Origin: Wenyingzhuangia heitensis
GTDB lineage: Bacteria > Bacteroidota > Bacteroidia > Flavobacteriales > Flavobacteriaceae
DNA: 64,000 bases
Direction: 5' to 3'
Assembly (NCBI RefSeq): GCF_011762155.1
Contig: NZ_JAASQL010000001.1
Span: 744,001 to 808,000 of the forward strand
Below, one piece after another: positions 1 through 64,000 of the stretch. Below the pieces are notes generated by a model. It did not search any database. It was not told where the DNA came from and was given only the letters and a program-made list of their open reading frames with translations. A program made the translations under genes and the position numbers. How positions within the stretch are numbered: the first letter of the stretch is position 1; every line of letters begins with the position of its first letter.

Positions 1-1153
1 TTTCTATGTTGTTTACCTCTTTAAATAGCAATCCGTATAAGCGTTTTGCAATTTCAAAAGAGCCGTTGATAACATTTTCTAATTGAAAATAAGGTTTTAA
101 AATTTCTTCGTCAAAATCAAATAATTCTTGTTTTAGTTTTTCGCTATAGTAAGAACCATCCCATTTTTGAAGTAAGTCAATTCCGTCTTTTTTTGCAAAT
201 TCGCTTAGTTGATTAAATTGCTCCGTTGCTTTAGGTTTTGCTTTTTGTAACATGTTCTCTAAAAATGATGTTACTTTTTCTGCGGACTCTGCCATACGCT
301 CCTCTAGAACAAAATGAGCATGACTGTTATAACCTAATAATTGAGCTCTTTTAGCACGCAATTCAACTATTTTTAAAACAATTTTTTCGTTGTTGTATTT
401 GTTGTCTTGAAATCCTTTTTTACCTGCTGCAATGGCTATTTTTTTTCTAAGTTCTCTATTATCTGCATAGGTAATAAAAGGAATATAACTAGGGAAATCT
501 AAGGTGAAAACCCAACCTTCTTTGTTTTTTTCTTTTGCCGTTTGTGCGGCATCTTCTATAGTGCCTTCTGGCAATCCGCTTAAATCTTGCTCATTAGTAA
601 TGTGCAATTCAAAATTTTGAGTTTCTGCCAATACATTTTCTCCAAAAGTTAACGATAATTGAGAAAGTTCAGTATCTATAGCTCTTAATTTTTCTTTGTC
701 AGCATCATTTAAATTGGCACCGTTTCTAGAAAATCCTTTGTATTTTTTTTCTAACAACATCAACTCTTCTGGCGTTAAGTCTAAAGATTTACGTTGGTTG
801 TAAACCTCTTTTACACGATTAAATAGCGCTGTATTTAAACTAACATCGTTAGAAAAAGCGGTTAGAATAGGGGAAACCTTTTGTGCAATTTTTTGCATTT
901 CATCATTGGTTTCTGCCGAATTTAAGTTGAAGAAAATAGAAGAAATTCTACTTAATTTTGCTCCCGAAAAATCTAAGGCTTTAATAGTGTTGTTAAAAGT
1001 AGGAGCATCGTTGTTGTTGGTAATATCATCAATCTCTTGTTTTGCTTCTTTAATACCTTGTTCAAAAGCAGGTAAATAATGTTCGTTTTTTATTTGCTCA
1101 AACGGAGCAGTTCCGTAAGGTGTGTTAAATTTTTGTAAAAGTGGGTTGGTCAT
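1..1153 (-). CDS. dcp: M3 family peptidyl-dipeptidase (Dcp-like), N-terminal part
   Basis: The reading frame opens with an ATG at 1151-1153 and stays open to the window edge, giving about 384 residues of the N-terminal half. The start MTNPLLQKFNTPYGTAPFEQ and later stretches such as LRAIDTELSQLSLTFGENVL and LGYNSHAHFVLEERMA are typical of M3 zinc peptidyl-dipeptidases. These cleave dipeptides from the C-terminus of peptides, usually in the cytoplasm or periplasm. The zinc motif HExxH would lie in the missing C-terminal half, so activity cannot be judged here. There is no obvious signal peptide. The start is 6 bases after the stop of the DUF58 gene, so it may be the last gene of that operon. 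Oligopeptidase A is the nearest alternative. Confidence 0.85.
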   Translation of the reverse strand, partial: MTNPLLQKFNTPYGTAPFEQIKNEHYLPAFEQGIKEAKQEIDDITNNNDAPTFNNTIKALDFSGAKLSRISSIFFNLNSAETNDEMQKIAQKVSPILTAFSNDVSLNTALFNRVKEVYNQRKSLDLTPEELMLLEKKYKGFSRNGANLNDADKEKLRAIDTELSQLSLTFGENVLAETQNFELHITNEQDLSGLPEGTIEDAAQTAKEKNKEGWVFTLDFPSYIPFITYADNRELRKKIAIAAGKKGFQDNKYNNEKIVLKIVELRAKRAQLLGYNSHAHFVLEERMAESAEKVTSFLENMLQKAKPKATEQFNQLSEFAKKDGIDLLQKWDGSYYSEKLKQELFDFDEEILKPYFQLENVINGSFEIAKRLYGLLFKEVNNIE

Positions 1154-1159
1154 AATATT

Positions 1160-2521
1160 TTAGATTAATCCTTTAGATTTAATTTCTATATACTTGTTAA
1201 TAGTGTCTATGGTTAAGTTTTGGGGAGTTGTTAAAATAGAATTCACTCCGTATTTGCTTAGTTCTAAGATCATTAACTCTTTGTCGTAAATAAATTTTTC
1301 TGCAACAGTTTTCTGTATCACTTCTTGTTCTGTACTTACTGTTCTATTCGCAAGTTCCATAATTTCTGTGTTTTTAAAGAAAACAACAATTAGTAAGTGA
1401 GTTTTATTAATAGCTCTTAAATAATTCATTTGTCTTTCCAACGCATCCATACTATCAAAATTAGTATAGAGTAACAGTAAACTACGTTGTCTTATGTGTT
1501 GTTTAACAGCACTGTATAAAACACCAAAATCTGTTTCTTCGTAATTTGTTTTTACATTGTAGAGAGCTTCCAAAATCATACCCAATTGATGATTTCTTCT
1601 TTCTGCTGACACATAGTCATTTATGTTTTTAGAAAAAGAAAACAAACCTGCTTTGTCTTGTTTTTGGATCACAACATTGCTAACAATTAACGATGCGTTT
1701 ATGGCATAATCTAAAAGACTTAATCCGTTAAAAGGCATTTTCATGGTTCTACCTCTGTCTATAAGCATGTATACGTTTTGTGCTTTTTCGTCTACAAACT
1801 GATTGACCATTAATTGATTTTTTTTGGCGGTAGCTTTCCAATTAATGTCTTTAATATTGTCTCCTTGTACGTATTCTTTTATTTGTTCAAACTCAAAAGA
1901 ATTTCCTATTCGTCTTACTTTTTTGACCCCATAGGCAGAAGATAAACTGTTGATGGTTTTTAAATCGAATTGTTTTAGTTTTAAAAAGGAAGGATAAGTC
2001 TTGGTTGTTGTTTCTTTTTCTAAAGTATATTTTTTGGTGACTAAGTTTAAGATCGATTTTACAAAAACATGCGTGTTTCCAAAAAGATATTGCCCTCTTT
2101 GAGTAGGAACTAAATCGTAGGGAAAGATTTTGGTGCTTTGGCCTTCTATTTTAGCATTGATAGAAAAATTTCTTATTTGAAATTGTGCAGGAATCTCATC
2201 AATAATCTGAATAAAAACAGGAATGGTGTACTTGTTTTTTAACTCAATACGAATGATGTTTTTATCTCCGTTAGATAATTTTTCGGGAATTGTTCTAGTA
2301 ACTTCAATTCCGTATCTGTTTTTAAAAAGAAGAAAAATATCAAAACAAACTACTCCAACAAATACAGCAAGCAGCAATTGACCAAAGAGAAATAGTTCTT
2401 TGATAAAAAAGCTAAGCACAAACAAAACCACATGTCCCAACAAAATGTAAAAAAACAAAGGGTTGAGGTAAATGCTTTGGTAAGCTTTTATTAGTTTGTT
2501 TATAATAGAGGATTTTGGCAT
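1160..2521 (-). CDS. DUF58 domain-containing membrane protein
   Basis: A protein of about 453 residues. I chose the ATG at 2519-2521 (MPKSSIINKL) because the longer frame would run 86 bases into the preceding MoxR gene; with this start the genes are 4 bases apart. Two adjacent hydrophobic segments near residues 20-65 are followed by a soluble region containing the DUF58 signature (RRIGNSFEFEQIKEY then GDNIKDINWKATAKKNQL) and a VWA-like C-terminal half. DUF58 proteins are regular partners of MoxR AAA+ ATPases and probably act with them as a membrane-linked chaperone or assembly factor. The substrate is unknown. The gene sits in a SpoIIM/DUF4129/DUF4350/MoxR/DUF58 operon. Confidence 0.88.
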   Translation of the reverse strand: MPKSSIINKLIKAYQSIYLNPLFFYILLGHVVLFVLSFFIKELFLFGQLLLAVFVGVVCFDIFLLFKNRYGIEVTRTIPEKLSNGDKNIIRIELKNKYTIPVFIQIIDEIPAQFQIRNFSINAKIEGQSTKIFPYDLVPTQRGQYLFGNTHVFVKSILNLVTKKYTLEKETTTKTYPSFLKLKQFDLKTINSLSSAYGVKKVRRIGNSFEFEQIKEYVQGDNIKDINWKATAKKNQLMVNQFVDEKAQNVYMLIDRGRTMKMPFNGLSLLDYAINASLIVSNVVIQKQDKAGLFSFSKNINDYVSAERRNHQLGMILEALYNVKTNYEETDFGVLYSAVKQHIRQRSLLLLYTNFDSMDALERQMNYLRAINKTHLLIVVFFKNTEIMELANRTVSTEQEVIQKTVAEKFIYDKELMILELSKYGVNSILTTPQNLTIDTINKYIEIKSKGLI

Positions 2522-2525
2522 AAAG

Positions 2526-3500
2526 TTAACTTGGTATTTCGGTAGATTGAATACTATCGTTAATAATTTGTGCAGCCGTAATTCCTTCCATTTCTCGTTC
2601 TGGAGTAACAATTACTCTATGTTGTAATACCGGAACTGCCACTTGTTTAATGTCTTCTGGCGTAACAAAATCTCTTCCGTTAATAGCAGCAAATGCTTTA
2701 GAGGCTTTTAACAAAGCAATAGAAGCTCTAGGCGATGCTCCCAAATACAAAAAGGAATTGCTACGTGTACTTACCACAATATCTGCAATGTATTGTATTA
2801 ATTTAGGTTCTACAATTACTTGTTTTGTTAGTTGCTGATACGCGATAATTTGTTCTTTGCTAATGCTTGCGGTCACTGCATCTAACTTAGGTTGTGTGGC
2901 TTGATGTTCTCTATTTAGAATTTCAACTTCATCGGTAACGTTAGGATAGTCTACCGTAATTTTAAACAAAAAACGGTCTAATTGAGCCTCTGGTAAACGG
3001 TACGTTCCTTCTTGGTCTACAGGGTTTTGAGTGGCTACTACAAAATAAGGAGATTCCAGATCGTATTTAATTCCGTCTATGGTTACCTGTTGTTCTTCCA
3101 TAACCTCAAACAAAGCAGCCTGTGTTTTTGCGGGAGCTCTGTTAATTTCATCAATTAAAATCAGGTTAGAAAAAATAGGCCCTTTTTTAAATTCAAATTC
3201 CGATTTTTTCAAATCAAAAATAGAAGTTCCTAATACATCCGATGGCATTAAATCTGGTGTAAACTGAATTCTTTGATAGCCAATAGCTAAGGTTTTTGCT
3301 AATAATTTTGCAGTTATTGTTTTGGCAACCCCAGGCACACCTTCTATAAGTACATGACCTTCACATAATAAAGCGGTTAATAACAAATTAACCATATCTT
3401 TTTGTCCCACAATTACTTTAGATATTTCTTGTTTAATGGTGGTTATTCCTTGGTGTAACTCCGTTAAATCTATACGGTTGCTAAATTCTAATTCTTCCAT
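2526..3500 (-). CDS. MoxR family AAA+ ATPase
   Basis: A 324-residue AAA+ ATPase. The Walker A motif GVPGVAKT is at residues 54-61, Walker B LILIDEIN at about 113-120, and the sensor region has ATQNPVDQEGTYRLPEAQLD, all hallmarks of the MoxR/RavA class. MoxR ATPases act as chaperones that mature or activate partner complexes, usually together with VWA or DUF58 proteins encoded next door, as here. The start overlaps the end of the DUF4350 gene by 13 bases, which suggests translational coupling. The specific client cannot be told from sequence. Confidence 0.93.
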   Translation of the reverse strand: MEELEFSNRIDLTELHQGITTIKQEISKVIVGQKDMVNLLLTALLCEGHVLIEGVPGVAKTITAKLLAKTLAIGYQRIQFTPDLMPSDVLGTSIFDLKKSEFEFKKGPIFSNLILIDEINRAPAKTQAALFEVMEEQQVTIDGIKYDLESPYFVVATQNPVDQEGTYRLPEAQLDRFLFKITVDYPNVTDEVEILNREHQATQPKLDAVTASISKEQIIAYQQLTKQVIVEPKLIQYIADIVVSTRSNSFLYLGASPRASIALLKASKAFAAINGRDFVTPEDIKQVAVPVLQHRVIVTPEREMEGITAAQIINDSIQSTEIPS

Positions 3501-4729
3501 GCGTTTGTCTTTTTATTAAAGTCTTCTATTTCTTTATTTAATTTTTTTAATAAGGTAATAGATGAACTATTTCTTTGTTTAAGTACGTTTATAAAACGAA
3601 TTAATTCTTTTGTTTTTTGTGCATCATACCCCGATTTTAGACTTAATTGTTTGGCCAGTTTTTCGTTGGTATTGTCTGTGATGATATTGTGTTTTTGACG
3701 AATGTTTTTGTAGAAAATATTTATTTTCTGTACAATCATAGGCTGAAAGTTGTCAGCCTCTTCGTAAAGTGTAGCAATGGTTTCTACAAAATCTAAACTG
3801 GTATTTCTAACCTTTGGGATTATCGGTATTATTTTTTGTTTTCTCTTGGCATTGATCAGAAGAAATAAAGCAATAGCCACCAAAATTAAAATCCATGCAA
3901 AGTATAATTCTTTTTGTTTTTTGATAAAACGCAAAGGACTGTTTGCTAAATCTGGGTCTCCTTTAAAATTGCTTTCAAAATAAATGGTTTGTGTGTTTGT
4001 ATTTGCTGTTGTAACTTTTTTAGGCAAATAAGATAAAACCTGATTTATATAGTCCGTATTTGGTATTGCAAGCAAATGGTAATTGGTAAAAACATCAGGC
4101 TGTGTATAGAGGTAAAAAAATCCTTTTTTATAAGGTATTTCTATAAAGTTGCTAAAAGTATTCACCACACTGTCTTTGGTTGTATAGCTAACTTTTCCTA
4201 AAGATTTTACAGGGATACTGTCTTTAAAATAGGTTTGAGAGTATTTAAGTTTTGTAGCTATTTTTAGAGTGTCTGTAGTATTGTTTAGGTATAGTTTTAA
4301 ATAAGGAGTATTGATGGAGTTTTTAGATTTTTTACTTTTTAAAATACCCAAACTATCCAATAAAGTTTTAGAAAATTCATTGGCACTTACAAAAGCAATA
4401 TTTCCGTTACCAATAAATTTTAGTAGTTTTTTAGTAGATATTTTGTCCGGAAAAAAGCCCTCATCAATATTAATATAAATATTGTTTTGTTTCTTTTTTG
4501 TTAGTGGGTTTTGTTCCGTATACTCATAAAAAGTTTTTTTAATGGTCACTATTTTATGGTTTTTAAAAACAGCAGGTAGTTGTTTGTAAAACACTTCCAA
4601 ATCAAACGGATTTGAGTTGCTTTCGTTGTACGTTTTCTCCCAAATTATTTTTTTGGGAGTAATACTATCTAGTATAATAACCAAGACTACAAGTACAATT
4701 CCTAGAATAATAAATCCTTTTTTCTTCAT
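3488..4729 (-). CDS. DUF4350 domain-containing membrane protein
   Basis: A 413-residue protein with an N-terminal membrane anchor (residues about 4-22), a long extracytoplasmic region resembling DUF4350, a second transmembrane segment near residues 275-295 (LYFAWILILVAIALFLLINA), and a cytoplasmic helical tail. DUF4350 proteins are found in MoxR operons across Bacteroidota, and no biochemical role is known to me. The start ATG shares one base with the TAA of the preceding DUF4129 gene (TAATG), so the two are probably translationally coupled. The 3' end overlaps moxR by 13 bases. Confidence 0.8.
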   Translation of the reverse strand: MKKKGFIILGIVLVVLVIILDSITPKKIIWEKTYNESNSNPFDLEVFYKQLPAVFKNHKIVTIKKTFYEYTEQNPLTKKKQNNIYINIDEGFFPDKISTKKLLKFIGNGNIAFVSANEFSKTLLDSLGILKSKKSKNSINTPYLKLYLNNTTDTLKIATKLKYSQTYFKDSIPVKSLGKVSYTTKDSVVNTFSNFIEIPYKKGFFYLYTQPDVFTNYHLLAIPNTDYINQVLSYLPKKVTTANTNTQTIYFESNFKGDPDLANSPLRFIKKQKELYFAWILILVAIALFLLINAKRKQKIIPIIPKVRNTSLDFVETIATLYEEADNFQPMIVQKINIFYKNIRQKHNIITDNTNEKLAKQLSLKSGYDAQKTKELIRFINVLKQRNSSSITLLKKLNKEIEDFNKKTNAWKN

Positions 4730-5421
4730 TATTTTAGTTGATTTAGTAATTGTTGGTAGCTAGATTCAATTTTTTCAAAAGCTTCTTTATCAATCATAAA
4801 TTCACCATACCAAATATAATTGTAGTAGTAAGAAACACTTTTAAAGTTTTGAAAATAGGGAGTGTTTTCTGTTTCTAATTGGTAATCACTATTGGTTTTA
4901 AGGTTGCTTAACTCTATAATTTCTTGTTCTGATAATTTTTGCAATACCCATAAATAATAATACTTAACAGCCAATCTGTAATTATTGTTGTCTACAGATT
5001 CTTTGACCAAAAGATTAAAATCAGACAATTCAATTTCTTCTATTTCTGTTTGATAGGTTAGAGAGTTGTTTTTAGATTTTTTAAAAATCCAATTTCCTTC
5101 TTTGTAAAAAATCATACGAGCAATTATGTATATAGCTGCAATAATAATAAGTGTGTAAAACACCAATTTAACGTAGTAAAATTCTTTGCTATTAATGCCT
5201 AATAAGTTGTAGATACTGTATAAAAATTGAGCTAACCACATTTTTAGTTTTAAAAAAAACGGAGGTTCTTGATCTTGATAAATATAATCTTTAGAAGTAA
5301 AAGCTTCTTTGTAGTTGTCTGGAATTTTTCTTTCTACTCTAACAATGGTATCATTTGCTGCTTTCATCACAAAAACACAAACAAATAAAAATAGAGTTGT
5401 AATGCGTTGTGTTATTTTCAT
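4729..5421 (-). CDS. DUF4129-like membrane protein
   Basis: A 230-residue protein with an N-terminal signal-like segment (residues 1-21), an extracytoplasmic linker, a transmembrane helix at about residues 85-105 (FYTLIIIAAIYIIARMIF), and a C-terminal cytoplasmic domain. That domain has the LAVKYYYLWVLQKLSE...Y..YIWYG pattern seen in DUF4129-type proteins of MoxR operons. Function is unknown; context suggests a subunit of a membrane complex served by the MoxR ATPase. It overlaps the upstream SpoIIM gene by the four bases ATGA. Confidence 0.72.
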   Translation of the reverse strand: MKITQRITTLFLFVCVFVMKAANDTIVRVERKIPDNYKEAFTSKDYIYQDQEPPFFLKLKMWLAQFLYSIYNLLGINSKEFYYVKLVFYTLIIIAAIYIIARMIFYKEGNWIFKKSKNNSLTYQTEIEEIELSDFNLLVKESVDNNNYRLAVKYYYLWVLQKLSEQEIIELSNLKTNSDYQLETENTPYFQNFKSVSYYYNYIWYGEFMIDKEAFEKIESSYQQLLNQLK

Positions 5422-6395
5422 ACTAAAGTAAAATCTGAAGTTACTTTTTTGGCAATTTTAAAAGGATAAATTAAAAAGTAATAAGCAATAATACTTAAGG
5501 TTCCTAAAATAATGACCAAAGCTAAAAAGGTGGGCATGCTATTTCCGTATCTAGACACAAAGCCTTCTAAAAAACCAGCAGCAATGGTAAAAGGAAATGT
5601 AGCAATCATAATTTTAATTCCGTTTCGCATTCCCTTTTTAAAAGAGTCTACTCTTGTTAAAGTGTTAGGAAATAAAATACTAGCTCCTAAAATTAAACCA
5701 ACAGCACCTTCTATTACAATAGCAAAAATTTCCATAGCACCGTGAATCCAAATTCCTTTTATACTTTGTAATAAAACACCTTGTTCTGCAAAAAAGTACT
5801 GAAAAGCTCCTAGCATAATTCCGTTTTGTAACAATACATAAGCAGTTCCTATGCCTCCAGTAACTCCTAAAACAAATGCTTTTAAACCTACATATAAATT
5901 ATTAAATGTAATTCCTATAAAACTTCCCCAGTTAGATCCCGATTTGTAAACAGCTGTAGGGTTTCCGTTTTTAATGTTTTCTAAAGTTTCGTTTACATAC
6001 CCATCAGATAATATCAAACGTACAAAACTGTCATCGTAAATTGCAGAAATAAGCCCAATGGCTACAGACAAACCAAAAATAACAAACGAATAGTAAATGT
6101 ATTTTTTATAACTGTAAAGTAATAAGGGAACATCAATCATAAAAAAGTGCAACAATCTGTTTTTATCTTCCTTTTTAGATTTGTATATTTTCTGAAAAGC
6201 TAAAATGGTTAAATGATTTAGATAGACTACTAATTTGCTTTTTTTGTAGTAGGTTTGAGCAAAAGCTAAATCGTTAATTAGATGCAAATAAAGTTTAGAC
6301 AGTTCCTCTGGATGTGCAATGTTTTTTTCGTTGATTGCACTTTCAAAACGCAACCATTTTTCTTTATTTTGTTTAATAAATGCAATCTCTCTCAT
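5418..6395 (-). CDS. Stage II sporulation protein M (SpoIIM/DUF95) family membrane protein
   Basis: A 325-residue polytopic membrane protein. After a charged N-terminal helical region (about 100 residues), hydrophobic segments occur near 100-120, 165-190, 210-240, 260-280 and 285-310, with the glycine-rich IWIHGAMEIFAIVIEGAVGL stretch diagnostic of the family. The name comes from the Bacillus sporulation protein. In non-sporulating Bacteroidota these proteins lie beside RDD and MoxR genes, and their role is unknown. It is the first gene of the leftward operon and is only 23 bases from the divergent RDD gene. Confidence 0.85.
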   Translation of the reverse strand: MREIAFIKQNKEKWLRFESAINEKNIAHPEELSKLYLHLINDLAFAQTYYKKSKLVVYLNHLTILAFQKIYKSKKEDKNRLLHFFMIDVPLLLYSYKKYIYYSFVIFGLSVAIGLISAIYDDSFVRLILSDGYVNETLENIKNGNPTAVYKSGSNWGSFIGITFNNLYVGLKAFVLGVTGGIGTAYVLLQNGIMLGAFQYFFAEQGVLLQSIKGIWIHGAMEIFAIVIEGAVGLILGASILFPNTLTRVDSFKKGMRNGIKIMIATFPFTIAAGFLEGFVSRYGNSMPTFLALVIILGTLSIIAYYFLIYPFKIAKKVTSDFTLV

Positions 6396-6418
6396 AGGGT
6401 ATCAAATTACTAGATTTA

Positions 6419-7168
6419 ATGGCAGAAATACAAATTACAACTACCCAAAATGTAAACTTAGATTTTAAAACGGCTGAGTTAAATCACAGGATTTTCGCTT
6501 GGTTTATAGATGTGATGATAAAATCTGCCTACATAGCAGTCTTGGCTTATATTTTATTTGGAATTTTAAAGCTAGGAAAATATATAAACTCACCAGATTA
6601 TTGGTCGGTAATGGCGGTAGGAATTGTCTTTTTAATTCCTGTTATTTTTTACACACTAGCTCTAGAAACCTTATTAAATGGACAGACTATAGGTAAAAAA
6701 ATTCTAAAGATTAAAGTTTTAAAAATAGATGGTTACCAAACTGGCTTTATAGATTTTTTTATAAGATGGGTAATGCGTATTGTAGATGTAAATATGTTTT
6801 CGGGTTTTTTAGCGTTAATTCTTATAGGAAGTACTAAAAAATCTCAACGTTTAGGAGGAATAGCCTCTGGAACCGCGGTAGTGAGTCTTAGGAATAAGAT
6901 AGATATAAGTCACACTATTGTAGAAGAAAACATTCAAACAAATTATCAACCTACCTATTCTTCGGTTGTTAAATTATCAGACAATGATGTAAGAATTATT
7001 AAAGAACATTACCTAAGAGCCAAAGCTAAAAACGACCAAGAAATATTGTTAAAGCTTAAGGAAAAAATAATAGGAGTTACCAATCAACAACCCGTAGATA
7101 ACCAAACTAGTATAGAATTTATAGATATAGTTATTAAAGATTATAACTACTACACACAAAACATGTAA
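6419..7168 (+). CDS. RDD family membrane protein
   Basis: A 249-residue protein. The N-terminal half has the RDD arrangement: an Arg in HRIFAWFIDVMIKS (about residues 24-36) starting the first membrane helix, LNGQTIGKKILKIKVL, and three or four hydrophobic segments up to residue 145. The C-terminal 100 residues are soluble and charged. RDD proteins are poorly defined; some have been linked to ion transport. The pairing with the divergent SpoIIM-MoxR operon is recurrent in Bacteroidota, suggesting a shared process. The ATG at 6419 gives the natural N-terminus, leaving only 23 bases for divergent promoters. Confidence 0.85.
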   Translation: MAEIQITTTQNVNLDFKTAELNHRIFAWFIDVMIKSAYIAVLAYILFGILKLGKYINSPDYWSVMAVGIVFLIPVIFYTLALETLLNGQTIGKKILKIKVLKIDGYQTGFIDFFIRWVMRIVDVNMFSGFLALILIGSTKKSQRLGGIASGTAVVSLRNKIDISHTIVEENIQTNYQPTYSSVVKLSDNDVRIIKEHYLRAKAKNDQEILLKLKEKIIGVTNQQPVDNQTSIEFIDIVIKDYNYYTQNM

Positions 7169-7170
7169 AT

Positions 7171-7209
7171 AAAAAAGCCTTTTTATTGTTTTATAAAGAG
7201 GCTTTTTTT
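7171..7209. terminator. Bidirectional intrinsic terminator
   Basis: AAAAAGCCT and AGGCTTTTTTT flank an AT-rich loop. The A-run and T-run on either side let it end both the RDD gene from the left and the DUF805 gene from the right. Confidence 0.8.
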
Positions 7210-7218
7210 AGGAGTTTT

Positions 7219-7608
7219 TTATACTTGTGCCACTCCAATATCGTCCAATTCATCGGTAGGGTTTTTAGGATCTACACCATATTGGTTAGGACCTTTGTCT
7301 CCTTCTTTGGCAAGTACTACAATAAGCCATATCATCCCAACTAAAGGGATCAATGCAATAAACATAAACCATCCACTTTTGTTAACATCATGTAGTCTTC
7401 TAATACTAACACCAATACCAGGTAATAATACAGCTAGTCCGTACATAGTAGCAATATACCCTATAATGCTATTTCCTGTAGTTAAAGCGATTCCTTGTAG
7501 TCCCCAACTAATAAGTATGTTAAATAAAAAGAACATCCAGTATTCTTTTCTTCTTGCTCTTCCATTAAAATCAGCGTACTGTTTTAAAACTTTTAAGTAC
7601 CAATCCAT
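7219..7608 (-). CDS. DUF805 family small membrane protein
   Basis: A 129-residue integral membrane protein. It begins MDWYLKVLKQYADFNGRARRKEYW, where the FxGRARRxEYW motif is the hallmark of DUF805, and continues with SIRRLHDVNKSGW (residues about 68-80). Three hydrophobic segments occur at about 27-45, 48-65 and 82-100. DUF805 proteins are widespread inner-membrane proteins of unknown function. The gene is monocistronic, between the RDD terminator and the trp leader region. A near-match to the -7 element (TAATATTTG, one base too long) lies at 7651-7660 on this strand. Confidence 0.85.
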   Translation of the reverse strand: MDWYLKVLKQYADFNGRARRKEYWMFFLFNILISWGLQGIALTTGNSIIGYIATMYGLAVLLPGIGVSIRRLHDVNKSGWFMFIALIPLVGMIWLIVVLAKEGDKGPNQYGVDPKNPTDELDDIGVAQV

Positions 7609-7722
7609 TATTTATATCGTTTAAATTTATTGTGAAATTAGTAAAAAGCATCAAATATTAAGACTGTGATTTTTTGCAAGTACTCTTATATTTTTAAGAG
7701 ATAAGAAATAGAATCTAAATTA

Positions 7723-7753
7723 TTTGCAAATTCAAAAATCTATGCTAAATTTG
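7723..7753 (+). promoter_or_regulatory. trp operon promoter (Bacteroidota type)
   Basis: TTTG at 7723-7726 is followed after 19 bases by TAAATTTG at 7746-7753. This matches the known Bacteroidetes -33 TTTG / -7 TAnnTTTG pattern with ideal spacing. The expected transcription start falls at or within a few bases of the leader peptide ATG. Confidence 0.75.
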
Positions 7754-7758
7754 TCTCA

Positions 7759-7806
7759 ATGAAATTAGATATAAAAAATACTTGGTGGTGGCACTCTCTT
7801 AATTAA
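7759..7806 (+). CDS. trpL: trp operon leader peptide with three consecutive Trp codons
   Basis: A 15-residue ORF, MKLDIKNTWWWHSLN, with TGG TGG TGG at 7783-7791. It lies directly between the trp promoter and a strong hairpin with a T-run before trpE. Tryptophan starvation would stall a ribosome on the Trp codons and favour the antiterminated structure, as in the classical ribosome-mediated attenuator. Trp is a rare residue, so three in a row at this place is strong evidence. The start codon is only five bases after the -7 element, so the transcript may be leaderless or nearly so. Confidence 0.85.
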   Translation: MKLDIKNTWWWHSLN

Positions 7807-7811
7807 TTAAG

Positions 7812-7879
7812 CGTGAGTATTATTGTGTATTTTTAATAAAATAAATATATAAAGGCTTATCTCACGATAAGCCTTTTTT
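7812..7879 (+). terminator. trp attenuator: terminator hairpin with competing antiterminator segment
   Basis: AAGGCTTATC (7852-7861) pairs with GATAAGCCTT (7866-7875) around a four-base loop and is followed by a T-run to about 7879. CGTGAG at 7812-7817, just past the leader stop codon, is complementary to CTCACG at 7861-7866. That pairing would use up the loop and the base of the terminator, so it is a plausible antiterminator. The pairing is only six base pairs, and a pause hairpin involving the Trp codons is not clear. Confidence 0.75.
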
Positions 7880-7895
7880 TATAGCGTATAAACCT

Positions 7896-9290
7896 ATGAA
7901 CAAATTACAATTTAAGACAGTTATTAAGCAGCAGATGGCCGATACGGTTACTCCTGTTGGATTATACTTAAGATTTAGAGATCGTTTTGCAAACACCGTT
8001 TTGTTAGAAGGGTCAGATTATCATTCTAAAGAAGACAGTTACACATTTATAGGTGTAGATCCTTTGGTTCATATAAAAGCAGAAAACGATTCTTTAAGTT
8101 TAATTTATAGAGATGAGGTGTTAAGCAATGCTCCATTACAAAGAAACTTTCACGAGGTTTTTCAATATTATTCTGATTTAATTCAGACAGATTCTCCAGA
8201 CCAATACAAAGCCTTTAACGGATTGTATGGATATACCACCTACGATGCTGTTCAGTATTTTGAAAATATCAAATTACAAGCTAAGCAAGCAGAATCTGCC
8301 ATTCCTTTTTTACATTATAGTTTTTTTAGATACGTAATTGCTATCAATCATTTTAACGATGAAATGATTATTATAGAAAACGTGCCAGAGGGTGAAGAAT
8401 CTAATATTGATGAGGTTGTTAGTATTGTAAACAATCCAACCTATCAAACACAAAGTTTTTCTTACGATGAAACTAGCGAAACATCTAGTTGTACAGATGA
8501 AGAGTTTAAAGAATACGTAAGAAAAGGAAAAGCGCACTGTAAACGTGGAGATGTTTTTCAGATAGTATTGTCTAGACAGTTTCAGCAAAAATACAAAGGA
8601 GATGATTTTAACTTGTACAGAGCATTACGCTCTATCAATCCATCCCCATATTTGTTTTATTTTGATTATGGTAGTTTCCGTTTGATGGGATCGTCACCAG
8701 AAGCACAAATTAAAGTACAAAAAGGAGTTGCAACAATCAACCCAATTGCAGGAACATTTAGAAGAACGGGAAATGCAAAAGAAGATCATTTATTAGGAGA
8801 ACAATTATCTAATGATAAAAAAGAAACAGCAGAACATGTAATGTTGGTAGACTTAGCTCGTAACGATTTAAGTAAACATGCCGATAACGTGACTGTAGAG
8901 GTTTTTAAAGAAGTGCAATATTTTAGTCATGTAATTCACTTAGTATCTACTGTTGAAGGAAATATTAAAGGAAATCCATTAAAAATTGTAGGAGATACAT
9001 TTCCCGCAGGAACTTTAAGTGGTGCTCCAAAGTACAAAGCCATGCAGCTAATAGATACTTATGAAGCTCAAAGCAGAGGTTTTTATGGTGGAGCAGTAGG
9101 TGTAATTGGTTTAACAGGAGAAGTAAATTTAGCCATTGCCATTCGTTCTTTTGTTAGTAAAAGCAATACGTTGTACTACCAAGCAGGTGCTGGTATTGTA
9201 ATGGAATCTACAGAAGAAGGAGAGTTACAAGAAGTGAACAACAAATTAGCAGCATTAAAGAAAGCTTTGGTGTTGGCAGAAAAAATATAA
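7896..9290 (+). CDS. trpE: Anthranilate synthase component I
   Basis: This 464-residue subunit converts chorismate to anthranilate using ammonia supplied by TrpG, the first step of tryptophan synthesis. Chorismate-binding motifs are clear: PIAGTFRRTGN (about residue 286), LVDLARNDLSKH and FPAGTLSGAPK. The N-terminal LLEGSD (about residue 37) corresponds to the LLES-type tryptophan feedback site of TrpE proteins, so feedback inhibition is likely. Length is normal for a stand-alone component I. It is the first structural gene behind the attenuator. Aminodeoxychorismate synthase is excluded by the full trp context. Confidence 0.96.
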   Translation: MNKLQFKTVIKQQMADTVTPVGLYLRFRDRFANTVLLEGSDYHSKEDSYTFIGVDPLVHIKAENDSLSLIYRDEVLSNAPLQRNFHEVFQYYSDLIQTDSPDQYKAFNGLYGYTTYDAVQYFENIKLQAKQAESAIPFLHYSFFRYVIAINHFNDEMIIIENVPEGEESNIDEVVSIVNNPTYQTQSFSYDETSETSSCTDEEFKEYVRKGKAHCKRGDVFQIVLSRQFQQKYKGDDFNLYRALRSINPSPYLFYFDYGSFRLMGSSPEAQIKVQKGVATINPIAGTFRRTGNAKEDHLLGEQLSNDKKETAEHVMLVDLARNDLSKHADNVTVEVFKEVQYFSHVIHLVSTVEGNIKGNPLKIVGDTFPAGTLSGAPKYKAMQLIDTYEAQSRGFYGGAVGVIGLTGEVNLAIAIRSFVSKSNTLYYQAGAGIVMESTEEGELQEVNNKLAALKKALVLAEKI

Positions 9291-9306
9291 ATTAGTAATG
9301 AGTAGA

Positions 9307-9371
9307 TAGTACAAAGTACAAAATTAGCGTAGCTACTGTACTTAATGCTTAATACTCAGTACTCAGTACTA
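9307..9371 (+). repeat. Intergenic repeat, copy 1 (trpE-trpG gap)
   Basis: The gap begins TAGTACAAAGTACAAAATTA and ends with AATACTCAGT twice over. The first 54 bases resemble the trpC-trpF gap at 11821-11875 (shared TAGTACAAAGTA, AGCGT, CTAC, CTTAATACTC blocks). TAGTAC at 9307 and GTACTA at 9366 could also pair. Such AGTAC-rich noncoding spacers look like a decayed dispersed repeat. Confidence 0.55.
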
Positions 9372-9378
9372 TACAAAT

Positions 9379-9966
9379 ATGAAAATATTAATATTAGATA
9401 ATTACGATTCTTTTACCTACAACTTAGTGCATATGGTAGAAGAAATTACAGGAGAGACACCAGATGTTTTTAGAAACGATGAAATTCCTTTAGAGGTTGT
9501 TGGAGAGTACGATATTATTATGTTATCTCCAGGGCCAGGAGTTCCTGATGAAGCAGGAATTTTAAAAGAAGTAATTGCTGAGTATGCGGGTAAAAAACCA
9601 ATTTTTGGAGTTTGTTTAGGCTTACAGGCAATTACCGAAGTATTTGGAGGTAAAATTATCAACATGGATAACGTGTTTCATGGAGTAGCTACCGAAATGA
9701 AAGTAATTGATGAAAATGCATTAATTTTTAAGCAATTGCCACAGTTTTTCTCAGCAGCCAGATATCATTCTTGGATTGCTGATCCTGCTACAATGCCTAG
9801 CGATTTAAAAGTAACCTGTGTAGATGAAGACGGTGGAGTAATGGCTATAGAACACAAAAAATTTAACATTACAGCTGTACAATTTCATCCAGAATCTATA
9901 TTAACACCCGATGGTGAAATTATGGTTCGTGAATTTATAGAGAATGCAAAAAAGAACTTATCATAG
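9379..9966 (+). CDS. trpG: Anthranilate synthase component II (glutamine amidotransferase)
   Basis: A 195-residue class I glutamine amidotransferase that supplies ammonia to TrpE. It opens MKILILDNYDSFTYNLVH, has the oxyanion-loop SPGPGVPDEAG, the nucleophile Cys79 in GVCLGLQAI, and the His170/Glu172 pair in FHPES. It could in principle also serve p-aminobenzoate synthesis (pabA), but the position between trpE and trpD makes trpG the primary role. It is separated from trpE by an 88-base repeat-bearing gap. Confidence 0.95.
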   Translation: MKILILDNYDSFTYNLVHMVEEITGETPDVFRNDEIPLEVVGEYDIIMLSPGPGVPDEAGILKEVIAEYAGKKPIFGVCLGLQAITEVFGGKIINMDNVFHGVATEMKVIDENALIFKQLPQFFSAARYHSWIADPATMPSDLKVTCVDEDGGVMAIEHKKFNITAVQFHPESILTPDGEIMVREFIENAKKNLS

Positions 9967-9990
9967 TTTATAAAAGCTTAAAATAACAAG

Positions 9991-10980
9991 ATGAAGAAAA
10001 TATTAGCAAGATTATTTGAATTCGAAAAATTAAATCAACAAGAAGCAAAAGACATTTTAATTAGAATAGCGAATAAAGAATTTAACAATTCTCAAATAGC
10101 TTCTTTTTTAACCGTGTTTTTAATGCGACCTATTACTGTTGATGAATTGACAGGGTTTAGAGAAGCCTTGTTAGAATTGGCTCTAAAAGTAGATTTGTCA
10201 GAATTTAATACCATCGATTTGTGTGGAACGGGAGGAGACGGAAAAAACACGTTTAATATTTCTACATTAACTTCTTTTATAGTAGCAGGTACAGGTAATA
10301 AAGTTGCCAAACATGGGAATTACGGAGTGTCTTCAGCCTCCGGATCTTCAAATATGTTAGAGCATTTGGGGTATCAATTTACGAATAATGAGAGTGTTTT
10401 AAAAAATCAGTTAGACAAAGCTAATATTTGTTTTTTACATGCTCCTTTATTTCATCCTGCCATGGCTGCTGTTGGGCCAGTAAGAAAAGAAATGGGGGTA
10501 AAAACATTTTTTAACATACTAGGGCCTTTGGTAAACCCAAGTATGCCACAAAACCAATTGGTAGGTGTTTTTAATTTACAAGTAGGTAGACTTTATAAAA
10601 ATATTTTAAGCAAAACATCAGAAAATTTTGCAGTAGTACATGCCTTAGATGGTTATGATGAAATATCATTAACAGGGCCTTTTAAAATTTATACCAAAGA
10701 AAATGAGGAGATTTTAAAACCAGCAGATTTTCATCTAGAACAAATTCAACAATCTGATATTTACGGTGGAAATTCAGTGCCAGAAGCGGCAGAGATTTTT
10801 ATCAATATTTTAGATGGAAAAGGTACAGAAGCACAGAATAATGTGGTTTTAACCAATACCGCATTTGCGCTAAGAACTTTTGATCCTGCTAAATCTTTTA
10901 AAGAAGCTTTTGCACAAGCTCAAGATAGTTTAATGGGAGGTAAGGCAAAAGAAAGTTTAAAAACATTGATAGAATTATAA
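9991..10980 (+). CDS. trpD: Anthranilate phosphoribosyltransferase
   Basis: A 329-residue enzyme transferring phosphoribose from PRPP to anthranilate. The PRPP-binding CGTGGDGKNTFN (about residue 74), KHGNYGVSSASGSSNML (about 106) and VGPVRKEMGVKTFFNILGPL segments are all present, and the length matches the family. It follows trpG by 24 bases and precedes trpC by 53 bases of AAAAGC-rich spacer. Confidence 0.96.
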   Translation: MKKILARLFEFEKLNQQEAKDILIRIANKEFNNSQIASFLTVFLMRPITVDELTGFREALLELALKVDLSEFNTIDLCGTGGDGKNTFNISTLTSFIVAGTGNKVAKHGNYGVSSASGSSNMLEHLGYQFTNNESVLKNQLDKANICFLHAPLFHPAMAAVGPVRKEMGVKTFFNILGPLVNPSMPQNQLVGVFNLQVGRLYKNILSKTSENFAVVHALDGYDEISLTGPFKIYTKENEEILKPADFHLEQIQQSDIYGGNSVPEAAEIFINILDGKGTEAQNNVVLTNTAFALRTFDPAKSFKEAFAQAQDSLMGGKAKESLKTLIEL

Positions 10981-11033
10981 TATAAATGTCAAAAGGCTAA
11001 AAGCAAATTGCCAAAGCCAAAAGCAAGAATAAA

Positions 11034-11816
11034 ATGACCATATTAGAGAAAATAGTAGCCTACAAAAAGAAAGAAGTAGCAAAGATTAAAGCAGAGGTTG
11101 AGGTAAAGAAATTGGTAGAAAGTCCAAACTTTAAAAGAACACCTCTTTCTTTAAAAAAATCATTGTTAGAAATTGGATCTACAGGAATAATTGCAGAGTT
11201 TAAAAGACAATCTCCTTCTAAAGGAATTATAAACGATAAAGCAGATATTTTAGACGTAACCAACGGATATTTGGATGCCAATGTTGCTGCACAATCTATT
11301 TTAACAGATACACACTTTTTTGGGGGTACTATGGTAGATTTAATGAAAGCACGTAGCATAAACGAGGTAAAGCCAATTCTTAGAAAAGATTTTATTGTAG
11401 ATGCTTTTCAAATTGTAGAAGCAAAAGCCATTGGAGCAGACGTTATTTTATTAATAGCTGCTTGTTTAACCAAAGAAGAATTAAAAAATTACGGTCAGTT
11501 AGCTACAGATTTGGGAATGGATGTATTGTATGAGATTCACACCCAAGAGGAGTTAGATAAAATTGATGCGAACGATAAAATCATTGGAATTAACAACAGA
11601 AACTTAAATACGTTTAAGGTAGATTTAGAGCACTCTATAGAGTTGGCTTCTAAAATTCCAGATACTTGTATCAAAGTTTCAGAAAGCGGAATTAGCGATC
11701 CTAAAATTATTATGGGATTAAAACAATATGGTTTTCAAGGGTTTTTAATTGGAGAAAACTTTATGAAAACAGACAATCCTGGTCAAGCTTGTAAAGAGTT
11801 TATTGGGCAAATGTAA
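11034..11816 (+). CDS. trpC: Indole-3-glycerol phosphate synthase
   Basis: A 260-residue (beta/alpha)8 enzyme that closes 1-(o-carboxyphenylamino)-1-deoxyribulose-5-phosphate to indole-3-glycerol phosphate. The family motifs IAEFKRQSPSKG (about residue 52), LRKDFIVDAFQIVEA (about 117), IGINNRNLNTF and VSESGI are intact, including the catalytic Lys in KRQSPSKG and RKDF. It is a separate protein here, not fused to TrpF. Confidence 0.96.
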   Translation: MTILEKIVAYKKKEVAKIKAEVEVKKLVESPNFKRTPLSLKKSLLEIGSTGIIAEFKRQSPSKGIINDKADILDVTNGYLDANVAAQSILTDTHFFGGTMVDLMKARSINEVKPILRKDFIVDAFQIVEAKAIGADVILLIAACLTKEELKNYGQLATDLGMDVLYEIHTQEELDKIDANDKIIGINNRNLNTFKVDLEHSIELASKIPDTCIKVSESGISDPKIIMGLKQYGFQGFLIGENFMKTDNPGQACKEFIGQM

Positions 11817-11820
11817 ATTT

Positions 11821-11875
11821 TAGTACAAAGTATAAGAATAGCGTGTCTACAGTGCTTACAACTTAATACTCTGTG
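11821..11875 (+). repeat. Intergenic repeat, copy 2 (trpC-trpF gap)
   Basis: It starts TAGTACAAAGTATAAGAATA and contains AGCGTGTCTAC and CTTAATACTCTGT. It aligns along its length with the trpE-trpG gap at 9307-9360, with scattered mismatches. The origin is unknown; it is probably a remnant of a dispersed intergenic repeat. Confidence 0.55.
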
Positions 11876-11893
11876 TTTATTACTAGAAAAAGA

Positions 11894-12511
11894 ATGAAAA
11901 TCAAAGTTTGTGGAATGAAAATCGAGGAAAATATAAAAGCTGTAGCTGGATTACAACCAGACTATATGGGTTTTATATTTTATCCAAAATCGCCTAGAAA
12001 TTTTAAAGGGGAGATTCCTGAGATTGATGAAAATATCAAAAAAACAGGAGTATTTGTAAATGCCTCTATTGATTTTATTTTAGAAAAAGTAAAAGAACAT
12101 AGTTTTAAAGCCGTTCAGTTACATGGATCAGAGTCTGTAGCCTATTGTCAAGAATTAATAAGTCATGATTTAGATATTGAGTTATTTAAAGTCTTTTCAA
12201 TTAAAGACGAATTTGATTTTTCTGTGCTAAAAAATTACGAACCTTTTGTAAATTACTTCTTGTTTGATACCAAGGGGAAAGATAAGGGAGGAAACGGTTA
12301 TACGTTTGATTGGTCTGTACTAAAACAATATCCATCAACCAAACCATTTATTTTAAGTGGGGGTATTGGTGTTGATGAAATAGAAAAAGTAAAAGAAATT
12401 TTAAAAACAGATTTGCCTATTTATGCACTAGATATTAATAGCAAATTTGAAATTGAACCCGGTTTAAAAGACGTAGAGTTGTTGCAACAGTTTTTTAAGG
12501 AAATACACTAG
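11894..12511 (+). CDS. trpF: Phosphoribosylanthranilate isomerase
   Basis: A 205-residue enzyme that isomerises N-(5-phosphoribosyl)anthranilate. I use the ATG at 11894 (MKIKVCGMK), because the family begins with this KxCGMK motif, whose Cys is catalytic. The longer frame from 11873 only adds seven residues from the repeat-bearing spacer. LFDTKGKDKGGNGYTFDW carries the second catalytic Asp (about residue 127), and LSGGIG binds phosphate. It follows trpC by 77 bases. Confidence 0.95.
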   Translation: MKIKVCGMKIEENIKAVAGLQPDYMGFIFYPKSPRNFKGEIPEIDENIKKTGVFVNASIDFILEKVKEHSFKAVQLHGSESVAYCQELISHDLDIELFKVFSIKDEFDFSVLKNYEPFVNYFLFDTKGKDKGGNGYTFDWSVLKQYPSTKPFILSGGIGVDEIEKVKEILKTDLPIYALDINSKFEIEPGLKDVELLQQFFKEIH

Positions 12512-12681
12512 GTTGTCGCATTTTAACTCCGCTTGATGACTAAGGGTAGCTTGAGAAATTAAGTGTTTGAGCGAGCTTGAGAACAAATGTAGATAGAAAA
12601 TAAAAAAGATAGATTCGTTTTTTCGTGTCATGTTTAAATTGACAAACATTTACACGTATTAACAAATAAACATAAAATAAA
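12512..12681 (+). other. trpF-trpB spacer, 170 bases
   Basis: This is the longest gap in the trp operon. It holds a 10-base direct repeat AGCTTGAGAA (12548-12557 and 12574-12583) and no clear terminator or consensus promoter. It could be a decayed intergenic repeat. Confidence 0.45.
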
Positions 12682-13887
12682 ATGTCAGAATTTCAAGTAG
12701 ATAAAAACGGATATTACGGACAGTTTGGAGGGGCTTATATTCCTGAATTGTTATATCCTAATGTAAAAGAATTAGAAGATAATTATTTAGATATTATCAA
12801 TTCTGATGCTTTTCAAAAAGAGTATTTGTATTTGTTAAAACAATATGTGGGGAGGCCTACACCGTTGTATTATGCTCCCAATTTATCAACTAAATATGGA
12901 GCTCACATTTATTTAAAAAGAGAAGATTTAAATCATACAGGAGCGCACAAGGTAAACAATACTATTGGCCAGATTTTAATAGCCAAACACTTAGGTAAAA
13001 AAAGAATTATAGCAGAAACAGGAGCGGGTCAACACGGTGTGGCTACGGCAACAGTTTGTGCGTTAATGAATTTGGAGTGTATTGTGTTTATGGGAGAGGT
13101 AGACATCAAACGTCAGGCTCCAAACGTAGCACGTATGAAAATGTTAGGAGCAAAAGTTGTGCCTGCAACTAGTGGTTCTAAAACGTTAAAAGATGCAACC
13201 AATGAAGCGATTCGTGATTGGATTCAGCATCCAGAAGAAACTTACTATTTAATAGGATCTGTGGTGGGGCCACATCCATATCCAGATATGGTAGCACGTT
13301 TACAAGCTATTATATCCGAAGAAATAAAATGGCAGTTAAAAGAGCAAACAGGAAAAGAAAACCCAGATACCATTATTGCATGTGTTGGAGGAGGCTCTAA
13401 TGCTGCAGGAGCGTTTTATCATTATATGGATGATAAAGATGTTGATTTAGTAGCGGTAGAAGCTGCAGGTTTAGGGGTGAATTCAGGCGAAAGTGCAGCT
13501 ACTTCTCAATTAGGTCAAGTAGGGGTTATTCATGGTTCTAAAACCATTTTAATGCAAGATGAGTACGGGCAAATAGTAGAGCCTTATTCAATTTCTGCGG
13601 GGTTAGATTATCCTGGAGTTGGACCTTTACATGCACATTTGTTTCAATCAAAAAGAGGAACTTTTTTAAATGCAACAGATCAAGAAGCGTTAGATGCTGC
13701 TTTTGAGTTGACAAAACTAGAAGGAATTATTCCAGCTTTAGAAACTTCACATGCACTGGCAGTTTTAGGAAAAATGAAATTAGATAAAGATCAAGTTGTT
13801 GTTATCAATTTATCGGGTAGAGGAGACAAAGATTTAGAAACATATATTACTGAATTGGATAAAAGAGAAGCTAGAGGAAATGAGTAA
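12682..13887 (+). CDS. trpB: Tryptophan synthase beta chain
   Basis: A 401-residue PLP enzyme that condenses indole with serine. The PLP lysine is Lys90 in [10 protein letters not shown]. The [11 protein letters not shown] loop (about residue 114), the phosphate-binding GGGSNAAG, and [10 protein letters not shown] near residue 312 are present. It is of the classical TrpB1 type that partners TrpA. The 3' end overlaps the start of trpA by 8 bases, which is typical coupling for making the two subunits in equal amounts. Confidence 0.97.
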
Positions 13888-14644
13888 ATTAACTAAACTA
13901 TTCAAAGAGAAACCAAACAGATTGTGTTCTGTTTATTTTACATCAGGATATCCACAATTGAATGATACAGTAACTGTAATTAAAGGATTAGAGGCTGCCG
14001 GAGTAGATTTTCTAGAAGTAGGCTTGCCATATTCAGATCCTATGGCTGATGGTCCTACGATTCAGGAAAGCAGTTCTATTGCTTTAAAAAACGGAATCAA
14101 TTTAGATGTTATTTTTAATCAATTAGAAACAATTAAAGAGGACGTAAATATTCCATTAATTGCCATGGGATATTTTAATCAAGTGGTTCGTTATGGAGCA
14201 GAAAGATTTTGTGAAAAATGTCAATTAGTAGGTATAGAAACGTTGGTTTTACCAGATATGCCTATGATTGAGTATGAAACTACCTACAAAGCATTGTTTG
14301 CTAAATACGGATTGTCTAACGTGTTTTTAATTACTCCACAAACATCTGAAGAGCGTATTAAAAAGATTGATGACATGACAGATGCTTTTATTTATGTAGT
14401 GGCATCATCATCTATTACAGGGGCAAAGGGTAGTATTTCTACAGCTCAAATAGATTATTTTAATAGAATTAAGTCGTACAATTTAAAAAGTACCTTAATT
14501 GCAGGTTTTGGTATTTCTAGCAGAGAAACATTTGATACGGTTTGCGAACATGTAAACGGAGCTATTATAGGTTCTGCATTTGTAAAACATGTAGGTGTTA
14601 ATGGAGTTGATGAAATTGATGCTTTTGTAAAAGCTATTATCTAA
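13880..14644 (+). CDS. trpA: Tryptophan synthase alpha chain
   Basis: A 254-residue (beta/alpha)8 subunit that splits indole-3-glycerol phosphate and passes indole to TrpB. The catalytic acids are Glu46 and Asp57 in [17 protein letters not shown], and GFGISS near residue 208 forms the phosphate site. It is the last gene of the operon and is followed by a strong terminator. Confidence 0.96.
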
Positions 14645-14683
14645 AATGGATTAGATTAAACCATACAGAATAAACGTAAAACA

Positions 14684-14720
14684 AAACCCCAAGGAATATT
14701 TTTCTTGGGGTTTGTTTTTT
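14684..14720. terminator. Bidirectional intrinsic terminator after trpA
   Basis: AAACCCCAAG (14684-14693) pairs perfectly with CTTGGGGTTT (14704-14713), followed by a T-run. It sits between the convergent trpA and carbonic anhydrase genes, with A-rich sequence on its left side, so it can serve both. Confidence 0.85.
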
Positions 14721-15345
14721 AATCTAAATGATAGATTTGCATAATATCTTCTAGGTATTTTTCAAAATCTATTTTTAAATCGATTAGTTTTCCTGTATGA
14801 ATATTAAAAACCCAACCATGTACTATTAAACCTCTGTCTCTAAATGCTTTTTGTACGGCAGCCGTTTTTATTAAATTAACACATTGTTCTTTAACATTTA
14901 ATTCAACAAGTCTATTGTATCTTTTTTCTTCAGATTCTATAGCGTTAAGCTCTTTTGAGTGAATTCTATACACATCTCTAATGTTTCTTAACCAGGGATT
15001 TAAAATTCCTAAGTCGGAAGATTGCATTGCCGCTTTTACCCCTCCGCAACCATAATGTCCGCACACAACAACGTGCTTAACTTTAAGATGGTCTACGGCA
15101 TAATTAATTACAGACATTGCATTTAAATCAATACTAATAACCATGTTGGCAATGTTTCTATGTACAAAAACTTCTCCAGGTTTAGCACCCATTAATTCTT
15201 CTGCGGTAGCACGACTGTCTGAGCAGCCTATGTATAAGAATTCTGGCGATTGACCCTTTGCTAATTTTTTAAAATAGTCTTTGTCAATAGATAATTTTTC
15301 TTGTATCCATTTTTCGTTATTATCAAATACTTTATGTAAATCCAT
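14719..15345 (-). CDS. can: Beta-class carbonic anhydrase (first copy)
   Basis: A 208-residue cytoplasmic zinc enzyme interconverting CO2 and bicarbonate. Zinc ligands are Cys41, His97 and Cys100 (CSDSR at 41-45, GHYGCGG at 96-102), and the Asp43-Arg45 dyad is intact. It resembles the CynT/Can group and ends in a long alpha-helical tail (DLKIDFEKYLEDIMQIYHLD). It is downstream of a second beta-class enzyme but separated from it by a terminator and about 135 bases, so it is probably transcribed separately. Confidence 0.93.
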   Translation of the reverse strand: MDLHKVFDNNEKWIQEKLSIDKDYFKKLAKGQSPEFLYIGCSDSRATAEELMGAKPGEVFVHRNIANMVISIDLNAMSVINYAVDHLKVKHVVVCGHYGCGGVKAAMQSSDLGILNPWLRNIRDVYRIHSKELNAIESEEKRYNRLVELNVKEQCVNLIKTAAVQKAFRDRGLIVHGWVFNIHTGKLIDLKIDFEKYLEDIMQIYHLD

Positions 15346-15431
15346 GTTTGTTAACTTTTAGAGCTGTTTTAGTCAGGTTTAAATATGATAGAATTGAGTC
15401 TGATTAGCAATTGTAAGATAGTTATTATCAT

Positions 15432-15460
15432 AAAAAAAAGAGGCCATTTGGCCTCTTTTT
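15432..15460 (-). terminator. Intrinsic terminator downstream of second carbonic anhydrase gene
   Basis: AAAAAGAGGCC and GGCCTCTTTTT form an 11-bp stem around the loop ATTT. It is symmetric, and by position it ends the leftward SulP-carbonic anhydrase transcript. Confidence 0.8.
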
Positions 15461-15480
15461 AAAACTCTTTAATTTGATAC

Positions 15481-16110
15481 TTAATCTAAAAATGACACAG
15501 AGCCATCACTAACGTTGTACATCGCTCCAACAATCATAATTTCTCCTGCTTGCTCCATTGCAGACAGTACATCACTTTCGTTTCTAATTCTTTCAATAGT
15601 AAGTTCTACGTTTTTAGCAGAAACATTGTCTACAAATTCTAAATTTGAAGATTTTCTTAAGCTATCTTCTTTAGGTTCTGTTACTGAGTTTACAGCAGGT
15701 TTAATGTTGTTAAGCATTGCTGTTAGGTTTCCTAATTTAGCATTGTCACAAGCTCCTTTAATGGCTCCGCAACTTGTGTGACCTAGAACAACAACTAGTT
15801 TTGTTCCTGCTAATTTACACGCAAACTCCATAGAACCTAAAATGTCTTGGTTTACAAAGTTACCAGCAATTCTTATGCTAAAAATATCTCCTAATCCTTG
15901 GTCAAATACCAATTCTGCAGAAACTCTAGAATCTATACAGCTTAAGATGGTTGCAAAAGGAAATTGCCCTTCGCTAGTATCGTTAACTTGTTCTAGTAAG
16001 TTTCTGTGCGCTTTTAAATTATCTTGAAATCTTTGGTTTCCCTCTTGTAAAAATTGTAATGACTTTTCTGGAGTCATTGTAGACTGTGTTTCTTTTGTAT
16101 GTGCTTTCAT
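15481..16110 (-). CDS. Beta-class carbonic anhydrase (second copy)
   Basis: A 209-residue beta-carbonic anhydrase, clearly different from the neighbouring copy. The zinc site is Cys58, His111 and Cys114 (SCIDSR and GHTSCGAIKGA), with the Asp60-Arg62 dyad. The N-terminus has the EGNQRF motif typical of the second bacterial subgroup. There is no signal peptide. It lies 64 bases downstream of the SulP transporter on the same strand, so hydration of CO2 and anion transport are probably linked. Confidence 0.92.
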   Translation of the reverse strand: MKAHTKETQSTMTPEKSLQFLQEGNQRFQDNLKAHRNLLEQVNDTSEGQFPFATILSCIDSRVSAELVFDQGLGDIFSIRIAGNFVNQDILGSMEFACKLAGTKLVVVLGHTSCGAIKGACDNAKLGNLTAMLNNIKPAVNSVTEPKEDSLRKSSNLEFVDNVSAKNVELTIERIRNESDVLSAMEQAGEIMIVGAMYNVSDGSVSFLD

Positions 16111-16174
16111 TTTTTATATTTTATATTGTTAGTGCTATAAATACGTATACTTATATACTATCATTGTTTTTTAA

Positions 16175-17692
16175 TTACGATTTTATAACAGTTAAATGTG
16201 GTAGAGGTTTATCGTGCTTATGCAGGTTTGTATCTAAATCTATTAACGTTAATTCTATTTCTTTATTTGCTGCTTTAATGGCAAAATCTTGAATGATTTC
16301 AATAATATCCAAATGTATAAATTGTGTTTTAGTTGCATTGATGGTTACCTTACTTTTTTGAGGGATTTTGTCTAATACTTTTAAAACAGAAGCTTTGTTT
16401 AAAAAAGTAACATCTTCAGATAATTCAATATTATAAGATCCAGTATCTCCGTCTTTAGAGTGCTCCAAGAAATAGGGGATTTTGTAATTATTTCTTAAAA
16501 TAATAAAAATAGCCACGGCAATACCTAAACCAATACCCATTAATAAATCGGTAGCTACAATACCCACAATAGTTACTACAAAGGGAATAAATTGATCTAA
16601 TCCTTCTTGATACATTTTTTTAAAGGTAGAAGGGTTTGCTAATTTGTAACCTACAATTAATAGAATAGCGGCTAATGTTGCTAATGGAATTTTGTTAAGT
16701 AACGTAGGGATTAATAAAATACTAATAAGCAATAACAGTCCATGGAATATAGTCGCTGTTTTTGTTTGTCCACCTGCCTGTTGATTGGCAGAACTACGTA
16801 CAATAACTTGTGTTACTGGCAAACCACCAATAAGACCTGCACACATATTTCCAACACCTTGTGCGATTAATTCTTTATTAGTAGATGTAGTTCTTTTCTT
16901 CGGGTCTTGCTTGTCTGATGCTTCTACACAAAGCAAAGTTTCTAAACTAGCTACAACAGCAATTACAATTGCTGTTTTGTAGACAGCAGCTGAGGTTAAT
17001 CCTTTGGCAAAATCAGGAAAGGTAAAGTTGTTGAAAAATTCCTGAGGACTAGTTGCTACTGGAATTTTAACTAAAAAATCTGAACTAATAGGGAATACAA
17101 AAATTTGTAATAATATACCAACTGTAACCGCTAACAATGCACCAGGAATAATAGCCAAAAAGCTAATTTTTTGAATAAATTTTGTTTGCCAAATCAATAA
17201 AATAGCTAAAGAAATTGCGGTAATAATGGCTACGTTAAAGGTAATTCCTGTTTTAATAGCTTCAAAATTAGCAGCACCTAAAGCGTTAGGTATTTGTTTA
17301 TAAAAAATTAAAATACCAATACCTGCTAACATTCCTTTAATTACTGATGAAGGAAAGTAATAGGCAATAATACCAGCTTTTAAAACTCCCATAAGTAATT
17401 GTAGCAATCCCGCCAAAATTACACTAACTAAAAATATTTCAAAACCACCAAGATCTGTTATTGCATTTAAAACAATAACGGCCAGTCCTGCTGCGGGTCC
17501 ACTTACTCCTAAAGCAGAGTTACTAAGAGAACCTACAACAACACCTCCAATAATTCCACTAATAATTCCAGAGTATAAAGGAGCACCAGATGCTAAAGCA
17601 ATTCCTAAACATAAAGGAAGTGCTACTAAAAAAACTACAATACTTGCAGGAAAATCTTTAGATAGATTTTTTTTAAAACTTGATAAATTCAT
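16175..17692 (-). CDS. SulP family anion transporter with STAS domain
   Basis: A 505-residue protein with 10-12 hydrophobic helices (residues 15-400) and a C-terminal cytoplasmic STAS domain (about 415-500). The SulP motif PLCLGIALASGAPLYSGIISG is at about residues 26-46, and GLIGGLPVTQVIVRSSAN at about 290. The family carries sulfate, bicarbonate or other anions. The adjacent carbonic anhydrase points to bicarbonate (BicA-like), but the substrate cannot be read from sequence alone. It is probably the first gene of a two-gene operon with the anhydrase. Confidence 0.88.
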   Translation of the reverse strand: MNLSSFKKNLSKDFPASIVVFLVALPLCLGIALASGAPLYSGIISGIIGGVVVGSLSNSALGVSGPAAGLAVIVLNAITDLGGFEIFLVSVILAGLLQLLMGVLKAGIIAYYFPSSVIKGMLAGIGILIFYKQIPNALGAANFEAIKTGITFNVAIITAISLAILLIWQTKFIQKISFLAIIPGALLAVTVGILLQIFVFPISSDFLVKIPVATSPQEFFNNFTFPDFAKGLTSAAVYKTAIVIAVVASLETLLCVEASDKQDPKKRTTSTNKELIAQGVGNMCAGLIGGLPVTQVIVRSSANQQAGGQTKTATIFHGLLLLISILLIPTLLNKIPLATLAAILLIVGYKLANPSTFKKMYQEGLDQFIPFVVTIVGIVATDLLMGIGLGIAVAIFIILRNNYKIPYFLEHSKDGDTGSYNIELSEDVTFLNKASVLKVLDKIPQKSKVTINATKTQFIHLDIIEIIQDFAIKAANKEIELTLIDLDTNLHKHDKPLPHLTVIKS

Positions 17693-17757
17693 ATAGTTTC
17701 ATTTAAAAATGGATAATAAATATACTGCCTAGTTTACATGTGTAATTAGACAATATA

Positions 17758-17785
17758 ATAGTAACAACACTTAGACTGTTACTAT
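17758..17785 (-). terminator. Possible terminator hairpin after the small exported protein gene
   Basis: ATAGTAACA and TGTTACTAT form a nine-base stem with a ten-base loop just past the stop of the 17791-18123 gene. The following sequence is AT-rich but lacks a clean T-run, so termination is uncertain. Confidence 0.4.
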
Positions 17786-17790
17786 GTTAA

Positions 17791-18123
17791 TTAAACTAAA
17801 AATGAAAGATCGGGTGGTGGAGTATGAACCTTTAAGTAAGGTAGCGTAATTTTTAATGGAGAGTAAAAAATACAACTTAAACGAATAGAGTTGTAGTTCT
17901 CTTCTGACGAATCTTGAAAAGAGCTATATTTAGTATATACTTCTTTTCCTGCTTTAGATTCTTTTTCGTGAGATTCTTCTTCTAAAAGTTGTTGTGATGT
18001 TGTTTTTTTAGCCATGTCAATAGAATCAATGGCAGCTTTTAAAGAAGGAGCAAACACAACAGAAAAAACCATGCATAGCATTACCATGATGTTTAATAAG
18101 TTGTATTTCTGCTGTGTTTGCAT
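17791..18123 (-). CDS. Small hypothetical protein, possibly membrane-anchored
   Basis: A 110-residue protein I do not recognise. A hydrophobic segment at about residues 11-30 (IMVMLCMVFSVVFAPSLKAA) could be a signal peptide or an N-terminal anchor. It is followed by a charged, Glu/Lys/Ser-rich stretch (residues 35-75) and a C-terminal PYLKVHTPPPDLSFLV tail. One Cys lies near residue 84. It starts 12 bases after the stop of serS and is likely cotranscribed with it. The PPPDL ending resembles that of short exported Bacteroidota proteins, but no function can be inferred. Confidence 0.6.
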   Translation of the reverse strand: MQTQQKYNLLNIMVMLCMVFSVVFAPSLKAAIDSIDMAKKTTSQQLLEEESHEKESKAGKEVYTKYSSFQDSSEENYNSIRLSCIFYSPLKITLPYLKVHTPPPDLSFLV

Positions 18124-18135
18124 TCTTTGTAAATA

Positions 18136-19410
18136 TTAATTTATAAAATCAAATCCTGTATAAGGTACTAAAACTTCAGGTATTTTAATTCCGTCAGCCG
18201 TTTGATAGTTTTCTAAAATAGCAGCCAATACTCTTGGTAAAGCCAGGGAACTACCGTTCAAAGTATGTGCCAATGTGCTTTTACCCTCTGCGTTTTTATA
18301 TCTTAGTTTTAAACGATTTGCTTGAAAAGTTTCAAAGTTAGATACAGAGCTGATTTCTAGCCATCTGTCTTGTCCTGCAGAAAATACTTCAAAGTCATAC
18401 GTTAAGCTAGATGTAAAGCCTAAATCTCCTCCGCATAAATTTAAAATACGATAAGGTAACTCTAATTCGGCTAAAATCACTTTAATATGATCGACCATAC
18501 CATCCAAAGCAGTAGCAGAACGGTCTGGGTGTTCTATTCTAATAATTTCTACTTTGTCAAACTGATGTAGTCTGTTTAAACCACGTACATGTGCTCCGTA
18601 AGAACCAGCTTCACGTCTAAAACATGGAGTGTAACCTGTTAAACAAATAGGAAAATCCTCTTCTTTTAAAAGTTCATCTCTAAAAATATTAGTCATTGGT
18701 ACTTCTCCTGTAGGGATCAAGTATAAATCATCTATAGTAGAGTGATACATTTGTCCCTCTTTGTCGGGTAATTGACCTGTTCCCATTCCAGAAGCCTCAT
18801 TTACCAAATGTGGTACTTGAGTTTCTTCGTAACCTGCAGCAGTATTTTTATCTAAAAAATAATTGATTAAAGCACGTTGCAAACGAGCACCCTTACCACG
18901 GTATACAGGAAAACCAGCTCCTGTAATTTTATTACCCAATTCAAAATCAATTAAATTGTATTTTTTAGCCAATTCCCAGTGTGGCAATTTGTTTTCGTTT
19001 AAAGTAGGAATGGTACCTTCTTCAAATATAGTTTCATTATCGTCTTCAGAACTTCCTGAAGGAACTATTTGATTCGGGATATTTGGGATGCTATATAGTA
19101 AATTTAATAAATTGCTTTCTGCAGTATTAAATTGTTCTTGTAATTCTTTGGATTCTGTTTTTAATTTTCCAGATTTCTCTTTTAATAAATTGGCTTTTTG
19201 AGTTTCTCCAGACTTATAAAGCATTCCAATTTCTTTATTTAAATTGTTGGAGGTTGCTAAAATGGTATCTAACTGAACTTGAACACTTCTTTTTAATTCG
19301 TCTGTAGCTAAAACATCATTAATAATAGCTTCTGCGTTTTTAAAGTTACGTTTAGCCAAACCAACTAATACGCTTTCTTTGTTTTCTCTAATAAAAGGGA
19401 CTTGTAACAT
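18136..19410 (-). CDS. serS: Seryl-tRNA synthetase
   Basis: A 424-residue class II aminoacyl-tRNA synthetase charging tRNA-Ser. It has the N-terminal antiparallel coiled-coil arm (residues about 30-105), motif 2 around CFRREAGSYGAHVRGLNRLHQF (about 265-286) and motif 3 near TLNGSSLALPRVLAAILENY (about 385). Length is typical. It lies 63 bases downstream of ribF on the same strand. Confidence 0.97.
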   Translation of the reverse strand: MLQVPFIRENKESVLVGLAKRNFKNAEAIINDVLATDELKRSVQVQLDTILATSNNLNKEIGMLYKSGETQKANLLKEKSGKLKTESKELQEQFNTAESNLLNLLYSIPNIPNQIVPSGSSEDDNETIFEEGTIPTLNENKLPHWELAKKYNLIDFELGNKITGAGFPVYRGKGARLQRALINYFLDKNTAAGYEETQVPHLVNEASGMGTGQLPDKEGQMYHSTIDDLYLIPTGEVPMTNIFRDELLKEEDFPICLTGYTPCFRREAGSYGAHVRGLNRLHQFDKVEIIRIEHPDRSATALDGMVDHIKVILAELELPYRILNLCGGDLGFTSSLTYDFEVFSAGQDRWLEISSVSNFETFQANRLKLRYKNAEGKSTLAHTLNGSSLALPRVLAAILENYQTADGIKIPEVLVPYTGFDFIN

Positions 19411-19473
19411 ACCTGTGAAATTATTTGCGACAAAGTTAAACTTTCCGTTGAAACACAGAAATAATCTTAGTGT

Positions 19474-20421
19474 TTAAGATGTTTTGTTTTTTAACATTGA
19501 TTGAATGTAGATTAGGCTGTTTTTTTTGTCTACAGCAAGTTGATTTTTAAGGTTTTGGATGGAGTGAAATTTTTCTTCATCTCTTAAAAAATGTAAAAAT
19601 TCTATTCTAATGTCTTCTCCATATATATTAAAGTCAAAATTAAAAAGATGTGCTTCTATCGTTTTGTCTTTTCCGTTAACAGTAGGTCTATTGCCTATGT
19701 TTAACATTCCGTAATACAATTCATCTTTGTGAATGGCCTTAATTACATAAACCCCGTTTTTGGGAGTCAATTTGTAGGTTTCCGAAATTTCTATATTGGC
19801 GGTTGGGTAGCCTATCGTGTTTCCTAATTGTTGACCTTTTACAACAATACCGTTCACAAAAAAAGGTTTGGTTAGGTATTGGTTTGCAATTTCTATTTCT
19901 CCTGTTTGTAACGCTGTTCTAATTTTGGTAGAACTAACTGCGGTGTTGTTAATGTCTTGAGCCTTGATTTCTTTAATTTTAAAATCAAAAGTATGACTGT
20001 AGTCTGTTAGTTGGTCAAAATCCCCTTCTCTGTTTTTTCCAAATCTATGATCATAACCAATAACTAATTCTTTAACATTTAATTTGGTCACTAAAACATC
20101 TCTAACAAAATCAAAAGCTGTAAGGTTAGAAAAATCTCTATCAAAAGGCTGAATAACTAAATAGTCTAGGTCTGTGTTAGATAAAATAGCAATGCGTTCA
20201 TCAATAGTGTTAATTAATCGAATAGAATTATCCGATTGCACCACCATTCTTGGATGAGGAAAAAAAGTAAGTAATACAGACTTTAGACCTTTTGATTTGG
20301 CAGCTTTAAATAGTTGATCTAAAATTTTTCTATGACCAACATGTACTCCATCAAAAGTCCCAATAGTAACAACTGTAGCTGTGTTTTCAGGAAAATTATT
20401 ATAGTTGTGAATTACTTCCAA
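19474..20421 (-). CDS. ribF: Bifunctional riboflavin kinase / FAD synthetase
   Basis: A 315-residue enzyme making FMN from riboflavin and then FAD. The N-terminal adenylyltransferase domain has TIGTFDGVHVGHRKILDQL (about residues 20-38, with the HxGH-type nucleotide motif) and IGYDHRFGKNREGDF. The C-terminal kinase domain has GNTIGYPTANI (about 204-214) and NGVYVI. The ATG at 20421 gives the usual short N-terminus. It is the first gene of a ribF-serS operon. Confidence 0.96.
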   Translation of the reverse strand: MEVIHNYNNFPENTATVVTIGTFDGVHVGHRKILDQLFKAAKSKGLKSVLLTFFPHPRMVVQSDNSIRLINTIDERIAILSNTDLDYLVIQPFDRDFSNLTAFDFVRDVLVTKLNVKELVIGYDHRFGKNREGDFDQLTDYSHTFDFKIKEIKAQDINNTAVSSTKIRTALQTGEIEIANQYLTKPFFVNGIVVKGQQLGNTIGYPTANIEISETYKLTPKNGVYVIKAIHKDELYYGMLNIGNRPTVNGKDKTIEAHLFNFDFNIYGEDIRIEFLHFLRDEEKFHSIQNLKNQLAVDKKNSLIYIQSMLKNKTS

Positions 20422-20439
20422 TTGCTATGTATTTATTCA

Positions 20440-20447
20440 CAAAAATA
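20440..20447 (-). promoter_or_regulatory. Putative -7 element for ribF-serS
   Basis: On the minus strand this reads TATTTTTG, a match to TAnnTTTG, ending 19 bases before the ribF start codon. No clear -33 TTTG is present at the expected distance. Confidence 0.4.
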
Positions 20448-20577
20448 GGAATAGTATTTTTAAATAATTTGATGACAGCACAGAAATAATTAAGGAATTA
20501 TATAAAAAACAAAACAATTTATTAGCATTTGTTTATTTTTTGTATTTTGTAGAGTGAACAACTATATTCTTATTTAT

Positions 20578-23508
20578 ATGAAAATCAAACTAACAACTAT
20601 TTTTTTCGTTCTATTTAGCATAGGCCTTTATGCACAACATACCGTAGTGGTTAAAGGTCGGGTTCTAGATAAGCGAGATAAAGCCACAATTAACATGGCT
20701 ACGGTCAAGGTTTTGGGAACTTCTTTGAATACAATTGTAGATGGTAATGGGGATTTTGTATTAGAATTAAAACAATCTCCTCCTATTAAGATTACAATAC
20801 AGGCAATAGGCTATAAAGATTATAATTATGTAATTACAGCTAAAGAAGAGGAATTAACGGTTTTGTTAGAAGAGGACATCACAAGTTTAGATGCTATTGT
20901 ATTATCGGCTTCTAGAACACCAGAACGTGTTTTTGAATCTCCAGTGTCTGTAGAAAGAATGGGCTTAACGGCAATAGAAAACACAACATCACCTAGCTTT
21001 TATGATGGATTAGAAAACATGAAAGGGGTAGATGTAAGCACAGGAGGGCTAACCTTTAAATCGATAAATACAAGAGGTTTTGCTGCTATAGGAAACACCC
21101 GTTTTGTACAGTTAGTAGATGGAATGGATAATTCTTCGCCAGGTTTAAACTTTCCGCTAGGGAATTTAATAGGATTAAATGAATTAGATGTGCAATCAGT
21201 AGAATTATTGCCAGGGGCTTCTTCGGCTCTGTATGGTGCCAATGCCTTTAATGGAATTATGTTTATGACAAGTAAAAGTCCTTTTACACACGAGGGAACA
21301 AGTGTTTACGGAAAAACAGGAGTGACCAATTCTGAAAACACAGGAGTGAATGAATTTGTAGATGTGGGGATTAGAGTTGCAAAAAAAATAAATGACAGAT
21401 TTGCAATTAAGTTTACTTCTTCATTGCTAAAAGGAACCGATTGGTTTGCCTCCGATTCTAGGAATATAAATAAAGACGGAAAGGTTATAGACGGGAATCG
21501 TAGTAATACTTTAAACTATAATGGAATAAATATTTATGGAGATGAGTTTACAAATCCAACGGATGTTGGTTTTGGGTTTGCCTCTAGAACAGGATATGCA
21601 GAACAGGATTTAATCAATTCTGATACGGATAGTTTTAGAGCTTCCTTTTCAGCACATTTTAAACCCATCAAAAATAATGATGATACTGAAGTGATTTTGA
21701 GTAGTAAATTTGGTACAGGAAATACTATTTATCAAGGAGCAAGCAGGTACGCTTTAAGAAACTTTATTATGCACCAACATAAACTAGAAATTCAATCTAA
21801 GCATTTAATGATTAGAAGTTATGTAACTCTAGAAAATGCTGGAGACTCTTATGATATTCGTTTTGCGGGAGTTAACACTTTACGTGCAGAAAACTCTGCT
21901 GTAAAAGCATACAATCAAGTAAATGGAACAAGTTTGTCTGTAGATGAGTTGTGGTTTGGTACATACGGAAATGCTATGGCTGGAAACGTATCTGGTGTTT
22001 CTGGAGGAGATATTGTAGCTGCAAGAGCCGCTGCTGATGCTTCTTTTAGAACAGATCCTAATAGTGCTGAGTTTAGGGCTATCTTTAATTCAGTTATAAA
22101 TAATTCAGATTTAACACAAGGAGCAAAGTTTGTAGATAGTTCTAAATTATGGCATTCTGATATTAATTATAATTTTAAAGAGTTGATAGATTTTGCAGAA
22201 GTACAAATAGGAGCTTCTGCACGTAGGTATGATTTAAATTCTGAGGGGACTATTTTTACAGATACAAAAACAGAAAATATTACTTATGATGAGTTTGGAA
22301 TATATACACAACTACAAAGAAAGTTTTTAGAAGATAGGTTAAAATTAACAGGTTCCTTACGTTTTGACAAGGCTCAAAATTTTAATGGAAACTTTTCTCC
22401 AAGAGCTTCTGTTTCTTATAATGTAGATAGTGAAAGAAATCATAATATAAGAGCTTCTTTTCAAACAGGATTTAGAAATCCAACGACTCAAGATCAATAT
22501 ATTGGGCTGTATTTAGGAAATACCATCTTAATTGGTTCTGCAAACGACAATCCACAACGATATAATAGAGAATTTAGTGTAAGTTCACAAGCAGGACAGT
22601 TTGCAGCAGGCGGAACTAGTATAAATTTTAATGGGTTGCAAGGATATACAAATTCATTTACAAGGTCATCTGTAGAGCTTTTTGCAGATGAAGTGGAAAA
22701 AAGAGCTACAGAAATTGTGGTGAATTCAGGAGGAACTACCTCAGTTAGCGATGCGAAACAACAGGCAGCTGCAGAGAAATCAGGATTGTTAACACAATCT
22801 AATGTAGATTATATAGAGCCAGAGCAAGTAAAATCTTATGAGTTTGGGTATAGGGGTAGATTGTCAAAAAATACAGTTTTAGATTTTAGTGCATATTACA
22901 ATCAATATAAAAACTTTATAGCCTTAATAACAACGGTGGCTCCTTTGTATGGTGATGTTTCGGCAGGTGTTACTTTGGCAGAATTACAAAGTTCTGATCC
23001 TATAAATAATTCAAAACTATTGTTAAATGCAATTTCAGAAGGAGAATATACTCCCACTACATTGTATTCTAATACAGATGCAGATGTAGCATCCTATGGT
23101 ATAAATATTGGGATTGAAACCAAAATTATAGGGAATTATGATTTTGGAGTAAATTATGCATATGCAAAACAAGATTTTAATCAAGCAGATGATCCTGATT
23201 TTGAAACAGGGTTTAACACTCCAGAACATAAAGTAAAAATGTCTTTAGGCAATAAGGATATATATAAAGGACTCGGTTTTGGTTTAAATGTACGTTGGCA
23301 AGACAAGTTCTACTGGCAATCTAGTTTTGTAGATGCTCAAATTAATGCAAGAACGTTGGTAGATTTACAGTTTATGTACAATATTATTCACTGGAATTCT
23401 AAAATAAAAGTAGGGGGAGCAAATATATTTGGAAATGAATATGAATCTGCTCCAGGATCAGGAACAGTAGGTTCTCAATTTTATGGATCTTGGACCTATA
23501 ATTTTTAA
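20578..23508 (+). CDS. TonB-dependent outer membrane receptor with carboxypeptidase-regulatory-like domain
   Basis: About 976 residues from the ATG at 20578. The upstream GTG start adds eight residues before an otherwise perfect signal peptide (MKIKLTTIFFVLFSIGLYAQ). A CarboxypepD_reg-like domain (about residues 25-105) precedes a plug domain (IVLSASRTPERVFESPVSVE; LPGASSALYGANAFNGIMFM) and a long beta-barrel ending in SWTYNF. Such receptors import iron chelates, vitamins or oligosaccharides using TonB energy. There is no SusD partner next door, and the ligand is unknown. Confidence 0.9.
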   Translation: MKIKLTTIFFVLFSIGLYAQHTVVVKGRVLDKRDKATINMATVKVLGTSLNTIVDGNGDFVLELKQSPPIKITIQAIGYKDYNYVITAKEEELTVLLEEDITSLDAIVLSASRTPERVFESPVSVERMGLTAIENTTSPSFYDGLENMKGVDVSTGGLTFKSINTRGFAAIGNTRFVQLVDGMDNSSPGLNFPLGNLIGLNELDVQSVELLPGASSALYGANAFNGIMFMTSKSPFTHEGTSVYGKTGVTNSENTGVNEFVDVGIRVAKKINDRFAIKFTSSLLKGTDWFASDSRNINKDGKVIDGNRSNTLNYNGINIYGDEFTNPTDVGFGFASRTGYAEQDLINSDTDSFRASFSAHFKPIKNNDDTEVILSSKFGTGNTIYQGASRYALRNFIMHQHKLEIQSKHLMIRSYVTLENAGDSYDIRFAGVNTLRAENSAVKAYNQVNGTSLSVDELWFGTYGNAMAGNVSGVSGGDIVAARAAADASFRTDPNSAEFRAIFNSVINNSDLTQGAKFVDSSKLWHSDINYNFKELIDFAEVQIGASARRYDLNSEGTIFTDTKTENITYDEFGIYTQLQRKFLEDRLKLTGSLRFDKAQNFNGNFSPRASVSYNVDSERNHNIRASFQTGFRNPTTQDQYIGLYLGNTILIGSANDNPQRYNREFSVSSQAGQFAAGGTSINFNGLQGYTNSFTRSSVELFADEVEKRATEIVVNSGGTTSVSDAKQQAAAEKSGLLTQSNVDYIEPEQVKSYEFGYRGRLSKNTVLDFSAYYNQYKNFIALITTVAPLYGDVSAGVTLAELQSSDPINNSKLLLNAISEGEYTPTTLYSNTDADVASYGINIGIETKIIGNYDFGVNYAYAKQDFNQADDPDFETGFNTPEHKVKMSLGNKDIYKGLGFGLNVRWQDKFYWQSSFVDAQINARTLVDLQFMYNIIHWNSKIKVGGANIFGNEYESAPGSGTVGSQFYGSWTYNF

Positions 23509-23585
23509 ATTTTTCAAACTAATAGTCAGTAGATTGAATTAAATTACATTATAATTAAAAACACGTCTATTTTTTTATAAAATGA

Positions 23586-23616
23586 GTTGTGTGCAATGAT
23601 AAAAAAATTATCTTTG
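23586..23616 (+). promoter_or_regulatory. atpD-atpC promoter
   Basis: GTTG at 23586-23589 is followed after 19 bases by TATCTTTG at 23609-23616, a full TAnnTTTG match with the ideal Bacteroidota spacing and one mismatch in the -33 box. The 5' untranslated region would be about 60 bases. Confidence 0.65.
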
Positions 23617-23656
23617 CACACACTTAAATACGTGAAATCATTTAAGGAAAAACTAG

Positions 23657-25192
<1,536 letters not shown>

Positions 25193-25214
25193 TCAATAAA
25201 TAATTTGCAACGAG

Positions 25215-25283
25215 CAATTAACAATATGTTTTAATTGACCATTTGTAAAGTATTGAACATTGCTAATTATTAATTGTTAATTG
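25215..25283 (+). repeat. Inverted repeat in the atpD-atpC gap
   Basis: CAATTAACAAT (25215-25225) and ATTGTTAATTG (25273-25283) are perfect 11-base inverted repeats about 47 bases apart, inside a 98-base spacer rich in TAATTG motifs. In RNA they could close a large AU-rich stem. It may be a remnant of a dispersed intergenic repeat. Confidence 0.6.
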
Positions 25284-25290
25284 ATAAAAA

Positions 25291-25584
25291 ATGTATTTAG
25301 AAATAGTATCACCAGAAGCTGTATTGTTTTCATCAGAAGTAGATTCTGTATTAGTTCCTGGAGTGCAAGGAGAGTTTCAAATGTTGAATAATCACGCAGC
25401 TATCGTTTCTGTTTTAGGAAAAGGTATTGTTAAAATTCACGTACATACTCAAGAGCATTTAGAGTTTGATGAATTGTCTGGAATGGTAGAAACCGAAAAT
25501 GATGATGATAAAATCTTAACACTAAAAATTAAGAGTGGAACTGTTGAAATGAAAGACAATAAAGTAACGATTTTAGCAGATTAA
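25291..25584 (+). CDS. atpC: F1F0 ATP synthase subunit epsilon
   Basis: A 97-residue epsilon subunit, shorter than the roughly 130-residue E. coli form. It keeps the N-terminal beta-sandwich (MYLEIVSPEAVLFSSEVDSV; PGVQGEFQMLNNHAAIVSVL) but ends soon after it, so the inhibitory C-terminal helical domain appears to be missing. This short form is common in Bacteroidota. It is encoded 98 bases after atpD. Confidence 0.93.
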   Translation: MYLEIVSPEAVLFSSEVDSVLVPGVQGEFQMLNNHAAIVSVLGKGIVKIHVHTQEHLEFDELSGMVETENDDDKILTLKIKSGTVEMKDNKVTILAD

Positions 25585-25603
25585 AACTCTCAAAATAAAA
25601 TAA

Positions 25604-25640
25604 TAAAAAACGCTATCTATATTCTAGATAGCGTTTTTTA
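25604..25640 (+). terminator. Intrinsic terminator after atpC
   Basis: AAAAAACGCTATCTA and TAGATAGCGTTTTTT form a perfect 15-bp stem with a five-base loop and a terminal T-run. Confidence 0.88.
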
Positions 25641-25978
25641 TTTTAGAAACTATATTATGAATTTTAGTAAAAATAAGCACACATCTTTATAGAAAAACGA
25701 ATACCATAAAATGACTAGAATTAAAGCTGTTAACTTTTTTGCTTATGGAAATATTATTTTTAGAATGCTGTTATTTAATTAAATAATAGGTTTAATTGTG
25801 TTTTTAAAGAGAAAAAACCACTTAATTTATTATTAATGTTTTTTTATTGTTATTTATTAAGAATATATTAAAATTTTATATAAAAACTAACACTAGTTAT
25901 TTTATATGGTTTAAATGATGTAATTTTGTGACACCTCCCCATACCCGTTTAATGTGTAGTTGATTGATAAATAAGGCA
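25641..25978 (+). promoter_or_regulatory. Gene-free stretch with a -7-like element before the OmpA/PD40 gene
   Basis: The roughly 340-base stretch is very AT-rich and shows no convincing ORF. TAATTTTG at 25921-25928 matches TAnnTTTG, but no good -33 box lies 19 bases upstream. The predicted transcript would have a leader of about 45 bases. Nothing else was recognised here. Confidence 0.4.
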
Positions 25979-27583
25979 ATGATGAGGTTTTTTTATGTTT
26001 TAGTATTTTTAGTAAGTTCTGTTTTTTCTCAAAAAAAGAACGACAATCTGTTGTATAGGTTACAAGAGTACAAGCTCCGAAACTTGCCTATAAATACATC
26101 TTCTATAGACTTTGGAGTTAATTTTTTTAATGATAGTACAATTATCTTTTCAAGTACGAAAGAAATTGATCCTTTAAAGAAACATAATAAAAATCCATAT
26201 TTAGAATTATATCAGGCGAATATAAGTCCAGTCAATGAGATAAGAAGCTTAGAGAAATTCTCTATGGATCTTCATTCAGATTTTCATGAAGCTAATTTTG
26301 CTTTCACAAAAGATGGAAAATACGTTTATTTTACTAGTGGAGATCAAAATAAAGGAAAAGGGGTTAGAGAAATTAATCAAAAAAATATAGTTGAGCTTTT
26401 TGGAGCTGATATTTCTAATGGTGTAATTACAAATATTAAACTATTATACTTTAATAATAATAGATATTCAGTAGGTCATCCCTTTTTATCTAAAGATGAA
26501 AAAACATTGTATTTTATGTCTGATAGACCAGAAGGATATGGGGGTACTGATTTGTATAAAGTAGATATTTTAGGTTATAATAGATATGGTAATATTAAAA
26601 ATTTAGGTCCAAAAATAAATAGTCCAGCCAATGAACTATACCCTTTTGTTGATGTTGACGATGTATTGTATTTTTCTTCTGATAAAGAAGGAGGTAAAGG
26701 TGGTTTGGATGTCTATGGTATTTCTTTAAAAGATACTCTACAGAATGTTTTTCATTTGCCAGCTCCTGTGAACTCTAATAAAGATGATTTTGCTTTTGTA
26801 TTGTCTAAATCAAACTTAGGTTTTGTTTCTTCTAATAGAGAAGGTGGTTTAGGAGAGGATGATATTTATAAGTTAAAATTAAAATGGTTGCAATATATAC
26901 AAGGTACTGTTGAAAATGTTGCTACAACAGAGCCTGTTTCAGATTCAAAAGTCTCTATTTATAAAAACAATCAAAAAGTAGATGAAATTATAACTGATTC
27001 TATAGGGCAATTCCAGTCAAATATTAAAGTAGGTGCTAATGAAACTTATATGGTAAAAGTAGAAAGGAGAAATCATTTGGCGGATTCTACTATAGTTAAA
27101 ACTCCTGAAATTAGATACTTTTCAAACAATATAGCATTCAACTTAACAAGAACAGCACCAGATGAAATTGTAATTAAAGAAACGGTTAAAACAGATAAGA
27201 GTGTTGAAGAAAATGTAGTACCAGATTTAGAGTTTGAACCTATCTATTTTGACTTTGATAAATTTAATATTGACAAAGACTCTGAATTGGTTTTAGATAG
27301 TCTGGTTGATACTTTAAATAAATATCCAAACATTATGATTGAAGTCGATTCTTACACAGATGCAGAAGGTGAAGTATCATGGAATCAAATGCTATCTGAT
27401 AAACGTGCTAAATCTACAACAGATTATCTAATTTTAAAAGGAATATCTGCAGATAGAATAAAAGCGACAGGACATGGAGAAAGTAAATTGATTAATAAAT
27501 GTGGTGTAGGTATTATATGTACCAAAGCAGAAAAGAAACTAAATAGACGAACAGAGTTTAGAGTGGTTCTTATAGAAAAATAA
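25979..27583 (+). CDS. OmpA family protein with PD40-type propeller repeats
   Basis: About 534 residues. The ATG at 25979 (or the adjacent one at 25982) gives a clean signal peptide, MMRFFYVLVFLVSSVFSQ; the upstream TTG start is unlikely. Four PD40/WD40-like beta-propeller repeats follow, for example FAFTKDGKYVYFTSGD, YFMSDRPEGYGGTDLYK, YFSSDKEGGKGGLDVYG and FVSSNREGGLGEDDIYK. Next come a short carboxypeptidase-regulatory-like stretch and a C-terminal OmpA domain (YFDFDKFNIDKDSELVLDSL to LNRRTEFRVV) that should bind peptidoglycan. In this phylum such proteins usually follow a PorP/SprF gene and relate to type IX secretion or gliding, but no PorP is adjacent here. Confidence 0.88.
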   Translation: MMRFFYVLVFLVSSVFSQKKNDNLLYRLQEYKLRNLPINTSSIDFGVNFFNDSTIIFSSTKEIDPLKKHNKNPYLELYQANISPVNEIRSLEKFSMDLHSDFHEANFAFTKDGKYVYFTSGDQNKGKGVREINQKNIVELFGADISNGVITNIKLLYFNNNRYSVGHPFLSKDEKTLYFMSDRPEGYGGTDLYKVDILGYNRYGNIKNLGPKINSPANELYPFVDVDDVLYFSSDKEGGKGGLDVYGISLKDTLQNVFHLPAPVNSNKDDFAFVLSKSNLGFVSSNREGGLGEDDIYKLKLKWLQYIQGTVENVATTEPVSDSKVSIYKNNQKVDEIITDSIGQFQSNIKVGANETYMVKVERRNHLADSTIVKTPEIRYFSNNIAFNLTRTAPDEIVIKETVKTDKSVEENVVPDLEFEPIYFDFDKFNIDKDSELVLDSLVDTLNKYPNIMIEVDSYTDAEGEVSWNQMLSDKRAKSTTDYLILKGISADRIKATGHGESKLINKCGVGIICTKAEKKLNRRTEFRVVLIEK

Positions 27584-27605
27584 TAAATTTAAATAATTAA
27601 AAAAT

Positions 27606-27640
27606 AAAAGAGGGATTCTAATTAAGAGTTCCTCTCTTAT
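27606..27640 (+). terminator. Possible terminator after the OmpA/PD40 gene
   Basis: AAAGAGGGATTCT and AGAGTTCCTCTCTT form an imperfect stem with bulges about 25 bases after the stop codon. The T-run is poor. Confidence 0.4.
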
Positions 27641-27751
27641 AATTTATATAAATGATGAACAATATTATTTTACTTAATTATGATATACATAGTTTAGTTT
27701 ATCTTTTTTTAAAGACAATGTAATTCTGTTTGAAATCACATTTTATTAACA

Positions 27752-27779
27752 TTTGTAGTGTTTTTTATTCTTAAATTTG
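27752..27779 (+). promoter_or_regulatory. Putative promoter of small membrane ORF
   Basis: TAAATTTG at 27772-27779 matches the -7 consensus. TTTG at 27752-27755 is upstream, but with 16 rather than 19 bases between. Confidence 0.45.
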
Positions 27780-27805
27780 ATTGCTGAAAAGAAAAAAATA
27801 CTAAG

Positions 27806-28003
27806 ATGAAAAAAGACACGATTTATTTATCCTATGAAAATATTTGTGCAACAATTTTTACTATTGCAATTGTACTATTTATTTTTTTAATTAAAAATGA
27901 AGAAATTTATTCATTAAGAAAAAAAGACATAGTAAATAAGTTTGATAATAAAAGCTTAAAAAAATCAAATAAAGATTACAATATAGTTTTTAAGACAAAA
28001 TAA
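27806..28003 (+). CDS. Small single-pass membrane protein, hypothetical
   Basis: A 65-residue ORF I do not recognise. One hydrophobic helix at about residues 12-30 (ICATIFTIAIVLFIFLI) is followed by a lysine-rich, probably cytoplasmic, tail. A -7-like element lies 26 bases before the ATG, which supports expression. It ends six bases before the convergent methyltransferase gene. It could still be a chance ORF in AT-rich DNA; homology in related genomes would decide. Confidence 0.45.
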   Translation: MKKDTIYLSYENICATIFTIAIVLFIFLIKNEEIYSLRKKDIVNKFDNKSLKKSNKDYNIVFKTK

Positions 28004-28009
28004 GAGGTT

Positions 28010-29179
28010 TTACTTCTTACAAAGAAGAACAATTTGTTCTTCTTTTTTGTTGGTGGTAAAAAACAAATAAATATCTCCACCTTCTTTAATTCCTGTTTTT
28101 TTACGAATTGTAGCTACACTTTCTCTAAAGTTCCGAGTTGTAATATTGGCTTTTTTACTAGGTAGTTTTTTTAAGAGTTGTTTTTTGTTGTAAGGCAGTA
28201 CCTCCACAATTTTAAAAGCTCTACCAGAAAAATCAATCAACTCATTAGAAGTGTATAAGTGAGAGTGCTTGTGTAGTTTTTTTATTTTAAAAACTTCAGA
28301 AACAGCCTCAAATCCACCAGACTTTAAAATAGCGCTATTGGGTTCGTAAATATATTTTAGTGGCTCAGATAGCTCCGTATTGTATTCTTTTTGATAAATA
28401 AAGTTAAAATGATCTATAGTGTTTTGAATGTTGACAGCGTTAATTTTAATAGTTCCTTGATATCCTTTTTCTACATGTACCAAAACTTCTTTAACTTCAT
28501 TCTGTAGCGCAATAATAAAAACTTCTTTTACAAAGCTCAGTTCGTTTATACAGCTAGTAATGTCAATTAGAGGGGAGTTTTTAATGAGGATATTATGACT
28601 CTTTTCTACCAAAGCATCCAAATGTTTAGGAATGTTAGGCAAGCAATCTTGTAGTAAAAAAACTTTCCCTTTTACATTGTTTCTGCGAGATGGATCTACA
28701 TAAATCCAATCGTAGGTTTTGTGGTTGTCTAAAATATATTGAACACCATCACCCTGAATACATTCTATGTTTTTAGTCCCTAATTCTTGTAGGTTGTGCT
28801 TTACAATTTTGGAAAGTTCTGAGTTTAACTCACAGTGTGTAACTTGTTTAAAATGTTTAGAAAACGAAACACAATCAATTCCGTAACCTCCAGTAATATC
28901 TATAATAGAATCCCCTTTTATTAAATTGCTTTTATAGTTTGCAGTTGCTTCGGATGAGGTTTGTTCTATGTTTAGTTTATTGGGGTAATAAATGTCTTTT
29001 GTTAAAAACCAAGTGGGGAGTTTTTTTTCACACTTCTTTTTTGCTTCTATTTGCTCTATAATCTCTATTGTAGAAATAGATGGAAATGGAGAGCCTTTTA
29101 AAACCAATTTAGTAATGTCGGTTTTAAGGTTTTGGTTGATGAAATCTTGGACTTCAGGTAAAAGAATAGAAGGATTCAA
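28010..29179 (-). CDS. Class I SAM-dependent methyltransferase with THUMP-like domain
   Basis: A 389-residue protein. The SAM-binding motif DITGGYGIDCVSFSKHF is near residues 94-110, the acidic loop HCELNSEL near 115, and the catalytic-region YVDPSRRNNVKGKVF near 161-175. The C-terminal part (GRAFKIVEVLPYNKKQLLKK; ATIRKKTGIKEGGDIYLFFT) matches the THUMP-like domain that follows such methyltransferases in Bacteroidota. The substrate is probably RNA but undefined. The stop of the upstream permease gene is two bases from this start, so they are cotranscribed. Confidence 0.82.
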   Translation of the reverse strand: MNPSILLPEVQDFINQNLKTDITKLVLKGSPFPSISTIEIIEQIEAKKKCEKKLPTWFLTKDIYYPNKLNIEQTSSEATANYKSNLIKGDSIIDITGGYGIDCVSFSKHFKQVTHCELNSELSKIVKHNLQELGTKNIECIQGDGVQYILDNHKTYDWIYVDPSRRNNVKGKVFLLQDCLPNIPKHLDALVEKSHNILIKNSPLIDITSCINELSFVKEVFIIALQNEVKEVLVHVEKGYQGTIKINAVNIQNTIDHFNFIYQKEYNTELSEPLKYIYEPNSAILKSGGFEAVSEVFKIKKLHKHSHLYTSNELIDFSGRAFKIVEVLPYNKKQLLKKLPSKKANITTRNFRESVATIRKKTGIKEGGDIYLFFTTNKKEEQIVLLCKK

Positions 29180-29180
29180 G

Positions 29181-30263
29181 TTAAAAATCTTTGGTTAGTA
29201 GTTTTACCGCTTTGTATTTGTTAAAAAATTCTTTTGCAATTACTTTAATAGCTGTGTATGCAGGAATAGAAACAACCATTCCGATGATTCCAAACAAGCT
29301 TCCAAAAATCATAATAACTAAGAAAATTTCTAGAGGATGTGATTTGACACTTTTTGAGAAAATTAAAGGCTGACTTACAAAATTATCAATTAATTGAGCC
29401 GCAAAATAACCTCCCATTATGTATAGAGTATTGGGTAAAATTTGTGTTTGAAAATCTAAATCTAAATTGTTAGTTGTTGCCAAAACAAACATTACAATTC
29501 CACCAATTAAAGGGCCTATGTAGGGGATTAAATTGAATAAGGCACATAGAAAAGCAATAATAATAGCGTTTTCAATGCTAAAAACACTAAGTACAATGCT
29601 GTAGATGGCAAACAAAACAGAGATTTGAATAATTAAACCAATAAAGTATCTAGACAATAAATCCTTAATAGTTTCTAAAGACCTAGCTGCGTGAAAAACA
29701 TGTTCTTTTGGAATAAAGGCATAAGTTCCTCTGGACAGAATTTTAGCATCTAGCATAAAGAAAAAAGAGATAAATAATACTGAGAAAAGCCCCATGCTAA
29801 AAGATCCTATTTTACTTAAAATAACATTTAGAATATTAGGGATGTTTTTAAGACTAGGTAAAAAATCTATATTTTTTGTTTTTTCTAAAATATCAATATT
29901 ATGAAACAGTAAATAATCATTTACTTCTGTGCTAAGTCTTTCTATGTTGCTTTTAAATTCATCAGAATTTAAAAGAGCTATATTCTCACTTTGTTTGCTA
30001 ATTAATGGGGTAAAAGCATTAAAAATAAGAAAGGTAAATATGCTGTAAACAATAATAGAAATTAAAACAGCCAGCGTATTGTTTAATTTTAATTTTTGTG
30101 TTAAAAATTGTATCCCAGGTCTAGATATTAAAGCCAATACAGCAGATATAATTATATAAACTATGATAGTTTGTATCTGAATAAAAAACCACACTAAAGC
30201 TACAATACCAGTTAAAATAGCGATGGTTCTTAGTAGTCCGTTACTAATTGTTTTTGCGGTCAT
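29181..30263 (-). CDS. AI-2E family transporter (PerM/UPF0118 type)
   Basis: A 360-residue polytopic membrane protein with about eight helices. Family features include the N-terminal double helix (residues 10-50), the extracytoplasmic segment around 70-150, and the C-terminal GSLFGIIGMVVSIPAYTAIKV stretch (about 316-336), with SQPLIFSKSVKSHPLEIF just before it. Members export autoinducer-2 or act as sodium/proton antiporters; the substrate here is unknown. The start overlaps the end of the ACP phosphodiesterase gene by 20 bases. Confidence 0.85.
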   Translation of the reverse strand: MTAKTISNGLLRTIAILTGIVALVWFFIQIQTIIVYIIISAVLALISRPGIQFLTQKLKLNNTLAVLISIIVYSIFTFLIFNAFTPLISKQSENIALLNSDEFKSNIERLSTEVNDYLLFHNIDILEKTKNIDFLPSLKNIPNILNVILSKIGSFSMGLFSVLFISFFFMLDAKILSRGTYAFIPKEHVFHAARSLETIKDLLSRYFIGLIIQISVLFAIYSIVLSVFSIENAIIIAFLCALFNLIPYIGPLIGGIVMFVLATTNNLDLDFQTQILPNTLYIMGGYFAAQLIDNFVSQPLIFSKSVKSHPLEIFLVIMIFGSLFGIIGMVVSIPAYTAIKVIAKEFFNKYKAVKLLTKDF

Positions 30264-30843
30264 AATTTAGTAAGTATTGTTGGCTAAAAATCTGCAATTC
30301 TTCAAAAAAAGCAGTAAAATCTTGTTCAAAAATAGCGTAATTATTTTTAAGGTCTACAACAGCTTCATTCATCATAGAAATTCCTTTGGTTCTTACATTC
30401 ATGTCGTGAAGAATACTAGTAATTCCAGGAATTGTTCGATACATATACAGCCAGTTTTGCTGAGTCATATAGGGAAGTAAATACTGTGTTTTTTCTGGTA
30501 AAATAGCGTAGTTGTCTTTAAGGGTTTGATACACTCCTTGACTAAAATTTTGCAAAGGAATTTCTGAATATAAGAGCCAATTTTTAGCTAGAAAATGATC
30601 GTAAATTAGGTCTATAATCACCCCTTTGTACAACCTGTATTTTGGGTCTAATCTTCTTTTGCTTTGTCTAAAAATAGAATGTTCATCTGTAAAGGTATCA
30701 ATAGCTCTGTGCATTTTAATACCAAATTTAATGCCTTCAGAAAAATGATGAAATTTATTTCCTCGAATGCTATCTGCAATAAAATTACCGATCATAATTT
30801 CTTTATCAACACCTGCTAGATATAAGTGGGCAAGAAAATTCAT
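30244..30843 (-). CDS. acpH: Acyl carrier protein phosphodiesterase
   Basis: A 199-residue protein from the ATG at 30841-30843 (MNFLAHLYLAG), the usual N-terminus of the DUF479/AcpH family. The longer frame would run through the dnaN terminator hairpin and is rejected. Metal-site residues of the HD-like fold are visible in FIADSIRG, MHRAIDTFTDEH and IDLIYDHFLAKNW. The enzyme removes phosphopantetheine from holo-ACP. It heads an operon with the AI-2E permease and methyltransferase. Confidence 0.87.
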   Translation of the reverse strand: MNFLAHLYLAGVDKEIMIGNFIADSIRGNKFHHFSEGIKFGIKMHRAIDTFTDEHSIFRQSKRRLDPKYRLYKGVIIDLIYDHFLAKNWLLYSEIPLQNFSQGVYQTLKDNYAILPEKTQYLLPYMTQQNWLYMYRTIPGITSILHDMNVRTKGISMMNEAVVDLKNNYAIFEQDFTAFFEELQIFSQQYLLNYDRKNN

Positions 30844-30874
30844 AAACGGTAAGTTTTTATAAGTAAAGATAAAT

Positions 30875-30911
30875 AAAAAGCGTTCCACAAAAAATGTGAA
30901 ACGCTTTTTTT
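30875..30911 (-). terminator. Intrinsic terminator after dnaN
   Basis: AAAAAGCGTTCCACA and TGTGAAACGCTTTTTTT form a long stem with one internal mismatch. It lies just beyond the dnaN stop on the minus strand. Confidence 0.75.
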
Positions 30912-30928
30912 ATATTGTTGAGAGAATG

Positions 30929-32047
30929 TTAGTTACTTAACATTACAGGCATTACTAACATGGTAATTTCTTCTCCTTCTTCGGTACCATCCGCTGGAGT
31001 TAAAATTCCGGCACGGTTAGGTAAAGACATTTCTAACTGTACGTTGTCTGATGATAAGTTGTTTAACATTTCTGTTAAAAAACGAGAGTTGAATCCAATT
31101 TCTAAATCATCGCCTTGATAGTCACAATTTAAACGTTCGTTGGCTTTGTTAGAAAAATCAATATCTTCTGCAGATATATTTAATTCTGTTCCTGCCATTT
31201 TTAGACGAATTTGATGTGTTGTTTTGCTAGAGAAAATAGATACACGCTTTGTAGAGTTTAAAAAAGAACCTCTAGAAATAGTTAATTTATTTGGGTTTTC
31301 TTTAGGAATTACCGCGTTGTAATTTGGGTATTTTCCATCAATTAGTCTACAGATTAAATCTACATTGTCAAACGTAAACTTAGCGTTAGATTCGTTATAA
31401 GATATAGATACTTCTGCATCCGATGTTGCTAAAATTCCTTTTAAAATGTTTAAAGGTTTTTTAGGCATAATAAACTCAGCAACTTCATCTGCTTGTACAT
31501 CTGTTCTAGTGTATTTTACCAATTTGTGAGCATCTGTAGCAACAAACGTTAAATTGTCTGTTCCAAACTGAAAAAATACTCCACTCATTACAGGTCTCAA
31601 ATCATCGTTACCTGTCGCAAATATGGTTTTAGAAATTGCGTTAGCCAATACATTTGCAGGCACTATTGTGTTGCTTGGGTTTTCTAAAGCGACTGCTTTA
31701 GGAAATTCGCTCCCATCAAAATAAGGCATTCCGTAGTTTCCTTGTTCCGATGTGATTTCTACTTCGTTACTTCCTTCAATCTTAAATGTTAAAGGTTGAT
31801 TAGGCAACGTTTTTAAAGTATCTAACAATATTCTTGATGGAACAGCAATAGCTCCTTCACTGTCAGATTGTACTTCAATTGTAGTAGACATGGTAGTCTC
31901 TAAATCCGAAGCAGATATTTTTAGTTCGTTTTCGCTTAATTCAAATAAGAAATTATCTAAAATAGGTAAGGTATTACTTGTGCTAATAACACCACTTAGA
32001 ACTTGCAATTGCTTTAACAACTGAGAGCTAGATACTATAAATTTCAT
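30929..32047 (-). CDS. dnaN: DNA polymerase III subunit beta (sliding clamp)
   Basis: A 372-residue clamp that encircles DNA and tethers polymerase III and repair factors. It begins MKFIVSSSQLLKQLQVLSGV and ends with the family-typical MLVMPVMLSN (related to the MPMRL ending of the clamp). The three-domain layout and PVMSGVFFQF / RLIDGKYPNYNAVIPKENPN motifs are clear. It is not next to dnaA in this genome segment, as is usual in Flavobacteriia, and is monocistronic with its own terminator. Confidence 0.97.
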   Translation of the reverse strand: MKFIVSSSQLLKQLQVLSGVISTSNTLPILDNFLFELSENELKISASDLETTMSTTIEVQSDSEGAIAVPSRILLDTLKTLPNQPLTFKIEGSNEVEITSEQGNYGMPYFDGSEFPKAVALENPSNTIVPANVLANAISKTIFATGNDDLRPVMSGVFFQFGTDNLTFVATDAHKLVKYTRTDVQADEVAEFIMPKKPLNILKGILATSDAEVSISYNESNAKFTFDNVDLICRLIDGKYPNYNAVIPKENPNKLTISRGSFLNSTKRVSIFSSKTTHQIRLKMAGTELNISAEDIDFSNKANERLNCDYQGDDLEIGFNSRFLTEMLNNLSSDNVQLEMSLPNRAGILTPADGTEEGEEITMLVMPVMLSN

Positions 32048-32160
32048 AGGTTATGTTGTATGTAATTATACATTATTCGTGATAGCTAATATAGTATGAA
32101 AACGGAATGTTTACAACAAATGTTTTAAACATAATTAATCAAACTGTTAATAACCTTTGT

Positions 32161-33789
32161 TTAATATTTAGATTTTCTATAATAAAAAATAAGCACACCA
32201 AAAACGGCCACCATCACTAAAGGAATTAGGGTGTTTATCAACTGCCATTTGGTTTTTTCTTGAAGTGCTTTAGGCTGATTAATGGTGTCTAAAGTAATTT
32301 GTTTGGCTCGTAATTGTATCAATCCAGAATCGTTTAATAAATAGTGAATTGTGTTTATTAAAAACTCTTTATTTGCATAATACATATTGTTCCATTTGTC
32401 TAAACCTAACTCTAAAGGTTTTCCTTTGCTTATATGATTAGTGCTTATATCTCCATCAGCAATTACAACCATTTTTCCTTGGTGCCCGTTGCTAATAAAG
32501 TTGTTTTTATAAGGTTTGATCCTGTTTTTATAGGCTGATGAAAAATGACCTTCTAGCAATATTCCTAAAATTTTAGAACCTGAATTAAAAGAGGTAACGT
32601 CCGAACTTTGTGCAATACTAGCAAGCTCTACATAATTAGGTACCGCTGTTGTTTTGCTAAATGTAGAACTTTGTAATAAAATAGTTTTATGAATGTTGGT
32701 GTTTAGAGTGTCTATGCTATTTGTAAACTCTAATTTAACATCTCCAATATTTTTGTTAATTACGTGTTTGTTGTTTGTTTTTATGACTGGATAATAATCC
32801 CACAAAAATTCATCAAACTGAGTTTTGTTACCAACATTACCTACTGCTAAAGGAATTTTAGCAGCATATAAATCACGAACCAAATGTTTCTGAATTCGAA
32901 TTCCATAATTAAATAAATAATCAGTTAAATTTAAATCACGTTGGTAAGCCAATACTTTTCCATTTTGCATTAAGCTGTCTTTTGGAGTGTGAACCATATC
33001 TAGCATCCAAAGAGATTTTCCTCCGTTAGTCGTAAATTGATCTAGGGTGAATTTTTCGGCTTCTGTAAACGCTTCTGTTGGTTTGCTAATAATTAACAAA
33101 TCAAAATCCTGTAATTGTTTTAAGGTTTTTTGTGGTTGTTTGGTAACAGAATCTAACGTAAACGGAGCTAAAAAATAATTTTCTCCCAAAGTTTTTAAAA
33201 AGTCATATTGATAAATATCTTCTAACTCTCCATTTCCTTTAAGAATGGCAATTTTTTGTTTTTTGTGAGCTGTAACTTTCTGAATTCCGCTAGCAAAAGC
33301 AAATTCTAAATTCTGAATAGAGTTTTCTATTTGTGTGTTTTCATTATTAAAAGATGAGTTTTTTAACAAGTTAACAGCAGTGGTGTTTTTACCACATTTT
33401 ACAATCGCCCAAGGAAAAATAATGCTTTCAGATACTTTTCCATCTTCTTGAACTGTTAATCTACTAGGGGTTAAACCTTGTTTTATTAGTTTTTCTTGAT
33501 TGTTCTTTGGATCAATAAAACGGTAATGAATGTGTTGGTTTTTAGAGGTTATTTCTTTTAAAAAGTAATTTGTTTCTTTACTTAATCTTTCAAAATCAAA
33601 AGGCAAATCACCAGTTAAATAAACGTTGATGTAAATGTCTTTATTAAGGTTTTTTAAAAGTTGTTGGGTGGGAGTAGAAATAGAGTATTTCTGATCTTTG
33701 GTAAAATCCCATCTGTAACTAATTTGATGAATTAGGAATTGAGTAAGCCCAAACAAAGCAAGTAAAATAAGGTGTTTTTTCTTAATCAT
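32161..33789 (-). CDS. gldG: Gliding motility-associated ABC transporter substrate-binding protein GldG
   Basis: A 542-residue protein with an N-terminal membrane anchor (residues 5-23), the WDFTKDQKYSISTPTQQLLK segment characteristic of GldG, a large extracytoplasmic ABC-type domain, and a C-terminal membrane helix (about 518-535). In Flavobacterium johnsoniae GldA, GldF and GldG are required for gliding. The partner ATPase gldA is not in this window. The start overlaps gldF by 8 bases. Confidence 0.92.
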   Translation of the reverse strand: MIKKKHLILLALFGLTQFLIHQISYRWDFTKDQKYSISTPTQQLLKNLNKDIYINVYLTGDLPFDFERLSKETNYFLKEITSKNQHIHYRFIDPKNNQEKLIKQGLTPSRLTVQEDGKVSESIIFPWAIVKCGKNTTAVNLLKNSSFNNENTQIENSIQNLEFAFASGIQKVTAHKKQKIAILKGNGELEDIYQYDFLKTLGENYFLAPFTLDSVTKQPQKTLKQLQDFDLLIISKPTEAFTEAEKFTLDQFTTNGGKSLWMLDMVHTPKDSLMQNGKVLAYQRDLNLTDYLFNYGIRIQKHLVRDLYAAKIPLAVGNVGNKTQFDEFLWDYYPVIKTNNKHVINKNIGDVKLEFTNSIDTLNTNIHKTILLQSSTFSKTTAVPNYVELASIAQSSDVTSFNSGSKILGILLEGHFSSAYKNRIKPYKNNFISNGHQGKMVVIADGDISTNHISKGKPLELGLDKWNNMYYANKEFLINTIHYLLNDSGLIQLRAKQITLDTINQPKALQEKTKWQLINTLIPLVMVAVFGVLIFYYRKSKY

Positions 33790-34501
33790 GGTCTAACTGT
33801 AGTTTGGTAAGTCCTAAAAATAGAAACGTAATGCTTAAAAAATAAAACACATCTGTAAGATCTATAACTCCGCGTGTTAAACTTTCAAAATGTTGAGGAA
33901 TTCCAAAAGTATTCCATCCAAAATTAGAAGTTTCTGATAAGTTTTCTAAAGCAGAAAATACAAAATACAAAACTACATTAATTAATAAGCTAAGTATAAA
34001 AGCTGTAATGTTGTTTTTGGTGTAAATAGAGCTAAATAAACCAATAGAAATATAACTAGAGGCTAATAAAATTAAACCGATATAAGACGTAAAGGTGCTT
34101 CCTAGATCTATGTTTCCTAATGGGTTTCCTAATTGATAAGTACTGTAAACAAACAAAAGTGTTGGTAATAGAGCAATAATAAGAATGGTTAAATATCCCA
34201 AAAACTTACCCATTATAATTTTAAAATTAGAGATAGGTAATGTTTTTAAAATTTCTATAGTTCCATTGCTAAATTCATCAGCAAAACTTTTCATGGTAAT
34301 TGCCGGAATCAAAAAAGCAAAAATCCAAGAGCTGTTATTAAAAAAAGCGTTAATATTAGCAAATCCAGTATAAATAATATTGCTATAGCCTTTAAATACC
34401 CAAAGTAGTAAAGCATTTATTACTAAAAAAGAGGCAATAATTAAATACCCTACAGGGTTGCTAAAAAACGATTGTAGTTCTTTATTAAAAATAGCTTTCA
34501 T
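33782..34501 (-). CDS. gldF: Gliding motility-associated ABC transporter permease GldF
   Basis: A 239-residue ABC-2 type permease with six hydrophobic segments. It begins MKAIFNKELQSFFSNPVGYL, typical of GldF, and has the conserved cytoplasmic loop FADEFSNGTIEILKTLPISNFKIIMGKF (about residues 68-95). It forms the membrane part of the GldFG transporter with GldA. It lies 16 bases after the SAM-cleaving enzyme gene and overlaps gldG. Confidence 0.92.
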   Translation of the reverse strand: MKAIFNKELQSFFSNPVGYLIIASFLVINALLLWVFKGYSNIIYTGFANINAFFNNSSWIFAFLIPAITMKSFADEFSNGTIEILKTLPISNFKIIMGKFLGYLTILIIALLPTLLFVYSTYQLGNPLGNIDLGSTFTSYIGLILLASSYISIGLFSSIYTKNNITAFILSLLINVVLYFVFSALENLSETSNFGWNTFGIPQHFESLTRGVIDLTDVFYFLSITFLFLGLTKLQLDHD

Positions 34502-34517
34502 TAAGCGTTGTTCGTTT

Positions 34518-35342
34518 TTAAAATTCTATACTAATACTGCTTCTGTAATCTAAACCTAAAAGAGTAGAGGCACCACCAACAGTTTGCAAATTGCTTTTGT
34601 AAATGGCAATTTCTAAATAATTTCCAGAATTAAACAAAGCCATTTTGGTTCCTGGAGCATTTCTTTGGTGAGTTGGTAGTTCAAAATTAACAATATCACT
34701 GTATTTACTGTGAACTTTTTTAAAGGTATACCTACCTACAGAAATAACACAATCTCTTCCTTTACCAACAGTATTAAAAAGTTCTTTGGTAATATTTGTA
34801 ATAACATTACCATAATTATCAATGTAAATAACAGACCCTAAAATTTTATTTTCAGAAATGGTTTGTGGTTGCAGTTCTACGGTCTTTTTAATTTCAGTCA
34901 TTGGTTTTCCAATAACTTCTAAAGTTCCTCCTCTGGCAATATGACAAGCTACATTTACAAATACATCTAATACAGAAAAGCTAGTTTCTACCCGATCGTG
35001 AATGTTTATTTCTACTATTTTTGTAGGATTAATTTCCGAGGCAATTAAAGACATAATACCATTGTTAGGACAAACAAAATAATGATCGTCTAACAACAAA
35101 GCAATGTGTTTGTTTTCTGGAGTCATTTCAGAATCTACACCTATTATATGAATACTTCCTTTTGGAAAACTTCTGTATGCATTTTTTAAAATGTAAGCAG
35201 TTTCTGTAATGTTAAACGGAGATATTTCGTGAGAAATATCTACAATGGTTGTTTCTGGTAATAAATTATAAATGGCTCCTTTTACTGCCGACACAAAATG
35301 GTCTTTTCTTCCGAAATCAGTAGTTAGGGTGATGAATGCCAT
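34518..35342 (-). CDS. SAM hydroxide adenosyltransferase (DUF62 family)
   Basis: A 274-residue enzyme of the fluorinase/chlorinase-related family that splits S-adenosylmethionine with hydroxide into adenosine and methionine. Motifs are TLTTDFGRKDHFVSAVKG (residues 6-23), IVDISHEISPFNI, the PNNGIMSL loop near 92-99 and YIDNYGNVITNI near 175. The family Asp-Arg-His arrangement appears present (DFGRKDH; VETSFS). Its placement ahead of gldFG is conserved in Flavobacteriia, but a role in motility is not established. Confidence 0.9.
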   Translation of the reverse strand: MAFITLTTDFGRKDHFVSAVKGAIYNLLPETTIVDISHEISPFNITETAYILKNAYRSFPKGSIHIIGVDSEMTPENKHIALLLDDHYFVCPNNGIMSLIASEINPTKIVEINIHDRVETSFSVLDVFVNVACHIARGGTLEVIGKPMTEIKKTVELQPQTISENKILGSVIYIDNYGNVITNITKELFNTVGKGRDCVISVGRYTFKKVHSKYSDIVNFELPTHQRNAPGTKMALFNSGNYLEIAIYKSNLQTVGGASTLLGLDYRSSISIEF

Positions 35343-35383
35343 AAATGGAAATTATGTTAGCGTTTTTTGTGAATTATTCTAAG

Positions 35384-35391
35384 CAAATTTA
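35384..35391 (-). promoter_or_regulatory. Putative -7 element for the SAM hydrolase-gldF-gldG operon
   Basis: The minus strand reads TAAATTTG here, a full TAnnTTTG match, about 42 bases ahead of the start codon. No good -33 box is seen at 19 bases. Confidence 0.4.
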
Positions 35392-35450
35392 CAGAATTGT
35401 AAATGATAATTATGTACTTTGTAGCTGCAATTTATAAACAGATTTAAAGC

Positions 35451-36398
35451 TTGAACGAACGTTTAATTACCCTAGAGGAAATCAACCCAATAGACTTTTT
35501 TGGGCCTAATAATTCTCATGTCAATCTGATTAAATCTTATTATCCTAAATTAAAATTGGTGGTAAGAGGAAATCAAATAAAAGCATATGGAGAGGCTATT
35601 TTATTAGATGAATTTGAAAAAAGAATAGAAGTATTGGTAAATTATTTAGCTAAATACAATAAGCTAGATGAAACCAGTATAGAGCAACTCTTACTGTCTT
35701 CTCAAATAGAATTGCAAAAACAACGTGCTAAAGATGATGTATTGGTGCATGGTGTGGGAGGGAATTTAATAAAACCCCAAACAGACAACCAACGCAATAT
35801 GGTAAAGGCAATGGCAACTAACGATATGTTGTTTGCTGTTGGGCCTGCAGGTACAGGAAAAACTTACACGGCCGTTGCAATGGCAGTTAGAGCTTTAAAA
35901 GAAAAAGAAGTTAAAAAAATAATTTTAACAAGACCAGCAGTAGAGTCTGGAGAAAACTTAGGTTTTTTACCTGGTGATATGAAAGAAAAGTTAGATCCGT
36001 ATATGCAACCTTTATACGATGCTTTGCGTGATATGATTCCTGCAGAACGTTTGGCATCTCATATGGAAAAAGGAATCATACAAATTGCTCCTTTGGCTTT
36101 TATGCGTGGTAGAACGTTAGACAATGCTTTTGTGATTTTAGATGAAGCACAAAATACCACTCATAGTCAAATGAAAATGTTTTTGACGAGAATGGGAAAA
36201 AGAGCCAAGTTTGTGATTAATGGTGATCCAGGTCAAATAGATTTACCAAGAAAACAAGTATCCGGACTAAAAGAAGCTTTATTGGCTTTAAAAGAGGTAA
36301 AAGGAATTGCGCAAGTTCATTTAGACGGTAAAGATGTTATTCGTCACCGTTTGGTTAAAGAAATTATTACAGCCTATAAAAGTATAGAAATAGATTAA
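35451..36398 (+). CDS. PhoH family ATPase
   Basis: A 315-residue protein with an N-terminal KH-like region (residues 20-75) and a PhoH ATPase domain. Walker A is GPAGTGKTYTA (about 136-146) and Walker B is FVILDEAQNTT (about 225-235), followed by TRMGKRAKFVINGDPGQIDL. The start must be TTG at 35451 (NERLITLEEI follows); no ATG or GTG fits, and homologues share this N-terminus. PhoH proteins are RNA-linked ATPases; YbeZ works with the RNase YbeY in rRNA maturation. It is divergent from the gldFG operon. Confidence 0.9.
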   Translation: MNERLITLEEINPIDFFGPNNSHVNLIKSYYPKLKLVVRGNQIKAYGEAILLDEFEKRIEVLVNYLAKYNKLDETSIEQLLLSSQIELQKQRAKDDVLVHGVGGNLIKPQTDNQRNMVKAMATNDMLFAVGPAGTGKTYTAVAMAVRALKEKEVKKIILTRPAVESGENLGFLPGDMKEKLDPYMQPLYDALRDMIPAERLASHMEKGIIQIAPLAFMRGRTLDNAFVILDEAQNTTHSQMKMFLTRMGKRAKFVINGDPGQIDLPRKQVSGLKEALLALKEVKGIAQVHLDGKDVIRHRLVKEIITAYKSIEID

Positions 36399-36412
36399 AT
36401 AACTTTATAGAA

Positions 36413-36440
36413 GCGAGTAAGAACATCCTTGCTCTTTTTT
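36413..36440 (+). terminator. Terminator between phoH and purC
   Basis: GAGTAAG (36415-36421) pairs with CTTGCTC (36428-36434), one T-G wobble, followed by six T. Confidence 0.6.
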
Positions 36441-36485
36441 ATAAAGTCTAGATACTTGACTGTAGCTACTTCGGTCAAAAAAAAG

Positions 36486-36493
36486 TATTTTTG
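36486..36493 (+). promoter_or_regulatory. Putative -7 element for purC
   Basis: TATTTTTG matches TAnnTTTG and lies 20 bases before the chosen purC ATG. A -33 TTTG was not found at the standard distance. The element supports the downstream start rather than the longer frame. Confidence 0.45.
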
Positions 36494-36512
36494 CAACAAA
36501 TTAAATTCCCAG

Positions 36513-37460
36513 ATGAGTAACACAATTAACGATACCAATTTTAATTTTCCTGGTCAAACAGCAATTTATAAAGGAAAAGTTCGTGAAGTTTATACTGTAA
36601 ACAAAAAACTAGTAATGATTGCTTCAGACAGACTTTCTGCGTTTGATGTAATTATGCCAAAACAAATTCCTTATAAAGGGCAGATCTTAAATCAGATTGC
36701 AGCTAAAATGTTAGAAGCAACCAAAGATATTTGTCCAAACTGGGTATTGGGAACTCCAGATCCAAACGTAACTGTTGGGTACGCTTGCGAACCTTTTAAA
36801 GTAGAAATGGTAGTACGTGGTTATTGTACAGGGCATGCTTGGAGAACTTATGCTAGTGGAGAAAGAGTATTGTGTGGAATTACCATGCCAGAAGGAATGA
36901 AAGAGAATGATAAATTCCCAGCTCCAATTATTACTCCAACAACCAAGGCTGATTTAGGAGATCATGATGAAGATATTTCTAGAGAAGCAATTTTGGTAAA
37001 TGGAATTGTATCAGAAGAAGATTACAAACAGTTAGAGGCTTATACATTGGCTTTGTTTGCAAAAGGAACAGAATTGGCTGCAGAAAGAGGGTTGATTTTA
37101 GTAGATACTAAATATGAGTTTGGAAAAACTTCGGAGGGTAAAATTGTGGTGATTGATGAAATTCATACGCCAGATTCTTCTCGTTATTTTTATGCAGATG
37201 GATATCAAGAAAGACAAGATAAAGGAGAGTCTCAAAAGCAATTGTCTAAAGAGTTTGTTCGTCAATGGTTGATAGAAAATGGTTTTCAAGGAAAAGAAGG
37301 GCAACAAATCCCTGAATTAACAGAAGAAAAAATAGAAGAAATCTCTAACAGATACATTGAATTGTACGAGCAAATTACAGGAGAGAATTTTGTAAAAGCA
37401 GACATATCTAATGTCTTAGAAAGAATAGACAAAAATGTTACTGACTTTTTAAAAGCCTAA
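36513..37460 (+). CDS. purC: Phosphoribosylaminoimidazole-succinocarboxamide synthase
   Basis: A 315-residue SAICAR synthetase joining aspartate to CAIR in purine synthesis. I use the ATG at 36513 ([15 protein letters not shown]); the longer frame from 36429 would cover the preceding terminator and promoter element. Motifs YKGKVREVY (about residue 18), [23 protein letters not shown] and [15 protein letters not shown] are intact. This is the larger type found in eukaryotes and many bacteria, with a C-terminal extension compared with the roughly 240-residue form. Confidence 0.95.
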
Positions 37461-37478
37461 CTTTTGTTCAAAAAAAAT

Positions 37479-37512
37479 AAAAGCCTCAAACAACTAGTTT
37501 GAGGCTTTTTTT
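37479..37512. terminator. Bidirectional terminator after purC
   Basis: AAAAGCCTCAAAC and GTTTGAGGCTTTT form a perfect 13-bp stem with a five-base loop, A-rich on the left and T-rich on the right. It separates convergent purC and the beta-helix gene. Confidence 0.88.
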
Positions 37513-37524
37513 AGAACCTGTTTT

Positions 37525-40110
37525 TTAGTTTTTAATCACTTTTAGTACCGTAGGTTTGTTACTTATAATTTTTACAAAATAAACTCCTGATGGTTGATTT
37601 TTTATACTTAACGGAATTTGACCATTTGTGATGGTACATGTTTTAGATTGAATTAATTGAGATTGTACATTGTAAATCTCTACAGGAACTTCTCCATTAC
37701 TAACAGGAATTATTAGGTTAAATTCTCCGTGAGTTGGATTAGGGCTCGCTATTGTGTTGTTGTAATAATCTATAGATTTAATAGCAAGACCTTCACAATT
37801 TGGTTCCGAACTTATTTTAACTAAATCTCCTTGATTTACTTGAATATCAATAGAGGTTGATGAGGTTTCTAACACCAATTCATTATTTACAGAAATGCTA
37901 TAAGGAGGTGTTCCGTTACTAATTTCAATATGATAAGTTCCGTTGCTTTTTAAAGAGGATTCTATGCTAATACTAGAGCTTTTTTCTATTCTAACCATAA
38001 AACATTGTTCATCGGTTTCTCCTTGCAAGGAGATACATAGGTTATAATTGTCAGGTTCAATATTTTCCAGTGTAATTTCTTTGGTAAAGGCAGTAGTTTG
38101 TCCGTTAAACGTTACGTTATAGTTTTTAGAAATATCTGCTGAAATAATAATTTTACCATTGTTTTCGTTGGGGCAGGTTTCTGAGTAAGAGGTAATCGTG
38201 AATTGTGAGTCAAAAATACTCCAAAGTGCATCCTCTCCTGTATCTTCAATAGCGTTGATACCTGCAGTCCATCTAGTTCCTCCACGTTCATAGGCACCAA
38301 TATCTGGGTTTACCCCTTTATAGGGTTTTGTAAATCCAGAAATAATAGGAGCTTGGTCTATCAAATCACTTCCTGCTGCAGGCATAAAATTTTGATTGTC
38401 TGCATTCTCAAAAGGAGAAGTAGCAAAAATAGGACTGTTCTGAATGTCGAATTCGCTAGCTCCATTTCCTGTATGCCAAGTCCCATTACTAGCATAATTG
38501 TTGTATATTTTGTTATTAGATTGTGGATAACCATTTACCCAAGAATCCATAGCTGTTTGTGTATTCCAAATGGTATTGTGGTAAAAATCTAAATTTGTAT
38601 TGTTCCAGTTTACCTGATAACCACTCCAAGATACATTCCAAACCACGTTATGGTGTACCGTATACCCCTTACTGTCGTTGTCTAAGTAAATACCAGCAGC
38701 CTTGGCAGGATCTCCCGCACTGTGTGAATAATCTGGAGCTGTAGCATCGTGAAACCAGTTGTGGTGAATTTCATTGTTTTTAAGATTATTGTTTCCTACA
38801 GTGTAAAAAACACCAGAATCGCTATTTATTTTTTGACTTGCAGAAACATCATTGTAAGCAATTTCACAGTTAGATCCTGCCACATACATTCCGTCTCTAC
38901 CTGCGTTAAAAATAGTGTTTTTTAGAACTTTCATATTGTCCCCACTTGTTCTTATGGGAGATGCATGTATTCCTACATAATCTATATTGCTAATGGTGTT
39001 TCCTTCCACAGTACAATTGTCTGCAGCCCACCCAGAAATTACAATTCCACTAACAGAACTGTGGTTGATAGTACATCCTTTGATAAGTGTATTGTCTCCT
39101 AGAACTTCAATAGCCGCTTCTCCAACTTGTGCAGAGGTGTTGGTTAAATCATCATGTCCTTCGCTACCGTGTGTTATGGTACAGTTTAGAATTTGATTGT
39201 TATCTGCATTGTTGTTTATGGTGATACTTCCTCCAAAAATGTGGAGTCTTTCTAGTTTGATGTAATCCCCAGACAACTCAATAGCAATTTTTCGGGTTGC
39301 ATATTCAACAGTGTCATCTGCAGGAATAGAACCATCAGCAGTTTGTAAATAGAGGGTGTTGGTGTTAGCATCATAATACCATTCTCTAGCATAATCCAAA
39401 GCCTCTAGTTTGTTAAATAAGTACATTTGTCCCCTCTTATTATTAGGATAATCTCTCCAAGTGGTAGGGTTGTGTATGCTAAAAGGCCATTTGTTAATGT
39501 CAACTTCAGTAAAATCTATTCTTGTGGTAGAACTAGAAGTAATCCCTCTTGTCCAACTTGCTCCAGAATGGGCTCCTAAATAATAAACCATACCACCAGA
39601 CCAATCTATATTAGGAATATTATCAGCATTAAAATAAGTACCATTTCCATCTGTTACAGGGGTACAATCCACTGTCCAGCGATTGTTGTCTGTGTTGTTT
39701 GGCCATCTTGCCAAATCCATAAATTCTTGGTTATGATATACAGCACGAAATCTACTTGCAATAGACATGTTTATATTGGTTTTGTAAATATTACCATTGT
39801 GTAATTGCCAATTGTTTATTTTAGAGGTTGCTTTAATTTCTACATGTTCACCGTCAGCAGCTTTAAAGGTTAAGTAGTTGCTGGCAGTTCCGTTTTTAGT
39901 AATGTTAAATTCATCCTTATAAACTCCTGCTCTAATAATACATACATCACCTGCAGACATTACAGAAATGGCTTTGCTAAAAGTTTTATAGGGATTGGTG
40001 ATAGAACCATTATTGCTATCGTTCCCGTTAGTAGCCACATAAATGTCTTTGGCAAAGCCTAAGGAGGTGAACAAGAAAGCAATAAATAGAAATTGTAGTT
40101 TTTTTATCAT
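37525..40110 (-). CDS. Secreted right-handed parallel beta-helix protein with type IX secretion sorting domain
   Basis: An 861-residue exported protein. It has a signal peptide (residues 1-20, ending FTSLGFA), then IYVATNGNDSNNGSITNPYK and GDVCIIRAGVYKDEF, the usual opening of right-handed beta-helix proteins. Irregular helix coils follow to about residue 600 (many GN.I.N, H.N..W.. repeats). A middle region precedes a C-terminal domain with SPNPTHGEFNLIIP, GVYFVKII and VLKVIKN, the type A sorting signal of the type IX system. Folds of this kind are common in polysaccharide lyases and hydrolases, so an algal polysaccharide substrate is plausible but unproven; no specific enzyme family could be assigned. 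Confidence 0.85.
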   Translation of the reverse strand: MIKKLQFLFIAFLFTSLGFAKDIYVATNGNDSNNGSITNPYKTFSKAISVMSAGDVCIIRAGVYKDEFNITKNGTASNYLTFKAADGEHVEIKATSKINNWQLHNGNIYKTNINMSIASRFRAVYHNQEFMDLARWPNNTDNNRWTVDCTPVTDGNGTYFNADNIPNIDWSGGMVYYLGAHSGASWTRGITSSSTTRIDFTEVDINKWPFSIHNPTTWRDYPNNKRGQMYLFNKLEALDYAREWYYDANTNTLYLQTADGSIPADDTVEYATRKIAIELSGDYIKLERLHIFGGSITINNNADNNQILNCTITHGSEGHDDLTNTSAQVGEAAIEVLGDNTLIKGCTINHSSVSGIVISGWAADNCTVEGNTISNIDYVGIHASPIRTSGDNMKVLKNTIFNAGRDGMYVAGSNCEIAYNDVSASQKINSDSGVFYTVGNNNLKNNEIHHNWFHDATAPDYSHSAGDPAKAAGIYLDNDSKGYTVHHNVVWNVSWSGYQVNWNNTNLDFYHNTIWNTQTAMDSWVNGYPQSNNKIYNNYASNGTWHTGNGASEFDIQNSPIFATSPFENADNQNFMPAAGSDLIDQAPIISGFTKPYKGVNPDIGAYERGGTRWTAGINAIEDTGEDALWSIFDSQFTITSYSETCPNENNGKIIISADISKNYNVTFNGQTTAFTKEITLENIEPDNYNLCISLQGETDEQCFMVRIEKSSSISIESSLKSNGTYHIEISNGTPPYSISVNNELVLETSSTSIDIQVNQGDLVKISSEPNCEGLAIKSIDYYNNTIASPNPTHGEFNLIIPVSNGEVPVEIYNVQSQLIQSKTCTITNGQIPLSIKNQPSGVYFVKIISNKPTVLKVIKN

Positions 40111-40251
40111 TACAAAATTATATTAAACAATGTGTTGCTAATTTATTGATTCATTGATGATTGTTGTAGTAGATATCTTGCTTTTTGTAGAACAAATAAA
40201 CTATTTAAGGCGATTATTTGGTTTTATTCTTTTGTAAGGGTGTTGAATACT

Positions 40252-41121
40252 CTAGATTTTATCACCTAAAAATTTTTGAAATTTACTAGGACTTCCATCC
40301 GCATCACCAGTTAATAAGTAATAAATCATACCTGCATCCGAAATGTCAGCTCTTTTTTCTTTGTGTTTTTTCATACTTGTCCAAATCCATGCAATGTCTT
40401 TATTTGGGTGATTTTTTAACCAATCCCAAACCGACCAATCATGGTTAGAACTCCATCCTTCTGTGGGAATATTTTTCTTGTTTTGATCTTTGATTCGTTT
40501 AAATTTTAATTTATTTCCGCTCAAATTAATCACATCCTCAATCGTGTGATGATCGGGTCTTCTTAAATGATGATCATTGTAATTGCTGTGTGATAAAATA
40601 TAGACATGAGACAAAGCTTCTGAATGTCCTTCTTTTATAGTTTGTTGAACGGCTTGGTACAAAAACTCAGAGGGACCCATGTTGATAAAAAACAAAGGGT
40701 TGTTTGGTGTTGATATTTCCAGTTGTTTTTTTAAATGAGTAATGGCTTCTTTTTTTTGAATTCCTACATCAAAAAATAGATTTGGGTTATAGTTCCATCT
40801 TTTTATAGACCCATCTACACCTTCTTTCATATAGTTTCTAACTGTGGTGTGTGGCGGAGAAGGCATAAAGTTGTTGTACGAAAAATGAACCAATTTATCT
40901 TGCAATTTTAGTTTAGCCAACATTGCCAAAGCAGCAGGAGTAGCTCCCCAATCGTCTGGATCTGCATAGTTATAAGTACCTGTGTATTCTAAATCGGGTT
41001 GCGCGTTTCCATCGGCACTACACGCAATTCTATTGTTGTTGTATTTTTTAAACTGTGCATTTGTTGTAAAAGACAGACAATATATAGATAGAATTACTAG
41101 TGGTAAAAAAAATGTTTTCAT
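40252..41121 (-). CDS. Exported protein of unknown function, possibly nucleoside-hydrolase-like fold
   Basis: A 289-residue protein with a clear signal peptide (residues 1-22, ending FTTNAQ). I do not recognise a named family with certainty. The segment RIACSADGNAQPD then NYADPDDWGATPAALAMLAKL recalls the Asp-rich N-terminal loop and following helix of nucleoside-hydrolase-like folds. ILSHSNYNDHHLRRPDHHTIEDV is unusually His/Asp-rich and could bind metal. The C-terminal half has GWSSNHDWSVWDWLKNHPNKDIAWIW. It lies between two other exported proteins on the same strand, suggesting a joint extracellular role, possibly on carbohydrates. Confidence 0.6.
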   Translation of the reverse strand: MKTFFLPLVILSIYCLSFTTNAQFKKYNNNRIACSADGNAQPDLEYTGTYNYADPDDWGATPAALAMLAKLKLQDKLVHFSYNNFMPSPPHTTVRNYMKEGVDGSIKRWNYNPNLFFDVGIQKKEAITHLKKQLEISTPNNPLFFINMGPSEFLYQAVQQTIKEGHSEALSHVYILSHSNYNDHHLRRPDHHTIEDVINLSGNKLKFKRIKDQNKKNIPTEGWSSNHDWSVWDWLKNHPNKDIAWIWTSMKKHKEKRADISDAGMIYYLLTGDADGSPSKFQKFLGDKI

Positions 41122-41144
41122 GAATGATATAAGTTAGGAGTAAA

Positions 41145-41888
41145 TTAATCGCAAGTACTAGTTTCTGTTAAATCTTTAGATGTTTCTGCGACAACATCAT
41201 TATCTAAGCCAGTAGATAAGATAATTTTATCTAGTTGAAAATGTTTAGATCGTGCGCAAATATTTAATGTGTATTCTCCTGCTTCCGGAAAATCAACGGT
41301 CATCCATGAGCTAGATTTTGGGTTGTGTAAATCGAGAGCACCCCCAAAGGCAAACTCACCATCTTTAGCACTTCTACTTACAAATTTTTCGTAATGTTCT
41401 AAGGTAACAGGTTGTTGATTAACATAGGCACGACCTAAATCTCCCGGAAAATAAATCCATACATCATTAGCTAAATCTCCAGAGGCTTCTTCGGGTGGTT
41501 GTCTCATAAACCATTTAACTCTATATCCTGCTTTTGCAGGTACATAAAATTTCACACTAATTTCGTGTGTTAAATTGGGACTATTGTAATTATTTGCTCC
41601 AGTATATTCAATGTATTTTCCTCCAGATGCTTTTTCATCTGCTACGACTCCCCATTTTCCTTGCAATTCAAAACTCTCTCCTTCTAAAATTAGCAATCCA
41701 TCTTTTGTAGTAATATTACAAGCTGTTGGAGTTTCGTTATCACCATTATCGTCGTCATCATTGTCTTCGTTGTTTTCGTCAATTGGAGCTTCTTCTGTGG
41801 GAGGAATAAAATTGTCTTCAGAAGCATCATCGGTACAAGAAATTAATAAACTAAAAATTACGATTGGTAAAAAAAGAAGTTTTTTCAT
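41145..41888 (-). CDS. Lipoprotein with carbohydrate-binding-module-like domain
   Basis: A 247-residue predicted lipoprotein: MKKLLFLPIVIFSLLISCTD has a lipobox ending at Cys18. An acidic linker follows (residues 25-54, mostly Asp, Glu and Asn). After it comes a domain beginning LLILEGESFELQGKWGVVAD with KASGGKYIEYTG and ending FQLDKIILSTG, a pattern seen in CBM6/CBM35-type beta-sandwich modules. It is probably surface-exposed and sugar-binding; no catalytic domain is present. It is the first gene of a three-gene leftward group, 23 bases before the next start. Confidence 0.72.
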   Translation of the reverse strand: MKKLLFLPIVIFSLLISCTDDASEDNFIPPTEEAPIDENNEDNDDDDNGDNETPTACNITTKDGLLILEGESFELQGKWGVVADEKASGGKYIEYTGANNYNSPNLTHEISVKFYVPAKAGYRVKWFMRQPPEEASGDLANDVWIYFPGDLGRAYVNQQPVTLEHYEKFVSRSAKDGEFAFGGALDLHNPKSSSWMTVDFPEAGEYTLNICARSKHFQLDKIILSTGLDNDVVAETSKDLTETSTCD

Positions 41889-41984
41889 GGTTGTCTAGTG
41901 TTTTTTAAGTGTTGCTATGTTTAGTTAGAATATTTTATAATATTAAAAATGTAATATTTAGTTGTTTTTATTGCGATATTGTCA

Positions 41985-41992
41985 CAAATCTA
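41985..41992 (-). promoter_or_regulatory. Putative -7 element for the lipoprotein gene group
   Basis: The minus strand reads TAGATTTG, matching TAnnTTTG, roughly 95 bases before the start codon. The -33 box is weak. Confidence 0.35.
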
Positions 41993-42113
41993 TCATTTAG
42001 ATTGGTAAAAAGTATTGTCTAGTACTATACAATAACTTTACAGTTGCTTTAGTTGTTTTAAATAGGAATATTATAATCCTTTAGAGTTTGTAAAATTGGT
42101 TACATTGCTTACT

Positions 42114-43670
42114 ATGAAAAAAATATTTTGTTTATATGTTTTGGGGATTGTTTATTTCTTGAATAGTTATGGAGCAAATCTTGGTATTGTTAATGACTTT
42201 CAATTTATTGAAGAACAAAATAAGGATACGATAGCTCTTGGTAAAAACAACAAAACTGATCTGGTTCAATTCCATTTAGAAGCGGCTGATGTACATAAAA
42301 ATAAAGGGATGTATGCGGTTGCTTATGAGCATTTGTGGGAAGCTTTACTATTAGCAAAAGCAGAAAATAATTATAGAGGAATAGCAGCAATTCATAACGA
42401 GCTAGGTATGTTGTATGGTATTTATAATAAAGAAGATAAGGCGATAGAACATAAGATATTAACGTTAAAATATATAAAGAAAGATACGGTAGAGGGGAGG
42501 CGTAAATCAAATAATTTAAGAAAAGCTTATTATAGTCTGGCAGTGCAGTATAGGAAGGCAAAAAACTATGATAAGAGTACTGTGTATTTAGATTCTTGTT
42601 TATACGTAGAAAGAAATATTCCTGATAGAATGGATCGTAATGCTTATGTTTTTGCAGAAAAAGGAAATTTACATTTGTTGCAAAATAATTTAAAAGAAGC
42701 CGAGCTTTTTTTAATAAGAGCAAAACAGTTGTTGGAAGAAGAAAATAGACATTATTTGGTTGTAGTGTATTCTTTTTTGGGTGATTTGTATACAAAAAAA
42801 AACGAGGTTACTAAGGCTCTTTATTACTATGAAAAAAGCCTGAATGCAATATTGGTTACAAATTCGCATACAGATTTAAAAACCGATATTTTGCAAAAAA
42901 TAGCCTCTATTTATAAAAAACAAAATAAAGTTGATAAAGCCTATTACTACCTAGAACAATCTACTAAAATAGGAGATAGTTTATTTGGTATGCGAAACAA
43001 AAATAACAGTGATCTTTTTGAAATTAAAAATAAATACAAAGAGGCATTGGTAAAAAAAGATGCATATATAAATCAACAAGAAGATGTTATTGAAAAGAAA
43101 AAACAAATTCAGATCCGATTGATTTTTGCTATCGCAATTATTCTATTTATTTTAATTGTTTTGATATTACTTTTTTATCATAAAGCAAAGGTTAAAAGAT
43201 TAAAAGCTGAAAAAGAAAAGGTTGCTTTAGAAATTAAGCACGACAAAGAAAAAATAAATGTTGTACTAGAGAGCAAGAGTAAAGAGTTAACCGTTTCTGC
43301 CTTACAACTAATAGAAAAAGATAAAAATATAGAAACTTTACTGGAGGCTTTAAAGTTAAATGCTCCCGACACTTATAGAAAAATACATAAAGAAATAGTA
43401 AGAGGAAATAAAGATTTATGGGAGAGTTTTAATTTGCGATTTACAGAGGTAAACACAGATTTTTACAAACGATTAAGAGATAAACATGATGAGCTAACAC
43501 CAACAGAACAAAAACACTGTGCTTTAATTAAATTAAAATTTGATAGTAAAGAGATGGCTAAGCTACTTAATATATCTGTAAATAGTGTTCATATATCTAG
43601 ACATAGAATTCGTAAAAAAATAGGCCTTGAAAGAGGAGAAGATTTAAGTAATTATATTTCTAGTATATAA
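42114..43670 (+). CDS. Membrane-anchored TPR protein with LuxR-type HTH output domain
   Basis: About 518 residues from the ATG at 42114 (MKKIFCLYVLGIVYFLNSYG, a signal peptide); the upstream frame only adds six residues. Tetratricopeptide repeats span about residues 45-285. A single membrane helix lies near 330-352 (IFAIAIILFILIVLILLFY). A cytoplasmic coiled coil (355-410) leads to a C-terminal helix-turn-helix, where LTPTEQKHCALIKLKFDSKE and LLNISVNSVHISRHRIRKKI are typical of LuxR/GerE-like domains in Flavobacteriia. It probably senses something in the periplasm and acts on DNA. It is divergent from the secreted protein genes, which are its likeliest targets. Confidence 0.82.
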   Translation: MKKIFCLYVLGIVYFLNSYGANLGIVNDFQFIEEQNKDTIALGKNNKTDLVQFHLEAADVHKNKGMYAVAYEHLWEALLLAKAENNYRGIAAIHNELGMLYGIYNKEDKAIEHKILTLKYIKKDTVEGRRKSNNLRKAYYSLAVQYRKAKNYDKSTVYLDSCLYVERNIPDRMDRNAYVFAEKGNLHLLQNNLKEAELFLIRAKQLLEEENRHYLVVVYSFLGDLYTKKNEVTKALYYYEKSLNAILVTNSHTDLKTDILQKIASIYKKQNKVDKAYYYLEQSTKIGDSLFGMRNKNNSDLFEIKNKYKEALVKKDAYINQQEDVIEKKKQIQIRLIFAIAIILFILIVLILLFYHKAKVKRLKAEKEKVALEIKHDKEKINVVLESKSKELTVSALQLIEKDKNIETLLEALKLNAPDTYRKIHKEIVRGNKDLWESFNLRFTEVNTDFYKRLRDKHDELTPTEQKHCALIKLKFDSKEMAKLLNISVNSVHISRHRIRKKIGLERGEDLSNYISSI

Positions 43671-43674
43671 AAAT

Positions 43675-43704
43675 AACAGCCCAAGAGTTAACTCTTGGGC
43701 TGTT
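43675..43704. terminator. 30-base perfect palindrome between convergent genes
   Basis: AACAGCCCAAGAGTT is followed directly by its reverse complement. Placed five bases after one stop codon and six bases before the other, it most likely folds into a hairpin terminating both transcripts, although no strong T-run follows on either side. Confidence 0.65.
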
Positions 43705-43709
43705 AATAA

Positions 43710-44354
43710 TTATGAAAGCAAGCTCTGTATTGCTTTTTTTATTGGAGTTTCACCGCTGTGTAAAGTGATAACTTTGTGGTGTGTAGCTTTGTTGTTTAAA
43801 ACTTCTAATAAGGTGCTAGCTACATCTTGTATAGAGTTTTCTCCTGGGTGTTTAATGTTCACTTCTATTTTTCCAGTTCCTTCCTTTTCTGTTAAGGCAC
43901 TTGGTTGTACTATGGTATAGTTTAAACCACTATTTTTAACCAGCCATTCATCAGAATAATGTTTGGCTATATAATAATCTTTTAGTTGGTCAAAACCTTC
44001 TTGTTTCCATTTGTCTGTTTCTAAAGAGAATACAGAGCTAAGCATAATATATTGTTGTGCGTTTTTGTTTTTTGCAAGTTGCATGGTTTTAACAGCTCCA
44101 TGTAAATCTATTTCTAATAAGTTTTGAGCTCTAGATCCAGCAACAAAATAGACAGCATCCAAAGTATTGGGAGTAATTTCTTGCATGTCTTTAAGTTCGC
44201 CTGTTAAATTTAAATTTATTTGAGTGTAATTTTTGTTTATAAAAAGCAGTTCATCTTGTCTAGTGGTTCCTATTACTTCATGTTGGTTGTCTAATAATTT
44301 TTCTGTTAAAATTTTACCAACTCTACCGCTTGCTCCTATTACTAATATTTTCAT
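43710..44354 (-). CDS. NAD(P)-binding protein, NmrA/atypical SDR type
   Basis: A 214-residue Rossmann-fold protein. The nucleotide-binding motif GASGRVGKILTEKLL is at residues 7-21, and AVYFVAGSRAQ and YIMLSSVFS mark the later strands. DYYIAKHYSDEWLVKNSGLN (about residues 126-145) carries the YxxxK-type pair. Such proteins act as small NAD(P)H-dependent reductases or redox-sensing regulators; the substrate is unknown. It is divergent from an AraC regulator. Confidence 0.82.
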   Translation of the reverse strand: MKILVIGASGRVGKILTEKLLDNQHEVIGTTRQDELLFINKNYTQINLNLTGELKDMQEITPNTLDAVYFVAGSRAQNLLEIDLHGAVKTMQLAKNKNAQQYIMLSSVFSLETDKWKQEGFDQLKDYYIAKHYSDEWLVKNSGLNYTIVQPSALTEKEGTGKIEVNIKHPGENSIQDVASTLLEVLNNKATHHKVITLHSGETPIKKAIQSLLS

Positions 44355-44563
44355 GTATCTGTTCTTTTAAAATTAAATAATAAATTTTTGTTAGAATAAA
44401 TAATCCTATTTACTTTATAAATAAAGATTCAAAAAGGATACCAGAGCATAGGTGATTAAGTTGATTGTAATCAATCAATAAAAACTATTTTAATAGATAG
44501 GTTAAGGTAAAATGTTAACTCTCTTATTTTTTACGACCAAAAAAAAACGAAACTAAAACACAA

Positions 44564-45403
44564 ATGGCACTACAAAATATTAATACTTATAGTTATAAAG
44601 ATATTTTTTCTTTAAGTACCGTAAGCTTTGAAACTGCTTGTGTATTCAATCAGCCAGAACAGGTAGATACTTATAGTATTTATTGGATAAAAAAAGGAAG
44701 TGGTTTTTACAATATAGATTTTAAAAGATATGAGTTTAAAGATAATGTGTTGTTTTTTTTATCTCCAGGCCAAGTTTTTAATGTAGTATCTGAAAGTATA
44801 AAAGAAGCTTATAAAATTAGTTTTGTAAAAGATTTTTATTGCATTCAAACTCATGATAAAGCAGTAGCTTGTAATGGAGTTTTGTTTAATAATGTGTATG
44901 ATACACCTTATGTAAAGCCTTGTGAAAAAGATACACAGAAACTAAGTTTTATCTTAGAAAGCCTAGAAGAAGAGTTTCAAAAAAATGAGGTTGCACAATA
45001 TGATATGTTACAAGCTTATTTAAAACAATTTATTATACTATCTGTTAGAATTTTAAAAGAATTAACTCCTTTTAAAACCGATATAGAAACCAAGTTGTTT
45101 AAAGATTTTAGTTTACTTGTAGAGCAAAATTTTAAAAAAATGCATACGGTTTCTGAGTATGCAGAGCGTTTAGCTTTGTCTCCAAAATCATTGACTAAAA
45201 ATTTTAAGAGAGTAGGAGCAGAATCTCCAAGTGATTTTATAAAAAACAGAATTGTACTAGAAGCTAAACGTCAATTAATTTATACAGATGTACCTGTTAA
45301 AGAAATAGCGTATAATTTAGGGTATAATGATGCCGCTTATTTTACTCGCTTTTTTACCAAGGCAGAAAACAAATCACCCTTACAGTTTAGAAAAGAATAT
45401 TAA
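44564..45403 (+). CDS. AraC family transcriptional regulator
   Basis: A 279-residue regulator. The N-terminal part (about residues 20-110) looks like a cupin ligand domain (YSIYWIKKGSGFYNIDF; LFFLSPGQVFNV). The C-terminal 95 residues hold the two helix-turn-helix motifs of AraC proteins (SEYAERLALSPKSLTKNFKR and VKEIAYNLGYNDAAYFTRFF, ending SPLQFRKEY). The effector is unknown. It overlaps the convergent BASS gene by 4 bases. Nearby genes with the duplicated 58-bp upstream element are candidate targets. Confidence 0.9.
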   Translation: MALQNINTYSYKDIFSLSTVSFETACVFNQPEQVDTYSIYWIKKGSGFYNIDFKRYEFKDNVLFFLSPGQVFNVVSESIKEAYKISFVKDFYCIQTHDKAVACNGVLFNNVYDTPYVKPCEKDTQKLSFILESLEEEFQKNEVAQYDMLQAYLKQFIILSVRILKELTPFKTDIETKLFKDFSLLVEQNFKKMHTVSEYAERLALSPKSLTKNFKRVGAESPSDFIKNRIVLEAKRQLIYTDVPVKEIAYNLGYNDAAYFTRFFTKAENKSPLQFRKEY

Positions 45404-46278
45404 CGTAAAGAAGCTTTTGTTTTGTTACGTTTGTTAATAATCCACATTAAAAGTGCACCTGTTATATACATCCAAATAGAGTAAGCAGCAGTGGGAATAG
45501 CCATTTCTATGTTGTTTAATACAGTGGTTGCTACAACAATACCTAGTGTTGCATTCTGAATTCCTCCGTCTACCCCTACAGAAATAGAATCTTTATCTTC
45601 TAGATTGAATAATTTTGGAATTAAAAAACCAAAACCAATAATACTAAGGTTTAACACAAGGGTTACTAGTCCTACAGCTTTTAGAGCGCTACTTACTTTC
45701 TCAAAATTAGAAGCTATAAGACCTATCAATATAAGAGCAAATATAATAGTAGAAGCAATTTTCATTGGTTTTATCATTTTAGAAGCAAAGGTGGGTTTGT
45801 ATTTTAAAATTATCATACCTAAAGAAATAGGAATAATAGTGATGGTCGTAATTTGAAAAATAGTATGTGTAATTGGTAGTTGTATGTTAGACTCTGTTTG
45901 TGTGTTAAAATATGCTAGTGCAAAAGAAGTTAAAAGGTGGATAGATAAAATACCTGTAAAACTAGTAACGGCAGTTAATGTTACAGATAATGCTAAATTT
46001 CCGTTACATACTTGGGTGATAATGTTGCTGGTCGCCCCTCCTGGACAGGCTGCTAAAATAATAAGACCTACAGCTAATGTATCACTTAGGTTAAAAGCCA
46101 GAGCTAAAATAAAAGCAAGTAAGGGTAAAAGAATAATTTGATTAAAAAGACCAATAAGAACAGCTTTAGGTTGTTTAAAAATTAGGGTAAAATCTTTTAG
46201 AGTTAAAGACATTCCCATGCCTAACATAATAATAGAAAGAGATAAAGGTAAAAATACTTTTAGTAGTAAATCAGCCAT
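45400..46278 (-). CDS. Bile acid:sodium symporter (BASS) family transporter
   Basis: A 292-residue membrane protein with 9-10 hydrophobic helices. The sodium-site signature LIILAACPGGATSNIITQVC is near residues 72-91, and the second crossover region DSISVGVDGGIQNATLGIVVATTVL near 225-250. Bacterial members carry organic acids such as pantoate or keto acids as well as bile acids; the substrate here is not known. It is transcribed away from the AhpD-like gene from a promoter that abuts the duplicated element. Confidence 0.88.
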   Translation of the reverse strand: MADLLLKVFLPLSLSIIMLGMGMSLTLKDFTLIFKQPKAVLIGLFNQIILLPLLAFILALAFNLSDTLAVGLIILAACPGGATSNIITQVCNGNLALSVTLTAVTSFTGILSIHLLTSFALAYFNTQTESNIQLPITHTIFQITTITIIPISLGMIILKYKPTFASKMIKPMKIASTIIFALILIGLIASNFEKVSSALKAVGLVTLVLNLSIIGFGFLIPKLFNLEDKDSISVGVDGGIQNATLGIVVATTVLNNIEMAIPTAAYSIWMYITGALLMWIINKRNKTKASLR

Positions 46279-46311
46279 ATTGTAGAATATAATTAGGGGG
46301 TTATATTGTTA

Positions 46312-46342
46312 CAAACTTAAGTTTTTTAAGGGGGACAGCAAT
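46312..46342 (-). promoter_or_regulatory. Promoter of the BASS transporter gene
   Basis: On the minus strand, ATTG (46339-46342) is followed after 19 bases by TAAGTTTG (46312-46319): a full -7 match, one mismatch in -33, ideal spacing. It abuts the 58-bp duplicated element. Confidence 0.6.
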
Positions 46343-46399
46343 CCAAGTGCTAGGAACTTTTGTCCATTTTTATAGGAAGGTATCGGTTGCATCTTTGTA
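46342..46399 (+). promoter_or_regulatory. 58-bp duplicated upstream element, copy A
   Basis: It begins TCCAAGTGCTAGGAAC, has TTTGTCCATTTTT in the middle and ends GGTTGCATCTTTGTA. It matches copy B (47008-47065) at 51 of 58 positions without gaps by my count. CATCTTTG (46390-46397) is one base from the TAnnTTTG -7 consensus and lies 47 bases before the AhpD-like gene. The conserved left half is a good candidate operator. Confidence 0.75.
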
Positions 46400-46444
46400 G
46401 TGTCAATAAGACATAACAATATAACAACATAAAATATAAAAATT

Positions 46445-46993
46445 ATGAGCACAAAAATTAAAACATTAAATCCGGAAACAACAACAGGAGAAGCAAAAGA
46501 ATTATTTAATGCAGTAGAAAAAAAATTAGGGTTTATTCCTAATTTAATTAAAGTGTTTGGAAATTCTCCAGCTACATTAAAAAGTTATTTGTCTTTAGGT
46601 GAATTAACGGCAAGCGGAAACTTTAGTAATAAATTTAGAGAACAATTGGCTTTGGCAGTTGCAGAAGAAAACTCTTGTAATTACTGTTTGTCTGCACACA
46701 CAGCTATTGGTAAATTAAATGGGCTAAGTAAAGAACAAATAATTGATAGTAGAAAAGGGCAAGCAGAAGATATTAAACAACAAGCTGGTTTGCAGTTTGC
46801 ACAAGAAGTTACTGTTAAAAGAGGTGTTGTTTCTGTAGAGGCTTTACAGGCTGTAAAAGAAGCAGGTTATACTGATGAGGATATTTTAGAGATTGTATTA
46901 AATGTGGTGTCTAATACATTAACAAATTATGTGAATCATATTGCAGATACAGAAATTGATTTTCCTGTAGTAAAAGCTGGAGACTTAGTTTAA
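46445..46993 (+). CDS. Carboxymuconolactone decarboxylase / AhpD-like protein
   Basis: A 182-residue cytoplasmic protein of the CMD family. The AhpD-type redox motif is complete: Glu, then Cys78-x2-Cys81-x3-His85 (NSCNYCLSAHTAIG). This points to a thiol peroxidase or disulfide reductase activity rather than lactone decarboxylation. FIPNLIKVFGNSPATLKSYL precedes it. It shares its upstream region with the cupredoxin-like gene that follows, so they are probably coregulated though separately transcribed. Confidence 0.88.
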   Translation: MSTKIKTLNPETTTGEAKELFNAVEKKLGFIPNLIKVFGNSPATLKSYLSLGELTASGNFSNKFREQLALAVAEENSCNYCLSAHTAIGKLNGLSKEQIIDSRKGQAEDIKQQAGLQFAQEVTVKRGVVSVEALQAVKEAGYTDEDILEIVLNVVSNTLTNYVNHIADTEIDFPVVKAGDLV

Positions 46994-47007
46994 AAAAAAT
47001 CAAGATG

Positions 47008-47065
47008 TCCAAGTGCTAGGAACCTTTGTCCATTTTTAAAGAAGGGAGTCCGTTGCATCTTTGTA
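47008..47065 (+). promoter_or_regulatory. 58-bp duplicated upstream element, copy B
   Basis: It matches copy A at 46342-46399, with differences concentrated in positions 31-45. The CATCTTTG -7-like box is at 47056-47063, 39 bases before the ATG at 47103. The spacing of the element to each gene is similar (45 and 37 bases). Confidence 0.75.
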
Positions 47066-47102
47066 TCAGAATCAAAAATAAATCATTTAAAATAATTAGA
47101 AC

Positions 47103-47471
47103 ATGAAAAATTTAGTAGTAGGGTTGTTAGTTGTAGTAGGAGCTATATTTACAGCAAATGCGCAAAGTAAAGAAGTTAAAACAGTAGCTTTAGAGCAAAC
47201 AAAAGGAGAGTTTACTCAAAAATCAATTACCTTATCAGAAGGGACTTATGTATTTGAAATCGCAAATCACAAAGTAGGAAAAGATGTAGGTTTTGTATTG
47301 GCTCCTAAAGGAAAAACAGACGAGGCAAATCATATTAAAAATGCTTACGTTACTTCGCTTGTAAAAAACAACACAACAGGGCATTCTAAAGAGGTGAAAT
47401 TGGAAAAAGGAGAATATGTTTATTTCTGTCCTTTAAATCCAACTCCGCAATATACATTAGTAGTTAAGTAA
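47103..47471 (+). CDS. Exported cupredoxin-like protein lacking usual copper ligands
   Basis: A 122-residue protein with a signal peptide (residues 1-20, ending IFTANAQ). The rest has the beta-sandwich pattern of small cupredoxins, with EGTYVFEIANHKVGKDVGFV and KLEKGEYVYFCPLNPTPQYTLVV. One Cys is present at the place of the copper Cys, but the usual His and Met/His after it (C-x2-4-H-x2-4-M) are absent, and the upstream His before FVL is replaced. Copper binding is therefore doubtful. Expression is probably linked to the AhpD-like gene through the duplicated upstream element. Confidence 0.72.
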   Translation: MKNLVVGLLVVVGAIFTANAQSKEVKTVALEQTKGEFTQKSITLSEGTYVFEIANHKVGKDVGFVLAPKGKTDEANHIKNAYVTSLVKNNTTGHSKEVKLEKGEYVYFCPLNPTPQYTLVVK

Positions 47472-47493
47472 TTAGTTAGCTATGTTTAAGATG

Positions 47494-47532
47494 TAAAAAG
47501 CAGTAACAATTAATTTAGTTACTGCTTTTTTA
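47494..47532. terminator. Bidirectional terminator
   Basis: AAAAAGCAGTAAC and GTTACTGCTTTTTT form a 13-bp stem with a ten-base loop. It ends the cupredoxin-like gene and, in the other direction, the bufferin-like operon. Confidence 0.85.
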
Positions 47533-47539
47533 AATAAAG

Positions 47540-48259
47540 TTAGCTAGTGAATATTAGTTTTGTAGATGTAGCCTTATTTATAAAGTCTAAAAAAGCTGTT
47601 TCAATAATTTCATCTTGGGCATATTTTTTTAAAATTTCTTTAATCTGAATATCTGTTAATGGTTTTTTTGATAAACATTCAATTACGTCAACAAAAGGAA
47701 TAGAAAGGTTGGTAAATTGTACATTTCCTGTGTCTGGATCTCTATGCATACAAATAAAATAAGTTCCTTTGTCGTCTTTGGTTATTGTATTTGCATTTTT
47801 TAAATGGACAGGGTAATTTACCATCATCATATCCATTTCTGGATTTAACACATAGGTTTCAGGAGGTGCTTTATGGTGTGGAATGTCAGGCATCATAAAG
47901 ACTTCTACTTCTAACCACTCAAAGGTTAATAAGTTTTCTAAAAAAGGATATTGCTTCGTTAGTATAAGTTCAGTTTCTAGAATGTAGTTTTTAAATTCTT
48001 CTGGCATCATCCATATTTGTGGACTTTGTATGTTGTAGTAGCTAAAAAACCGATGCACCAATAATTCCCAATCTTTGGGGTCTAGTAATTTTTGAGTAAG
48101 CGGGTATGCTGTTTCTAAACTATCTAACACGTTGTTAAAAACCAAACGTCTGTAATGGGTTAAGTTTTTTTGTACAGCACCCTCTATAGTTACAGAATTT
48201 CCTGTTCTACAATAAGTGGCTAATTTACTTTGGTGTTGATGTGTTTTAGCTAGTAACAT
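47540..48259 (-). CDS. bufC: DUF2063 (HvfC/BufC-like) RiPP maturation partner
   Basis: A 239-residue protein. The N-terminal region (about residues 10-100) fits DUF2063: LATYCRTGN, then HYRRLVFNNVLDSLETAYPLTQKLL and WELLVHRFF, followed by PQIWMMPEEFKNYI and FLENLLTFEWLEVEVFMMPD. DUF2063 proteins are the standard partners of DUF692 enzymes and help present the precursor peptide, despite the older name of DNA-binding domain. The start overlaps the maturase gene by 14 bases, which supports a complex with it. It is the last gene of the operon. Confidence 0.85.
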   Translation of the reverse strand: MLLAKTHQHQSKLATYCRTGNSVTIEGAVQKNLTHYRRLVFNNVLDSLETAYPLTQKLLDPKDWELLVHRFFSYYNIQSPQIWMMPEEFKNYILETELILTKQYPFLENLLTFEWLEVEVFMMPDIPHHKAPPETYVLNPEMDMMMVNYPVHLKNANTITKDDKGTYFICMHRDPDTGNVQFTNLSIPFVDVIECLSKKPLTDIQIKEILKKYAQDEIIETAFLDFINKATSTKLIFTS

Positions 48260-49076
48260 GAGCTGTGTGTTTTAAACTATTTGTTTTAATATTTTGTAAC
48301 TGACTCATTTCTTGTTGTAAAATTTCCAATTCTGGAATGTTAAAATCACGTTCTAACAATACAGGTACATCTCTATCTAATTGTTGCATGGCAAAACCAA
48401 ATAAGTCGTAAACAGGGTCAATAATATTTTCTCCATGTGTGTCAATTATCAAATCTTCTGATACTTGAGTGTGACCTGCCATGTGTATGTATTTAACTCT
48501 TTCTAAATCTAAGTTTGCTAAAAACTCTTTAGCGTTGTACTGATGATTGAAACTATTTACATAAATATTGTTTACATCTAATAAAAGGTTGCAATCTGCT
48601 TCTTTAATAACGTTGTTAATAAACTCCAATTCTGTCATTTCTGCAGCAATAGGAGAGTAGTAACTCACTATTTCTATGGCAATTTTTCTTTCTAAAATAT
48701 CTTGAGCCAAAGCAATGTTTTTGGCAACGTGTTTTACCGCATCAGCAGTAAAAGGGATGGGTAACAAATCAAACAAATGGGCATTGTCACATTTAGAAAA
48801 ACTTAAATGTTCTGAATACTCCACGGTATTGGTATCGTCTAGAAATTTTTTGATTTGTTTTACAAAATCAACATCAATTCCTTCTGGACTTCCTACAGAT
48901 AAAGATAGGCCGTGAGCAAAAAGAGGATGTTTTTCCAAAGCTTTGTCCAAAAGCTTTTTATAATACCCACCAACATTCATCCAGTTTTCTGGAGCCACTT
49001 CTATAAAAGAAGGTGTTAAAACGTTGTTGCTTGCAAAATCTTCTGCAAAGTCTTTTCTGTATCCTATTCCTACCAT
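48246..49076 (-). CDS. bufB: DUF692 MNIO-type RiPP maturase (HvfB/BufB-like)
   Basis: A 276-residue multinuclear non-heme iron oxidase of the family that includes MbnB and TglH, which modify cysteines in ribosomal peptides. The TIM-barrel metal ligands appear intact: His55 (HGLSLSVG), His90 (SEHLS), Glu135, Asp167/Asn169 (LLLDVNNIYVNS), His198 and His202 (YIHMAGH), Asp212 and His214 (DTHG), and Glu242 (LERD). The usual ENxS motif reads EIVS, so the Asn after Glu135 is replaced by Ile. It lies 68 bases after the Cys-repeat precursor gene and overlaps the DUF2063 gene. The product chemistry (thiooxazole, thioamide or other) cannot be told from sequence. Confidence 0.92.
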   Translation of the reverse strand: MVGIGYRKDFAEDFASNNVLTPSFIEVAPENWMNVGGYYKKLLDKALEKHPLFAHGLSLSVGSPEGIDVDFVKQIKKFLDDTNTVEYSEHLSFSKCDNAHLFDLLPIPFTADAVKHVAKNIALAQDILERKIAIEIVSYYSPIAAEMTELEFINNVIKEADCNLLLDVNNIYVNSFNHQYNAKEFLANLDLERVKYIHMAGHTQVSEDLIIDTHGENIIDPVYDLFGFAMQQLDRDVPVLLERDFNIPELEILQQEMSQLQNIKTNSLKHTAHVTS

Positions 49077-49091
49077 ATTTTCTGATTTAAA

Positions 49092-49124
49092 ATAGATGAG
49101 TCAAAATTATTTTGACTCATCTAT
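49092..49124 (-). promoter_or_regulatory. 15-bp hairpin between precursor and maturase genes
   Basis: ATAGATGAGTCAAAA and its exact reverse complement flank a three-base loop, in the 68-base gap between the precursor stop and the maturase start. On the minus strand it is followed by only four T, so it looks like a leaky terminator or an mRNA-stabilising structure rather than a full stop. It would favour precursor over enzyme production. Confidence 0.65.
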
Positions 49125-49144
49125 AAAGTTATTAAGAGAGGTGC

Positions 49145-49570
49145 TTATTTTTTCTCACCACACTTTGCATCTTTCGCTTTTGCTTCACCACATTTAGCAT
49201 CCTTTGCTTTTGCCTCTCCGCACTTTGCGTCTTTCGCTTTTGCTTCTCCACATTTAGCATCCTTTGCTTTTGCCTCTCCGCACTTTGCATCTTTCGCTTT
49301 TGCTTCTCCACACTTTGCATCTTTGGTCTTTTTCTCACCACATTTAGCATCTGTAGTTTTCTTTTCGCCACAAGCTCCTTGAATAGATTTTAATCCATCA
49401 ACAGCAGAAGATAAAAGGTTTGTAGATGTTGATAATAATTGAGTACGTACTTGTCCTCCTGTTCCTAAATAGTCAACAGATAATGTTTTTGCAGTTGCAT
49501 CTGTAGTTGATACTAAAGCTCCTGCAACTAAGGTTCCTGTTAATAATGAATTCTTTGTGAAATTTTTCAT
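49145..49570 (-). CDS. bufA: Bufferin/HvfA-like RiPP precursor with eight Cys repeats
   Basis: A 141-residue exported precursor. A signal peptide-like N-terminus (MKNFTKNSLLTGTLVAGALVSTTDATA) is followed by a leader-like part (LSVDYLGTGGQVRTQLLSTS and a short helix). Then come eight cysteines at 67, 77, 87, 97, 107, 117, 127 and 137, exactly ten residues apart, in units AKCGEAKAKD with CGEKK at both ends. KCG motifs are the known modification sites of MNIO-type bufferins, which bind copper or other metals. The core is lysine-rich and has no other complex sequence. It lies 21 bases after the thioredoxin-like gene and ahead of bufB and bufC. Confidence 0.88.
   Translation of the reverse strand: MKNFTKNSLLTGTLVAGALVSTTDATAKTLSVDYLGTGGQVRTQLLSTSTNLLSSAVDGLKSIQGACGEKKTTDAKCGEKKTKDAKCGEAKAKDAKCGEAKAKDAKCGEAKAKDAKCGEAKAKDAKCGEAKAKDAKCGEKK
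49148..49372 (-). repeat. Tandem 30-bp repeats in the precursor core
   Basis: Coding repeats of 30 bp encode the ten-residue units. Two variant 30-mers alternate, so 49201-49260 and 49261-49320 are nearly identical 60-bp units, and 49141-49200 is a related third. This indicates recent growth by duplication of a two-repeat unit. Confidence 0.85.
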
Positions 49571-49591
49571 GTGATTTGATTTTAATGATTA

Positions 49592-51310
49592 TTAATTATT
49601 TTTATAAAATTCTTTTTTGAGTTCCTCCTCCGAGTATATGGGTGTTGAGCAGTAGTTTGATGTACAACTAAACAGTACGTTTTCTTTAAAACTTTTAATT
49701 AGGTTTTGCTTTTCAGTAGGCAACTCATTTAGTTTTCCTACATAAACAAGACTGTAAAAAGGAGTTATACTTTGTAAGTAATAATTGAAATGGTTTCCCT
49801 TTTCTGTGTTTAAATACACATATTGATTGGGCTCTGTTGCCAGCTCCTTTTGTAGCAATAACAAAGATGCTTCTGAGTAGTAATTTTTAGCTAAAACATC
49901 TGCCGTTAAAAATTTATAAGTGTGCTTAGCAATGTTGATGTATTCCTTATTATGGGTATAATGTCCATACCAATTAAAAATTCTAGCTAGACTAATATTT
50001 TCTTCCTTTAAAGGTTGTGTTGTTAATCCGTTATTCCCTGTAAAGCTTATAAAAGATCCGTTTTGTAGTAAAAACTTATTTTTTAGTTGTAAACACAAGG
50101 CTTTTAATTCTTGTTTGGCTTTGGTGTTGTTGATGTCGTTTTTAATAAGATTGATGAAGAAATGAGCCATTGCGATTTGATCTTTTAAACTACTAACAGT
50201 ACTCTGCTTACTTCCGTGTGTGTATAAACCATTTCTGTTTTTACGTTGGTACAAGCCGTTTTCTATCGTTTTAACCTTGTTTAAATATTTTTTGTTTTGA
50301 GTTCCGTTGTACATTCTTAACAAAGCGGAACCTATAGTTGCATTGTTGTCTGTAAACGTGTTCTTATCTATGTTAGGAATTCCTAACTTTCTTCTTTCAG
50401 TATTGTTTAAAGCAAAATATGCTCCTGCGTGTCTTCCTTGTATCAAATCTGCATCTTGCGCATTGCTGTACAATCCGTTTTTGTTAGCTAAAAATGTATC
50501 TATATAGTGAACAATGTTTTTTGCTTGTTTTAGCGAGTTTTCATCGTTGTAATAGGTGTAATGCTGTAAAAATATGTTGATATATCTGGCTTGAATAGAT
50601 AGCAGTTTTTCAAAATGAACATGTTCCCAATCGTTGTGTGTGGAGTACTGATACATACCTCCCCAAACAGGATCACTTAATTTTTTAGCTCCTTTTACAC
50701 TGTTTTTAATCCAAGTGTTTAGGGTTAGATTTTTACGATCTAACAAGGCTTTTTCAAACGTGGCATATTCAATATATTTTTGTGCTTGATTAAATCCGCC
50801 TACCTCAATATCTAAAGATTTTATAAAGTTGTTTTCTAAGGTTGCTACTAAATTATTATTTGTGTTTTTAGTATTATTGATGGTGGTTAAATCAACAGAT
50901 GTTTGTTCAGGAGATGGATCTTTAATAATGGCTTTTAACAATCTTAAAAAGTTTTCTGGAGCCATATATCCTGCTCTTTTTACCACATCTTCTCCTTTTG
51001 CATTGATAAAAATGGTTGCAGGCCATCCGTAATCTTTATACCTGTTAGATAATTCTGGATTTGCATCTTGGTCAGCCTCAACAGTAATAAAGTGCTTGTT
51101 TATATAAGTAACAACCTCCTGGTTTGTGTAAGTGTTGTTTTTCATTACGTGGCACCAATGACACCAGTTTGCTTTTAAGTTTAGTAAAATAATTTTATTT
51201 TCTGCTTTGGCTCTTGTAAAAGTTGCAGCATTTAACTCCTGCCATTCTATTGTGTTGACAAAAGAAATGTGAAAGATGAATAAGAATAAAATGGTACTAA
51301 AAACCTTCAT
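49592..51310 (-). CDS. Exported thioredoxin-fold protein with CHWCH motif and C-terminal helical domain
   Basis: A 572-residue protein with a signal peptide (residues 1-20). The thioredoxin-like domain (about 22-135) has CHWCH at 50-54 within NLKANWCHWCHVMKNNTYTN, the form seen in DUF255/YyaL-type proteins, and YGWPATIFINAKGED with the cis-Pro. The remaining 430 residues are helical with repeated aromatic and Asn-rich stretches (SKQSTVSSLKDQIAMAHFFI), resembling the six-hairpin-like C-terminal part of YyaL. It probably acts on thiols or disulfides outside the cytoplasm. A terminator separates it from the nitrilase gene upstream, and it is 21 bases ahead of the Cys-rich precursor gene, so it likely belongs to that operon. 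Confidence 0.82.
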   Translation of the reverse strand: MKVFSTILFLFIFHISFVNTIEWQELNAATFTRAKAENKIILLNLKANWCHWCHVMKNNTYTNQEVVTYINKHFITVEADQDANPELSNRYKDYGWPATIFINAKGEDVVKRAGYMAPENFLRLLKAIIKDPSPEQTSVDLTTINNTKNTNNNLVATLENNFIKSLDIEVGGFNQAQKYIEYATFEKALLDRKNLTLNTWIKNSVKGAKKLSDPVWGGMYQYSTHNDWEHVHFEKLLSIQARYINIFLQHYTYYNDENSLKQAKNIVHYIDTFLANKNGLYSNAQDADLIQGRHAGAYFALNNTERRKLGIPNIDKNTFTDNNATIGSALLRMYNGTQNKKYLNKVKTIENGLYQRKNRNGLYTHGSKQSTVSSLKDQIAMAHFFINLIKNDINNTKAKQELKALCLQLKNKFLLQNGSFISFTGNNGLTTQPLKEENISLARIFNWYGHYTHNKEYINIAKHTYKFLTADVLAKNYYSEASLLLLQKELATEPNQYVYLNTEKGNHFNYYLQSITPFYSLVYVGKLNELPTEKQNLIKSFKENVLFSCTSNYCSTPIYSEEELKKEFYKNN

Positions 51311-51378
51311 GGTGATTCCGTTTGCAATATCTACGAGAAAGAAATCAAGATGGTTTTGTTTTTTAAAAAAATATAGAA

Positions 51379-51411
51379 TAAAAAAATCCGATAATTGTGA
51401 AATTATCGGAT
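51379..51411 (-). terminator. Terminator after the GNAT-nitrilase gene
   Basis: ATCCGATAATT and AATTATCGGAT form an 11-bp stem with a four-base loop. On the minus strand it is followed by seven T (51379-51386), so it ends the leftward GNAT-nitrilase transcript and isolates the bufferin-like operon. Confidence 0.85.
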
Positions 51412-51451
51412 GAGTTATTGTAATACAGTGTTTTATGGTTGTTTGTCTTTT

Positions 51452-52978
51452 TTATTTTCTTTTCAATTCATACACATCTGTTCTTCTATCTTTTAAGTTT
51501 CTAACACTACCATGTTGATTTAGTTCCTTTAAAAGGCTCAAATCTACATCTGCAATTAAAATCATTTCTGTGTTAGGAGTGGCTTCTGCTTTAATTCCAT
51601 TGCTAGGAAAAGCAAAATCACAAGGAGTAAACACCATAGATTGTGCGTATTGAATGTCCATGTTTTCTACATTAGGCAAGTTTCCTACACTACCCGCAAT
51701 GGCAACGTAACATTCGTTTTCTATAGCTCTTGCTTGGGCACAATGTCTTACTCTAGAATATCCGTTTTGAGTATCTGTTAAGAAAGGAACAAATAAAATA
51801 TCCATTCCGTCATCGGCTAATATTCTGCTTAATTCTGGAAATTCAGAATCGTAACAAATCAAAACTCCAACTTTACCACAATCGGTATCAAAGGTTTGTA
51901 TTTTGTTTCCTCCTTGCATTCCCCAAACTTTTTCTTCATCTGGAGTTACGTGTATTTTTTCGTAACGTTCTATAGATCCATCACGTTTGCATAAATATCC
52001 AACATTGTACAATTTCTCGTCTCTAATTTCGGGCATACTACCCGTAATAATATTAATGTTGTAAGAAATAGACAATTCAGAAAATTTTTGAACAATTTCT
52101 TTGGTATGCTTAGCTAGTTCTCTAATAGCTTTAGCAACAGGTAAGTGATTGTTGCCTGCCATTAAAGGAGCGTTAAAAAATTCTGGAAACAAAGCAAAGT
52201 CCGAACGATATCCCGAAACAGCATCTATAAAATATTCAGCTTGTTTCATCATATCATCTAAACTATCATAAGGTCTCATTTGCCATTGGATCAATCCAAT
52301 TCTAACAACTTCTTTGTTTTGAGTTGCAATTTTTTTAGGTTTTTGGTAGTAAATATTGTCCCATTCTAACAATACAGCAAAGTCGTTAGAACCTGCATCT
52401 CCCTCTAAATATCCTTTGATAATTTTAGAAGGATGAAAATCATTAGAAATCTGAAAGTTCAACACAGGATCGTGAATTTCTTTCATTTTTACTTTTTCTA
52501 TATAAGCCTTAGGGCTTAATTTGTCAGCATATTTATGGTAATTGGGAATTCTACCTCCAAAAGCAATTCCTTTTAAGTTTAAGTTTTCACACAATTCTTT
52601 TCGGTAATCATACAAACGTCTCCCCAAACGTAAACCTCTAAATTCAGGTCTAATAAACACCTCAATACCATACAACATATCCCCTTTGTTGGTGTGGGAG
52701 TTAAACGTATAGTCTTCTGTAATTTCGCTGTATGTATGGTCGTCAGAAAACGTTTCGTAATCCACAATAATAGACAATGCACAACCTGCAATGTGTCCAT
52801 TTACTTTAATTACAACCTGTCCTTCTTTAAATTTACTGATTAGTGTTTTTATATGGTGTTCATCCCAATAAGAGTTTTCAAGATCATGATAAACTTCTAT
52901 CATGGCTTGTTTTAATTCTTGATAATCTTTAATATCAAGATATTTTAATTCAATAGTGTCTATTTCTTTAATGTCCAT
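51452..52978 (-). CDS. GNAT acetyltransferase / carbon-nitrogen hydrolase fusion protein
   Basis: A 508-residue two-domain protein. Residues about 10-160 form a GNAT domain (FIRPEFRGLRLGRRLYDYRKE is the acetyl-CoA loop). Residues about 225-500 form a nitrilase-type amidohydrolase with the catalytic triad Glu in LFPEFFNAP, Lys in ERYEKIHVTPDEE and Cys in VGVLICYDSEFPEL. The fusion is known as a bifunctional family in many bacteria. The substrate is unknown. It is monocistronic, divergent from rpoN, with its own terminator. Confidence 0.93.
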   Translation of the reverse strand: MDIKEIDTIELKYLDIKDYQELKQAMIEVYHDLENSYWDEHHIKTLISKFKEGQVVIKVNGHIAGCALSIIVDYETFSDDHTYSEITEDYTFNSHTNKGDMLYGIEVFIRPEFRGLRLGRRLYDYRKELCENLNLKGIAFGGRIPNYHKYADKLSPKAYIEKVKMKEIHDPVLNFQISNDFHPSKIIKGYLEGDAGSNDFAVLLEWDNIYYQKPKKIATQNKEVVRIGLIQWQMRPYDSLDDMMKQAEYFIDAVSGYRSDFALFPEFFNAPLMAGNNHLPVAKAIRELAKHTKEIVQKFSELSISYNINIITGSMPEIRDEKLYNVGYLCKRDGSIERYEKIHVTPDEEKVWGMQGGNKIQTFDTDCGKVGVLICYDSEFPELSRILADDGMDILFVPFLTDTQNGYSRVRHCAQARAIENECYVAIAGSVGNLPNVENMDIQYAQSMVFTPCDFAFPSNGIKAEATPNTEMILIADVDLSLLKELNQHGSVRNLKDRRTDVYELKRK

Positions 52979-53196
52979 TTGTTAAATATACAATTCCATA
53001 AGCCTTAGGTGGCTAAGTGGAATTTCTTGATTAAAAGTAATTAATTTTTTGATGATTTTATCAATAAAAATAAAAATGTGGAAGAATATAGGAAAATATT
53101 TTTTAATTCGGCATAAAATTTGATTAGTGGATTGCTTGTTTCTAACAAATACTTTACTTACCTTAGTTTTATAGGTTATAAGAACACCCAATTCAG

Positions 53197-54651
53197 ATGC
53201 TAAAACAAAGCTTAAATTTAAAATTATCTCAAAAATTATCTCCTCAACAAATTCAGTTGATGAAAATGATTCAATTGCCTACTCAAGCTTTTGAACAGAG
53301 ACTAAAACAAGAGATTGAAGAAAATCCTGCTTTAGAGTCTGGAAAAGAAAAAGAAGAGGATTACGAAGATTCTTATGATGATTATGCAGAAGAAGGAAAT
53401 GAATCTATTTCTGCCGATGATATTAATATAGATGAGTATTTAAGCGATGATGACATTCCTAGTTATAAACTGCAAGCCAATAATTATTCTGCCGATGATG
53501 AGGATAGAGATGTACCTTATGCAGGAGGATTAAGTTTTCACCAGTCGTTAATCAATCAGCTAAATACCTTTACGCTTTCTGATGAAGAGTATGCAATTGC
53601 AGAATTTTTAGTAGGAAGTATTAATGACAATGGATATTTAAGAAGAGAAACCTTAGATATTGTTGATGATTTAGCATTTACCCAAAATATTTTTACAGAA
53701 GAAGGTAAAGTAGAAGATATTTTATATGATGTGGTTCAGAAATTAGAACCCTTAGGAGTTGGAGCAAGAGATTTAAAAGAATGTTTAATTATTCAGCTAG
53801 AAGGAAAAAGACCAACTAGAGCTGTAGAATTGGCTATTCAAATATTAGATCAGGCATTTGACCCTTTTGTGAAAAAACACTACGAAAAGTTATTGCATAA
53901 GTTTGAAATTACACAAGACGAACTTAAAGAAGCAATTAAAGAAATAGAAAAATTAAACCCTAAACCCGGAAGTTCTATTGTAGGAAATTCTAAAATTGTA
54001 GAACAAATTGTTCCTGATTTTACCATTAGAGTTGCTGATGGGGAGGTAGAGTTGTTGTTAAATTCTAGAAATGCACCGGAACTGCATGTTTCTAGGGAAT
54101 ATAATAACATGTTAAAAGGATATCAAGAGGCAAAAACAAAAACCAAATCTCAAAAAGATGCTGTTTTGTTTATCAAGCAAAAGTTAGATTCTGCCAAATG
54201 GTTTATAGATGCTATTAAACAAAGGCAACAGACTTTAATGGTAACAATGAGTTGTATTATAGACATCCAAAGAGAATACTTGTTAACAGGGGATGAAAGC
54301 AAGTTAAGACCCATGATTTTAAAAGATGTTGCCGAGAAAATTAACATGGACATTTCTACAGTGTCTCGTGTTGCCAATAGTAAATATGCATCTACACCTT
54401 ACGGAACTAAGTTGGTGAAAGAGTTTTTCTCAGAGTCAATGAAAAATGATCAGGGAGAAGATGTTTCTACAAGAGAAATTAAAAGTATTTTAAAAACAGT
54501 GGTGGCAGAAGAGGATAAGAAAAAACCGTTAACAGACGATAAATTATCGGCACATTTGAAAGAAAAAGGTTATTTAATAGCGCGTAGAACAGTCGCTAAA
54601 TATAGAGAGCAATTAGATATTCCGGTTGCCCGATTAAGAAAAGAAATGTAA
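53197..54651 (+). CDS. rpoN: RNA polymerase sigma-54 factor
   Basis: A 484-residue sigma-54. Region I is MLKQSLNLKLSQKLSPQQIQ with the Gln-rich start, an acidic region II follows (residues 50-85), then the core-binding domain. The C-terminal RpoN box ARRTVAKYRE (about residues 463-472) recognises the -24 promoter element. Transcription with this factor needs an AAA+ activator; none is encoded in this window. It is followed by a membrane protein gene after two bases. Confidence 0.97.
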   Translation: MLKQSLNLKLSQKLSPQQIQLMKMIQLPTQAFEQRLKQEIEENPALESGKEKEEDYEDSYDDYAEEGNESISADDINIDEYLSDDDIPSYKLQANNYSADDEDRDVPYAGGLSFHQSLINQLNTFTLSDEEYAIAEFLVGSINDNGYLRRETLDIVDDLAFTQNIFTEEGKVEDILYDVVQKLEPLGVGARDLKECLIIQLEGKRPTRAVELAIQILDQAFDPFVKKHYEKLLHKFEITQDELKEAIKEIEKLNPKPGSSIVGNSKIVEQIVPDFTIRVADGEVELLLNSRNAPELHVSREYNNMLKGYQEAKTKTKSQKDAVLFIKQKLDSAKWFIDAIKQRQQTLMVTMSCIIDIQREYLLTGDESKLRPMILKDVAEKINMDISTVSRVANSKYASTPYGTKLVKEFFSESMKNDQGEDVSTREIKSILKTVVAEEDKKKPLTDDKLSAHLKEKGYLIARRTVAKYREQLDIPVARLRKEM

Positions 54652-54653
54652 GT

Positions 54654-55253
54654 ATGGATAAATTTTATAAAGTAATTTCATACATTCTTCATCCTGTTTT
54701 TTTACCATCTATAGCAACAGGTATTTATTTGTCAGTTTTACCATTGCCTTTATCATCTGCTCAAAAATATTTAGTCTTTTTTATTGTTTTAGGGAGTACT
54801 TTGGTAGTGCCTCTAGCTACTTTATTTTTATTAAGGTTGGTAGGGATTGTAAAAACCAATCAGGCAGAAACCATACAAGAAAGAAAAATTCCTGTTCTAT
54901 TAATGATTGCAAATTATTTGTTTTTAGCGTATGCACTGCAAGAAATATGGCAATTGAGAGAGTTAATTATCTTGGCTTATGCTACCGCCGTGGGATTAAT
55001 TGTAACTAGTTTTATGTTTTATACTAAAACAAAAATTAGCCTACATATGTTAGGGTTGGCCGGTTTGTTAGGCTTTACACTTATTTATGGGGAAAATTAC
55101 GAATATGCTAATAAAACAATAGCGTTAATTGTGGCTTTGTTAGGGGGGCTGGCTACTGCCAGACTACAGCTAAAAGCCCATAATATTAAAGAAATCATAT
55201 GGGGGATTTCCCTAGGATTATTATTGCCTATAGTGTTGAGCTACTTTTTATAG
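54654..55253 (+). CDS. Polytopic membrane protein, possibly PAP2-related
   Basis: A 199-residue protein with about six hydrophobic helices. I do not recognise it firmly. The segment KTKISLHMLGLAGLLGF and the later ATARLQLKAHNIKEIIWGISLG recall the His-containing motifs of PAP2-type phosphatases, although the full phosphatase signature is not complete. It begins two bases after the rpoN stop and so is cotranscribed. Its end overlaps the convergent barrel-protein gene by six bases. Confidence 0.65.
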   Translation: MDKFYKVISYILHPVFLPSIATGIYLSVLPLPLSSAQKYLVFFIVLGSTLVVPLATLFLLRLVGIVKTNQAETIQERKIPVLLMIANYLFLAYALQEIWQLRELIILAYATAVGLIVTSFMFYTKTKISLHMLGLAGLLGFTLIYGENYEYANKTIALIVALLGGLATARLQLKAHNIKEIIWGISLGLLLPIVLSYFL

Positions 55254-55922
55254 GATATAAAATAGCACTCCAATTTTTAATTGATTAAAGCTAAGTTTTT
55301 GGTCGTCAATAGTTCTTACAGAATCTTTAAAAGGAGATTTTAGATAGTATTTAAGATGAAGATTCCAGGTGCCTAAACCAATAGAGGTGTAAACGGTATA
55401 GTTAATTTTAGTTAAATCCTCTAAATCAGAATACGTCACGGTTTTTGATCCTACGTTAAATTCTGTTTTACTACTAATGTTATAAACAGCAGAAGCCCCA
55501 GTATAAATTCTCCAAAAGCTATTATTCGTAGGGGTTGAAGTTCTCCATCTAAACTCAAAAGGAATTTCTATATTATGGGATTGATATTTGTAGCTACTAA
55601 AATCATTGCTAATAGCATAATCAAAGTTAGTTCCGTTGGGAGTAGCGGTAATATTAGGTCTTAGAATGTCGTAACTATAGCCAATACCTATTCCTAAACC
55701 AATGTTTCTTTTTTTATTTAGAGGCATGTCTTTTATAAAACCTGCATCAAAACTATAAGGGACACCATTGTTGTTAATCCCCTTGTTGTAGGTAACGAAA
55801 CTATTGTATTGTACTCCTATATATAGCTGATCTTCATAGTATTTTTCATCAGCATACAGTTTATCTTGAGCAGTCAAAATAAGAGGAGTGATGAAAAATA
55901 ATATAAAAGAAAAAAGTTTCAT
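55248..55922 (-). CDS. Outer membrane beta-barrel protein (PorT-like)
   Basis: A 224-residue exported protein with a signal peptide (MKLFSFILFFITPLILTAQ, residues 1-19). Alternating beta-strand sequence runs from residue 30 to the end (IGLGIGIGYSYDIL; FRWRTSTP; LKIGVLFYIL), as expected for a small eight-to-ten-stranded barrel of the PorT/outer-membrane-protein type found in Bacteroidota. Its role is unknown; some relatives act in type IX secretion. It begins directly after the rsmG stop codon. Confidence 0.72.
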   Translation of the reverse strand: MKLFSFILFFITPLILTAQDKLYADEKYYEDQLYIGVQYNSFVTYNKGINNNGVPYSFDAGFIKDMPLNKKRNIGLGIGIGYSYDILRPNITATPNGTNFDYAISNDFSSYKYQSHNIEIPFEFRWRTSTPTNNSFWRIYTGASAVYNISSKTEFNVGSKTVTYSDLEDLTKINYTVYTSIGLGTWNLHLKYYLKSPFKDSVRTIDDQKLSFNQLKIGVLFYIL

Positions 55923-56567
55923 TTAACGAGTGGGCTTAAATTTTAAAGGCAAATGGACTACTTTTTTGGTTTCAAAAAAGTCTTCTTCAAAATAGTTAGG
56001 CAAATCATATAGAGTAACACTCGCAAATTCTTTTAACTCCTCTGTTAAATCACCTCCTTTTAAATATAGAATTCCGTTTTTAAGTGTGTGGTTTTGTTTT
56101 TTTGCACATTTCTTTTTTACCCATTTTACAAAATCGGGCATGGCGGTTACGGCTCTACTTACCACAAAATCAAATTCACCTTTTACTTTTTCTGCTCGCA
56201 TATGTTCTGCAGTTAAGTTGGTTAGTCCAATTCCTTCGGCAACTCCATTTACGACTTTAATTTTTTTACCAATAGAATCTACTAATAAAAACTCTGTTTC
56301 TGGAAATAAAATGGCTAGCGGTATTCCTGGGAATCCACCTCCTGTACCTACGTCTAAAATTCTAGCTCCGGGTTTAAAAGGTTGTACTTTTGCTATTCCT
56401 AAAGAATGCAATACGTGTCTAATGTATAACTCATCAATATCTTTTCTAGAAATTACGTTTATTTGAGCATTCCACTCTTTGTATAAACTTTCTAATTTGG
56501 TAAATTGAGCTATCTGATTTTCTGTTAAATCAGGAAAATATTTTAAAATTATATCTACTGTAATCAT
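55923..56567 (-). CDS. rsmG: 16S rRNA (guanine(527)-N7)-methyltransferase
   Basis: A 214-residue SAM-dependent enzyme that methylates G527 of 16S rRNA. I use the ATG at 56565-56567 (MITVDIILKYFPDL); the three-residue extension begins with TTG. Motifs are NVISRKDIDELYIRHVLHSL, RILDVGTGGGFPGIPLAI (about residues 68-85, SAM site), and FDFVVSRAVTAMP. A full TAnnTTTG element (minus strand TACTTTTG, 56574-56581) lies right before the start, so the transcript may be nearly leaderless. Confidence 0.94.
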   Translation of the reverse strand: MITVDIILKYFPDLTENQIAQFTKLESLYKEWNAQINVISRKDIDELYIRHVLHSLGIAKVQPFKPGARILDVGTGGGFPGIPLAILFPETEFLLVDSIGKKIKVVNGVAEGIGLTNLTAEHMRAEKVKGEFDFVVSRAVTAMPDFVKWVKKKCAKKQNHTLKNGILYLKGGDLTEELKEFASVTLYDLPNYFEEDFFETKKVVHLPLKFKPTR

Positions 56568-56708
56568 ACAAGGCAAAAGTAATTTATTTCGTTTGAAAAT
56601 GGATTAGGAATCTTATTATTTGATTAAATGTTCTTTACATATATTAGAAAAGCGTTTAAAACTTAAATTTCTTGTGTCAATATTAAATTATTGTGAATAA
56701 AAAATGGT

Positions 56709-56716
56709 TATTTTTG
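56709..56716 (+). promoter_or_regulatory. Putative -7 element for the desaturase gene
   Basis: TATTTTTG matches TAnnTTTG 22 bases before the ATG. A partial -33 (ATTG, 56690-56693) is only 15 bases upstream. Confidence 0.4.
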
Positions 56717-56738
56717 TAGACTGAATATATAAGAATAA

Positions 56739-57830
56739 ATGCGACAAATAAGTTTTTCTAAAGATCAAAACAAATTGTTTTTTAAAACTCTAAATCAAAG
56801 AGTTAATAAATACTTTAGGGATAACAACCTAAAGCGCACAGGGAATTGGTTGCTTTATATCAAGGCCGTATTAATGTTTTCGTTACTGTTTGTGCCTTAT
56901 TTTTTACTGTTGTTGGTTCCTATGAATACTATTATGCAAATTATTATGTGTGTAATTATGGGCTTAGGAATGGCTGGTGTAGGTATGAACGTGATGCACG
57001 ATAGCAATCATGGTTCTTTTTCTAGTAAATGGTGGGTAAATCAGTTATTAGGAAACAGTATTTATATTTTGGCAGGGAATGTTTATAACTGGAAAGTACA
57101 ACACAATTTATTACATCATACCTATACAAATATAGAAGGAGTTGATGAGGATATAGATATACAAGGAGTGATTAGATTGTCTAAACATGCAAAATGGAAA
57201 CCGTTTCATAAATATCAAAAAGTTTATGCCTTTTTTTTATACGGATTGTTGACAATTCAATGGGCATTGGTGGTAGATTTTAGGCAAACTCCCAAATACA
57301 TAAAGCATGGTCTAAGTGCAGAGGGAGAGTTGAATCCCAAAAAAGAATGGGCTTTACTAATCATGACAAAAATAGTGTATTATCTGTTTTGGTTGGTGTT
57401 ACCAATGTTGGTGTTGCCTATAACTTGGTATGTATGGTTTATAGGTTTCTTTATAATGCATTATGTAGCAGGATTTATTTTAAGTGTTGTTTTTCAACTA
57501 GCTCACATTACAGATTCTGTTGAGGTAATATCGCCAGAAGAGTTAGAAAAAGAAGAAAGAAGTTGGGCGGCACATCAATTGTTAGAAACTGCAAATTTTG
57601 CTACCAAAAATAAGTTTGTTTCTTTCTTTTTAGGAGGTTTAAACTTTCAGATAGAACATCATATTTTTCCAACCATTTCACACGTACATTATAAAGATTT
57701 GGCAAAAATAGTAAAGAAAACAGCATCAGAATTTCAATTACCGTATTACGAATATGAAACAATGAAAGAAGCATTGTCAGCACATATCAATCAATTGATT
57801 ATTTTAGGAAAACAACCCCAGTTGGGATAA
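56739..57830 (+). CDS. Membrane fatty acid desaturase
   Basis: A 363-residue di-iron desaturase. The three histidine boxes are intact: HDSNHG (about residue 87), HNLLHH (about 123) and QIEHH (about 305), giving eight His ligands. Four membrane segments fall between about 45-90 and 205-250. It most resembles the acyl-lipid or acyl-CoA front-end/linoleoyl-type desaturases common in Bacteroidota, which insert a double bond to keep membranes fluid. It is followed after 24 bases by an aminotransferase gene, probably in the same transcript. Confidence 0.92.
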   Translation: MRQISFSKDQNKLFFKTLNQRVNKYFRDNNLKRTGNWLLYIKAVLMFSLLFVPYFLLLLVPMNTIMQIIMCVIMGLGMAGVGMNVMHDSNHGSFSSKWWVNQLLGNSIYILAGNVYNWKVQHNLLHHTYTNIEGVDEDIDIQGVIRLSKHAKWKPFHKYQKVYAFFLYGLLTIQWALVVDFRQTPKYIKHGLSAEGELNPKKEWALLIMTKIVYYLFWLVLPMLVLPITWYVWFIGFFIMHYVAGFILSVVFQLAHITDSVEVISPEELEKEERSWAAHQLLETANFATKNKFVSFFLGGLNFQIEHHIFPTISHVHYKDLAKIVKKTASEFQLPYYEYETMKEALSAHINQLIILGKQPQLG

Positions 57831-57854
57831 CAACTATATATACTTACAATTAAA

Positions 57855-59042
57855 ATGGAACAACATTTATCAGACAGAATTACAGGTCTACCAGCATCTG
57901 CTACTTTAGCAATGGCTGCCAAAGCAAGAGAGTTAAAAGCAGCAGGAAAAGACATTATTAGTTTAAGTTTAGGAGAGCCAGACTTTAATACACCAGAATA
58001 TATTAAAGATGCAGCTATACAAGCAATTAATGATAACTATAACTCTTACAGTCCTGTAGATGGTTATGCAGATTTAAAAGAAGCAATTTCTTTAAAATTT
58101 AAGAGAGATAATAATTTAGATTACAAACCAAGCCAAATTGTTGTTTCTACAGGAGCTAAACAGTCTTTAGCAAACATTACTCAAGTATTATTAAATCCAG
58201 GAGATGAGGTTTTATTACCTGCACCATATTGGGTTTCTTATTCGGCATTAGGTATTTTAGGAGGAGCTACTTACAAAGAAATTCCATCTACTATAGATAC
58301 AGATTTTAAAATTACACCAGCACAATTAGAAGCTGCTATTACACCAAAAACAAAATTGGTTTTCTTTAACTCGCCAAACAACCCTAGTGGAACTGTTTAT
58401 ACAGAAGAAGATTACAAAGCATTGGCTGCAGTTTTAGAGAAATATCCAACTATTTTTATTATTTCTGATGAAATTTATGAGCACATTAACTATGGTACTC
58501 CAAACTTTAGTATTGCTTGTATTCCATCTATGTATGATAGAACAATTACCGTAAACGGATTGGCAAAAGCATTTGCAATGACTGGTTGGAGAATTGGTTA
58601 CATTGGTGCTCCAGAGTGGATTGCGAAGGCTTGTACCAAAATGCAAGGGCAAATTACATCTGGAACAAACTGTATCGCTCAAAGAGCTGCTATTACAGCA
58701 TTAACAGAGCCTGTTTCTAGAATTGGTTATATGGTAGAAGAGTTCCAAAAACGTAGAGATATGATGTTGGAATTATTAGGAGCTATTGAAGGATTTAAAT
58801 TAAATGTTCCTAAAGGAGCTTTCTATATTTTCCCTGATGTATCTGCTTTCTTTGGAAAAACATTTAAAGGAAAGACTATTGAAACAGCAGCTGACTTTTC
58901 TATGTTGTTGTTAGAAGAAGCTAATGTAGCAACTGTGTCTGGAGAATCTTTTGGAGCTCCAACATGTATTCGTATTTCTTACGCAGCATCAGAAGCTCAA
59001 TTAAAAGAAGCTGTGGCTAGAATTAAAGCAGTATTAGCTTAA
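57855..59042 (+). CDS. Pyridoxal-phosphate aminotransferase, aspartate type
   Basis: A 395-residue class I/II aminotransferase. Motifs are LSLGEPDFNTP (about residue 37), VVSTGAKQSLANITQVLLNP, FNSPNNPSGTVY (about 173), IISDEIYEHI, and the PLP-lysine region VNGLAKAFAMTGWRIGYIG (about 233-251), with the substrate-binding Arg in CIRISYAAS. The family transfers amino groups between aspartate and 2-oxoglutarate, and members often accept prephenate or aromatic amino acids. The gene is closed by a strong terminator. Confidence 0.92.
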   Translation: MEQHLSDRITGLPASATLAMAAKARELKAAGKDIISLSLGEPDFNTPEYIKDAAIQAINDNYNSYSPVDGYADLKEAISLKFKRDNNLDYKPSQIVVSTGAKQSLANITQVLLNPGDEVLLPAPYWVSYSALGILGGATYKEIPSTIDTDFKITPAQLEAAITPKTKLVFFNSPNNPSGTVYTEEDYKALAAVLEKYPTIFIISDEIYEHINYGTPNFSIACIPSMYDRTITVNGLAKAFAMTGWRIGYIGAPEWIAKACTKMQGQITSGTNCIAQRAAITALTEPVSRIGYMVEEFQKRRDMMLELLGAIEGFKLNVPKGAFYIFPDVSAFFGKTFKGKTIETAADFSMLLLEEANVATVSGESFGAPTCIRISYAASEAQLKEAVARIKAVLA

Positions 59043-59067
59043 TAAGCACTTTTTTTAGCATATATAA

Positions 59068-59101
59068 TAAAACCGCTCTTGTTCACAAGAGCGGTTTTTT
59101 G
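59068..59101. terminator. Strong bidirectional terminator
   Basis: AAAACCGCTCTTGT and ACAAGAGCGGTTTT form a 14-bp stem with a two-base nominal loop, followed by T on the right and A-rich sequence on the left. It lies between the aminotransferase and the convergent porin gene. Confidence 0.88.
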
Positions 59102-59170
59102 TTGTTAAGATATTTTAGGATATAGAAACTGTATATGTTTCTCAGGTAAGAACTTTGGTAGGTTTCTAAC

Positions 59171-60385
59171 TTAAAAATGGACTTCAAATTGAAGTCTTAA
59201 TTGTAGTCCTTCAGGCATGGAATCAACCGTTGTGTAACTTAAATCTGTTTGCACTTTTAATTTATGTCCTACAATATATTTTGAAACTCCTAAGGTATAT
59301 TGCTCAGTGGTGTTTCCTATGCCTTTATAGTCTATTTGTGTGTATCTAGTAGCTATTTCGTAATTGTTATTAAATAAATAACCTGTAGCTAAATTGTATG
59401 CTTTTCCTGTTTTAACAGGATTTGTACCTATTGTAGTGTCATCAGCATTTCTGTATGCAAATTCTCCCATAGCGGAATAGCCATTGTGTTTATACATAAA
59501 ATCAACAAAAGTTGTGTTTACATCTGTCATAGTAAACACGTGGTCTTCTGCACTACCACTATCATCAATTAAGTCTATAATACTACCTTGACTACCTCTT
59601 TGTCTAGAAGCTCTATCGTTATGGTTGTAGGTAGCACCGATAGCTAATTTTGGAATAGGCTCTCTTTTTAAATCACTTCCTTTATAGTCTCCTTTACTAA
59701 TAAAAGCACCAAATGGTAAAACTTCTATTCTACTAGTGTATTGTTGTCCTCCAACATTTCCTGTGGTGATATTTCTTCCTTCTCCTTGGGTGATGGCAAA
59801 AATTTCTCTAATTAATAATTGTTTCCCTATAATGTGATTGTTTCTTAATTGAAACCCCATATCTCTGTCTAAGGTAAATTCTTTGTTTAGTAAAGATCTA
59901 TCTACCAATTGCATATTTGCTGACGAAATAACACGTTCACGGTTACCAGGCAGTTTTGTTTGCCCAGCCCATAATTCTAAATTTTTATAGAAGTTCCATT
60001 TTAGAACGGCATCAAGAATTAGTTTAGAGCCTGACTTGGTGTACACTGAAGCAGATCCGACATCGTTGTTGGACATTCCCAATTCAATTTTGTATTTAAC
60101 TTTTGGGGAAAGGACAAAACCATCAAACTTTAAACGGTACCTTCTTACTTTAGTGTCGGTTTTAAAATTGTTTTGAGTAAAATTAAATTGATTATTTATG
60201 TCTGTCTCTAAGCCAACAGAAGTAAGGTATTGCATTCTTAATCCTAACTTCATACTCCAGGTACTGTCTTTAGAGATCGTATTAAAAATTCCTTTACCAA
60301 AAGTGTTTTTTCCTATTTCTTGAGCGTTTAATTTTGCTATTGATAGGATTAGAGTAATCAGTATTACCGTATTCGCTTTATTCAT
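59171..60385 (-). CDS. Phosphate-selective porin O/P family outer membrane protein
   Basis: A 404-residue exported porin with a signal peptide (residues 1-21, ending LNAQ). The barrel region has the OprO/OprP pattern: SMKLGLRMQYL, KVRRYRLKFDGFVLSPKVKYKIELG (about residues 78-102), WAGQTKLPGNRERVISSANMQLVDRS and a final LQLRLQFEVHF. Pairing with a PiT-type phosphate transporter next door suggests phosphate passage across the outer membrane. It has its own near-consensus promoter. Confidence 0.88.
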   Translation of the reverse strand: MNKANTVILITLILSIAKLNAQEIGKNTFGKGIFNTISKDSTWSMKLGLRMQYLTSVGLETDINNQFNFTQNNFKTDTKVRRYRLKFDGFVLSPKVKYKIELGMSNNDVGSASVYTKSGSKLILDAVLKWNFYKNLELWAGQTKLPGNRERVISSANMQLVDRSLLNKEFTLDRDMGFQLRNNHIIGKQLLIREIFAITQGEGRNITTGNVGGQQYTSRIEVLPFGAFISKGDYKGSDLKREPIPKLAIGATYNHNDRASRQRGSQGSIIDLIDDSGSAEDHVFTMTDVNTTFVDFMYKHNGYSAMGEFAYRNADDTTIGTNPVKTGKAYNLATGYLFNNNYEIATRYTQIDYKGIGNTTEQYTLGVSKYIVGHKLKVQTDLSYTTVDSMPEGLQLRLQFEVHF

Positions 60386-60405
60386 ATAAAAAGTAAATAA
60401 AGGAG

Positions 60406-60436
60406 CAAATGTATGTTAATTTAATGTTAACACAAA
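60406..60436 (-). promoter_or_regulatory. Porin promoter (perfect Bacteroidota consensus)
   Basis: Read on the minus strand: TTTG (60433-60436), 19 bases, then TACATTTG (60406-60413). Both boxes and the spacing match TTTG-N19-TAnnTTTG exactly. The start codon is 21 bases further on. Confidence 0.78.
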
Positions 60437-60509
60437 GAAGATAGTTTTTTTATAGAAAACTAATTTTACTGGGTTTTAAGTGTTGTGCATGATTAATTTA
60501 ATGCAAAAT

Positions 60510-60542
60510 AAAAGCCCTCTTAGTTTTACTAAGAGGGCTTTG
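60510..60542 (-). terminator. Terminator after the PiT transporter gene
   Basis: AAAGCCCTCTTAGT and ACTAAGAGGGCTTT form a 14-bp stem with a short loop. On the minus strand TTTTATTTTG follows. With the porin promoter just downstream, the two genes are separate transcription units. Confidence 0.82.
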
Positions 60543-60561
60543 TTAATGTATGTGTTACGTA

Positions 60562-62811
60562 CTATTTTTCAATACCAGCAGTAATGTCGCTGTACAATTC
60601 AGACAGGTTGATTAAAGCGTTGACTAAATCTTTAGATTCCATAATAATACTCAAGTGTAAAGTTGTATTTTTAGCACTTGTTTCTACGGTTCTAATTCTA
60701 TTAATTTGTTTTTCTATAGAGTCAGAAACATTATCTAATAAAGTTTGTTTTTTCTCTATAGTTGTAGAAATATTTTCAAATTCATGACTTTCTAGTATCT
60801 GAATAATTTCTTGTAAAACATCCTCTAAACCTTTCATGATAAACTTTAGATCTTTAATCTGTTCTTTGTTTAAAGGTTTATGATTGTTGTTTACGTGCTT
60901 GTAACTTACTTTAGATATGTAAGATATAGATTGAGAAATATCTTCTAAATATCCTAATACCATAATGTAAAACTGACTAGCTTCTACAGAGCTTTTTTCT
61001 AGAGATTTAATAAAATAGAAAACGTCATTTCTAAGTTGTTCAATTTCTTCGTTTAATTTGGTAACGTGTTTGTCGTTCTTTTTAAGCTTGTCTAAATTTT
61101 GATCGGCTAAGTTAACAACTACATTATTGTATAATTTTTGAACTCTATTTAATACTTGAACAATGTGTCCTGTACTTTCGTTAATAACACCGTTAATAGA
61201 GTTAATGTTGTCTTTTCTAATTATTTTTTTAGCAGCTAATTCTTTTTCTTTTTTAGAGTGATTTATGTAGTTTTTACCCATTAATAGTAAAACAACTAAT
61301 AATAAAACAGCTACCATTACAGGTCCTCCTAAATTAATTAAAAAGGCTACAATTGCAGCAAAAGTAAAAGCTACCAAAGCGGTTAAAAACCATCCTCCAA
61401 TAACACTTAAAACTCCTGCAATTCTATATACAGCACTTTCTCTTCCCCAAGCTCTATCGGCCAAAGAGGTACCCATTGCTACCATAAATGTTACATATGT
61501 GGTAGATAAAGGAAGTTTTAAAGAAGTCCCTACAGAAATTAAAATTCCTGCAACTACTAAGTTGATAGAAGCACGAATCATGTCAAAAGCAGGCACTTCA
61601 ATGCTTTTTTCTTTAGATAAGTGTATTACCGGTCTTTCAAACCTAGTGTTTATATAGCTTTGAGTAGATTTAGGAATAAGAAAGTTAAAACCATTATTAA
61701 TTAAGATACCAAATCTTACAACCCCTCTAGAAACTGGATTGGGTTGAAATTTTTCATGACCATCTCCTTGACGAGAAAGGTTGACTCCTGTTTCTATTAC
61801 TTTTTTAGCTTTTTTAGAAAACCATAAGGTAATTACCATAATGGTTCCTGCTAAAATTAAAAGCATTGGATTGGCAGGTACTTTTTTAGCTAAAAACCCC
61901 ATAGAAAATTCAGTATCTGGTACTCCAGATGCAGCCCAAGTTTCAAAAGAATTCCAAGCGGCAATAGGTACTCCTACAAAGTTTACCAAATCGTTTCCAG
62001 AGAATGCCATGGCTAAAGAAAAGGTTCCTACTCCAATAATAACTTTTAAAATATTTACTTTAAAAAGACTAATCAGTAATTGAGAAATTAAAGACCAAAC
62101 TACAGCTCCAATTAATAGTATTTCTAAAGTATTTCCATCAATTAAATGTTCTATATCACCATAAAAAGGAGTTCCTTTTAATCCTTTCACAAAAATAAAA
62201 TAGGTGATAGATGTAATTGCCAACCCTCCAAAAATAGCATTTACATAAGATTTTTTTTGATCTAATCTAAAGGTGTAAACAACTCTAGAGAAAAATTGCA
62301 CGATAGCACCAACAGTAAAAGCAATAACGACGGATAGTAGTATTCCAAAAATAATTAAGACTGCCTTTTCGTGATTTATATAGCTCCAAATATCTGCAAT
62401 AGATTGATTGTCGTTTTTAGAAATTTTAACCAAAGACATGGTAACAGCAGCACCTAAAAGTTCAAACACAATAGATACTGTGGTAGATGTTGGCATTCCT
62501 AAAGTGTTAAAAATATCTAATAATAATATGTCTGTAATCATTACAGCCATAAAAATGTACATAATTTCATTAAAATAAAATTGACTAGGTACAAAGATTC
62601 CTTTTCTGGCAACCTCCATCATTCCGCTAGACGTTACTGCTCCAATTAGAACTCCAACACTGGCAATAATCATGATGTTTTTAGGTGTAATAGCCTTAGA
62701 ACCAATAGCCGAATTTAAAAAGTTAACTGCATCGTTACTAACACCCACAACCAAGTCAACAGCAGCTAAAACAGCTAGGGCAATAATCATTAAAAAATAA
62801 ATGTTTTCCAT
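60562..62811 (-). CDS. PiT family inorganic phosphate transporter with PhoU-like C-terminal region
   Basis: A 749-residue protein, longer than the 400-500 residues usual for PiT. The PHO4 domain has the duplicated phosphate signature GVSNDAVNFLNSAIGSKAIT (residues 23-42) and FSGNDLVNFVGVPIAAW (about 270), and about 12 membrane helices up to residue 520. Residues about 535-749 are a long alpha-helical, charged region (KRVQKLYNNVVVNLADQN; EKQINRIRTVETSAKNTTLHL) resembling PhoU-like coiled helices that regulate phosphate uptake. It imports phosphate with a cation. Confidence 0.9.
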   Translation of the reverse strand: MENIYFLMIIALAVLAAVDLVVGVSNDAVNFLNSAIGSKAITPKNIMIIASVGVLIGAVTSSGMMEVARKGIFVPSQFYFNEIMYIFMAVMITDILLLDIFNTLGMPTSTTVSIVFELLGAAVTMSLVKISKNDNQSIADIWSYINHEKAVLIIFGILLSVVIAFTVGAIVQFFSRVVYTFRLDQKKSYVNAIFGGLAITSITYFIFVKGLKGTPFYGDIEHLIDGNTLEILLIGAVVWSLISQLLISLFKVNILKVIIGVGTFSLAMAFSGNDLVNFVGVPIAAWNSFETWAASGVPDTEFSMGFLAKKVPANPMLLILAGTIMVITLWFSKKAKKVIETGVNLSRQGDGHEKFQPNPVSRGVVRFGILINNGFNFLIPKSTQSYINTRFERPVIHLSKEKSIEVPAFDMIRASINLVVAGILISVGTSLKLPLSTTYVTFMVAMGTSLADRAWGRESAVYRIAGVLSVIGGWFLTALVAFTFAAIVAFLINLGGPVMVAVLLLVVLLLMGKNYINHSKKEKELAAKKIIRKDNINSINGVINESTGHIVQVLNRVQKLYNNVVVNLADQNLDKLKKNDKHVTKLNEEIEQLRNDVFYFIKSLEKSSVEASQFYIMVLGYLEDISQSISYISKVSYKHVNNNHKPLNKEQIKDLKFIMKGLEDVLQEIIQILESHEFENISTTIEKKQTLLDNVSDSIEKQINRIRTVETSAKNTTLHLSIIMESKDLVNALINLSELYSDITAGIEK

Positions 62812-62929
62812 CTTGTAACTTAAAAAAAATTTTGCTCGAAATTAGTGAAAAAAGAGCCCAACAAACGTTAATAAAATGTTACTAAATAACTTTTGTACAA
62901 AGTGTATTGTACTTGTTTTTAGAGTTTTG

Positions 62930-63604
62930 TTACTTCTTTTTTTGAGGAGTAACGATAAAATCTTTTAAATAAAAAGGTTCAAAATAAGCAGTGTCTTCAA
63001 ATAAATTGTTATTGAACTGATTTTCGGATAGTTGTGACATTTCTTTTGCCGATGGGAATTTAGAAGCAATAAAATTTGCATTGTCATGTATTATAATTTC
63101 TTTACACTTTTCGGCACCATCACCTAAAAAATAAACAGGTTGATCGTTTAAAATTTCTTGAAATGAATTTTCGTCAATAATTTGAGCTTCAACAGCTCTC
63201 GTTTTTTGATAGTTTGTGTTGTATATAGCACTATATACTTCCAATCTTCTAGCATCAATCATAGGTACAACTACTCCGTGTTCTATGGTAATTGTTTTGG
63301 CTAAACATTTTAAAGTATCTACAGCTATTAATGGTAAGTTGGCAGCGTATGCTAATCCTTTTGCGGTTGAAACTCCTATTCTTAGTCCTGTATAAGAACC
63401 AGGTCCTTTTCCTACAGCTATGGCATCTAAGTTCGCTATTTTTAGATTTTGTTCTTTTAAAAGTTCTTCAATAAAAACATGAAGTTTTTCTGCATGAGAA
63501 TAATCTCCGTTGTTCTCTTCTTTTAAAGCAATACAAATACCATCTTTAGAAAGCCCCACGGAGCAATTTTTGGTGGATGTTTCTATATTTAGAATAAAGG
63601 CCAT
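62930..63604 (-). CDS. tsaB: tRNA threonylcarbamoyladenosine biosynthesis protein TsaB
   Basis: A 224-residue ASKHA-fold protein that works with TsaD and TsaE to put threonylcarbamoyl on A37 of tRNAs reading ANN codons. The N-terminus ILNIETSTKNCSVGL and the signature GKGPGSYTGLRIGVSTAKGLAYA (about residues 67-89) are clear, as is VVPMIDARRLEVYSAIY near 113. TATATTTG and TAATTTTG elements (minus strand, 63623-63630 and 63606-63613) precede the start. Confidence 0.95.
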   Translation of the reverse strand: MAFILNIETSTKNCSVGLSKDGICIALKEENNGDYSHAEKLHVFIEELLKEQNLKIANLDAIAVGKGPGSYTGLRIGVSTAKGLAYAANLPLIAVDTLKCLAKTITIEHGVVVPMIDARRLEVYSAIYNTNYQKTRAVEAQIIDENSFQEILNDQPVYFLGDGAEKCKEIIIHDNANFIASKFPSAKEMSQLSENQFNNNLFEDTAYFEPFYLKDFIVTPQKKK

Positions 63605-63647
63605 ACAAAATTAATTTTCTAACAAATATACTTTAGAAACTTAAGAA

Positions 63648-64000
63648 TTATTCATTTTCTTTTAAAAGATAACTGTATACAGGATAATGGTCACTATAAC
63701 CACCTAAGTAAGTTCCTCCTGAAAAACTTCTTTTAGGGCTTCCTTTGTATTTACCTGTTTGCAAAGTCATATAGGTAGGGTTGTAGATTCCTGCTTTGTA
63801 AAAACGAAAACTACTATAATCTTTTTTATGAGTGATAAAACTTTCGCTAAAAATAATCTGATCAAACAAAAATAAATCCCCTCTGTATACTAACGTATTA
63901 AATCCATCTTTAAACATTTTTTCAAAAGGATTATAGAGTTCCTGTTCTTTTAGTTTTTTCTTAGATATTTTGGTGTTTAGTACTTTTTTAAAACTTCTGT
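63648..64000 (-). CDS. Endonuclease/exonuclease/phosphatase family protein, C-terminal part
   Basis: The frame is open from the window edge to the stop at 63648-63650, about 117 residues; the N-terminus lies outside. SGGTYLGGYSDHYPVYSYLL near the end carries the SDH motif of the EEP (DNase I-like) fold, and LVYRGDLFLFDQIIFSES fits the strand before it. The catalytic Glu and first half are not visible, so nuclease, phosphatase or sphingomyelinase-like activity cannot be separated. Confidence 0.78.
   Translation of the reverse strand, partial: RSFKKVLNTKISKKKLKEQELYNPFEKMFKDGFNTLVYRGDLFLFDQIIFSESFITHKKDYSSFRFYKAGIYNPTYMTLQTGKYKGSPKRSFSGGTYLGGYSDHYPVYSYLLKENE

Follow-up and report, generated by a model that had tools for sequence, protein, structure and literature searches.

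Analysis of the window, a 64,000 nt stretch of Wenyingzhuangia heitensis DNA (contig NZ_JAASQL010000001.1, 744,001-808,000), revealed an operon whose probable product is a metallophore of the HvfA/oxazolin (captophorin) type with thioredoxin-maintained thiols, the reading that best explains the data as a whole. All genes lie on the minus strand in the order trx-A-B-C (thioredoxin-like, precursor, MNIO, DUF2063; Table 1), and the MNIO and DUF2063 genes share 14 bases. This order was retained in the three congeners that have the operon, and trx also stands ahead of A in a genome from a different family (G055). The terminator-like hairpin after the preceding gene is likely to be the upstream limit of the operon; a scan for terminator-like sites returned 6 in 4.2 kb versus 1.9 in shuffled sequences. 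A cupredoxin-like neighbour (47103-47471) was rejected as an operon member, as no homologue was present at the congener loci examined.

Table 1. Features of the operon and its upstream flank (window numbering).
Position	Strand	Feature	Basis
51386..51411	-	Terminator-like hairpin after preceding gene	11 pairs, then T run
51330..51356	-	Block AAACC-N16-CGTAGA before first gene, candidate promoter/operator	Alignment with 3 congeners
49592..51310	-	Thioredoxin (CHWCHVM) + toroid-like protein, 572 aa, first gene	PF03190, 86.1 bits
49145..49570	-	HvfA-type precursor (141 aa): LGTGGQVRTQLL-containing leader followed by eight one-Cys units of 10 residues	NF050137 over cut-off
49092..49124	-	RNA hairpin between precursor and enzyme genes	16-nt perfect inverted repeat, covariation
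48246..49076	-	HvfB-type MNIO (DUF692) maturase, 276 aa	NF003818, 374.8 bits
47540..48259	-	HvfC-like partner (DUF2063), 239 aa	PF09836, 55.2 bits

The most unusual part of the operon, unmentioned in the original prediction, is its first gene. The 572-residue product scored well above the cut-off of 27 for the DUF255 thioredoxin domain, and appears to be exported, with a signal sequence identified by eye. C50, H51, W52 and C53 (CHWC) were invariant in 7/7 homologues, as were C549 and C554. A profile built from these homologues found 7tkv at E 2.3e-31, with weaker matches to GH76 mannanases (E 7.7e-6 at best). In the three congeners with the operon the gene occupies the same place, with 69-70% identity. 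The full-length type was found in four of 395 genomes of the order (275-1291 bits; next best 102), all four among the ten with HvfB over cut-off, and the compact type occurred in one of 395 genomes in the phylum sample, the window's own. Within the genus, the gene was present in the four genomes with HvfB and absent from the three without. Among the open-licence papers listed, none was found to tie a thioredoxin gene to HvfA-type operons. Thioredoxin is unmentioned in the text of PMC12452194, PMC12668002, PMC13419390, PMC12636315 and PMC12538549; PMC8776678, PMC8224329, PMC3511200 and PMC12509749 hold both words, but their passages on the subject do not join thioredoxin to the operon.

The thioredoxin/toroid-like gene might merely be co-transcribed and have another job, such as disulfide formation or general envelope reduction. 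In two genomes (G078 and G273) it lies on a separate contig from the MNIO gene, with other neighbours, an arrangement that counts against the metallophore reading. The wider DUF255/thioredoxin family is also common (160/395 order genomes at E 1e-15); among the matches listed, its members are mostly of a longer, ~700-aa type or match the thioredoxin part alone. However, the compact type was found only in HvfB genomes in the order and phylum samples, and its presence tracked that of HvfB across all seven genomes of the genus. An unconnected role therefore seems somewhat unlikely.

The original prediction was correct that no DoxX-type gene stands beside the operon; three DoxX genes occur elsewhere in the window's genome. 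Among 19 HvfB-bearing Bacteroidota genomes, seven had a compact thioredoxin-like homologue. None of these seven has DoxX in the operon, whereas 10 of the remaining 12 do (p = 0.0007 counted by genome and 0.06 by genus, with G065, a genome 68% complete, scored as lacking the compact gene). Two HvfB genomes (G042 and G525) had neither the compact gene nor an operon DoxX; therefore, neither is always needed. The value by genus, the incompleteness of G065 and the two genomes with neither gene were all counted against the metallophore reading. A more specific version of that reading, less likely than not as a whole, is that a Bacteroidota captophorin sub-type may have replaced DoxX with a dedicated thioredoxin/toroid reductase of the periplasm. 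Its toroid would bind the peptide once modified, while its thioredoxin site would undo disulfides between thiooxazole thiols so that the copper-binding state is maintained. The core, freed from pairing, would have become a ten-residue single-site polymer, which would have arisen separately in Gammaproteobacteria.

A further reading makes the product a buffer for oxidants or for the redox state of the envelope, with copper incidental and the thioredoxin gene the functional partner that recharges the peptide. The position of this gene at the head of the operon and its association with HvfB would suit such a role, as would a protein with sigma-70 region 2, of ECF-like size, at three related loci tested. 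Moreover, the homologous Microbulbifer mmr proteins were undetected with or without copper (PMC12538549), a result also counted against the metallophore reading, as was the slight protection in E. coli in that study. Bulbicupramide, however, bound Cu(I), with no appreciable binding of Fe, Ni, Zn or Mn (PMC12538549), and PMC12452194 reports copper growth effects for bufferins. Redox buffering as the main function is thus unlikely.

The precursor matched its predicted description, an exported-looking protein of 141 residues with Cys every ten residues (67, 77, 87, 97, 107, 117, 127 and 137), each in CGEAK (units 3-7) or CGEKK (units 1, 2 and 8). A putative Sec signal peptide, MKNFTKNSLLTGTLVAGALVSTTDATA, was read by eye. 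Cys was followed by Gly in 8/8 sites, EGKCG occurred in 0/8, and all spacings were 10. The first site is G-A-C-G and the other seven are A-K-C-G; the eight modified sites predicted are thus an upper guess, seven being KCG but the first ACG. The leader motif LGxGx[EDQ]xR was also present in 10/13 other Bacteroidota precursors. All 13 of these have at least one five-residue pair, and the window precursor has no CGxxxCG pair. AlphaFold2 on a 4-row alignment gave a mean pLDDT of 36.3 and no secondary structure, an outcome counted against the metallophore reading. The regular Cys repeats, the absence of a predicted fold and the lack of a paired motif would fit an unmodified Lys/Cys-rich exported metallothionein-like protein, with the MNIO acting elsewhere. 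Yet the leader shares a motif with other HvfA-type leaders, gene order is conserved, and the MNIO gene adjoining the precursor is the only one found in the window's genome, making this very improbable.

The original prediction had called the operon bufferin-like. Its account of an MNIO with an overlapping DUF2063 gene after a precursor with Cys in KCG motifs was borne out (PF05114, 314 bits, for the MNIO), but HvfA/oxazolin (captophorin) is the better family name, and the operon is a variant of that known type rather than of bufferin 1 or 2. The MNIO exceeded the cut-off of the HvfB model (360), and matched PDB 3bww (E 1.9e-67). Its residues R7, K8, D244 and F245 align with R15, R16, D249 (the base) and F250 of FonB, so that Lys replaces the second FonB Arg, a substitution counted against the metallophore reading. 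Phe and Arg at the F250 and R15-R16 positions are conserved in Lys-Cys captophorin MNIOs, whereas Cys-Lys MNIOs have Asp at the F250 position (PMC12668002). The DUF2063 protein, encoded directly after the MNIO, was over the PF09836 cut-off (27.2) and matched PDB 3dee (E 1.3e-7). It was under the cut-off of the NCBIfam HvfC model NF050145 (102.7 vs 142), which was likewise counted against.

The precursor itself carried the HvfA-repeat domain NF050137 (27.9; cut-off 19.5), as did those of the three congeners, but no DUF2282; no Pfam family matched it at E 0.01, and its score for the HvfA equivalog model NF050188 (10.5) was below the cut-off of 95. A true bufferin operon (Buf1/DUF2282 or six-Cys Buf2) would share the A-B-C order, and the BufB model still gave the MNIO 262.4 bits. 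This score is, however, under the cut-off of 310, and with no DUF2282, Cys followed by Gly rather than Lys, and Phe245 in the enzyme, membership of either bufferin family was rejected as highly improbable.

The core is encoded by a 30-base tandem repeat far beyond what chance would give (Tandem Repeats Finder score 241), with a higher-order repeat of 60 bases (92% matches). Across 24 full units from four genus genomes, divergence was 0.749 per synonymous site versus 0.019 per non-synonymous site, figures that pool all unit pairs, which are not independent. Unit number varied from 7 to 9, the congener precursors having 7, 8 and 9 Cys, and the ten-residue spacing was unchanged in all four genomes. 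Selection on the protein maintains the repeat unit. The higher-order repeat and variable unit number might suggest that the regularity merely reflects recent tandem duplication and has no functional meaning, but this is hardly credible: divergence at synonymous sites is high, the protein has barely changed and its spacing is fixed. The contrast between the two classes of site also led to the rejection of mere recent DNA slippage as the source of the repeat.

Strict ten-residue spacing had been predicted to set this precursor apart from typical bufferins. The spacing is unusual but not unique. A pattern scan gave at least 120 stretches, and among the 120 matches listed, each judged by eye, three were HvfA-like: L016 (a Woeseia MAG), L098 (a Thiomargarita MAG) and L110 (a gammaproteobacterial MAG). 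In a tblastn search of these 120 with the window MNIO, only L098 and L110 matched. The two gammaproteobacterial rows parted with full support in an MNIO tree of 15 rows (L098 partial). The tree took in no gammaproteobacterial HvfB with paired sites, and a separate origin of their spacing is for this reason something we infer.

Two non-coding elements were conserved in the genus. The hairpin between the precursor and enzyme genes (-18.8 kcal/mol, z -4.5) had four pairs changed on both sides among four genus genomes, with 92.9% of cells paired versus 30-48% when slid. It was not among the sites of the terminator-like scan, and is likely a transcript-processing or partial-termination element. The block upstream of the first gene, which we take to resemble ECF sigma promoters such as sigma-W, was conserved in the window and three congeners, its spacer largely so. 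Its pattern matched once at the operon in each of the four operon genomes and once elsewhere in G001, but also once each in G004 and G006, both without the operon, and a reversed control gave 1-3 matches in the four operon genomes. A regulon was accordingly not supported; because genome counts were no better than the control, conservation at the locus itself is all that counts. No Rfam family reached its gathering score in 45000-54000.

These elements can be combined into a mechanism for the metallophore reading, in which we infer modification, export and copper binding of the precursor. HvfC (DUF2063) would hold the leader around LGTGGQVRTQLL and feed successive AKCGE units to HvfB. This iron enzyme would convert every Lys-Cys to a 5-thiooxazole bearing a free thiol. 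At about -4 Da per site, the seven KCG sites would account for -28 Da, and the total would reach -32 if the first ACG were modified too. The hairpin would permit more precursor than enzyme. Exported by Sec, the peptide would present soft Cu(I) ligands at even intervals along its chain. The exported product likely binds metal, and copper is the likely one because of the characterised relatives. The exported thioredoxin/toroid-like protein would keep the thiooxazole thiols reduced and thereby fit for copper binding, taking the place that DoxX (HvfX) has in other operons. The tryptic 12-mer bulbicupramide was obtained in a disulfide form, and its reduced form binds Cu(I) (PMC12538549); HvfBC does not react with HvfA in its oxidised state (PMC13419390). 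A truncated substrate carrying two EGKCG repeats was modified by FonBC, whereas one carrying a single repeat was not (PMC12668002). Since the window precursor has no CGxxxCG pair, the processing of isolated sites ten apart is open to doubt, which was counted against the metallophore reading.

The operon bears on the question of what keeps thiooxazole peptides reduced and competent to bind copper when the periplasm is oxidising. With a thioredoxin/toroid-like protein in the place of DoxX, it also offers a direct test of the role of DoxX in these operons: if thioredoxin can replace DoxX, both would serve the peptide's thiol state. The ten-residue single-site core would in turn be a clean natural substrate for measuring MNIO site distance and Cu(I) per chain.

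Among known systems, the hvf operon for oxazolin in Haemophilus influenzae (HvfA, HvfB, HvfC, HvfX) shares an exported-type precursor with repeated KCG, the A-B-C order, an HvfB-type MNIO over the curated cut-off and a DUF2063 partner. Unlike it, the window operon has single AKCGE sites every ten residues rather than EGKCG clusters, no DoxX-type HvfX, a thioredoxin/toroid-like first gene and an HvfC-like protein under the NCBIfam cut-off. The captophorins fontiphorin (FonABC), gonophorin and bulbicupramide (MmrABC) have in common with it the MNIO and DUF2063 (PME1) proteins, the Lys-Cys enzyme residues and a core whose unit number varies (5-8 Cys in Microbulbifer; PMC12538549); their cores, however, are EGKCG, with Cys five apart in fontiphorin and bulbicupramide. 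Bufferins 1 and 2 are alike in MNIO superfamily, DUF2063 partner, exported precursor and gene order, but the window operon lacks DUF2282 and a Cys-Lys motif, and its MNIO falls under the BufB cut-off. The first gene product shares its CHWCHVM site and toroid-like remainder with the DUF255 (YyaL, SSP411) thioredoxin-toroid proteins (PDB 7tkv). In contrast to that ~700-aa type, it is compact (560-578 aa), has a signal sequence by eye and, in the samples searched, accompanies HvfB in every genome where it was found.

Judged from its sequences, the operon is of HvfA/oxazolin type (captophorin) with a deviating core. The MNIO, the sole one found in this genome, matched PF05114 and scored 374.8 bits on the NCBIfam HvfB model (cut-off 360) and 262.4 bits on BufB (cut-off 310). 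The precursor passed NF050137 (HvfA repeat), as did all ten other precursors scanned (that at locus L110 marginally, 19.6 against 19.5), and it did not reach the threshold of the NCBIfam HvfA equivalog model. The bufferin-like identity given in the original prediction was therefore rejected. Of the precursor searches suggested there, the one against HvfA-type families was answered by NF050137, and the one against DUF2282-type families returned no Pfam match. The partner protein was above the cut-off for PF09836 and below that for NCBIfam HvfC. By sequence, the closest solved relative of the MNIO was PDB 3bww, and the nearest PDB entry to the partner was 3dee. MNIO residues D244-F245 and R7-K8 correspond to residues conserved in Lys-Cys captophorin enzymes (PMC12668002), with the second Arg being Lys here.

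The gene arrangement agreed with expectation, in that an MNIO (DUF692) and an overlapping DUF2063 gene follow the precursor and DoxX is absent; the genome's three DoxX genes all lie elsewhere. The cupredoxin-like, exported-looking neighbour converges on the operon (PF13473, 26.5 bits, slightly below the cut-off of 27) and was absent from the congener loci read. In three congeners, the homologue of a bile-acid/Na symporter-family gene sits immediately 5' of the thioredoxin gene, unlike in the window, where the symporter-family gene is on the operon's other side. A host within the Bacteroidota was deduced and is supported by RpoN of the window, for which the top matches in a plasmid collection came from Parabacteroides, Phocaeicola, Bacteroides and Prevotella.

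Features of the operon, its surroundings and loci from other genomes
Feature	Position	Strand	Remark
Terminator-like hairpin	51386-51411		3' of gene preceding operon
Thioredoxin/toroid-like first gene	49592-51310	minus	572 aa
Precursor	49145-49570	minus	141 aa; 21 bases beyond first gene
Perfect inverted repeat	49092-49124		16-nt; between precursor and MNIO genes
MNIO	48246-49076	minus	68 bases from precursor
DUF2063 gene	47540-48259	minus	14-base overlap with MNIO gene
Cupredoxin-like gene	47103-47471	plus
Symporter-family gene	45400-46278	minus
131-aa protein (G055)	L205:8186-8581
Precursor (G273)	L161:6992-7423
Woeseia MAG precursor	L016:5560-6027
Cys-rich protein (g51)	about L142:891-1478
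Short repeat frame	L225:10476-10736

The predicted eight cysteines at strict ten-residue steps were found at positions 67, 77, 87, 97, 107, 117, 127 and 137, within GACG at the first site and AKCG at the remaining seven; the coding DNA consists of 30-base units repeated in tandem (score 241). Spacing was 10 without exception in all four operon-bearing genomes of the genus, with 8 (window, G000), 9 (G001), 7 (G002) and 8 (G003) cysteines. Across 24 full units from these genomes, counting only those matching AKCGExKxKD and pooling all pairs, synonymous differences amounted to 0.749 per site versus 0.019 for non-synonymous differences. Silent sites are thus far diverged while non-synonymous differences are few, and the protein sequence of the unit has therefore been held.

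Precursors were read at 17 of the 19 Bacteroidota HvfB loci, with none recognised adjoining the MNIO in G434 and G525. At least one pair of CG sites (core Cys followed by Gly) five residues apart occurred in 13/13 precursors outside the genus, versus 0/4 within it. The leader motif LGxGx[EDQ]xR was common to 10 of those 13 (not G040, G242 or G353). A scan for five CG sites spaced ten codons apart, covering 84,980 species by a single genome apiece, gave at least 120 stretches; three of the 120 matches listed were HvfA-like as judged by eye, all from Gammaproteobacteria. These three retain a terminal EGKCGEGKCG pair, and none carries the leader motif. The spacing as a departure from compact clusters thus held for the genus in its lack of five-residue pairs, but not as a unique feature, being shared by at least three gammaproteobacterial precursors. 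In the MNIO tree, two gammaproteobacterial enzymes separated from those of Bacteroidota with full support, and so it is likely, though not proven, that the ten-residue cores of the two groups arose separately.

Lys before Cys is not universally fixed, with KCG at 0/9 CG sites in G273 and 4/16 in L110. All nine sites in G273 are TCG or SCG, and its enzyme retains D-F. The Woeseia MAG precursor contains seven steps of ten residues each, of the type GEGSCGGDKG; it is an orphan, with no MNIO within the 8 kb read. In another genus of the order (g51), six genomes (L142-L147) encode an MNIO that matches the HvfB model less strongly (255-260 bits), adjoining a different type of precursor, a Cys-rich protein of 192-195 aa (CMGLNSCKNAG...) without evident signal sequence. 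In the short frame at L225, near an HvfB locus, a unit of 12 residues recurs at intervals of 21-22 residues; this frame may be a CRISPR-type array read as coding sequence.

The first-gene protein comprises a DUF255-type thioredoxin domain with CHWCHVM and a toroid-like remainder; a profile of seven homologues matched 7tkv (E 2.3e-31) and gave weak matches to GH76 mannanases (best E 7.7e-6). C549 and C554 were invariant across 7 homologues. With genus, order and phylum taken as the kinship labels of the genome collection, this compact full-length type occurred in 4/395 order genomes (bits 1291, 364, 307, 275; next best 102), all within the 10/395 with HvfB over cut-off; MNIO at E 1e-40 occurred in 18/395. 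Within the genus it was present in 4/4 genomes with HvfB and 0/3 without (one of these three 85% complete). In the phylum sample (n=395) it was found at E 1e-40 in the window's genome only, and HvfB-type MNIOs at E 1e-80 in eight, seven of them over cut-off.

Combining the HvfB genomes (4 of the genus, 9 further ones of the order and 6 of the phylum sample, G434 being below the HvfB cut-off), 7/19 carried the compact gene, and the best match in the remaining 12 was E 5e-25. DoxX followed HvfC in 0/7 genomes with the compact gene versus 10/12 others (Fisher p = 0.0007 when counted by genome and 0.06 when counted by genus), where five DoxX calls came via Pfam and five via BLAST against three of those (55-61% identity), and where G065, scored as lacking the compact gene, has a completeness of 68%. 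In G055 the compact gene likewise precedes the precursor, with a 131-aa frame lacking a Pfam match in between; in G078 and G273 it and the MNIO are on different contigs.

The intergenic hairpin (-18.8 kcal/mol, z -4.5) is kept in the window and three congeners, with 92.9% of alignment cells paired versus 30-48% when slid; 4 of its 14 pairs changed on both sides, reflecting few events, as the four sequences differ mostly by one split. A terminator scan did not list it, and its role we can therefore only infer. An upstream block, AAACC-N16-CGTAGA, is conserved in the same four genomes, including most of the spacer, and presumably resembles sigma-W sites; genome-wide counts of the block did not single out the operon. 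In each of the three loci tested (G042, G055 and G078), the precursor is accompanied by a sigma-70 region 2 protein whose size is ECF-like, and a Caulobacter sigma-F regulon includes DUF2282, DUF692, DUF2063 and DoxX genes (PMC3511200). By analogy, these would fit an envelope-stress-type promoter.

FonBC, the fontiphorin enzymes, modified two EGKCG repeats of a shortened substrate but not one (PMC12668002), and isolated Cys sites may thus be poor substrates. For Microbulbifer, the proteins were reported as undetected with or without copper, and protection in E. coli as slight (PMC12538549). As HvfX/DoxX is called uncharacterised in PMC13419390, we can only infer that the thioredoxin/toroid-like protein equals it in function. 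The same paper states that HvfBC do not react with oxidised HvfA. The Microbulbifer captophorin bulbicupramide, a tryptic peptide, was obtained as the disulfide form, with the reduced form used for Cu(I) binding (PMC12538549); an exported reductase encoded in the operon would solve this problem.
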